From Bacteroidales bacterium Bact_19 (lineage in GTDB: Bacteria; Bacteroidota; Bacteroidia; Bacteroidales; ML635J-15): a stretch of DNA of 34,923 nucleotides. The stretch spans positions 1 through 34,923 of the forward strand of contig LUZK01000001.1 of assembly GCA_001603595.1 (NCBI GenBank), in the 5' to 3' direction. The notes beneath the pieces are model-generated. The model was given only the letters and a program-made list of their open reading frames with translations. It was not told where the DNA came from and made no database searches. Each line of letters begins with the position of its first letter. Position 1 is the stretch's first letter. Made by a program: the position numbers and the translations under genes. This document shows, piece after piece, positions 1 through 34,923 of this stretch.

Positions 1-396
1 GAACTATTGAATGTTGTATGGAATCAAGGGCCATATCCATCTAATGGGGATATTCCCGGAGAATATATTTTAGAAGGAGATCTTGAATTAGTATCTGGAA
101 TACTAAATCCAAACAATTTAAAAGCTTATATAACGGTAACAATATTGGATCCAGTTATAGTTTCAATACAAAGCAATCAGCAAATCAATGTTTATCCAGT
201 TCCTGTAAATGATGTTTTATACATTGAATCCGGAAATGTTTTGAAATTCGAATTATTTAATATTTCCGGACAAAAAGTTTTTGAAAGTGTTTGTCTTAAT
301 AATAAAATTGATTTGTCAGGATTTACTTCCGGAACATATATTATGAAATTGTATTCAGGCAACAAAGTTTTTATTCAAAAAATAATTAAACAATAA
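1..396 (+). CDS. C-terminal fragment of a T9SS-exported protein (type A sorting domain)
   Basis: The reading frame is open from base 1, so only the last 131 residues are visible and the true start lies outside the window. The final ~70 residues form a typical Por/type IX secretion C-terminal sorting domain. It has the NVYPVPVNDVLYI entry strand, then an ELFNISGQKV strand, an LSGFTSGTYIMKL strand, and the terminal basic KIIKQ. Such domains direct proteins through the outer membrane and are cleaved by the sortase PorU. The upstream ~55 residues are too short to assign a catalytic function. The gene ends in TAA and is followed within 15 bases by a hairpin terminator shared with the convergent peptidase gene. 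Confidence 0.85.
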   Translation, partial: ELLNVVWNQGPYPSNGDIPGEYILEGDLELVSGILNPNNLKAYITVTILDPVIVSIQSNQQINVYPVPVNDVLYIESGNVLKFELFNISGQKVFESVCLNNKIDLSGFTSGTYIMKLYSGNKVFIQKIIKQ

Positions 397-408
397 TTAT
401 AATAGAAT

Positions 409-445
409 AAAAAAGGCTGTCTATTATTAGGCAGCCTTTTTATTT
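409..445. terminator. Bidirectional rho-independent terminator
   Basis: Inverted repeat with stem AAAAAGGCTG (410-419) against CAGCCTTTTT (432-441) and a 12-base loop. An A-run on the left and a T-run on the right let it work on both strands. It sits between the convergent T9SS protein tail and the C1 peptidase. Confidence 0.85.
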
Positions 446-462
446 TATTACTAATGATATTC

Positions 463-1656
463 TTATTTAATATTTAATTTTTTACGAATATCTTTTGGAA
501 TAGCATCTTTATGAACAACAATATTCATTGTTTTATATCTAACATAAGCTTCTGAAGCATAAAAGAATCCGTTATAATCATTAGTTGTATTCCATGAATT
601 TTTTACATAATAGTATTTAGTTCCATTTTGGTCTTTGGCAATACCAGAAATTAACATTCCGTGGTCGTCGGTAGTTTGGTAATTATCAAATGCAATTTGT
701 CTGATTTCTTGGGTAATTGTTTTTTCCGGCATAGGTTTATCTAAAGAATAAAGCAGATTATCTTTTTCTTTTTGGGTGAGTTTTTCCCATCTTGCTCTTT
801 CCAGTCCATCAAGGTCGGGACGATCTTCTGCTGGTACAACTGCAATTCCTTTTGTCCATTTAAATCCTTTTTCGCTTACATCTGCTCCCCAACAAACAGT
901 ATATCCGTTATTTATGGCATTGTCAATAACTTGCATCATCTCGTCGAGTGGTAGGTTATAAGAAGTGCCCCATGCCCAGTTATCCGGAATTTCGAGAATG
1001 AATTGGGTGTAAAATGGATGATGAGTATATGAAGTAATATTTATATAATCATCTGTGTTAATTTCAAGAAACTTAGCAAAAGATTGAGGTGTATATTCAA
1101 CGCCTTTGTATGTAAATTTTTCGGGCTCTTTTCCGAGATATTCATCAAGAATTGCATTTACAGCTCTTTTCCAGGCAGTAGATAATTTTTTGTTTGGATT
1201 TTCTTTAACAGCATCAACAAAAGCTTTTAAAACAGCATCAAGTTCGCCGTGAACATGATTATCTTCTCCGTAATTTAAGCCTTTATAAACATCTTCAGGA
1301 ACAATACCATATTTTTTCATAACATCAAAAACATCGTGGAAAGATCCGCCAGCTCCCATGTTTATTGTACCGTGCATTCTGATGTATTTTTCGGCTTTTT
1401 CTTCATAAGCCTTTCTTACAACGTAAAGTTCAGCGAGATCAAATTCGGATTTTCCCATTCTCAAAAGTTCTGCTTCAATAAAAGCAATTCCACTATAGCT
1501 CCAGCAAGTTCCGGCTCTGTATTGATCTTTTACCGGAGTGGTTTTTACCTCTTTAACCATTGTAAAAACATATCCTTCTTTTTTAGACTCTTCGTCTTGA
1601 GCAAAGAGTCCAAGTGTAAATAAAGGAACAATCAAAAATAAAACTATTTTTTTCAT
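463..1656 (-). CDS. Secreted C1-family cysteine peptidase (bleomycin hydrolase / aminopeptidase C type)
   Basis: This is a papain-like peptidase of the PepC/bleomycin-hydrolase branch, expected to trim peptides outside the cytoplasm. I place the start at ATG 1656, giving 397 residues, because it opens a clear signal peptide (MKKIVLFLIVPLFTLGLFAQ). The longer upstream start would bury that signal. Active-site residues are visible: the oxyanion Gln45 and nucleophile Cys51 in DQYRAGTCWS, His332 in DDHGML, and Asn353 in KNSWN. The large insert between Cys and His is typical of C1B enzymes. It lies 38 bases downstream of a DUF819 gene on the same strand and probably shares its transcript. Bacteroidota commonly carry such exported C1B enzymes. 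The exact substrate is not readable from sequence. Confidence 0.88.
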   Translation of the reverse strand: MKKIVLFLIVPLFTLGLFAQDEESKKEGYVFTMVKEVKTTPVKDQYRAGTCWSYSGIAFIEAELLRMGKSEFDLAELYVVRKAYEEKAEKYIRMHGTINMGAGGSFHDVFDVMKKYGIVPEDVYKGLNYGEDNHVHGELDAVLKAFVDAVKENPNKKLSTAWKRAVNAILDEYLGKEPEKFTYKGVEYTPQSFAKFLEINTDDYINITSYTHHPFYTQFILEIPDNWAWGTSYNLPLDEMMQVIDNAINNGYTVCWGADVSEKGFKWTKGIAVVPAEDRPDLDGLERARWEKLTQKEKDNLLYSLDKPMPEKTITQEIRQIAFDNYQTTDDHGMLISGIAKDQNGTKYYYVKNSWNTTNDYNGFFYASEAYVRYKTMNIVVHKDAIPKDIRKKLNIK

Positions 1657-1694
1657 AAATTTAAAATTTAAATTATTTAATAATAGACCCAAAA

Positions 1695-2843
1695 TTAAAG
1701 TATGTTTTCAAATATCCAAAAAATTGTTACTCCAAGATAATTTCCTATTGCATATCCAATTAATCCTACACTTATGCCCGGGAGAATAATTTCTTTGTTG
1801 TTTAAAGAATTTGCTATCATTGGTACAAAAGGTGGAGAACATATTAAAGCTGTAGATGTTACGAAGGTTGTATCTCTATCAATTCTAAAAATGGAGGAAA
1901 ATATAGCATGCAAAAAGAAAGTTCCTAAAACAGTGAATCCAACAAAAAAGAAAATATATTGATTCAGATTATAAAACATTTCAGTTCTAACCATTGATGC
2001 TAATGCTATACTAAAAACAAGAATAAAGTACATTCCTAAATCAAATGATTTATCGAGTTTTTTCACGCTTTTACGTGTACCGGCAAATAGGCTCAAACTA
2101 GTGAGAACTAAAATTAAAAGCAACATAGATAATTTACCGGTAATTAAAAATGAAATTACGGCACTAAAAGTTGCAATAAATAATGAAAGAAAAAGACTTT
2201 TAGTTGTCGTTTTAAGATTTTTGAAGGAAAAAGGATCTTTTGCTCTTTCATTATATTCTATTTCTTCAAATTCTTTATTGTCTAGCGATTTTTTAAATTT
2301 CGGTAAAATAAATCTAAATAATACTTTTCCAAAAGTCATCATGAATAACAAATAAATAGCTCCAAAAAATAAGTCATAAGTATTAACTATTAAATATGTT
2401 GCTGGATCAACTTCCAAAGCTACTTGTAATGCAGCGAGATTGGGAGTTCCTCCTGTATATAAGCCTACCAACAATCCGCTAAGTTTCGAAAAGTCATCAA
2501 TTTTGTTTTGCCAGATGAGTTTTGCTATAACCAAAATAATTACTAAACTTAGTAGCCCAAGAAAAAGCGATAAAATTGTTTTTCCTGCAAGGTTTTTAAA
2601 TTGTTTTACATCTCTGCCGAACAGTAATAAAGGTAAAGCTATCAGAACACTTAAATTCATAATGGTTTCCTGAATTATAGCTCCGTTTTCGGATATTAAA
2701 CCAATAAAACTCAAAAAAAGTCCGGAAATAAAACACAAGACCACAGCTCCAATCTTATCCAAAAAACTATATTTTAAAGTGCTGCGTAAAATAAGGTAAG
2801 GAAACACGACTAAAAAAACTCCAAAAATAATATCGCCAATCAT
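1695..2843 (-). CDS. DUF819 family integral membrane protein
   Basis: A 382-residue, very hydrophobic protein with roughly ten membrane segments. The conserved motif GLYTGGTPNLAAL around residues 127-139 is the hallmark of the DUF819 (YjcL-like) family, a transporter-like family of unsettled function. A charged cytoplasmic loop occurs near residues 185-210 (KKSLDNKEFEEIEYNERAKD), splitting the protein into two halves as in pseudo-symmetric transporters. The gene starts 10 bases after the metallo-hydrolase gene and ends 38 bases before the C1 peptidase, so the three are probably one operon. A role in amino-acid or peptide uptake would fit the neighbouring peptidase, but that is only inference. 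Confidence 0.8.
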   Translation of the reverse strand: MIGDIIFGVFLVVFPYLILRSTLKYSFLDKIGAVVLCFISGLFLSFIGLISENGAIIQETIMNLSVLIALPLLLFGRDVKQFKNLAGKTILSLFLGLLSLVIILVIAKLIWQNKIDDFSKLSGLLVGLYTGGTPNLAALQVALEVDPATYLIVNTYDLFFGAIYLLFMMTFGKVLFRFILPKFKKSLDNKEFEEIEYNERAKDPFSFKNLKTTTKSLFLSLFIATFSAVISFLITGKLSMLLLILVLTSLSLFAGTRKSVKKLDKSFDLGMYFILVFSIALASMVRTEMFYNLNQYIFFFVGFTVLGTFFLHAIFSSIFRIDRDTTFVTSTALICSPPFVPMIANSLNNKEIILPGISVGLIGYAIGNYLGVTIFWIFENIL

Positions 2844-2853
2844 AAGTTTTAAA

Positions 2854-3615
2854 TTAAATTTTTATAACATGTCCATCGTATGCCAAAGAAACATTCTCGG
2901 GCAGTTGAGTGTTGATTTTATCGTGAAGCCCCATGTTGTGACTTATGTGAGTGAGGAAGGCTTTTCGGGGCGATACAATTTTTACAATTTCAAGTGCTTC
3001 TTCAAGAGAATAATGGGAGAGATGTTTTTCCTTTCTTAATGCATTTATAATCAATATTTTCGTACCAAATATTTTTTGAAGTTCGTCTTCTGATATATAA
3101 TTAGCATCTGTGATATAGGTAAAATCTCCGATTCTGAAACCAAATATTGGTAGATTATAGTGCATTACTCTTATAGTTGTAATTTTAATGTTTTGAATAT
3201 AGAAAGGAATTTCATCAATTGTATTAAGATTAAGCCTCGGTATTCCGGGGTAGTTATTATCCGAAAAAACATAAGCATATTCACGTCTTAAAGCTTCTTG
3301 AACTCTTTTTTCAGCATAAATTTCCATAGGCTTTTTTGTCAAAAAATTAAAAGCTCTGACATCGTCCAATCCTCCTATGTGATCTTTATGTTCGTGAGTA
3401 AAAATAATAGCATCGAGCCTGTCAATATTTTGTCTTAACATTTGTTGCCTGAAGTCAGGACCGGAGTCAATTAAAATATTTATTCCTTCTATCTTAATTA
3501 GAACTGATGATCGAAGTCTGTTATCATGAGGATTTTTTGAAGTACAAACCTCACATTTACAACCAATTACCGGAACGCCTTGTGATGTACCTGTACCTAA
3601 AATTATTACTTCCAC
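2854..3615 (-). CDS. Metallo-beta-lactamase fold hydrolase, PhnP-like
   Basis: 253-residue MBL-fold enzyme. The N-terminus (LGTGTSQGVPVIGCKCEVC) is characteristic of the PhnP-like branch, whose members are phosphodiesterases. The two cysteines in CKCEVC match the extra structural zinc site of PhnP. The metal-binding signature THEHKDHIGGLDD is intact at about residues 73-85. Further ligands are Asp in DSGPD and TDANYI, and the final His in LTHISHN. Full length for the family. It is the first gene of the minus-strand group 463-3615. The cellular substrate cannot be told from sequence. A cyclic phosphate ester is likely from the family, but no phn genes are nearby. Confidence 0.85.
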   Translation of the reverse strand: MEVIILGTGTSQGVPVIGCKCEVCTSKNPHDNRLRSSVLIKIEGINILIDSGPDFRQQMLRQNIDRLDAIIFTHEHKDHIGGLDDVRAFNFLTKKPMEIYAEKRVQEALRREYAYVFSDNNYPGIPRLNLNTIDEIPFYIQNIKITTIRVMHYNLPIFGFRIGDFTYITDANYISEDELQKIFGTKILIINALRKEKHLSHYSLEEALEIVKIVSPRKAFLTHISHNMGLHDKINTQLPENVSLAYDGHVIKI

Positions 3616-3628
3616 TTTAATTTTTCTG

Positions 3629-3636
3629 CAAAAATA
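3629..3636 (-). promoter_or_regulatory. Candidate -7 box for the MBL/DUF819/C1 operon
   Basis: On the minus strand this reads TATTTTTG, matching the Bacteroidota -7 consensus TAnnTTTG, 13 bases before the ATG at 3615. I see no good TTG -33 element at the expected spacing, so support is moderate only. Confidence 0.4.
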
Positions 3637-3689
3637 GTTTTAAAAACCAAAAATAATAATGATTTTTGCTTGATTATTTAAAATTTAGT

Positions 3690-4400
3690 ATGGATAATAG
3701 GAGTAAATCGGTTTTATATCTTATACCAACCGTTATTTCTGAAAATTCTGTTGCAAGAGTTATTCCGGAATATAGCAAAGAAATTATAAAATCTTTGAAA
3801 TTTTTTATTAGCGAAGATATTCGAACAACTCGGCGTTTTTTGAAAAATATAGATAAAACCATAAATATAAATGAGATATTGTTTTTTGAGCTAAATAAAC
3901 ACACAAAAGATGAAGACATTAGTGAATATCTTAATCCGTGCGAAAAAGGAGAATCTGTTGGTTTGATAAGTGAAGCAGGCTTGCCATGTATTGCAGATCC
4001 AGGAAATATTATTGTAAAAATCGCACATCAAAAAGATATTCGTATTGTTCCATTGAGTGGTCCGTCATCAATATTTATGGCTTTGATGTCCTCGGGGTTT
4101 AATGGTCAGAATTTTGCATTTAATGGATATCTACCGATGGATAAAACAGAAAGGTACAAAAAGATTAAACAACTCGAACAAAGATCCAAGTACGAAAATC
4201 AGACACAGATTTTTATGGAAACACCATTTAGAAATAATAAACTTTTTGCTGAATTGTTGAGTGTTTTAAATTCAAATACTTATCTTTGTGTCGCAGCAAA
4301 TATAACAGCGGAGGATGAATTTATTAAAACAAAAAAAATTTCTGACTGGAAAAAAGTTAAATATGACTTTGATAAAAAAAATTGCATTTTCATAATTTAA
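3690..4400 (+). CDS. RsmI-like tetrapyrrole-methylase-family SAM-dependent methyltransferase
   Basis: A 236-residue member of the tetrapyrrole methylase superfamily, closest in motif layout to RsmI, the 16S rRNA C1402 2'-O-methyltransferase. The N-terminal strand is LYLIPT. The SAM-binding motif GLISEAGLPCIADPGN corresponds to SDAGTPGISDPG of RsmI. The PLSGPSS motif follows. The usual PIGN after the first strand is replaced by VISENS, which suggests the second, divergent RsmI-like paralogue found in many Bacteroidota rather than RsmI itself. I chose ATG 3690 over a TTG start 24 bases upstream, because family members begin just before the first strand. First gene of a plus-strand operon, 16 bases before the next. 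Confidence 0.8.
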   Translation: MDNRSKSVLYLIPTVISENSVARVIPEYSKEIIKSLKFFISEDIRTTRRFLKNIDKTININEILFFELNKHTKDEDISEYLNPCEKGESVGLISEAGLPCIADPGNIIVKIAHQKDIRIVPLSGPSSIFMALMSSGFNGQNFAFNGYLPMDKTERYKKIKQLEQRSKYENQTQIFMETPFRNNKLFAELLSVLNSNTYLCVAANITAEDEFIKTKKISDWKKVKYDFDKKNCIFII

Positions 4401-4416
4401 ATATAAAATTAATTAT

Positions 4417-6243
4417 ATGAGTTACAAAAAGTTATTGAAAATATTTGTTCTTCTATCTGGATTGGCAGTTGTTGTAATAAGTTCAGGAAAGATTTTTAAT
4501 TATTCTTTATTTGAACAAAAAGATGAAAATGAAAAAACAATAATACTTGATTCTAAAACATCTTTTTTTCCTGATTATTATAACGATTTTGATCATTTTA
4601 AATATGATACATTGGTTGATTGTTATTACATTTACAATTCAGATGATAAAGAAATAGGCAGAGTCATTTTTACTTCGCCAATGTGTGATGAAATTTCAGG
4701 CTTTGGTGGACCTGTTCCATTTGCCATATTGCTTGACGAAGCTAATAAAATAAAAGCTTTGCATTTATTTGATAATAATGAAACTCCATCCTGGATAGAA
4801 AATCTAAAAAAATCTGGTTTTTTTGATTCGTGGAATGGATTAACCTTAAATGAAGCTTTAGAAAAAAAGGTTGATGCAGTAAGTGGTTCTACCATGAGTA
4901 GTTCAGCAGTAATAGAATCGTTTAATAAAAGAGTGTCAGCTTATGCAGCTTGTGAAGAAAAACAAAAGAAAACTGATTGGGTAAACTTTTTGGGTTTGAT
5001 TTTATCTTTTATAATCCTTGTATTTGCAGTTTTAAGTTTTGTTTTTTCTCAAAAAATGTCAAATTTAAGAATATTCCTTTTGCTTGGATTGGTTGGGATA
5101 TTGGGTTTTTGGCAAGGAAAGTTTTTAAGTATGGCTCTGTTGCACAATTGGTTAATTAGTGGGATAAATATTAAATTCCAGGTATTTATTTTTATAGTAT
5201 TGTTTTTATCAATATTATTACCTTTGATCACAAACAGGTCTTTTTATTGTAATTTTGTTTGTCCTTACGGAGCTGTTCAGGAATTAGCAGGAAAAATCAC
5301 AAAAAATAAAATACAAATTGATAGAGGTTTGCGACGTATTTTAAAGTCTTTACGTTATGTTTTCTTATTTGTTATTATGATACTTATTGTTGTGGGAACA
5401 GATATTGTTTTAGAAGATTTTGAACCATTTGGAGCCTTTAAGCTTCAATTTGCTTCTTTAACAACTTTAGTTTTAGCCGTATTGTTTTTATTTTTATCTG
5501 TAATTATTGATAAGCCTTGGTGCAGATTTTTTTGTCCTACCGGAGCTTTCTTATCTATGTTAAGAGCTAATGCAAATAATAAAGAAAAGAAAATGAGCTT
5601 GCAAACATTATTGAATATTATTTTAGCTTTGTCTCTTATTGTCATGATATATTTTAATTTCTTAAAACCATCAACCAAAACAAATGTTAATGATACTGTT
5701 ACTAAAAAAAATGTAATTATGAGCAATAACACTCTTGATGTAATTCACAGTAGAAAATCCGTCAGACATTTTACGGGAGAACAAGTTAATAAAGAACAAC
5801 TTGAAACAATAGTAAAAGCTGGAATGGCAGCTCCGAGTGCAAGAAATTTGCAACCATGGGCATTTATAGTTATTACGGAAAGAGAACGCCTTGATAAACT
5901 TGCAGATTTATTACCTTATGCAAAAATGCTTAAAACTGCAAGTGCTGCAATTGTTGTATGCGGAGATCTATCAAAAGCAGCTACAGATGTTGATCAAGCA
6001 TACTGGGTGCAGGATTGCAGTGCAGCGTCTCAAAATATTTTGCTTGCTGTTGAATCTTTAGGATTAGGAGCTGTTTGGACGGCTGTATATCCATACGAAG
6101 ACAGAATGAAACCTGTAATTGAAGAATTAAAATTACCTGAAAATATTATTCCTCTTAATGTTATTCCAATAGGTTATTCTACTGGAGAAGATAAACCAAA
6201 AGACAAGTGGAAACCTGAAAATTTACATTGGAATCAATGGTAG
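4417..6243 (+). CDS. FMN_bind / NosR-NapH-like membrane Fe-S / nitroreductase fusion protein
   Basis: A 608-residue three-part redox protein. After a membrane anchor (residues 7-24) comes an FMN_bind domain (about 65-172) with the flavinylation motif DAVSGST (153-159), where the final Thr would carry FMN as in RnfG. Next is a six-helix membrane region with two CxxxCP motifs, Cys278/Cys282 (CNFVCPYGA) and Cys369/Cys373 (CRFFCPTGA), like those of NosR and NapH. The usual C-terminal polyferredoxin is absent. Instead residues ~438-590 form a nitroreductase domain (HSRKSVRHF, APSARNLQPW, ESLGLGAVW). Positive-inside reasoning gives seven helices with both the FMN_bind and nitroreductase domains outside the cytoplasm. 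Electrons could pass from the membrane iron-sulfur centres to flavin and on to an external acceptor, but no acceptor is identifiable. An ApbE-type flavinyltransferase would be needed and is not in the window. Confidence 0.87.
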   Translation: MSYKKLLKIFVLLSGLAVVVISSGKIFNYSLFEQKDENEKTIILDSKTSFFPDYYNDFDHFKYDTLVDCYYIYNSDDKEIGRVIFTSPMCDEISGFGGPVPFAILLDEANKIKALHLFDNNETPSWIENLKKSGFFDSWNGLTLNEALEKKVDAVSGSTMSSSAVIESFNKRVSAYAACEEKQKKTDWVNFLGLILSFIILVFAVLSFVFSQKMSNLRIFLLLGLVGILGFWQGKFLSMALLHNWLISGINIKFQVFIFIVLFLSILLPLITNRSFYCNFVCPYGAVQELAGKITKNKIQIDRGLRRILKSLRYVFLFVIMILIVVGTDIVLEDFEPFGAFKLQFASLTTLVLAVLFLFLSVIIDKPWCRFFCPTGAFLSMLRANANNKEKKMSLQTLLNIILALSLIVMIYFNFLKPSTKTNVNDTVTKKNVIMSNNTLDVIHSRKSVRHFTGEQVNKEQLETIVKAGMAAPSARNLQPWAFIVITERERLDKLADLLPYAKMLKTASAAIVVCGDLSKAATDVDQAYWVQDCSAASQNILLAVESLGLGAVWTAVYPYEDRMKPVIEELKLPENIIPLNVIPIGYSTGEDKPKDKWKPENLHWNQW

Positions 6244-6246
6244 TTT

Positions 6247-8103
6247 ATGAAAATTTCATCTAAAAATATAACAATATTAATTTTGATTTTGAAATATTAT
6301 TTTTTCTGGATATTGTTTTTTGAGTTTTCCAGGTTATATTTTTTTATTGTCAATTCTAGTGAGTCAAAACATTATAGTTTAAATGAATTGTTTTCTCCTT
6401 TTATTCATGGCTTTTTACTTGATATATCAGCTGCATCTTATATATTATTTTTCAGCATGCCTATTTTTATTATTTGCCACTTTTTAGGTTTACCTAAAGT
6501 ATTAAAGTATTTTCTGAATATATACACTGGAATATTTTTAGCTTTTTCACTTTTTTATATTGTAGCAGATGGTGAAATTTATAAATCTTGGGGTTTTAGA
6601 ATTGATGCAGGAGTGTTTCAATACTTGAAAAGTCCTAATGCTGCTGTTGCATCAATAACAAATCTTAGATTGATTTTTTTATTTTTTATTTTTACTATTT
6701 TATCAATATCATTTTATTGTTTATATCATTTTTGGATTTCTAAAAAGATCGTGAATATCTTAAGGAACAATTATATTACTTTATTAATTATTATATTTAC
6801 TGCTGCATTGTTTATTCCTATTCGGGGTGGAATTGGAGTTGTCCCCATAAATTCCGGAGTTGCTTATTTTTCTGATAAGACTTTTCTTAATCATGCTGCT
6901 TTAAACTTAATTTGGTATGGAGGCAAATCTTTAATTGAAAGCCCGGCTCAATATGAACGATACGAATATTTTGATGACAAAAAATTACAAGAATATTTTT
7001 CTATGGCTTTTAATGCCGAAGATACTAACATAAATATTCTTAAAAAGAAACCTCAAAAAATTATTTTTGTAATTCTGGAAAGTTTTACAGCTGCAGCAGT
7101 AAATTTTGAGAATCCTTCTGAGTCGGTAACCCCTAAACTTCAAAATTGGCTTAGAAATGGTATTCTTTTTAATAAATTTTATGCAAATGGTGATAGGAGC
7201 GAAAAAGGGATTGTTTCTATACTTTCTGCTGTTCCTACAATGCCTGATTATTCAATTATGAAAAATCCAAAACAAACACAAAGAATTACATCTTTAATTA
7301 AAAGACTAAATGAAATCGGTTATAGTTCATATTTTTACTATGGTGGAGACATCAACTTTTCAAATATGCAATCATATTTGTACAATATCGGAATTGGAAA
7401 AATAAAGTCGAAAAATAATCTTAATTTAGATTGTAAATCTGGTAAATGGGGATTTCATGATGAATGTATGTTTGAACTTTTTGCAAATGATATTATAGCT
7501 GATACAGATACAGCTATATATATTTTATTTACATTGAGTTCACATGAACCGTATGATGTTCCTTATAAAGGTCCTTTTGAGCTTAAGGATTATCAACAAA
7601 AGTGTGATAATGCTTATTTTTATACTGATTCGTGTTTAAATGAATTTTTAACAAGAATAAAAAACTCTGATGTCTGGAATAATTCTCTAATTGTTTTAGT
7701 GGCTGACCATGGAACAAGATATAATGGTGTAGAAGTTTGGGCTAAACAAAAATTTCATATTTTAATGCACATTACCGGAGGTATTTTAAATATAAATGGG
7801 GATTTTATGCTTTGCGATAAAACTGCTGATCAAAGTGACATAACAGCCACCTTGCTCGGAGCATTAGGAGCTGATTACAAAGAATTTATTTTTAGTGAAA
7901 ATATTTTTCGTAAGAAAGTTACAAATGCATTTTATGCATATCACCATGGTTTTGCATTTATAAAAGGGGGAAGATGGGTCATTTACGATTCAAATCCACA
8001 AAAATTTGTTTACAGAGGGTGGAACTCAGAAATAATTGATAACCAGGCAAAAGCATATATGCAAATGATTTCAAGATATCACAAAAATCTATTCGATAAT
8101 TAA
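6247..8103 (+). CDS. LtaS/MdoB-like sulfatase-fold membrane phospho-transferase
   Basis: 618 residues. The first ~195 contain about five membrane helices (roughly 8-34, 54-80, 87-107, 140-163, 175-193). The rest is an alkaline-phosphatase-superfamily domain facing the periplasm. Metal and active-site motifs are visible: Glu278 in VILESF, a probable nucleophile Ser318 in GDRSEKGI (the Thr position of LtaS), WGFHDE near 401, His433 in SSHEPY, and Asp487-His488 in VADHG. Relatives transfer phosphoglycerol or phosphoethanolamine groups from phospholipids to surface glycans. Bacteroidota lack teichoic acid, so modification of a glycan or lipid A is more likely here. The gene begins three bases after the fusion gene stop, so the two are surely co-transcribed. 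Confidence 0.84.
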   Translation: MKISSKNITILILILKYYFFWILFFEFSRLYFFIVNSSESKHYSLNELFSPFIHGFLLDISAASYILFFSMPIFIICHFLGLPKVLKYFLNIYTGIFLAFSLFYIVADGEIYKSWGFRIDAGVFQYLKSPNAAVASITNLRLIFLFFIFTILSISFYCLYHFWISKKIVNILRNNYITLLIIIFTAALFIPIRGGIGVVPINSGVAYFSDKTFLNHAALNLIWYGGKSLIESPAQYERYEYFDDKKLQEYFSMAFNAEDTNINILKKKPQKIIFVILESFTAAAVNFENPSESVTPKLQNWLRNGILFNKFYANGDRSEKGIVSILSAVPTMPDYSIMKNPKQTQRITSLIKRLNEIGYSSYFYYGGDINFSNMQSYLYNIGIGKIKSKNNLNLDCKSGKWGFHDECMFELFANDIIADTDTAIYILFTLSSHEPYDVPYKGPFELKDYQQKCDNAYFYTDSCLNEFLTRIKNSDVWNNSLIVLVADHGTRYNGVEVWAKQKFHILMHITGGILNINGDFMLCDKTADQSDITATLLGALGADYKEFIFSENIFRKKVTNAFYAYHHGFAFIKGGRWVIYDSNPQKFVYRGWNSEIIDNQAKAYMQMISRYHKNLFDN

Positions 8104-8136
8104 TCTTGATTTGTAATAATATTTCATACTTTTTAA

Positions 8137-9153
8137 CTATAAAATAATAACTTCACTTTCGAGTGTTACTTCAAATGTATTGAAAACTTTAGCTTTAACT
8201 ATTTCAGATAATTCTAAAATTTCTCTTCCGGTTGCTTTACCGGTTTTGTTTATTAGTACAAGAGCTTGTTTTTCATGAACAGCTGCATTTTCATAGACAA
8301 AACCTTTAAGTCCACACTTATCTATCATCCAACCTGCAGCAATTTTATATTTATTTTCCTCAACAGGAAAATATTTTAAATCTGGAAAAATACTTAACAG
8401 ATGTTTGAATTTTATTGAATCAACGATAGGATTTTTAAAGAATGAGCCGGCATTTCCCGTAATTTTGTAATCCGGCAACTTAGAATTACGTACTAATAAT
8501 ACAGCATTTCGAATAGAGATTGGATTAATTTCGATTTTATTTGTGGAAAAATATATTTCTAAATCAGCATAATTTATTTTTAATTCATTTTTCTTTGGAA
8601 ATCTATAAGTTACAGAAGTAATTAAAGCTCTGTCTTTCAACTCGTTTTTAAAAATGCTGTTACGGTAAGTAAATTTGCAATCATTGGCCGAAATTGTTTT
8701 AAACTGTTTTTCAATTAGATCAAAGAATTCAACTTTATAGATAAACTCCGAAACTTCTCTGCCATAGGCTCCGATATTTTGAACAGCCGAGGCCCCCACA
8801 GTTCCTGGAATTCCGGATAGATTTTCAGCACCATAAACTCCTGTGTTTAAACAAAACTCGACGAAATTGTCCCAGATGCATCCAGCATCGGCACGAATGA
8901 TTGAATAAACATTGTTTTGTTCAGTCACTTTTATTTCCGAACACCTGTTTTGAATAATATATCCATTGAAATTGTTTGTAAATAAAATATTACTTCCAAC
9001 TCCAAGAATGAAGTATTTATCGTTAGAAAAATCTATTTGTTCAGTAAGAAGATTTAAGTCACCTCTATCTTCAATCTGAATGTAATAATCCGTAATGACT
9101 TGAATCCCAAAAGTATTATGTTCTTGTAACGAGAAATTTTTAAATATTTTCAT
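8137..9153 (-). CDS. murB: UDP-N-acetylenolpyruvoylglucosamine reductase
   Basis: FAD enzyme that reduces UDP-N-acetylglucosamine enolpyruvate to UDP-N-acetylmuramate with NADPH, the second committed step of peptidoglycan synthesis, in the cytoplasm. At 338 residues it matches the longer E. coli-like (type I) MurB. Visible motifs are the FAD loop LGVGSNIL (50-57), LSGIPGTVGAS with the following QNIGAYG, the YRNS motif (Arg164), the proton-donor Ser237 in GNAGSFFKNP, and the C-terminal active Glu in LESEV (332-334). The ATG is 24 bases downstream of the small exported-protein gene on the same strand, which suggests read-through from the asparaginase transcript. It converges with the sulfatase-fold gene, leaving only 33 bases and no clear terminator. 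Confidence 0.95.
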   Translation of the reverse strand: MKIFKNFSLQEHNTFGIQVITDYYIQIEDRGDLNLLTEQIDFSNDKYFILGVGSNILFTNNFNGYIIQNRCSEIKVTEQNNVYSIIRADAGCIWDNFVEFCLNTGVYGAENLSGIPGTVGASAVQNIGAYGREVSEFIYKVEFFDLIEKQFKTISANDCKFTYRNSIFKNELKDRALITSVTYRFPKKNELKINYADLEIYFSTNKIEINPISIRNAVLLVRNSKLPDYKITGNAGSFFKNPIVDSIKFKHLLSIFPDLKYFPVEENKYKIAAGWMIDKCGLKGFVYENAAVHEKQALVLINKTGKATGREILELSEIVKAKVFNTFEVTLESEVIIL

Positions 9154-9177
9154 TATAAAAAATGTGAGAATTAAATT

Positions 9178-9615
9178 TTAACCTACTGCTCCAAGTAAAA
9201 CCATCTTTTTATTGGAAAAGGCTTTTACAATTATTGGAGTAGAAATTATTTTACCATCATATAAATAAATTGTAAGATTTACTTTGAATTCATCTTCCTC
9301 CAATTGTTCTATTTCTTTTACTGACACCTTTTCAATCTCTTTAATTGACGGAACAACAAAACTTCTGTCATTAGTATATCCTGCCAGAAATTCTTCAACA
9401 AACTGGATTTTGTTACTTTTTAACATTCCATAAAGTTGCAATTGAAGATATTCTTCGTCAAAAAATCTTATTGTGTTGTCAATGTCTCCATTTTGGACTA
9501 AAGATGCAAATTCTTTACAAAACTTTCTAACATGTTTTTGTTTTATATTTTGAGCCTGCATAAATCCTTGACTAAAAACAAAAACTAAAATCGAAAACAG
9601 TATAAATTTTTTCAT
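9178..9615 (-). CDS. Small exported hypothetical protein (NTF2/DUF4878-like size)
   Basis: I do not recognise a named family with confidence. With the start at ATG 9615 the product is 145 residues and begins with a clear signal peptide (MKKFILFSILVFVFSQGFMQAQ). A longer upstream start would precede the signal and intrude on the asparaginase end. The mature part is an alpha+beta protein with FCKEFASLVQNGDIDNTIRFF, reminiscent of the cystatin/NTF2-like lumenal helper proteins often found as orphan periplasmic proteins in this phylum. No catalytic residues stand out. It lies between L-asparaginase (38 bases upstream) and murB (24 bases downstream), all on one strand. Confidence 0.7.
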   Translation of the reverse strand: MKKFILFSILVFVFSQGFMQAQNIKQKHVRKFCKEFASLVQNGDIDNTIRFFDEEYLQLQLYGMLKSNKIQFVEEFLAGYTNDRSFVVPSIKEIEKVSVKEIEQLEEDEFKVNLTIYLYDGKIISTPIIVKAFSNKKMVLLGAVG

Positions 9616-9653
9616 GTTATTTTTTTTTAACAAATATAATTTAATTTTTGGAT

Positions 9654-10664
9654 TTAGCATTCACCTCTTAAAGAAATACAAAGTAATTTTTCTATTTCAT
9701 TTTTTTTATAATTTTGACCTAATAAATACATCATTTTGGTAACAGCAGCTTCGGTAGTCATATCTTTACCACCAATTACTCCAATTTCTTGCAATTTAAT
9801 GCTTGTGGAGTATTTCCCTTGGATTACTTTACCAACCAGACATTGAGAAATATTTAATACGATAATATTTTTATCAATTGCTTCTTTTAGAACCCCAATA
9901 AAATCACTGTCGGTTGGAGCATTTCCGGATCCGTAGGACTCAATAATTAGACCCTTTAACCCTGGGGTGTTTATTAGGTTTCTGAGTATGTTTAATGACA
10001 TGCCTGGAAATAATTTAACAAGCGCAATATCAGTGCAAATAGATTTATGAAAAATTAAAAAATCAATGCTTGGTCGGTAAAGATATTCGTCGAAAATTTT
10101 TATATCTGTACCTACTTTTGCGAGAGCTGGATAATTCGGAGAAATGAAAGCATCAAAATTCTCGGCACTGAACTTAGTTGTCCGGTTGCCTCTCATCAAT
10201 TTATTTTCAAAATAAATACAAACTTCTTGTATTAAATGTTTCCCATTTTTTGACATACAAGCCATTTCAAGTGCGGCAATAATGTTTTCACGAGCATCAG
10301 TTCTTAATAATCCTATTGGTAACTGTGACCCGGTAAATATTACAGGCTTCGTTAGATTTTCGAGCATGAAACTAAGTGCCGAAGCTGAATATGACATAGT
10401 ATCCGAACCATGTAAAACTACAAAACCATCATAATTGTCATAGTTTTCGACAATAACATTCGCAATTTTAATCCAGAATTCAGGATTCGCATCTGCCGAA
10501 TCAATCATATTATCAAAACTGACAGAACTTAATTTAGCAGGAAAATTTTTTAATAAAGGAATGTAATTAATTAAATTTTCAAATGTAAAAGGTAATAAAA
10601 CACCTTTTTCGTTTTGAATCATTCCAATAGTTCCACCAGTGTAAATTATTAAAATATTTTGCAT
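9654..10664 (-). CDS. ansA: Type I (cytoplasmic) L-asparaginase
   Basis: 336-residue asparaginase without a signal peptide, which fits the cytoplasmic AnsA type that hydrolyses asparagine to aspartate and ammonia. The first active-site loop is YTGGTIG with nucleophile Thr12. The second is HGSDTM (85-90). The charge-relay Lys164 is in RGNRTTKF. An odd detail is Ser87 where nearly all family members have Thr in HGTDTM. This is a conservative change that probably keeps the hydroxyl. The C-terminal GGKDMTTEAAVTK motif is complete. Probably the first gene of a transcript continuing into the small exported protein and murB. Confidence 0.92.
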   Translation of the reverse strand: MQNILIIYTGGTIGMIQNEKGVLLPFTFENLINYIPLLKNFPAKLSSVSFDNMIDSADANPEFWIKIANVIVENYDNYDGFVVLHGSDTMSYSASALSFMLENLTKPVIFTGSQLPIGLLRTDARENIIAALEMACMSKNGKHLIQEVCIYFENKLMRGNRTTKFSAENFDAFISPNYPALAKVGTDIKIFDEYLYRPSIDFLIFHKSICTDIALVKLFPGMSLNILRNLINTPGLKGLIIESYGSGNAPTDSDFIGVLKEAIDKNIIVLNISQCLVGKVIQGKYSTSIKLQEIGVIGGKDMTTEAAVTKMMYLLGQNYKKNEIEKLLCISLRGEC

Positions 10665-10682
10665 AACCTTAAATTAAGAAGG

Positions 10683-10690
10683 CAAAATTA
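10683..10690 (-). promoter_or_regulatory. Candidate -7 box for the asparaginase transcript
   Basis: The minus strand reads TAATTTTG, matching TAnnTTTG, 18 bases upstream of the asparaginase ATG. No convincing -33 TTG is seen at 19-21 bases, so confidence is limited. Confidence 0.4.
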
Positions 10691-10755
10691 AAAATAAAAG
10701 GATTAAAACTGAGAAAATAGACTTTTAAGTATCTATCTTTTTTTAGAGATAATCA

Positions 10756-11115
10756 TTAAATGACAAAATTTTTATCAATATCTCTATTAATTTCAGCTTC
10801 GTTTTCAAGTTCATCAATAAAATTATTCATCTGTTCTTCATCATACATTTCGTCATTTAATAGAGCTTGAGTAAAAAAATGTATGTGTTCCAAACAAGCT
10901 GAATTAGCGGATTCTGAAATTAGTTCGAGATTATGCTTAATCGTCTCAATATTTTGAGATAAGTTTGCGGTTCTGATTTTATTTAAGTATTTGTAGAAAT
11001 CAACAATAAAAGTATTAAGCAAAATTTTAATGTTTTCTGGGTTATTCCCTATTTTTGCTGTTAATGCAGCTAAATTAAAATGCTGTAAATAATCAGGGAT
11101 TATAATTTTTTCCAT
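10756..11115 (-). CDS. Small acidic helical protein, possibly HPt-like
   Basis: 119 residues, predicted all-helical, with no signal peptide. Residues ~28-90 follow the spacing of a histidine phosphotransfer domain: ILLNTFIVDFYKYLNKIRTA, then a candidate His61 in IKHNLELISESA, then a helix ending LEHIHFF. In classical HPt domains the His is followed by LKGS. Here it is LELI, so the Lys and Gly that shape the phosphorylation site are missing. It could be a degenerate HPt, a regulator-binding helical bundle, or unrelated. No sensor kinase or response regulator is adjacent. It is divergent from rpsA. Confidence 0.6.
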   Translation of the reverse strand: MEKIIIPDYLQHFNLAALTAKIGNNPENIKILLNTFIVDFYKYLNKIRTANLSQNIETIKHNLELISESANSACLEHIHFFTQALLNDEMYDEEQMNNFIDELENEAEINRDIDKNFVI

Positions 11116-11145
11116 AATTTATCAATTAAAATAGTTGTATCACTA

Positions 11146-11153
11146 CAAATATA
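11146..11153 (-). promoter_or_regulatory. Candidate -7 box for the HPt-like gene
   Basis: Minus-strand TATATTTG, an exact fit to TAnnTTTG, 30 bases upstream of the ATG at 11115. The -33 region is not recognisable. Confidence 0.4.
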
Positions 11154-11266
11154 ATATAAATAATTATATAAATGTAATTTGTGAAAGGAAAAATTCTTAA
11201 AATAATTCTGTTGTTTAATCCTTTTAATATGCTTGAAATAAAAAAATAAAATATTTTTAATAAATC

Positions 11267-11297
11267 TTTGATATTCAGAAAAAAAAGAATATTTTTG
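11267..11297 (+). promoter_or_regulatory. Bacteroidota-type promoter of rpsA
   Basis: TTTG at 11267-11270, a 19-base spacer, then TATTTTTG at 11290-11297. This is the full primary sigma (SigABfr-type) consensus TTTG-N19-21-TAnnTTTG. Transcription would start near 11304, leaving a leader of about 58 bases before the rpsA ATG. The leader is A/T-rich and has no Shine-Dalgarno sequence. Confidence 0.75.
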
Positions 11298-11361
11298 CAG
11301 CCAATTTTGAGCTAGTGGTTTTATAAATAATGTCCAACTTAATTAATTTTAATTTATTAAC

Positions 11362-13284
11362 ATGACAGAACAAGAAAAAAATGAAATTTTGAACGAACAA
11401 CCGATTGAAGTTCAAAACGTTGAACAAGAAACAAAAATTGAAGCAGCTGAAATTAAAGAAACTTTAAAAGCTGAAAATCAGGTTGAAGAATTTAATTGGG
11501 ATCTTATCGGCAAAAAAGATGTAGGTTATGATCCTAAAAAACGTGCTGAATTAGAAGAATTATACAACAACACTTTTAAACTTGTAGAAGAAGGAGAAGT
11601 TGTTACAGGTACTGTTGTAGCAATCAACAAACGAGAAGTTGTTGTAAACATTGGTTACAAATCCGAAGGTGTAATTAATGCCAATGAATTTCGTTATGAA
11701 GAAATTAAAGTTGGAGACAAAGTAGAGGTTTTTGTTGAAAATATGGAGAGCCTCGATGGTCAATTAGTTTTGTCCCACAAAAAGGCATTAACATTAAAAT
11801 CATGGGATCGTGTTAATCAAGCTTACGAAAACGACGAAATTGTTAAAGGTTACATAAAATGTAAAACTAAAGGCGGTATGATTGTAGATGTTTTTGGCAT
11901 CGAATCATTCTTGCCCGGTTCACAAATTGATGTAAAACCTATTCGCGATTATGATATTTATGTTGGTAAAACAATGGAATTCAAGATTGTGAAAATCAAT
12001 CATGAATTTAAAAACGTTGTTGTTTCTCATAAAGCTCTTATAGAAGCTGAACTCGAAGAACAAAAGAAACATATTATTGCACAACTTGAAAAAGGCCAAG
12101 TTCTTGAAGGTACAGTTAAAAATATTACTAGTTATGGTGTATTTATTGACTTAGGTGGTGTTGACGGTTTGATTCACATTACAGACTTATCTTGGGGTAG
12201 AGTAAATCATCCTGAAGAAATAGTTTCTCTTGATGAGAAAATTCAAGTTGTAATTCTTGATTTTGATGACGATAAAAAACGAATTGCTCTTGGTCTAAAA
12301 CAACTTACGCCTCATCCATGGGATTCACTTGACCCAAATTTAAAAGTCGGTGATAAAGTTAAAGGTAAAGTTGTAATACTTCAGGATTACGGTGCATTTA
12401 TAGAAATAGCTCCCGGTGTAGAAGGTCTTATCCATGTATCAGAAATGTCATGGTCACAACACCTTCGCACAGCTCAAGATTTTATGAAAATTGGTGATGA
12501 AGTAGAAGCTGTTATCTTAACATTAGATCGTGAAGAAAGAAAAATGTCATTGGGAATTAAACAGCTATATCCGGATCCATGGGAAAACATCGAAGAAAGA
12601 TATAAAGTCGGTTCTCGTCACATGTCTAAAGTACGCAATTTTACTAACTTCGGAATTTTCGTAGAACTTGAAGAAGGTGTTGATGGTCTAGTTCATATTT
12701 CAGATCTTTCATGGACAAAGAAAATTAAACATCCTGCAGAATTTACTCATATTGGTGCAGACCTCGAAGTTGTAGTTCTCGAAATAGATAAAGAAAACCG
12801 TCGTCTAAGTCTTGGACACAAACAAATTGAAGAAAATCCATGGGACTTCTTCGAAACAATATTTACGCTCGACTCAATTCATGAAGGTACTGTAATAGAA
12901 ATGAGTGATAAAGGTTCTATTATTGCCCTACCTTATGGAGTAGAAGGTTTTGCAACTCCAAAACACATGATTAAAGAAGACGGAACTCCAGCAAAACTTG
13001 ATGAAAAACTCGAATTTAAAGTTATCGAATTCAATAAAGAAGCTAAAAAAATCTTTGTTTCTCACAGCAGAATATATGAAGATCTAAGAAAAATTGAAGA
13101 AGAAGAAGCTAAAGCAAAAGCTTTGGGTTCCAAGAAAACTTCAAAGAAAAAATCTGCCGACAAAATCGAAAAAACCACTCTAGGTGATGTTACTGACTTA
13201 GCTGCTTTAAAAGCTGAGCTTCTCGAAAAAGAAAAAGAATCAAAGAAAAGTTCAAAAAAATCAAAAAACGATAGCGAAGAATAA
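11362..13284 (+). CDS. rpsA: 30S ribosomal protein S1
   Basis: 640 residues with six S1 (OB-fold) RNA-binding domains at about 78-141, 159-224, 245-313, 330-399, 416-486 and 504-570. Domains 3-5 are the most canonical, each ending in a segment like ISLGLKQL followed by PW. An acidic N-terminal extension (1-50) and a Lys/Ser/Glu-rich tail (580-640) flank them, as is usual in Bacteroidota. S1 brings mRNA to the 30S subunit. In this phylum, which lacks strong Shine-Dalgarno use, it is thought to be particularly important for start-site recognition on A/U-rich leaders. Codon use is noticeably richer in preferred codons than its neighbours, consistent with high expression. It stands alone between a strong promoter and a terminator. 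Confidence 0.96.
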   Translation: MTEQEKNEILNEQPIEVQNVEQETKIEAAEIKETLKAENQVEEFNWDLIGKKDVGYDPKKRAELEELYNNTFKLVEEGEVVTGTVVAINKREVVVNIGYKSEGVINANEFRYEEIKVGDKVEVFVENMESLDGQLVLSHKKALTLKSWDRVNQAYENDEIVKGYIKCKTKGGMIVDVFGIESFLPGSQIDVKPIRDYDIYVGKTMEFKIVKINHEFKNVVVSHKALIEAELEEQKKHIIAQLEKGQVLEGTVKNITSYGVFIDLGGVDGLIHITDLSWGRVNHPEEIVSLDEKIQVVILDFDDDKKRIALGLKQLTPHPWDSLDPNLKVGDKVKGKVVILQDYGAFIEIAPGVEGLIHVSEMSWSQHLRTAQDFMKIGDEVEAVILTLDREERKMSLGIKQLYPDPWENIEERYKVGSRHMSKVRNFTNFGIFVELEEGVDGLVHISDLSWTKKIKHPAEFTHIGADLEVVVLEIDKENRRLSLGHKQIEENPWDFFETIFTLDSIHEGTVIEMSDKGSIIALPYGVEGFATPKHMIKEDGTPAKLDEKLEFKVIEFNKEAKKIFVSHSRIYEDLRKIEEEEAKAKALGSKKTSKKKSADKIEKTTLGDVTDLAALKAELLEKEKESKKSSKKSKNDSEE

Positions 13285-13301
13285 AATAAGAATCAAACAT
13301 T

Positions 13302-13332
13302 GAAAAAAACCGGTTATGCCGGTTTTTTTTTA
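13302..13332 (+). terminator. Rho-independent terminator of rpsA
   Basis: Stem ACCGG (13309-13313) with CCGGT (13319-13323), a five-base loop, extended by a run of A before and eight or more T after. It lies 18 bases downstream of the rpsA stop codon. Confidence 0.85.
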
Positions 13333-13530
13333 CCTTGCCGAAATGTTTCTATTTAATAAAACTTTGTTGAATTTTAAAAGTCTTTAAAAAAATATAAAAA
13401 ATCAGATACCTAAGAAATTGGATTGAAGATATTTTAATAAAAAATTGTATTCATAAAAAAGTTATAATAAAATATTTACTGTGATACAAAAAAATGTGGA
13501 AATTTTTTATTTTTACAAAAATATCTGTTA

Positions 13531-14523
13531 ATGTCATCTGAAGTTTACGATAAAAGGCTTGTTAATCTTTATTCTTCTGTATTGGAGGTTACACATTGTC
13601 CTTATTGTAACAGTACAAAGTTTTATCGTCATGGGAGGTATAAATATACAGAAAGGTACAGATGTTGCAGTTGTAAAAGGACTTTTATTCCAAGTACCGG
13701 GACAACAATACATTATTTGTAGAAAAAAGTTATTTTTATCGAGTATGCTGAAGATATTAAAAATAGAGGTTTAGATACACTCCGTGCAATGTGTGAGAGA
13801 TTAAAAATTGCTCCACTAACAGCATTTGACTGGAGACATAAAATATTGGCCTCGCTTTCTCCCGAAGAATTTACATTTGGTAGAGAGGTTATTTGTGATG
13901 ATTTGTGGTTACGATTTAGTCGTAAGGGTAGGAAAGGAGTTGAAAATCCCCGAAAGCACGGAGGTAAAATTACTCTTGCCGATGATAAAAATTGTTCTAA
14001 AACCGTAACATCAACCGATGAAACAGCATCAATGTTTAGACTTGCAACAGTAGGTAAGCTACGGGAAAAACATTTGTTGAAGGTGCTTTGCGGAAGGATA
14101 AAACCGGAAAGTAAAATCATAAGTTCTTCGCGAAACTGTTATTTAGGTTTTGTTAAGAAAATGAGTCTTAATCATGACGATTTAAAGAATGCTAAGCAAA
14201 CTAAAAAAGCGATTAAGATAAATCGGTTTATTGGTATGAATAAAGATTTGAAGCTGTGGATAAATCATAAACTTTATGGGGTTTCGACAAAATATTTACA
14301 GCAGTATAATAATTTTTATTTATTTTCATTGTTTTGTCGATTTGATCCACTTGGAAAATACAGTTTGAACCTGAAGTTTGTCTGGCGGATATTTACTGAT
14401 ATGGAAAACATTTACAGAAATTTTATTACACAACAAACTACGGCTGTTTATTCAGCCCCAACAAAAAGAAAATGGAAAACAACTAACTTATATTTTATAA
14501 GAAATAATAATGTTCCTTATTAA
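13531..14523 (+). pseudogene. IS1595-family transposase, inactivated by an in-frame TAG and active-site loss
   Basis: A single reading frame runs from ATG 13531 to the stop at 14521-14523 with only one interruption, TAG at 13720-13722. The part before it is the N-terminal zinc ribbon (CPYCNSTKFYRHG...CCSCKRTF) followed by TGTTIH. The part after continues the family alignment: a helix-turn-helix ending TAFDWRHKIL, then CDDLWL at the first catalytic Asp, PRKHGGK, and YGVSTKYLQQY near the end. The second catalytic Asp, expected in a TDGHRSY-like motif, is replaced (ISSSRNCY). The His/Asn region reads MNKDLKLW instead of HSRLK. So it is not active regardless of the stop. A second product could start at ATG 13789. 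I found no terminal inverted repeats or target duplication in the flanks (13332-13530 and 14524-14555), and no passenger genes. Confidence 0.82.
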
Positions 14524-14555
14524 AGGATTGAAAATATAGAAACAATAAATTAAAA

Positions 14556-15920
14556 TTAATGTCCTGTTGTGAGAATTCCACCGTATGATTTTATAATTTC
14601 GATAGACTTTTTTACAATTTCATCAAGAAGTTCTTTCGATGTCGCTTCAGCAAGAAATCTTAAATATGGTTCAGTATTACTAGGTCTTATATTTAACCAC
14701 CAATCTTTGTATTCAATTCTGTAACCGTCGAAATCATAAAAGGCAGTTGGTTCTTCAATTGATTTAAAATAATTTATTACAGCATCCATTGCGATTTGTT
14801 TGTCGTCAATTTTAAAGTTTATTTCTCCCGAATTTTGATATTTTTTGATTCGATTAATTAATTCGGAAACTTTAATTCCTCGAGAATGAAATTTTGCAAC
14901 TACGTTTAAAATTAAAAGACAAGCTAATATTCCGGAATCTGAGTAGTAAAAGTCCCTGAAGTAATAATGTCCAGCTAGTTCACCACCGTAAATACCATCA
15001 ATTTCTTTAAGTTTTGTAGCAGCAAAAGCTCTCCCGACTCTCCACATTTCCATACTACTGCCAAATTGCTCAATGTATTCACCTACGGCTTTTGATGTTC
15101 TGATGTCTTGTATAACTTTTCCTTTAAGACCTTTTTCTTCCAAAAAGTAGTGTGCAAGAACAGCTATCATTAAGTCTGGTGAAATAAATTCAGCTTTTTC
15201 ATCAACAAACATTACACGATCAGCGTCTCCATCGAAGATTATTCCAATATCGGACTTGTTTTCAATCACATGTTTTTGAAGGTCCCGGATGTTTTCTGAT
15301 ACTAATGGATTAGCTTCGTGATTTGGGAATGTGCCGTCAAGTTCTTCGTAAAAATATTTTGGAGTTTTACCCAAGAGCTTTCTGATAAATAATCCGGCCA
15401 TTCCATTGCTGCAATCTATGCTTATATTTAATTTATTTATATCAGGCACATAATTTTTAAGAAAATTAATGTAATCTTCTCTAATATCGAAATCAATAAT
15501 TTTTCCTCTGATGTCTTTTGATTTAATTTCTTGAGATTCAACAAGTTTTTCAACTTGATTTAATCCGTTGTCATAACCTATTGGCTTGGCATCCTTACCT
15601 GAAACCTTTAATCCGTTGTATTCAGCAGGATTGTGTGAAGCAGTTATCATAACGGAAGCATCAAAGTCAAATTTTGCTGTTCCCCAGTAAATCATTGGAG
15701 TCGTACTTAAACCCGTATAATAAACATCACAACCTGCATCATTTATTCCTTTTAACAATGCTTCTTTTATTTCAGGGGAAGACACTCTTACGTCATTACC
15801 TACCAATATCTTTTTCGCATTTAGAATCTGTGGCAAAAAGAAACCAATTTTATAAACATCGTTTTTGTTAAAATCTTTGTTGTAAATACCTCTAATGTCA
15901 TATGCTTTAAATGCTTTCAT
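14556..15920 (-). CDS. manB: Phosphoglucomutase/phosphomannomutase (alpha-D-phosphohexomutase family)
   Basis: 454-residue cytoplasmic enzyme interconverting hexose 1- and 6-phosphates, feeding GDP-mannose or UDP-glucose sugars for surface polysaccharides. All four family motifs are present: phosphoserine loop ITASHNP with Ser95, metal loop FDGDADR, sugar-specificity loop GGELAGH, and phosphate-binding RPSNTEP near the C-terminus. The GELAGH variant, close to GEMSGH, belongs to the PMM/PGM dual-specificity subgroup, so I cannot say which sugar is preferred. Full length. It stands alone on the minus strand, with the transposase remnant 32 bases downstream. Confidence 0.92.
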   Translation of the reverse strand: MKAFKAYDIRGIYNKDFNKNDVYKIGFFLPQILNAKKILVGNDVRVSSPEIKEALLKGINDAGCDVYYTGLSTTPMIYWGTAKFDFDASVMITASHNPAEYNGLKVSGKDAKPIGYDNGLNQVEKLVESQEIKSKDIRGKIIDFDIREDYINFLKNYVPDINKLNISIDCSNGMAGLFIRKLLGKTPKYFYEELDGTFPNHEANPLVSENIRDLQKHVIENKSDIGIIFDGDADRVMFVDEKAEFISPDLMIAVLAHYFLEEKGLKGKVIQDIRTSKAVGEYIEQFGSSMEMWRVGRAFAATKLKEIDGIYGGELAGHYYFRDFYYSDSGILACLLILNVVAKFHSRGIKVSELINRIKKYQNSGEINFKIDDKQIAMDAVINYFKSIEEPTAFYDFDGYRIEYKDWWLNIRPSNTEPYLRFLAEATSKELLDEIVKKSIEIIKSYGGILTTGH

Positions 15921-15952
15921 AATTAGCTGTTTTATTTTTGTTTATTGAATTT

Positions 15953-15960
15953 CAAAAATA
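15953..15960 (-). promoter_or_regulatory. Candidate -7 box for the phosphohexomutase gene
   Basis: Minus-strand TATTTTTG, matching TAnnTTTG, 32 bases upstream of the ATG at 15920. It lies just downstream (minus-strand sense) of the strong hairpin at 15985-16015, which would insulate it. No -33 element is evident. Confidence 0.4.
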
Positions 15961-15976
15961 AAAAAAATATTAATCA

Positions 15977-16066
15977 AAAAAAAGAAAGAGTTTGGGTTTG
16001 GTGCCCAAACTCTTTTTACTAACCCCAATCAACCATGAAAAAGAGAAAAGATAGAAATCAAATTTT
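15977..16066 (-). ncRNA. Candidate small RNA (orphan transcription unit of about 90 nt)
   Basis: On the minus strand a -7 box TACCTTTG (16080-16073) is followed by about 50 bases of pyrimidine-rich sequence. That contains CTCTTTTTCATGG and then GATTGGGGTTAG. A perfect 12-bp hairpin (16015-16004 with 15996-15985, 7-base loop) comes next, then a C and eight T. That is a complete promoter-body-terminator arrangement with no good ORF inside, in the middle of a 460-bp divergent intergenic region. The segment CTTTTTCAT is complementary to AUGAAAAAG, the start region of many exported-protein genes. The -33 element is weak. The alternative is a plus-strand leader with a 37-codon ORF starting at ATG 16035. 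No database comparison was possible. Confidence 0.45.
15984..16016. terminator. Perfect 12-bp hairpin terminator between divergent genes
   Basis: AAAGAGTTTGGG (15985-15996) pairs without mismatch with CCCAAACTCTTT (16004-16015) around a 7-base loop. On the minus strand it is followed by CTTTTTTTT, on the plus strand by five T, so the minus strand is the better terminator direction. No annotated gene ends here on either strand. Confidence 0.75.
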
Positions 16067-16072
16067 CTGTTA

Positions 16073-16080
16073 CAAAGGTA
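16073..16080 (-). promoter_or_regulatory. Candidate -7 box of the orphan minus-strand transcript
   Basis: Minus-strand TACCTTTG fits TAnnTTTG exactly and lies about 58 bases upstream of the 12-bp terminator hairpin. The -33 region is T-rich without a clear TTG. Confidence 0.45.
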
Positions 16081-16355
16081 TGTATCTTTTTATAAAGAAA
16101 AAAGTATTAAATACAAATATTAGACTATATGAAATATTAAAACGGTAAAAAGATAAAAAAAACATAGTAAAATATTATTCACTAAAAATTGTGTTTATAG
16201 ATGCTCTGAATATTTTGAAAAATAATACTCAAAATAAGTTTTGACCTATATTTTTATATTAAATTATTATTAACTTCATAATTCTTTAACTTAATAACTT
16301 CAAAAATAAATGTTAAAAATTTTAATTTAATGTACCAATCTTAAATTATTTTTTT

Positions 16356-16363
16356 TATATTTG
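16356..16363 (+). promoter_or_regulatory. Candidate -7 box for yqgE
   Basis: TATATTTG, an exact fit to TAnnTTTG, 18 bases before the ATG at 16381. The leader would therefore be only about ten bases long. Confidence 0.45.
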
Positions 16364-16380
16364 TGTCAAGATGTTAATCA

Positions 16381-16968
16381 ATGATAAAATACGACCTCGA
16401 TATATTGAAAATAATTTCTAATGACATTCCTCCAAAATGTGGAAGAATTTTAATATCAGAACCCTTATTATGTGATGATGTTTTTTCCCGCAGTGTTGTT
16501 TTACTTACTGATTATTTTAAAGATTCTTTTATGGGTTTGGTACTAAACAAACCTTATCAATTTAAGTTGCATGAAATGCTGGATGGTATAAATAATACAG
16601 AAATTCTTCTTTATAGCGGAGGCCCTGTTGATAGAGATATTTTGTACTTTTTACATAAATTTTCATTTATTGATGAAGCTGTTGAAATTATACCGGGATT
16701 ATTTTTAGGAGGAAATGTAGATCAAATTTTTGAATTAATTAATTCCGGAATGGCTAACAATTCTAATTTAAAAGCATTTGTTGGATGTTCGGGTTGGGCA
16801 CCAGGACAACTAGAAGAAGAGATTCTTTTTAATTCATGGCTTGTCGCCGAAACAAATATTGATTTTGTTTTCAACAATGATTCAGATTTATGGAAAAAAT
16901 CTTTGGATTTTGTTGATAGTAGGTATCAGATATGGAAACTTTTTCCAATAGATCCGGATTTGAATTAA
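16381..16968 (+). CDS. yqgE: YqgE/AlgH family protein (UPF0301)
   Basis: 195-residue cytoplasmic protein of the YqgE/AlgH family. Recognisable family features are GRILISEPLL near the N-terminus, FMGLVLNKP (about 50-58), YSGGPVDRD in the middle, and the signature FVGCSGWAPGQLEEEI. The molecular function is unsettled. AlgH was linked to alginate regulation in Pseudomonas. Full length for the family. Its stop codon overlaps the stop codon of the convergent divIC-like gene (16965-16968), so no room is left for a terminator and the two transcripts must overlap. Usually a single-copy core gene in Bacteroidota. Confidence 0.92.
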   Translation: MIKYDLDILKIISNDIPPKCGRILISEPLLCDDVFSRSVVLLTDYFKDSFMGLVLNKPYQFKLHEMLDGINNTEILLYSGGPVDRDILYFLHKFSFIDEAVEIIPGLFLGGNVDQIFELINSGMANNSNLKAFVGCSGWAPGQLEEEILFNSWLVAETNIDFVFNNDSDLWKKSLDFVDSRYQIWKLFPIDPDLN

Positions 16969-17276
16969 TCGCTTATTATTATAAAAACATCTTCATCTTC
17001 TTCTTTTAGTTGATATTGTTCTCTGGCAAATTTTTCCAAACTTTCTTCGTCAGAAAAAAGTTCTTGGTATTGTTGATTATATATTTCAATTTCTTTTTTG
17101 AAAAACTCGGTTTCTTTTTTTAATTCATGTAATTTTTGTAATTTTTTTATTCTGTCATATATATTATATGTATCAAGAAAAAGAATCCAAACAAGAAAAG
17201 CCGTAAATGTAACTATGTATTTATTTTTTATAATAAATAAAAAAATGCTTTTTATTTTTTCGAAAATCTTTTTCAT
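16965..17276 (-). CDS. DivIC/FtsB-like septum formation initiator
   Basis: 103-residue bitopic membrane protein. A short basic cytoplasmic N-terminus (MKKIFEKIKS) is followed by one membrane helix (about 20-38, YIVTFTAFLVWILFLDTYN). Then comes a coiled coil (about 40-75, RIKKLQKLHELKKETEFFKKEIE) and the typical tail motif EKFAREQYQLKEEDEDVF. DivIC/FtsB links FtsL and FtsQ in the divisome and helps activate septal peptidoglycan synthesis. The FARE-Y-K-E-E signature makes the assignment firm despite the short length. Convergent with yqgE, with overlapping stop codons. Confidence 0.9.
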   Translation of the reverse strand: MKKIFEKIKSIFLFIIKNKYIVTFTAFLVWILFLDTYNIYDRIKKLQKLHELKKETEFFKKEIEIYNQQYQELFSDEESLEKFAREQYQLKEEDEDVFIIISD

Positions 17277-17343
17277 GATTTATAATAGTTAACTATACAA
17301 ATTTCTTAAATCTTTTTTGTTTTATAAATTACTAATTCTATAG

Positions 17344-17367
17344 TTTTTAACAACCGTTTGTTAAAAA
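17344..17367. repeat. 10-bp inverted repeat at the 3' end of the flavodoxin-fold gene
   Basis: TTTTTAACAA (17344-17353) and TTGTTAAAAA (17358-17367) flank a 4-base loop and include the stop codon of the minus-strand gene. It may act as a weak terminator, but it is very A/T-rich and no U-run follows immediately on the minus strand. Confidence 0.4.
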
Positions 17368-17954
17368 TTATTGTTTTTTAAAATCGTTTCAACTGTAGTT
17401 TTAATGTCGTCCATTATTTTTTCGACTTCTACAGAATTGTTTTTATCACAGCATTGGTAGTATTTATGTTCAATAACTTTCATGCCGCAAAATCCAAAAA
17501 TTGCTTCCCGGGTTATAATGTTTAAAGCTTCTAAATGCTTTTCATTTTTATAAACCTTTTTATTTCCTGTGGAATTGAAAATGGCAACTTTTTTATTTGT
17601 TAGTTTAGGTATTACATCGTCACCTTTAAATTCAAATGCATATCCCATTACTAAAACTCTTTCCAGATATCCTTTAAGAATTGCTGGCATACCACTCCAC
17701 CAGATAGGATATACAAAGCATATAAGGTCTGCCCATTGAATAAATTTTTGTTCATTCATAATATCAACCGGAAAAATCTCATTCTCTATTGATTCAAGAT
17801 CGTTTTTTGTCAGTACCGGATTAAATTTTATCTCATATAGATTCCTTATTACTACCTCGTGTCCGTTTTGATGAAATGTTTCTGCTACCTGATCTTTAAT
17901 AGCTGAAGTAAAACTATTTTCTTTGTAATTTGCATATACAATTAACGTTCTCAT
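17361..17954 (-). CDS. NAD(P)H-dependent flavodoxin-fold oxidoreductase (quinone reductase-like)
   Basis: 197 residues of the NQO1/KefF/MdaB flavodoxin-like family (Flavodoxin_2), which bind FMN or FAD and reduce quinones or similar acceptors by two electrons in the cytoplasm. Evidence is the N-terminal beta strand LIVYANYKENSFT with the phosphate-binding turn, the central motif FVYPIWWSGMPAILKGYLERV (here residues ~80-100), and the following GYAFEF. IFNSTGNKK begins the next strand and probably binds the isoalloxazine edge. Full length. Monocistronic by position. Physiological substrate unknown. Confidence 0.85.
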   Translation of the reverse strand: MRTLIVYANYKENSFTSAIKDQVAETFHQNGHEVVIRNLYEIKFNPVLTKNDLESIENEIFPVDIMNEQKFIQWADLICFVYPIWWSGMPAILKGYLERVLVMGYAFEFKGDDVIPKLTNKKVAIFNSTGNKKVYKNEKHLEALNIITREAIFGFCGMKVIEHKYYQCCDKNNSVEVEKIMDDIKTTVETILKNNNF

Positions 17955-17971
17955 TTTTATATAATTTTAAA

Positions 17972-17979
17972 CAAAAATA
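17972..17979 (-). promoter_or_regulatory. Candidate -7 box for the flavodoxin-fold oxidoreductase gene
   Basis: Minus-strand TATTTTTG, 17 bases upstream of the ATG at 17954. The -33 element is not recognisable at the usual spacing. Confidence 0.38.
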
Positions 17980-18030
17980 AGTAGAATTAAAACAAATTAT
18001 TCTTAATAAATCTTTAAGTTTTCAACAATT

Positions 18031-18474
18031 TTATAAGTTTTTCTTTAAAGCTATAAAATCATTTATGATTTTGTTGTGATCAAAAGCTAATTTTGGTAAT
18101 TCTTTCAAATTAAACCATTTTATATCTTTCGCATCATCATTCGCTTTTATAGGTAAAGAGTGATTAACAAAACAAAAAAATACAATTGTTATGCATCTAT
18201 CTCGTGGATCTCTTCCGGGATCTCCGTATACTCGAAATTGATTAAAATTATAAACTGTCAGTGAAGTCTCTTCATAAACTTCTCTTTTAACGGATTCTTC
18301 AAGTGTTTCCTCCATTTCAATAAAACCTCCGGGTAATGCCCACATTTCTGCATAAGGATAGTTCTTCCTTTTAATAAGTAATATTTTGGATTCTGTTTGT
18401 TCATCTAAAATTATCGCATCCACTGAAACAAGTGGGCGTGGATAATCGTAGCAAAATTTATTTTCTGTATTCAT
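18031..18474 (-). CDS. Nudix hydrolase
   Basis: 147-residue Nudix enzyme. The Nudix box is complete at about residues 50-72 (GGFIEMEETLEESVKREVYEET), giving GX5EX7REVXEE. A GDPGRDPRDRCIT motif after it is typical of the ADP-ribose pyrophosphatase/NrtR-like subgroup, so ADP-ribose or a related nucleoside diphosphate derivative is a fair guess. It overlaps the end of the upstream AlbA_2 gene by 17 bases and so is translationally coupled to it. In some genomes ADP-ribose Nudix proteins are regulators. This one lacks a C-terminal winged helix and is enzyme-only in length. Confidence 0.9.
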   Translation of the reverse strand: MNTENKFCYDYPRPLVSVDAIILDEQTESKILLIKRKNYPYAEMWALPGGFIEMEETLEESVKREVYEETSLTVYNFNQFRVYGDPGRDPRDRCITIVFFCFVNHSLPIKANDDAKDIKWFNLKELPKLAFDHNKIINDFIALKKNL

Positions 18475-19117
18475 AATTTTTATGAAATATGTATTTTATT
18501 GAATTCTCGATTACTGTTACATCCAAAATGTTCATTAACAGCATATTTCTTAAAATAATGTCAGCTTTTTTACTTGAAATGCCTGTAATTCTTTGAATTT
18601 TTGATTTTGAAATACTGCTGTTTTCATTTATTTCATTTAAAATCAACTCCACAACAGAATCAAAAATCAATTTAATCCCTTTTATATTCTTATTTCTTAA
18701 TTTCCAAGCTTCTACCAATGCATGAGGAGCAACATAATTTGTGTCTTTAACTCTTAAATAATATCTATAAATACCATTTTCGTCAGGTGCAGAATGCGGT
18801 CCCGAATTACTCTTCAAAACATTTATTTCAAGAACAGTTTTCCCTGAAATATTATGAATTTTATGATTGAATTGAATTTGAGGTTTGGAATAAATATATG
18901 CGGCATTTTCAATCATATAATACTCTTCGTCGGAATTTATACCTGCAATTGATTTATTGTCTCTCACTCCAATCAATAATGTACCTCCTTCGGTATTTGC
19001 AAATGCACTCAGCGAACGGGCAATTTTTTTTGAATCACCAATACTGTGTTTAAAATCCAGATGAAGACCTTCTCCTTCAGAAATTTTATTTAGTATGTAA
19101 TGTCGCTGTTGCTGCAT
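18458..19117 (-). CDS. AlbA_2 (Schlafen-type) domain protein with C-terminal winged helix
   Basis: 219 residues. The N-terminal half carries the AlbA_2 signature, with EGEGLHLDFKHSI at about 14-26, SAFANTEGGTLLIGVRDN at about 37-54, and IAGIN after it. This domain is found in predicted transcription regulators and Schlafen-like proteins, and is often labelled an ATP-binding or DNA-binding domain. Residues ~160-215 look like a winged helix (NENSSISKSKIQRITGISSKKADIILRNML). It could therefore be a DNA-binding regulator. The ATG follows the stop of the upstream phosphoesterase directly (TAAATG), and its end overlaps the Nudix gene by 17 bases, so the three form one operon. Confidence 0.85.
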   Translation of the reverse strand: MQQQRHYILNKISEGEGLHLDFKHSIGDSKKIARSLSAFANTEGGTLLIGVRDNKSIAGINSDEEYYMIENAAYIYSKPQIQFNHKIHNISGKTVLEINVLKSNSGPHSAPDENGIYRYYLRVKDTNYVAPHALVEAWKLRNKNIKGIKLIFDSVVELILNEINENSSISKSKIQRITGISSKKADIILRNMLLMNILDVTVIENSIKYIFHKNYEYRK

Positions 19118-19783
19118 TTAGTCACAATTTTCTTTGGCAAAAATTTCTTTGTTTGTAAAGTCAATGCAAACCAATTTACCTAATCCGGGTTTTGAATTTT
19201 TATGAACACAGCCGTTATCAATCCCCAGAATAGGAGTATTATCAAAAAAGTTGTTTTTTATAATTTCCAAATTTGATGCCACATGCCCGTGAATTAAGCG
19301 TTTTCCGTTCAGTGCTTTTGTATTTCCTTTTTGATAACGTGAAAATAACATAAATGTTTTGTCGCTGAAAATATCTTCCAAAGTTAAATCAAGTGCAGCA
19401 TGAACAAATATATATTCATCTGTGCTGTAATAATATGGCAATTCATTCAAAAAATTAACGAATTTCTTTTTTATTTCACCTTTAAGATTCAATAAATTTT
19501 CACTATGATATGTTTTTAAAAAACGATATAAATTCAAAGGGTCTTTTTCAATTACATCCAATAACATTTGTTCGTGATTTCCACGAATGCACTTGATATT
19601 ATATCCTGATTTTTTTAATTTAATTATTGTTTTTAGAACTGATTTACTGTCGGAACCGCGATTTATCATATCGCCTAATATTACAAGCTCATCACTTTGA
19701 TTTAGCCCAACAATATTTAACAACTCATAGAATGTCTTGTAACAGCCGTGTATGTCCGAAATTGCCAATAGGCGACCACTCAT
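19118..19783 (-). CDS. Metallophosphoesterase, PPP serine/threonine phosphatase / ApaH-like
   Basis: 221 residues with the full calcineurin-type metal set: DIHG (10-13), GDMINRGSDS (38-46) and RGNHE (67-71), plus His residues in HAALD and IHGHV further on. The layout matches small bacterial PPP-family phosphatases such as PrpA/PrpE and the diadenosine tetraphosphatase-like group. Sequence alone does not separate protein phosphatase from nucleotide hydrolase. A Nudix enzyme in the same operon makes dinucleotide clean-up attractive, as inference only. First gene of the three-gene operon. Confidence 0.87.
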   Translation of the reverse strand: MSGRLLAISDIHGCYKTFYELLNIVGLNQSDELVILGDMINRGSDSKSVLKTIIKLKKSGYNIKCIRGNHEQMLLDVIEKDPLNLYRFLKTYHSENLLNLKGEIKKKFVNFLNELPYYYSTDEYIFVHAALDLTLEDIFSDKTFMLFSRYQKGNTKALNGKRLIHGHVASNLEIIKNNFFDNTPILGIDNGCVHKNSKPGLGKLVCIDFTNKEIFAKENCD

Positions 19784-19814
19784 AGCTCAAAATATATCCT
19801 ATTAAACAAATATT

Positions 19815-19822
19815 CAAAAATA
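19815..19822 (-). promoter_or_regulatory. Candidate -7 box for the phosphoesterase-AlbA_2-Nudix operon
   Basis: Minus-strand TATTTTTG, 31 bases upstream of the ATG at 19783 and just downstream of the rocD terminator. No -33 TTG is evident. Confidence 0.4.
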
Positions 19823-19832
19823 AAGTTTGCTA

Positions 19833-19870
19833 AAATAAAAAAAGCTGCCAGAAAATTGACAGCTTTAAAA
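19833..19870 (-). terminator. Rho-independent terminator of the ornithine aminotransferase gene
   Basis: AAAGCTG (19841-19847) pairs with CAGCTTT (19860-19866). On the minus strand the stem is followed by a T-rich run (TTTTATTTTA). It lies 18 bases beyond the rocD stop. Confidence 0.8.
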
Positions 19871-19884
19871 AAATAATAAAAATT

Positions 19885-21120
19885 TTATTCAAATTTAGCG
19901 AATGCTTTCTTAATAAGTTCAATACCTTCGCGTAACTGTTCTTCAGTGATAATTAAAGGAGGAGCAAATCTAATTATATTTCCATGTGTTGGTTTAGCAA
20001 GAACTCCATGTTCTTTCATTTCAATGCAAACATCCCATGCTGTTTTTCCGGGTTTGTTACGAATAACTACAGCATTCAACAATCCTTTACCTCTTACAAG
20101 TTCAATCATTTCGGATTTAATGCTGCTCATTTCCTGACGGAAAATTTCTCCAAGATAAGTTGCTCTTTCAGCAAGATTTTCTTCTCGAACAACTTCCAAA
20201 GCCGCCATTGCAACTCTACCTGCTAAAGGAAACCCTCCAAATGTTGACCCATGTTCACCGGGTTTAATATTAAGCATAATGTCATCATCTGCTAGAACAG
20301 CAGAAACAGGAATAACTCCACCTGAAAGAGCTTTTCCTAGAATTAAAATATCCGGACGAACATTTTCATGGTCACAGGCTAATAATTTTCCTGTACGGGC
20401 AATTCCTGTTTGTACTTCATCGGCAATAAATAAAACATTATATTTTTTACAAATTTCGTATGTTTTTTGTAAATATCCGGGATCTGGAACATAAACGCCG
20501 GCTTCACCTTGTATTGGTTCAAGGATAAAACCTGCTGTTGTATCACCATGTACTTTTAATACTTCTTCCAAAGCTTCGGGATTGTTATAGGGGATTCTTA
20601 TGAAACCGGGAGTTAATGGACCGTAATTAGCGTATGAATCAGGATCATTTGACATTGTTATGATAGTAATTGTACGACCGTGGAAGTTGCCTTCGCAGCA
20701 AATGATTTTAACTTCATCGTTTGGAATTCCTTTTTTTACAACACCCCAGCGACGTGCAAGTTTCAATGCTGTTTCGTCTGCTTCTGCTCCTGTGTTCATC
20801 GGCAATACTTTTTCATAGCCGAAATATTCTGTGATATATTTTTCGTAATCACCTAAAACTGAATTATAAAATGCTCTTGAAGTCAAAGTTAATTTTTGTG
20901 CTTGATCAATTAATGCTCCTACAATTTTTGGATGGCAATGCCCTTGATTTACAGCTGAATATGCACTTAAAAAATCAAAATAACGCTTACCTTCTACATC
21001 CCACATAAAAGGACCTTCACCTCTTTCTAAAACAACTGGGAGCGGGTGATAGTTATGCGCTCCGTACTTAGCTTCTAATTCAATAAATTCCTGAGACGTT
21101 CTTTTTCTTGTGTTTTCCAT
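19885..21120 (-). CDS. rocD: Ornithine aminotransferase (ornithine--oxo-acid transaminase)
   Basis: 411-residue PLP enzyme of class III. It converts ornithine and 2-oxoglutarate to glutamate semialdehyde and glutamate, linking arginine and proline catabolism, in the cytoplasm. Family features are [32 protein letters not shown] near the N-terminus (a rocD hallmark), [26 protein letters not shown] with Asp234 for the pyridine nitrogen, and Schiff-base Lys263 in [18 protein letters not shown] completes the cofactor site. Full length and colinear with RocD of other Bacteroidota. Monocistronic, with its own terminator. It fits a lifestyle using amino acids, together with the peptidases and asparaginase in this window. 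Confidence 0.94.
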
Positions 21121-21468
21121 AAATATATTAATTTAATTTATCACTTTTCGCAAAAATGTAAAATTTTTGGCTTAAAAAAAAATATTAATGTCATTAAACA
21201 TAAAAATTCTGGTTACTGATTTGTTAATGAGTTTTAAAATTGGGTATCCAAAAAATCAATATTTCGTTAGTTCAAATAATAAAAATCATAAACTTATTAG
21301 GCTTATAAATATCAATACAATAACATTTATTATGAAACAATTGAATAAGTAATGGAAGTATCATAATATATAATTTTTTTAAGTAAGATTTAATTTATTT
21401 TAGTGTTAGATTACTTAGACAGAAAGAATTTCTTATTTTTGCAGTGATAAAGTAAAAAAGATAATTAT
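21121..21468. other. 348-bp divergent intergenic region upstream of rocD and ffh
   Basis: Very A/T-rich. The only elements I can support are the ffh promoter at its right end and a near-consensus minus-strand box CATTTTTG around 21151-21158 that may serve rocD. No ORF longer than a few codons, no tRNA and no strong hairpin seen. Confidence 0.6.
21411..21441 (+). promoter_or_regulatory. Candidate promoter of ffh
   Basis: TATTTTTG at 21434-21441 matches TAnnTTTG. TTA at 21411-21413 lies at about the right distance for a weakened -33 TTG. The leader to the ATG at 21469 would be about 20 bases. Confidence 0.5.
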
Positions 21469-22788
21469 ATGTTTGAGAATTTAACTGATAGACTGGAAAA
21501 ATCGTTCAAATTATTAAAAGGTCAAGGTAAAATTACAGAAATAAATATTGCGGAAACATTGAAAGAGGTTCGCAGAGCCTTAATAGATGCTGACGTTAAC
21601 TACAAAATAGCCAAACAGTTTTGTGATAAAGTAAAAGAAGAAGCTATTGGTAAAGAAGTTATTAAGTCGTTGAAACCTAATCAGTTAATGGTAAAAATTG
21701 TTCATGACGAACTGGCAAAACTGATGGGTGGACAGGCTGTGGACATTAATCTTAAAGGGAATCCTGCAGTTATTTTGATGGCTGGTCTGCAAGGTTCCGG
21801 AAAAACTACTTTTAGCGGCAAACTTGCCAATATGATTAAAAACAAAAGAGGTAAAAATCCTCTACTAGTGGCTTGCGACGTTTATCGCCCGGCTGCTATC
21901 GAACAGCTGAAAGTACTTGGTGAACAGATTGGCGTTAAAGTTTATTCTGAAGATGACAATAAAAATCCTGTGAAAATTGCTCAAAATGCAATAAAACATG
22001 CAAAGCTTTACGGTCATGATGTTGTGATAATTGATACTGCAGGCCGTTTAGCTGTTGACGAAGAAATGATGCAGGAAATTTCAAATATTAAAGAAGCCGT
22101 TAATCCGCACGAAATCCTGTTTGTTGTCGATGCTATGACCGGTCAGGATGCTGTTAATACTGCAAAAGAATTTAACGATAGGTTAAATTTTAACGGCGTA
22201 ATTTTAACAAAACTTGATGGTGATACGAGAGGTGGTGCAGCATTATCAATACGGGCAGTTGTGGATAAACCCATTAAGTTTGTAGGTACTGGCGAAAAAA
22301 TGGAGGCTATTGATGTTTTCCATCCCGAACGTATGGCCGACCGTATCCTCGGAATGGGTGATATCGTTACTCTTGTTGAACGTGCTCAAGAACAGTTCGA
22401 CGAAGAAGAAGCAAGAAAACTTCAGAAAAAAATTGCTAAAGACCAGTTTAATTTCGACGACTTTTTAACTCAAATTCAACAAATAAAAAAAATGGGGAAT
22501 CTTAAAGAACTTGCAAGCATGATTCCCGGTGTTGGTAAAGCCATTAAAGACCTCGATATTGACGATAACGCTTTCAAAGGTATTGAGGCTATAATTAAAT
22601 CAATGACTCCTGAAGAAAGAGCTAATCCTGCTATTATCAATGGATCACGACGTAAAAGAATTGCGGATGGCAGCGGAACAACAGTTACTGAAGTTAATCG
22701 ACTTTTAAAACAATTTGAAGAAACAAGGAAAATGATGAAGATGATGACTTCTAATCAAAATAAAAAGAAATTTATGAAAAGACGTTAA
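21469..22788 (+). CDS. ffh: Signal recognition particle protein Ffh (SRP54)
   Basis: 439-residue SRP GTPase that binds signal sequences at the ribosome and delivers nascent membrane proteins to FtsY. The order is an N domain (1-~85), a G domain with P-loop GLQGSGKT (106-113), DVYRPAA, DTAGRLAVDEE and TKLDGDTRGGA, and then a Met-rich M domain. The M domain carries the 4.5S RNA-binding helix-turn-helix SRRKRIADGSGT near residue 395 and the tail KMMKMMTSNQNKKKFMKRR. The tail is short and ends soon after the M domain, which is normal for the phylum. folD follows 55 bases downstream and probably shares the transcript. The small SRP RNA gene is not seen in this window. Confidence 0.97.
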   Translation: MFENLTDRLEKSFKLLKGQGKITEINIAETLKEVRRALIDADVNYKIAKQFCDKVKEEAIGKEVIKSLKPNQLMVKIVHDELAKLMGGQAVDINLKGNPAVILMAGLQGSGKTTFSGKLANMIKNKRGKNPLLVACDVYRPAAIEQLKVLGEQIGVKVYSEDDNKNPVKIAQNAIKHAKLYGHDVVIIDTAGRLAVDEEMMQEISNIKEAVNPHEILFVVDAMTGQDAVNTAKEFNDRLNFNGVILTKLDGDTRGGAALSIRAVVDKPIKFVGTGEKMEAIDVFHPERMADRILGMGDIVTLVERAQEQFDEEEARKLQKKIAKDQFNFDDFLTQIQQIKKMGNLKELASMIPGVGKAIKDLDIDDNAFKGIEAIIKSMTPEERANPAIINGSRRKRIADGSGTTVTEVNRLLKQFEETRKMMKMMTSNQNKKKFMKRR

Positions 22789-22843
22789 ACTTTTTAGACT
22801 ATTTTTTGTTTTGCATCATATTAAATCTTTGAATTAAAATATT

Positions 22844-23710
22844 ATGAAACTTATTGATGGAAATTTAGTTGCTTCTGAAATAAAAAAGAAAATTGTCGAA
22901 GAAGCTCTTAAAATTAAAAATGAACGAGGTAGAGCACCTCATTTAGCAGCTATTTTAGTCGGACATGACGGTGGCTCAGAATCTTATGTGGCTCATAAAA
23001 TTAAAGATTGTGCAGAAGTAAATTTTGAATCCTCACTGCTAAGGTTCGAAGATAATATAACAGAAGATTTTTTAATTGAAGAAATTGAAAAACTAAACAA
23101 TAATCCTCTTGTTGATGGATTTATTGTTCAACTACCATTACCTAAACATATAAACGAACAAAAAATCATCGAGGCCATAAATCCTGCTAAAGATGTTGAC
23201 GGATTTCATCCAGTTAATGTTGGTAAGATGATGGTCGGATTGCCTTCTTTCATTTCCGCAACTCCTTTAGGTATAACATTGTTACTAAAACATTATAATA
23301 TAGAAACTGCAGGAAAACATTGTGTAATTATTGGAAGAAGTAATATCGTAGGTCGGCCCTTAAGCGTTTTAATGTCCCAAAAGGATATTAATTCTACAGT
23401 TACAGTGCTTCACAGCGGTTCAAAAAACATTCCTGAAATTTGCAAATCTGCCGATATACTAATCGCAGCAATGGGGAAACCGGGTTTTGTTACTGCTGAG
23501 ATGGTAAAAGATGGTGCTGTTGTTATAGATGTTGGTACTACCAGAGTTCCTTCCGATAAAACTAAATCAGGGTTTAAATTAACAGGAGATGTTGATTTTG
23601 AAAATGTTGCTCCTAAGACATCTTATATAACTCCTGTTCCCGGTGGGGTAGGACCAATGACAAGATTAGCTTTATTGTACAATACATTGAAATCTGTGAA
23701 AGGTTTCTAA
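22844..23710 (+). CDS. folD: Bifunctional methylenetetrahydrofolate dehydrogenase / methenyltetrahydrofolate cyclohydrolase
   Basis: 288-residue enzyme of one-carbon metabolism. It oxidises 5,10-methylene-THF with NAD(P)+ and hydrolyses the product to 10-formyl-THF for purines and fMet-tRNA. The cyclohydrolase/dehydrogenase active site is seen in [10 protein letters not shown], with Tyr48 and Lys52 matching the catalytic Tyr/Lys pair, then [12 protein letters not shown] and the [14 protein letters not shown] motif. The Rossmann loop [13 protein letters not shown] and the C-terminal [15 protein letters not shown] are intact. Full length. It ends at a strong bidirectional terminator. Confidence 0.96.
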
Positions 23711-23739
23711 TAAAAAAGCCCTAAATTTGGGCTTTTTTA
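23711..23739. terminator. Bidirectional terminator between folD and the S46 peptidase gene
   Basis: AAAAAAGCCC (23712-23721) pairs perfectly with GGGCTTTTTT (23729-23738) around a 7-base loop. It lies between the convergent stops of folD (23710) and the S46 peptidase (23746) and has a poly-T on each strand. Confidence 0.9.
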
Positions 23740-23745
23740 CTTAAA

Positions 23746-25914
23746 CTAATATCTTAAATCCATTTCCTCAATAAGATGTTTTGCTCCTGCATATTTATCA
23801 ATCACAAATAATGCGTATCTAATGTCGAGAATGATGTTACGACACATTTCTGGGTCATACATTATATCGCTCATAGTACCTTCCCAATTTCGGTCGAAAT
23901 TAATTCCGACAAGCTCTCCATAAGCATTTAATACAGGCGAACCAGAATTACCTCCTGTGGTATGATTTGTTGCAATGAATGCAACCCTAAGATTCCCGTC
24001 TTTATCTGCATAAGACCCGAAATCCTTATTGATATATAACTCTTTTAATTTTTTAGGGACATCATAATCATAAATATCGGGATTGTCTTTTTCCATTATC
24101 CCTGTGATGGTTGTAAAATAATTGTATTTTATTGCATCTGCAGGATAATATGAACTTACCTGACCATAAGTTACTCTAAGCGTGAAATTGGCATCTGGAA
24201 AAAATAAACGATTGGGTTGAAACTCCATCTGGGCTTTCATGTAAATTCTGTCTAGACTGTCAATCACATAATCAATTTTGTCAATTTGATTTGATATTTT
24301 ATCTTGGAAAACGGCAATATAGTCTTTCATTAAAACATAAATAGGATCTTTTTGCAAAATGGAATATGATTTTGGAGATAACTCATTTACAAACTTCTCG
24401 AATCTTGCTTTATTTGCAAATACAGATTTTGAATAGCAATAATCTGCAAAGGCAACAATAGGATCAGAATGTTTTTTTGAGAATTTACCTATCATTGAAA
24501 AATATGCAGGATGAAATTCAGCAGGAACATTATTGTAATAAAGTCTCGTCATTTCTATAAAAAGTTTTTTGTCTGTTTGTTCATCATAATCCTTAAATAT
24601 TCCGTCTCCTTTAGATTTAGCTTCTTTAGCTAATGCTTCTACAGTGTTTTTATCTGCATTTTTTAAATTTTCAAAGCTTCTTAATCTAACTGTCAAAAGA
24701 ATTGCATCGCATCCTAAACCTGCTTCATTTATATAAATCGAGGCAAAATTGTATTTTGATCTTTGAGCATAAAGTTCTTTGTATTTTGAGAGTATATTTG
24801 AATAATTTTTATCGTCAGTTTTTGTTGAATCAGCCCATTTCTGAAATTCTGTTTCAAAATTGATCTTTCTTTCAATAGCATTTAATCTTTTTAATCCTCT
24901 TATTTCGCCAATCCATTTTTTCCAACCGTTTGCTATTGAAGCTGCTTTTGCCGAGTATTGTATTCTAGTTAATGGACTGCTTTCCATAGCTTGGTTTATA
25001 ATGTCGAGTTTTTTGCCTCTTATTAAAATTCTTGCAGGATCAGTTTCATTCATGATTTCCTGCACAGCAAAAGAAGGAATGTATTGGGATGTAGAGCCTG
25101 GATACCCGAATACCATTGTGAAATCACCTTCTACAACACCTTTCATAGAAATTGGAAAATATTTGCGAGGTTTTAAAGGAACATTGTCTTTTGAATATGG
25201 TGCAGGTTTGCCGTCCTTACCACAATAAACTCTAAACAAAGCGAAATCACCGGTATGACGGGGCCACATCCAATTATCGGTATCTCCTCCGAATTTCCCA
25301 ATTGATGAAGGAGGAGTTCCAACAAGACGAACATCTTCAAAAACTTCGTTAATAAATAAAAAGTATTGATTACCATTATAAAAACTTTCTACTCTTGCTT
25401 TATAATGAGTGTTTTTTACAGCCTCTGATGTTATTTTGTCTATATTCTTCTTGATTATCTGATAACGTTCAGCTTCAGTAATTTTATCACTTACTCCTTG
25501 AAGAACCTTTTCGGTAACATCTTCCATGCTAATTAGAAATGTAACCGTAAGTCCCGGATTAGGCAATTCTTGTGACATGTCTTTTGCCCAAAAACCGTGT
25601 GTTAAGTAATCATTTTCGAGACTACTGTGTCGTTGTATTTGGCCATATCCGCAATGATGATTTGTTATTAATAGCCCTTTTTCTGAAATCATTTCTCCGG
25701 TACAACCTCTGCCGAAAATTACTATTGCATCTTTCATTGATGTCTTATTGACACTGTAAATATCTTCAGCAGTTAATTTGAACCCCTTTGCTTTCATGTC
25801 TTCGAAATTATATTTTTCAAGAAGTAAGGGTATCCACATGCCCTCGTCGGCATAAACAAAAACATTGAATAAAAATTTTAAAATCAACACTAGAACAAAA
25901 AATTTTCTTGCCAT
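23746..25914 (-). CDS. S46-family dipeptidyl-peptidase, DPP11-like (acidic P1 specificity)
   Basis: 722-residue secreted serine peptidase with start at ATG 25914, giving the signal peptide MARKFFVLVLILKFLFNVFVYA. A longer in-frame extension would run back into the Maf gene and lacks a signal. The chymotrypsin-like triad is visible: His in TNHHCGYG (86-87), Asp223 in PRHTGDFALFRVY, and Ser657 in TGGNSGSP. Position 18 after the serine, which sets P1 choice in this family, is Arg675 (GINFDRNW). Arg there is the DPP11 mark (Asp/Glu at P1), while DPP7 has Gly. The enzyme releases dipeptides from oligopeptides in the periplasm. It sits at the end of the Maf operon but is probably a functional outlier there. 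Confidence 0.92.
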   Translation of the reverse strand: MARKFFVLVLILKFLFNVFVYADEGMWIPLLLEKYNFEDMKAKGFKLTAEDIYSVNKTSMKDAIVIFGRGCTGEMISEKGLLITNHHCGYGQIQRHSSLENDYLTHGFWAKDMSQELPNPGLTVTFLISMEDVTEKVLQGVSDKITEAERYQIIKKNIDKITSEAVKNTHYKARVESFYNGNQYFLFINEVFEDVRLVGTPPSSIGKFGGDTDNWMWPRHTGDFALFRVYCGKDGKPAPYSKDNVPLKPRKYFPISMKGVVEGDFTMVFGYPGSTSQYIPSFAVQEIMNETDPARILIRGKKLDIINQAMESSPLTRIQYSAKAASIANGWKKWIGEIRGLKRLNAIERKINFETEFQKWADSTKTDDKNYSNILSKYKELYAQRSKYNFASIYINEAGLGCDAILLTVRLRSFENLKNADKNTVEALAKEAKSKGDGIFKDYDEQTDKKLFIEMTRLYYNNVPAEFHPAYFSMIGKFSKKHSDPIVAFADYCYSKSVFANKARFEKFVNELSPKSYSILQKDPIYVLMKDYIAVFQDKISNQIDKIDYVIDSLDRIYMKAQMEFQPNRLFFPDANFTLRVTYGQVSSYYPADAIKYNYFTTITGIMEKDNPDIYDYDVPKKLKELYINKDFGSYADKDGNLRVAFIATNHTTGGNSGSPVLNAYGELVGINFDRNWEGTMSDIMYDPEMCRNIILDIRYALFVIDKYAGAKHLIEEMDLRY

Positions 25915-25925
25915 AATATTATAAT

Positions 25926-26522
25926 TTAAGAGTTTACAAATTTTAACAATTCTCTGTACAATTTCTGTATCGGTAACCCTACTACATTGAAATAGGACCC
26001 TTTTATTTCTTTTACAGCAATATGGCCAATCCATTCTTGAATACCATAAGCTCCAGCTTTATCAAAAGGCTTGTAATTTTTTATATAATATTCTATTTCT
26101 TCATCAGAAAGTTCACAGAAACTTACTTCGGTAACCGAATTGAAATTGCGTTTTTTTGATATTGACCTTAGACAAACCCCCGTAATAACAGAATGTGTTT
26201 TTCCGCTTAAAAACTTAAGCATTTCTACCGCGTTTTCATAATTCTCCGGTTTGCCGATTATTCTATTGTTGCATACAACCACAGTGTCGGCTGTAATTAA
26301 AATGTCTTTTTCATCAACTAAATTATAAATATTCGACTTTTTTTCTGCCAAAAAACACGCAATTTCATCTGGTTTTAATTCAGCAGGATAAGTTTCGTCA
26401 ACATCAAGTACTTCTGTTAAGGTGAAATTTATATCCAGGGCTGCCAATAAATCTTTACGTCGCCTACTTGCCGAAGCAAGTATTATGTTAAAGTTATTTA
26501 AAACAGTTTCAAATTTTTGCAT
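25926..26522 (-). CDS. maf: Maf-family nucleoside triphosphate pyrophosphatase
   Basis: 198 residues with start ATG 26522. A TTG nine bases earlier is possible. Maf proteins hydrolyse non-canonical or specific NTPs (dTTP/UTP) and are linked to cell-division control. Motifs are IILASASRRRKDLL at the N-terminus, ADTVV in the centre, and the KAGAYGIQ motif with its key Lys/Gln near residue 157. The Bacteroidota form usually has this Ser-Arg-Arg-Arg variant. The start overlaps the end of the UbiA-type gene by 14 bases, showing translational coupling. The S46 peptidase start follows 11 bases after its stop. Confidence 0.92.
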   Translation of the reverse strand: MQKFETVLNNFNIILASASRRRKDLLAALDINFTLTEVLDVDETYPAELKPDEIACFLAEKKSNIYNLVDEKDILITADTVVVCNNRIIGKPENYENAVEMLKFLSGKTHSVITGVCLRSISKKRNFNSVTEVSFCELSDEEIEYYIKNYKPFDKAGAYGIQEWIGHIAVKEIKGSYFNVVGLPIQKLYRELLKFVNS

Positions 26523-27492
26523 ATAAGGCAAATCTTATTATAAAACTAAAGAATAATCCGGTGAACATTATAAATTCAGTTAACCTGATTAAAGTAAGAT
26601 ATTTTTTTTGTTTTTCTCCAAAAAGAGATGAACTCAAAAGTATTGCTGCAGGAAATATTATCATTGAATAAATATAAAAATCAGCAAATATGAAGTTTTT
26701 AAAAAAAATTAACTCAGATAAATACAATTCCCATCCGATTATTACTGATGCAATGAATAATAAACTTAATAAAAATACTACAAAATTTGCTTTTTTCTTT
26801 CCCCAAATAACAGGAATTGTATTAATACCAGTTAAAGAATCACCTTTTATATCACGACAATCTTTTAAAACTTCACGTATTAAGTTAATTATGAACGCAA
26901 AAATTCCATATCCGAAGATAATCTGAACACTTAATTTTATTGGCCTTATATTAATTTCATTCCATTCGGATATACTTTTTTCAAATGCAAAATATTCATT
27001 AACTCCAATAATTACTGCAATCAAACTAATAAATATTGCTACTGAAATGTTGTTAATAATTAAGTCTTTTTTTAATCTAACCGAATAAATCCACAAGTAA
27101 ACAACAGTTAAAATATAGAATAGTGAAAGAATAGGTTTTCTTATCATCAAACTTACAGTAATACCCAAAATAATACCTATAATACTGAAAACAAGATGAT
27201 AAAAGATAGCTTGTCGTCTTTTGATTTTAAATATTACAATAACGCTTTCGGGACGATTAATGAAATCTGTTTTGCGGTCGAAATAATCATTTATTATATT
27301 TCCTCCAGCAAAGATGAATAATGAAGATAAAATTATCAAAATGAGTTCCGAATTTCCTATGGCAGGTTTTAATGAAAAATAATCAAACATTGGTATAATA
27401 ATACCGTAATGAAATGAAAACATTGTAAAGGTTACGAAAAACAATTCTTGCCATCGTATTAGTTTAAAAAATACACCAATTTTATTTTTCAT
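26509..27492 (-). CDS. UbiA-family prenyltransferase (GGGP geranylgeranyltransferase-like)
   Basis: 327-residue polytopic membrane enzyme with about eight helices. The first Asp-rich motif is NIINDYFDRKTDFINRP (NDxxDxxxD) at about 65-81. The second is REVLKDCRDIKGDSLTGINTIP, both needed for Mg-prenyl diphosphate binding. In Bacteroidota the member of this family located in the DUF2520-KdsC-UbiA-Maf cluster is usually annotated as geranylgeranylglycerol-phosphate geranylgeranyltransferase, the archaeal-lipid enzyme. The true acceptor in this phylum is uncertain and a quinone or other polyprenyl acceptor cannot be excluded. Ten bases downstream of KdsC, overlapping maf. Confidence 0.86.
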   Translation of the reverse strand: MKNKIGVFFKLIRWQELFFVTFTMFSFHYGIIIPMFDYFSLKPAIGNSELILIILSSLFIFAGGNIINDYFDRKTDFINRPESVIVIFKIKRRQAIFYHLVFSIIGIILGITVSLMIRKPILSLFYILTVVYLWIYSVRLKKDLIINNISVAIFISLIAVIIGVNEYFAFEKSISEWNEINIRPIKLSVQIIFGYGIFAFIINLIREVLKDCRDIKGDSLTGINTIPVIWGKKKANFVVFLLSLLFIASVIIGWELYLSELIFFKNFIFADFYIYSMIIFPAAILLSSSLFGEKQKKYLTLIRLTEFIMFTGLFFSFIIRFALYAKI

Positions 27493-27501
27493 AAACTTTA
27501 T

Positions 27502-28044
27502 TTATTCGTTCATAATAAATGCATCTTCATCATTCATCCATAAATTTTTTGCTCTTAGCAATTGTTCCATTATGTCGCGAACGCAACCTTCTCCACTGTT
27601 TTTATCTGAAATATATAAACTTAATCTTTTAATTTCGTCGGCTGCATCTGCCGGACAACAAGGTAATAAACATTTTTGCATAACTTCATAATCCGGAATA
27701 TCATCACCTATATATAATAAACTTTCATAAGAGAGTGTGTGTTTTTTTAATAGGGATTCAACATCAATAATTTTTCTCTTGCTGCCAATTATGACATCTT
27801 CGATACCGAGTGCTTCGTAGCGATATTTCACACTCAGATTTAAGCCTCCGGTTATAATGCAAATTTTTATGCCCTTTTTTAAAGCATATTTTAATACATA
27901 TCCGTCTTTAACGTTGGTAGTTCTGATTAATTTGCCATTATCGTCGATTTGTAAATTAGAACTAGATAAAACCCCATCAACATCAATGAAAACGGCTTTT
28001 ACTTTTTTTAAAAGCTCTTTATAATTTAATTCTTTAAGATTCAT
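27502..28044 (-). CDS. kdsC: 3-deoxy-D-manno-octulosonate 8-phosphate phosphatase (KdsC-type HAD)
   Basis: 180-residue HAD phosphatase of the cap-less KdsC/YrbI type, acting on KDO-8-phosphate in lipopolysaccharide core synthesis. The nucleophile motif is AVFIDVDGVLS. KDGYVLKYALKKGIKICIITGG gives motif II. The Lys in GSKRK and IGDDIPDYEVM complete the site. I take ATG 28044 (MNLKEL), where family members normally begin, rather than the in-frame ATG 27 bases upstream. With that choice it overlaps the DUF2520 gene by 11 bases. This small HAD lies in the conserved DUF2520-KdsC-UbiA-Maf order. Sequence does not exclude a related sugar-phosphate substrate. Confidence 0.85.
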   Translation of the reverse strand: MNLKELNYKELLKKVKAVFIDVDGVLSSSNLQIDDNGKLIRTTNVKDGYVLKYALKKGIKICIITGGLNLSVKYRYEALGIEDVIIGSKRKIIDVESLLKKHTLSYESLLYIGDDIPDYEVMQKCLLPCCPADAADEIKRLSLYISDKNSGEGCVRDIMEQLLRAKNLWMNDEDAFIMNE

Positions 28045-28831
28045 TTTTCTTTGAAATTTTGTAATTTGCAATAATGCTTTCGGATAATTTTTTATAAATC
28101 TCTTTTTCTAAAGGATTATTCTCTAGTAATTTCAAATGTTTATTCATGATTATTTCATCATTACGAATTGCAGGTCCGGTTTGAGATTGATAGGCTCCGT
28201 TTTTTAGTATTTTATAAAAACTTTGTTTAAGTAGTGAACTCATAATCTCTTTGTCAATTTCAGAGTTTTTTAAAATTTTTTCGGCCAAATATACACAATG
28301 GTTCATAAAATTTGAAGCAAAAACGCCAGAAAGATGTAATTTTTTTCTTCTTTCATAGTCCATTTCATAAAACTTGCACCCTAGTCTTTCAATCAAATCT
28401 TTAAGTTCATTTAAGGATTTTTTGTCTGAAGATTCTATACAAAATGGGATTTTTTGATAATCTAAAATTTCAATATTTTTTGTGAATGTTTGAAAAGGAT
28501 ACAAAACGCCATACCTGTCGGTAATATTTTTAAAAATAGAAGATTCGAGACTGCCAGAAGTATGTACAAGAAATTTTCCCTTTAAATTATTTGCTTTTAC
28601 TGCAATATCATAATTTGCTGTATCGGTCATAGCAAAAATATACAAATCTGCTTTATCGCTTATTTGCGAAATGTCATTAATAAAATATGAATTAAGAATT
28701 TTGCCCAAGTTCTCTCCATCAATAACATTTCTTCCAAAAATTTGTAGTATTTTTATGTTACAGGTGTGTAAAAACTTGCCCAAATGAAATGCAACATTCC
28801 CTGTTCCTAATATTACAATTGAATTTATCAT
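28034..28831 (-). CDS. Rossmann-fold DUF2520 protein
   Basis: 265 residues. The N-terminal half is a Rossmann domain opening with IVILGTGNVAFHLG, the GxGNVA dinucleotide loop of the F420-dependent NADP oxidoreductase-like (ProC-related) family. The C-terminal half is DUF2520, recognised by KLHLSGVFASNFMNH and the GAYQSQTGPAIRND motif. The function is not known. The fold resembles pyrroline-5-carboxylate and pantoate reductases, so a small-molecule reductase is likely. It opens the five-gene minus-strand operon reaching the S46 peptidase and is divergent from the M14 peptidase gene. Confidence 0.88.
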   Translation of the reverse strand: MINSIVILGTGNVAFHLGKFLHTCNIKILQIFGRNVIDGENLGKILNSYFINDISQISDKADLYIFAMTDTANYDIAVKANNLKGKFLVHTSGSLESSIFKNITDRYGVLYPFQTFTKNIEILDYQKIPFCIESSDKKSLNELKDLIERLGCKFYEMDYERRKKLHLSGVFASNFMNHCVYLAEKILKNSEIDKEIMSSLLKQSFYKILKNGAYQSQTGPAIRNDEIIMNKHLKLLENNPLEKEIYKKLSESIIANYKISKKNES

Positions 28832-28977
28832 TTTTCTTGTATTAATATTATAAACTTGTTTTTTCTACCTCACAATACTCATAGAAATATTATTTTTTTT
28901 AAATTTAACTTAAAATTTTTAAATAATCCGAAACCATTTAGTAATTTTAATCGTCTAAAGTTCGTAAAAATCTTAAT

Positions 28978-31845
28978 ATGAAAAAGTCTAAATTCTTAAA
29001 ATTTTCTTTGAATTTAATTTTATCAATATTTATATATTCACAAGTTCTTTATTCTCAATCTGATAAATTTGAAAGAATAGACCAAATATTAAATCAACGA
29101 GGAGAGGTTTACTTTTCGTTCAATGTTGATTATAACAAAATCAATTCGTTTGTAAGAATTATTTCGATTGATTCTTATGACTTTGAAAATAAAAAGGCTT
29201 ACGCTTATGCCAATAAAAAAGAATTTGAAAATTTTTTGCAAACAGGTTATGATTTTGAAATTGTGGAATCTTATTACGATGATTCTAAAGTTTTGAATGT
29301 TGCAACTAATATTTCGCAAATGTCGGAATGGAATAGGTATCCGAGTTATCCGGTATATGTCGAAATGATGAATAAATTTGTTACTGATTATCCGGAGTTA
29401 TGTAAACTCGATACTATTGGCTACACTACTAACGGAAGGATGTTGCTGGTATTAAAAATTTCAGACAATGCAAATATTGATGAAGCAGAACCGGAGTTTT
29501 TCTATTCTTCCACAATGCATGGAGACGAGTTGTTTGGTGGAGTCTTGTATTTGCGTTTTGCCGATTTTTTGCTAAGTAATTATGGTATTGATGATGAAGT
29601 AACTAATCTTGTTAATAATCTGGAAATTTTTATTTGTCCTTTTGCTAATCCTGATGGTACATGGTATGGCGGTGATAATAACGTGTCTTCGTCACGAAGA
29701 TACACTGCAGCAGATATTGATATGAATCGCAATTTCCCTGACCCAATATACGGTCCTTATCCTAACGGTGAGGATTATGCCGTAGAAACACAGGCTTTTA
29801 TGAATTATGCTAATTTACGAAATTTTGTAATGGGAGCAAATACTCACGGAGGAGCAGAACTTGTAAATTATCCTTTTGATACTTACGAAGTTTTACCCGC
29901 CGATAATGACTGGTGGTATTATGTTTCAAGAATTTATGCTCAAAATGCTCAGCAAAATTCTCCTGAAGGTTATTTAACTGATTATCCCGATGGAGTTACC
30001 AACGGTTTTGCTTGGTATCAAGCAATTGGTACGCGACAGGATTATATGAATTATTTTCATCATTGTAGGGAGGTTACACTTGAATTGCATTCTACCAAAA
30101 AATTAGATTCCGATTTGTTGCCAAATTATTACAATTATAACCATAGAGCTACAATTGAATATATGAAACAAGCCTTGTACGGATTGCATGGTTTTGTAAC
30201 TGATTCAATTACAGGAAATCCTTTGCAGGCACAGGTATTTATTGAAGGACATGATTTTTTTAATTCTCATGTTTATTCGTTTTTACCCCACGGTGATTAT
30301 TACAGATATTTATATGAAGGAAATTATAATGTTAAATTCTCTGCAAACGGATACAAATCAAAAACTATAAATGTTAACATTCAGAATGACCAGAAAACGA
30401 CACTTAATGTACAACTTGCTCCTCTAAGCGAAGTTCCTCCAACTGCAAATTTTGAATATTTTTTCGACAATGAAGGTTGCTCTGGAATGATTATATTTTT
30501 TAACACTTCCGAAGCTTCAATTGATACTCAGTTCTCATGGAATTTTGGCGATGGCTCGCCGGAAATAAACGAATTGGACCCAATACATTATTTCTGGCAG
30601 AATGGAAATTATATTGTAAGATTAATAGCTCAAAATTCGCATGGAACAGATATTATTGAAAAAGTTATTGAAATCAACCTGCCGGAGTTTGAGACTCAGC
30701 AGAATTATTTTATTTGCGAAGAGGAGGGGAGTGTGCTGATAAATACAAATAGTACTGCTCCTGAAGTATTGTGGTTTGAAAGTTTACAGCAAAATAACAA
30801 TTTTTATACTGGAGATTCATATCAAACTCCGGTATTAACTGAAAATCAAACTTATTTTGTTCAGGAACATTTTCCGGGTCAGATTTTTTATGGCGGAATT
30901 CCAACAAATGCCGATGGTGGTGATTATATTACAAATAGTTCAGATTCTTATCTTATTTTTGATTGTTATGAAAGTTGTATACTTGAATCTGTTAAAGTTT
31001 ATGCTCAAGGAGATGGTGTAAGAGTGTTATTTTTAAAGGATTCCCAGGGTCAGATTATTATTGAAGAATCTATATTTATTCCTGATGGAGAACAAACTGT
31101 TACGTTAAATTGGATTATACCTCAAGGCAATGATTTAAGAATAGGTTGCAAACCTATAAGTAATTTATTCAGAGGTTTTTCCGGTTACTTGAGTAATTTT
31201 AATTATCCTTACAACATATCCAATTTAATTTCGATAAAAGAAAATAATACCGTTTTTTGGCTTGATAATAAAAAGTATTACTCATATTTCTATAATTGGA
31301 AAGTTCGTACCTTCGAATGTTTTTCTGAAAAGATACCTATATATATACATGTAAATCAATTACCGTCAGCTCAATTTACTTACAATGTTGACGGCGGCAC
31401 AGTATATTTTACCAATCTCTCCACAGCCGCAGATGAATATATCTGGAACTTTGGAGATGAAAGCTCTTTGTCTAACGAAATTAATCCTGAACATCAGTTT
31501 TTTGAAGACGGAACATATACTATAACTCTAACTGCAAATAGCCCATGTGGAAGTTCAACTTATTCAGCAGATATTACTATTACATCTTCAGGAATTTCTG
31601 AAAATAAAAATATATTATTGGTTTATCCCAATCCGTTTTTTAATGAATTATTTATTGAAAATTTCACTAACGATATTAATAAAATTTCAATTAAAGACTT
31701 AAGCGGAAAAGAAATTGGCATATTTAATAATATACAATCACATAAAATTAAACTTGATTTTTCTGAATTTAAGAACGGTGTTTATTTCCTGGAGATATTA
31801 GAAAACAAATGCATACATTTAATTAAAGTTATAAAAATTAAATAG
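28978..31845 (+). CDS. M14-family zinc carboxypeptidase with PKD, Ig-like and T9SS sorting domains
   Basis: 955-residue exported metallocarboxypeptidase. Order: signal peptide (1-~26), propeptide-like region, M14 catalytic domain (about 120-400), carboxypeptidase regulatory-like beta domain (402-482), PKD (487-568), Ig-like (573-630), a long beta module (636-778), second PKD (797-870) and C-terminal T9SS sorting domain (878-955, VYPNPFFNELFI...). Zinc ligands are His181 and Glu184 (TMHGDE) and His290 (NTHGG). Substrate Asn250-Arg251 is in MNRNFP, and catalytic Glu369 is in EVTLEL. Full length. A tandem paralogue follows 7 bases later, and catalytic segments are clearly related. Probably cleaves C-terminal residues from extracellular proteins at the cell surface. 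Confidence 0.93.
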   Translation: MKKSKFLKFSLNLILSIFIYSQVLYSQSDKFERIDQILNQRGEVYFSFNVDYNKINSFVRIISIDSYDFENKKAYAYANKKEFENFLQTGYDFEIVESYYDDSKVLNVATNISQMSEWNRYPSYPVYVEMMNKFVTDYPELCKLDTIGYTTNGRMLLVLKISDNANIDEAEPEFFYSSTMHGDELFGGVLYLRFADFLLSNYGIDDEVTNLVNNLEIFICPFANPDGTWYGGDNNVSSSRRYTAADIDMNRNFPDPIYGPYPNGEDYAVETQAFMNYANLRNFVMGANTHGGAELVNYPFDTYEVLPADNDWWYYVSRIYAQNAQQNSPEGYLTDYPDGVTNGFAWYQAIGTRQDYMNYFHHCREVTLELHSTKKLDSDLLPNYYNYNHRATIEYMKQALYGLHGFVTDSITGNPLQAQVFIEGHDFFNSHVYSFLPHGDYYRYLYEGNYNVKFSANGYKSKTINVNIQNDQKTTLNVQLAPLSEVPPTANFEYFFDNEGCSGMIIFFNTSEASIDTQFSWNFGDGSPEINELDPIHYFWQNGNYIVRLIAQNSHGTDIIEKVIEINLPEFETQQNYFICEEEGSVLINTNSTAPEVLWFESLQQNNNFYTGDSYQTPVLTENQTYFVQEHFPGQIFYGGIPTNADGGDYITNSSDSYLIFDCYESCILESVKVYAQGDGVRVLFLKDSQGQIIIEESIFIPDGEQTVTLNWIIPQGNDLRIGCKPISNLFRGFSGYLSNFNYPYNISNLISIKENNTVFWLDNKKYYSYFYNWKVRTFECFSEKIPIYIHVNQLPSAQFTYNVDGGTVYFTNLSTAADEYIWNFGDESSLSNEINPEHQFFEDGTYTITLTANSPCGSSTYSADITITSSGISENKNILLVYPNPFFNELFIENFTNDINKISIKDLSGKEIGIFNNIQSHKIKLDFSEFKNGVYFLEILENKCIHLIKVIKIK
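30883..31311 (+). other. Unnamed beta-rich module inside the first M14 protein
   Basis: Residues ~636-778. It has a YLIFDCY strand, SVKVYAQGDGVRV, TVTLNWIIPQG and the closing YYSYFYNWKV. The same sequence of strands recurs in the neighbouring protein. Looks like a jelly-roll or Gal-binding-like insert within an Ig_7-type repeat. No catalytic motif seen. Confidence 0.6.
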
Positions 31846-31852
31846 ATTTTTT

Positions 31853-34800
31853 ATGAAAAAGTTTTTTACATTTTTTTCGATTATTATTTTTACGATTGTC
31901 CTTAATGCACAAAATGTTGACCCGAATGAATTTGCTGAACAAACAATTCAAGACAGGCAGGAGTTTTATTTTAAATTTGAGTGCGATTCAATTCTTTTAT
32001 TGAGGGAACTTTCCCAGAACATTTCCATTGACAAGGTTCAAGGAAAAACAGTTTTTGCTTATGCAAATCCTGAGGAATGGGAATATTTTAAAACAAAAAA
32101 TTTAAAATTCGAGCCGGTATGGGATTATTATTTTGCTCCCAAATCAATTGTTATGGCAACAACTGTTGCCCAAATGGCAAATTGGGACAGATATCCAACA
32201 TATGACGTTTATCTTCAAATGCTGGATAATTTTGCTGCTAATTATCCTTCGCTTTGTAAGGTTGAACTTATTGGTAATTCTGTTAATGGAAAACCTATTA
32301 AATGTCTTGTAATTTCTGACAATGTAAATAATGATGAAGATGAACCTTCGTTTTGGTGGAGTGGTACCATGCATGGTGATGAAACAACCGGTTGGATTTT
32401 ATTACTTAGATTAGCAGATTATTTACTTTCAAATTATGGAACAGATACTCAAGTTACCAACCTGGTTAATAATATTAAAATTTATATCAATCCTCTTGCA
32501 AATCCTGATGGAACATTTTACGGATCCAGCACTTATACAAGTATTGCGAATGCACGTAGAAATAATCAAAATAACGTTGATTTAAACAGAAATTTTCCTA
32601 AAGTGCTAGGTGGTACTGTTGATAATCAACCTGAAATTCAAATTATGATGAATTATGTAGCTGGAAAACAATTTGTTATGTCAGCTAATACTCATGGTGG
32701 AATTGAACTTATAAATTATCCATGGGATTGCTGGAGAACTGTTGAAAATGCACATCCGGATGATAATTGGTGGTATTATGTTTCAACTGTTTATGTAAAT
32801 AATGTTAGAGCCAACAGCCCATCTTCTTATTTCGACGGTCCAGGACTGATGTACGACGGTTCTTATAATTATACAGGAATCACTCAAGGTGCGGACTGGT
32901 ATTATGCTTATGGTTCGAGACAAGATTGGATGAACTATTTTGCTTATATCAAGGAAGTTACTCTGGAACTTTCAGATACAAAAAAATTGGATGTAGAATA
33001 TCTTAATGCTCACTGGACTTATAACAAGCAAGCAATGTTAGATTACATGGAACAAGTTCTTTACGGTTTCAGAGGAATTGTTACCGATGCTTGTACAGGG
33101 CAACCTTTAAGTGGGGTTAAGGTCGAAATTGTAGGACATGATAAAGATAATTCTCATGTATTTTCTTTTGCTCCGGTTGGTAATTACCATCGTCCGATTT
33201 ATGCGGGAACCTATGATGTAACGTTTTCTAAATCAGGATACCAATCTGTTACATATACCGTAACTGTTCAAAATAATCAAAGTACAAGATTGGATGTTCA
33301 ATTGTATCCAACCGGTGTTGCTACACCTAATTTTACTGCTTCTCAAGTTAATGTGCCCATTGGTACTAACGTTACTTTCACTGACCAATCTTCGGGAGGA
33401 ACGGTTTCCAGTAGATTATGGACATTTAATGGTGGAAATCCTTCTACAAGTACAAATCAAAATCCTGTAGTTAATTATGCAAATCCCGGAAATTATAATG
33501 TTAATCTTCAAATTGTTAGCAATGGATGTACACGTGATGAATTAAAAGAAAACTATATTCATGTATATATTCCGGGAGCTCCTGTAGCAAATTTTCAAGC
33601 AAATAAAACTTTTACATGTGATGGAATTATTCAATTTACAGACTTATCTCAGGATGCAATTTCATATTTGTGGAACTTTGGCGATGGAAATACCTCTACA
33701 GAGGAAAATCCGCAACATACTTATTCTTCTGATGGAGTTTATACTGTTTCTCTAACTGTTACTAATGCAAATGGTTCAGATACAAAAACTATTACTGACT
33801 ATATTATTGTAGATCTAGTTGAAAGCCCTGTAACACAAGGTGCAGAATCATGTGGTGCAGCAACATTAACTTTGACGGCTTCAGGTGGAGATATATTACA
33901 ATGGTACGATGCTCCCACAGGCGGAAATCTTTTATATACCGGTACTACATTGACCCAAAACTTCACCCAACCCACAACTTATTACGTACAATCCGGATAT
34001 AGCGAAGCAATTTACGATGCCGGAAATACTCAAATAAATACAAATGGCAGCAATCATACTGCTTCAAATGCTTATTATTTACTTTTCGATGCATATAAAC
34101 CATTCAAACTTGTTTCTGTACAAGTAAATTCCGGTACTGCAGGAAGTAGAATTATTGAATTGCGTAATAGTAGTGATCAAGTTTTACAAACGATTACCGT
34201 AAATCTTACAACAGGGATTAATACTGTTAATTTGAATTGGGATATACCTCAAGGATCGAATTACCGATTAAAATGTGGGACATCAACTCCTAATTTGTGG
34301 CGGAATAACACAGGAACTAACTTTCCATATACTTTACCCGGAGTGTTGTCAATTACAGGTACAAACGCAGGAGATCCTAATTATTACTACTATTTTTACA
34401 ATTGGAAGGTTTTATATGGAGATGAATGTGTAAGTGTAAGAACTCCTGTTATTGCAACAATACATGAAGTTCCCGGAGCTGTCACTGTCAGCGGTGGTGG
34501 TTCTCAGTGTGGCGGTAGTATGACTCTAACGGCAACCGGTGGTACTGGCGGAACAATTTATTGGCAAGGAACTACTTCAAACGGAACTAGTACTACAACT
34601 CCTTCTACGTCTCAAACAGTTTCTGCAAGCGGTACATATTATTTTAGAGCACTCGCTGGATCATCATGCTGGGGACCACAAGGGTCTGCTACGGTTACAA
34701 TTAATCCTGTTCCTGGAGATGTAACTGTGAGCGGCGGTGGTACTCAATGTGGTGGCAGTATGACTCTCACAGCTACCGGTGGTACAGGTGGAACGATTTA

Positions 34801-34923
34801 TTGGCAAGGAACAACTTCAAACGGAACTAGTACCACAACTCCTTCCACATCGCAAACAGTTTCTGCAAGTGGCACATATTATTTCAGAGCAAGATCAAAC
34901 GAAGGGTGTTGGGGAAATCAAGG
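31853..34923 (+). CDS. Second M14 zinc carboxypeptidase with PKD and Ig-like repeats, 3' end outside the window
   Basis: Reading from ATG 31853, 7 bases after the previous stop, the frame stays open for 1023 codons to the window end, so the product is incomplete. A signal peptide opens it (MKKFFTFFSIIIFTIVLNAQ). The M14 site is intact: His174 and Glu177 (TMHGDE), the NRNFP motif, His281 (NTHGG) and Glu372 (EVTLEL). A regulatory-like domain follows at about 33070-33310, then two PKD domains near 33324-33565 and 33586-33800. Next are an Ig-like segment, the same beta module as in the paralogue (~33990-34425), and Ig_7-type repeats of 240 bp. A T9SS sorting domain would be expected beyond the window, by analogy with the paralogue, but is not seen. 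The repeat-bearing end is less A/T-rich than the window average. Confidence 0.92.
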   Translation, partial: MKKFFTFFSIIIFTIVLNAQNVDPNEFAEQTIQDRQEFYFKFECDSILLLRELSQNISIDKVQGKTVFAYANPEEWEYFKTKNLKFEPVWDYYFAPKSIVMATTVAQMANWDRYPTYDVYLQMLDNFAANYPSLCKVELIGNSVNGKPIKCLVISDNVNNDEDEPSFWWSGTMHGDETTGWILLLRLADYLLSNYGTDTQVTNLVNNIKIYINPLANPDGTFYGSSTYTSIANARRNNQNNVDLNRNFPKVLGGTVDNQPEIQIMMNYVAGKQFVMSANTHGGIELINYPWDCWRTVENAHPDDNWWYYVSTVYVNNVRANSPSSYFDGPGLMYDGSYNYTGITQGADWYYAYGSRQDWMNYFAYIKEVTLELSDTKKLDVEYLNAHWTYNKQAMLDYMEQVLYGFRGIVTDACTGQPLSGVKVEIVGHDKDNSHVFSFAPVGNYHRPIYAGTYDVTFSKSGYQSVTYTVTVQNNQSTRLDVQLYPTGVATPNFTASQVNVPIGTNVTFTDQSSGGTVSSRLWTFNGGNPSTSTNQNPVVNYANPGNYNVNLQIVSNGCTRDELKENYIHVYIPGAPVANFQANKTFTCDGIIQFTDLSQDAISYLWNFGDGNTSTEENPQHTYSSDGVYTVSLTVTNANGSDTKTITDYIIVDLVESPVTQGAESCGAATLTLTASGGDILQWYDAPTGGNLLYTGTTLTQNFTQPTTYYVQSGYSEAIYDAGNTQINTNGSNHTASNAYYLLFDAYKPFKLVSVQVNSGTAGSRIIELRNSSDQVLQTITVNLTTGINTVNLNWDIPQGSNYRLKCGTSTPNLWRNNTGTNFPYTLPGVLSITGTNAGDPNYYYYFYNWKVLYGDECVSVRTPVIATIHEVPGAVTVSGGGSQCGGSMTLTATGGTGGTIYWQGTTSNGTSTTTPSTSQTVSASGTYYFRALAGSSCWGPQGSATVTINPVPGDVTVSGGGTQCGGSMTLTATGGTGGTIYWQGTTSNGTSTTTPSTSQTVSASGTYYFRARSNEGCWGNQ
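33990..34425 (+). other. Unnamed beta-rich module inside the second M14 protein
   Basis: Contains YYLLFDAYKPFKLVSVQV, a GSRIIELRNSS strand, TVNLNWDIPQG, and YYYYFYNWKV before returning to Ig-like sequence. It aligns end to end with the module in the upstream paralogue, so both inherited it from the ancestor. Confidence 0.6.
34472..34923 (+). repeat. 240-bp (80-residue) tandem repeat of Ig_7-like domains
   Basis: Unit one spans about 34472-34711 and unit two about 34712 to the window edge, where it is cut. Each starts PGxVTVSGGGxQCGGSMTL and ends near GSATVTINPVP. Over the 48 codons from TGT 34508 (and TGT 34748) the protein is identical while 16 third positions differ. These Ig-like repeats act as spacers or carbohydrate/protein contacts in exported Bacteroidota proteins. 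Confidence 0.88.

Follow-up and report, generated by a model that had tools for sequence, protein, structure and literature searches.

Does the minus-strand DNA between an algH-like gene and a phosphoglucomutase/phosphomannomutase gene of Bacteroidales bacterium Bact_19 encode a small RNA (sRNA), and if so, to which family does it belong and which mRNAs might it act on? The locus lies in the first 34,923 nucleotides of contig LUZK01000001.1, and this whole stretch is called the window below. The first-pass annotation had proposed a complete small RNA gene here, possibly of an undescribed Bacteroidota family. The proposal was followed up by comparison with relatives, by searches with known RNA families and by pairing statistics.

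Architecture and conservation of the locus

The features of the locus were as follows.

16381..16968, plus strand: algH-like gene (DUF179; Pfam PF02622), the divergent neighbour, which adjoins the sRNA in 13/14 loci
16073..16080, minus strand: -7 promoter element TACCTTTG (TAnnTTTG), a sequence match; TWnnTTTG in relatives
15976..16067, minus strand: predicted sRNA of about 90 nt, its 5' end placed from the -7 box and its 3' end from the T tail
16019..16050, minus strand: conserved core CTTTTCTCTTTTTCATGGTTGATTGGGGTTAG, the complement of CTAACCCCAATCAACC-ATG-AAAAAGAGAAAAG, in which 23 positions are the same in all 27 copies
15985..16015, minus strand: intrinsic terminator hairpin with a perfect 12-bp stem and a loop of 7 nt; two-sided changes in 11/11 modelled pairs (30 sequences)
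15976..15984, minus strand: terminator tail of C and eight T (CTTTTTTTTG)
14556..15920, minus strand: phosphoglucomutase/phosphomannomutase gene, on the same strand as the sRNA unit and downstream of it

Both signals on which the annotation had relied were present: the box fitting TAnnTTTG at 16080-16073, and the perfect 12-bp hairpin at 16015-15985 with its T tail, separated from the box by a pyrimidine-rich body of about 57 nt. By itself, TAnnTTTG was a weak signal, with 33 minus-strand occurrences in the 35-kb window. The terminator was the sole perfect 12-bp stem (loop 3-8) on both strands of the window with at least seven T in the next nine bases, and 20 mononucleotide-shuffled windows, taken on one strand each, contained no such combination of stem and T tail. 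As a whole, the unit had an unremarkable folding energy (z -1.55, with 13/200 shuffles equally good), and therefore the sRNA claim is carried by the comparative evidence. As had been stated, the two neighbours point away from the locus. The unit nevertheless shares its strand with the gene at 15920-14556 and lies upstream of it, so that a leader of this gene needed to be excluded. The Rfam scan of the window gave no family at its gathering score, which supports the suggestion of an undescribed family, and no tRNA or tmRNA was found in the window. An IS1595-like transposase domain, slightly below the Pfam cut-off, was seen at 13789-14523 on the plus strand, between an S1-domain gene and the phosphomannomutase gene.

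The blastn search for relatives covered 61 genomes, and a covariance model built on 27 copies (R1) was searched over 297 genomes. Strong matches of 57.7-90.8 bits were obtained in 14 of the 31 listed genomes of the family, some of the 17 non-carrier genomes being incomplete. The carriers comprised 11/26 genomes of the genus, Bact_19 included, and 3/5 listed genomes that belong to other genera of the family. Two or three matches of at least 57 bits were found in eight of these 14 genomes. In seven of the eight, the two or three units stood in tandem within about 600 bases, and every unit ended in a terminator of its own. An exact-core scan of named genome contigs yielded 13 contigs, of which 11 were titled Bacteroidales, one Bacteroidota and one Marinilabiliales. 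No copy of the sRNA was found in plasmids by blastn, and the exact core was not found in viral contigs.

Weak R1 matches of 26.8-35.6 bits occurred in seven genomes of other families. Two of them (L118 near 1508 and L120 near 1502, both on the plus strand) had UUUUCAU, a GGUUAG stretch and then a terminator-like hairpin. The Bact_19 genome itself held one close copy and one diverged copy of 25.2 bits on its contig C53. This diverged paralog (L241:5886-5952, plus strand) carries TATCTTTG, with the core TTTTTCATGGTTATTGGGTTTTAG and its own terminator, and its counterpart in the relative G004 (L129) scored 30.8 bits.

Within the family, conservation was concentrated in the core: 23 columns were invariant over the 27 copies, which had been picked with up to two substitutions allowed in a 23-nt core probe, and the terminator sequence beneath was almost wholly changed. 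The terminators differed in sequence and kept their pairing, with 91.5% of cells paired in a model-guided alignment of 30 sequences. Their covariation score, 0.840, exceeded both the 0.291 of shuffles and the values obtained with slid partners (0.207 or less), in an alignment that was fitted to the structure and leans towards it. The annotation had named a lack of conservation of the body outside the hairpin as one outcome that would refute it, and the body proved to be conserved in those relatives that retain algH; together with the strong covariation of the terminator, this upholds the small RNA proposal. A further hairpin between promoter and core was predicted in many relatives (mean z -2.4 over 27 copies; in the median, 3/100 shuffles were equal), while the 5' fold of the window copy was within the range of its shuffles (37/100 equally good). 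Taken together, the locus is very likely a real, conserved small regulatory RNA gene.

The copies also differed in their promoters. TWnnTTTG was located 20-60 nt ahead of the core in 18/20 copies of classes A and B (core with GATTGGGG) and in 0/8 copies of class C (GATTAGGG), whereas TGCAAC-N15..18-GTT was found in 7/8 class C copies and in 1/20 of the others. The last array copy in L004, L005, L006, L008, L009, L010 and L012 was of class C, with TGCAAC-N15..18-GTT replacing the usual -7 box. This element in class C suggests a different sigma factor or activator.

Comparison with FopS and other RNA families

Among known sRNAs, FopS of Bacteroides thetaiotaomicron (Rfam RF04319) was the closest in anatomy to the algH-linked sRNA. 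The sections of PMC11697453 used here describe FopS as highly conserved within Bacteroidaceae, and report that FopS sRNAs bind susC-like mRNAs by pairing close to the start codon and block translation, and that the RRM protein RbpB binds FopS in vitro and antagonises it. Like FopS, the core of the present sRNA begins with UUUUUCAUGGU, the complement of ACCAUGAAAAA, and UUUUUCAUGGU, GAU and GGUUA follow in the same order, with the terminator directly after GGUUA. The TAnnTTTG promoter and the terminator placed right after the seed are also shared, as a likeness of sequence only, and both sRNAs have several copies per genome, some of them in tandem groups. Unlike FopS, only the first 11 nt (UUUUUCAUGGU) are identical to the R1' seed and the rest is largely different; the distal seed is UGAUUGGGGUUAGUA and not AUUAGAUUUAAGGUUAA; about 30 nt, predicted to form a hairpin in many relatives, separate promoter and core, compared with about 7 nt between the -7 box and the core in 28 FopS loci; and the unit is linked to algH.

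The model scores were low. Aligned over its full length, the FopS model gave the window unit 21.0 bits (E 0.14), below its gathering score of 56, and MIR405 (19.6 bits) and ncr1015 (19.5 bits) came near this value in the same scan. In another scan MicC reached 24.4 bits, above the 21 of FopS. MicC, ncr1015 and others were rejected as the identity of the unit, their scores being at chance level. No FopS match at E of 1 or below was obtained in six carrier loci, nor in six paralog or weak-hit loci. In the reverse test, R1 matched at the FopS unit in 23/29 FopS loci (of 30 fetched) with 10.6-21.1 bits, three of them at E <0.05. A tally of the FopS model over the family's genomes, which gives scores and no positions, had a best E of 2e-4 (G010), with the carriers G009, G018 and G020 at E 0.03-0.08. 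Over the order, the FopS model reached its gathering score or more in 47/297 genomes of at least 18 families, sometimes in tandem groups; examples among the order-level genomes were G247:C21:15920-16857 and G162:C1:3141137-3141708.

Since the model scores are weak, kinship with FopS rests on shared letters and layout more than on score. The algH-linked sRNA is treated as a family separate from FopS because it scores below the FopS gathering threshold, though its layout is FopS-like. The likeness could reflect common descent or convergence on the same kind of target, and each is possible.

GibS (Rfam RF04182) was also compared. It resembles the present sRNA in having a long single-stranded seed near the 5' end, which, according to the portion of PMC7366714 used here, pairs with start-codon regions. 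It differs in its length of 145 nt, its middle hairpins and its second seed, and its sole match was one of 18.8 bits on the opposite strand, compared with its score of 115 bits. No description of the present sRNA family appeared among the titles and abstract beginnings that the literature searches listed.

The core as complement of a start-codon context, and its possible targets

The core complements CTAACCCCAATCAACC-ATG-AAAAAGAG, a sequence made up of a start codon, the stretch upstream of it and MKK codons. In the Bact_19 genome, the 24-nt core complement with up to three mismatches occurred nowhere but at the sRNA locus, and a version with wobble gave eight sites, the sRNA locus included, against eight for the reversed control. 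The shorter AACCATGAAAAA was found at seven sites against none for its reversed control. Four of the seven were starts of ORFs of 155-380 aa, and the rest were the sRNA, the paralog and a coding stretch. A pattern match on contig C43 proved to be coding sequence. With up to two mismatches, AATYAAYYATGAAAAAG occurred 65 times against 38 in the control, the sRNA and paralog being included. Start-context sites numbered 49 against 19 control sites in the 11 carriers of the genus (sRNA loci removed) and 13 against 7 in its 15 non-carriers; an enrichment in carriers over non-carriers was not clearly seen. Two sites selected by pattern, in G003 and G024, stand before genes that, judged by eye, encode similar-looking products.

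Pairing with gene starts was compared with shuffled cores. For 67 gene starts sampled at random, the mean pairing of the core was better than that of 60/60 mononucleotide and 58/60 dinucleotide shuffles, but 17/60 shuffles in which UUUUUCAU was held fixed reached the real mean, and no duplex of -20 kcal/mol or better was found in this sample. The first target statistics had given 7/275 starts at -20 kcal/mol or better against 0.85 in shuffles, in a sample biased upward by its choice of contigs for pattern matches. When 10 of 290 starts were dropped from the picked sample, 4/280 starts stood at this level against 0.8-1.7, and 5/60 shuffles with UUUUUCAU fixed were equal. The general fit of the core to gene starts thus rests mainly on U5CAU, and beyond U5CAU, pairing with gene starts was not clearly above that of shuffles.

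The strongest of the 275 starts, in the sample picked partly for such matches, was the gene start at C70:12087, where 23 contiguous pairs with the core, three of them wobbles, extend across the start codon (-29.5 kcal/mol). Its product has a papain-like peptidase domain (PF00112) and, by eye, a lipoprotein signal. Judged by this predicted duplex, the papain-like secreted protease gene is a striking candidate target. In the close relative G004, a search allowing up to one mismatch did not show the C70 site.

SusC-type receptors, the kind of gene regulated by FopS, were considered and rejected as targets: over 19 loci, one of them without a start, the first start codons paired at -8.5 to -19.7 kcal/mol. 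Bact_19 had one SusC above the family cut-off, and its start, pairing at -15.9 kcal/mol, fell inside the spread of the other 18 loci. The starts of algH (12/14), of the phosphomannomutase gene and of one of two RRM genes were likewise rejected, with pairing no better than that of shuffles. Overall, the target evidence was mixed and mostly negative, and no conserved target was found.

Rival readings and the preferred interpretation

The main rival to pairing with start regions is a protein decoy, in which the core would be a binding site of an RRM protein, the sRNA would titrate that protein, and base pairing would be secondary. Pairing with varied targets would not seem to require a core as invariant as this one, a conserved target was not found, and the binding of FopS by RbpB in vitro (in the part of PMC11697453 used here) provides a precedent. 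In addition, an RRM_1 protein gene was present in 14/14 carriers against 3/17 non-carriers (Fisher 3.5e-6, a value that ignores shared ancestry). The three non-carriers with such genes speak against the decoy, as does the coincidence of the core with a start-codon complement, for which a protein site has no reason. The decoy is considered unlikely.

The association with algH raises a second alternative, namely that the sRNA locus regulates its divergent neighbour in cis. Among the 31 listed family genomes, algH was present in 14/14 carriers and 0/17 non-carriers (Fisher 3.8e-9, again ignoring shared ancestry), and it was the divergent neighbour in 13/14 loci, one of which has only a partial algH on its contig. 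The linkage is not absolute, because the sRNA and algH lie on different contigs in G011; moreover, G009 has a further copy elsewhere than algH. The pairing of the core with 12 of the 14 algH starts was matched by at least 22/200 shuffled cores. A cis-acting role is improbable, and shared ancestry may be the cause of the co-occurrence of carriers with both algH and RRM genes. In other families, no FopS-like unit of core and terminator was found within 500 bases upstream of algH in 16 loci, which were fetched out of 24 algH matches in the order.

The orientation of the unit left a further alternative, an attenuator: a 5' leader in which a conditional terminator would control the phosphoglucomutase gene, which lies on the same strand with its start codon 55 nt from the T tail. 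Among the loci of the 14 carriers, this gene was directly downstream only in Bact_19 and G004, and it has its own TATTTTTG box at 15960-15953. In the 13 named contigs, the next downstream ORF was convergent in eight and co-directional in five, by mechanical ORF calls of at least 70 aa. With a downstream gene that differs between loci and is mostly convergent (8/13 named contigs), the unit is not a general leader; the tandem arrays of two or three separately terminated units in seven carriers also argue against it. A conserved co-directional downstream gene was not found, and the leader, which we regard as very improbable, was rejected on synteny. A very short peptide gene is hardly credible: the core holds ATG GTT GAT TGG GGT TAG (MVDWG), with the frame intact in class A and B copies, but the frame ends after MVD in class C copies and encodes MVIGF in the second paralog, and conservation runs past the frame on both sides.

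The reading that we prefer, and hold to be somewhat probable, is a stand-alone, lineage-specific, FopS-like sRNA gene that acts in trans by pairing with the start-codon regions of secreted-protein mRNAs. Comparison of the relatives establishes the promoter-like box, the invariant core, the covarying terminator, the several copies in many relatives and the fixed place beside algH. As the best available inference on its mode of action, the core UUCUCUUUUUCAUGGUUGAUUGGGGUUAGUA would pair with mRNAs around their translation starts where these resemble AAUCAACYAUGAAAAAG, chiefly in mRNAs of secreted proteins beginning MKK, and would block the ribosome there. The sRNA may be modulated by an RbpB-type RRM protein; an RRM_1 protein is present in all 14 carriers.

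A wider and more doubtful possibility is that start-codon mimics form one order-wide class in Bacteroidales, of which FopS and the algH-linked sRNA would be two lineages. The U5CAUGGU half would then be kept as a universal key for mRNAs with MKK-type signal peptides, and the distal half would drift to fit the upstream context of each lineage. Tandem copies of the present family with a near-identical core and different promoters (TWnnTTTG or TGCAAC-N-GTT) might in this way put separate signals onto one seed.

The Bacteroidota sRNAs found by the literature searches come from gut Bacteroides. The present family supplies a defined core, a neighbour gene and a candidate target for testing. The occurrence of a second family of start-codon mimics in Bacteroidales that are uncultured and in part environmental suggests that the order may generally place secreted-protein mRNAs under broad antisense control.
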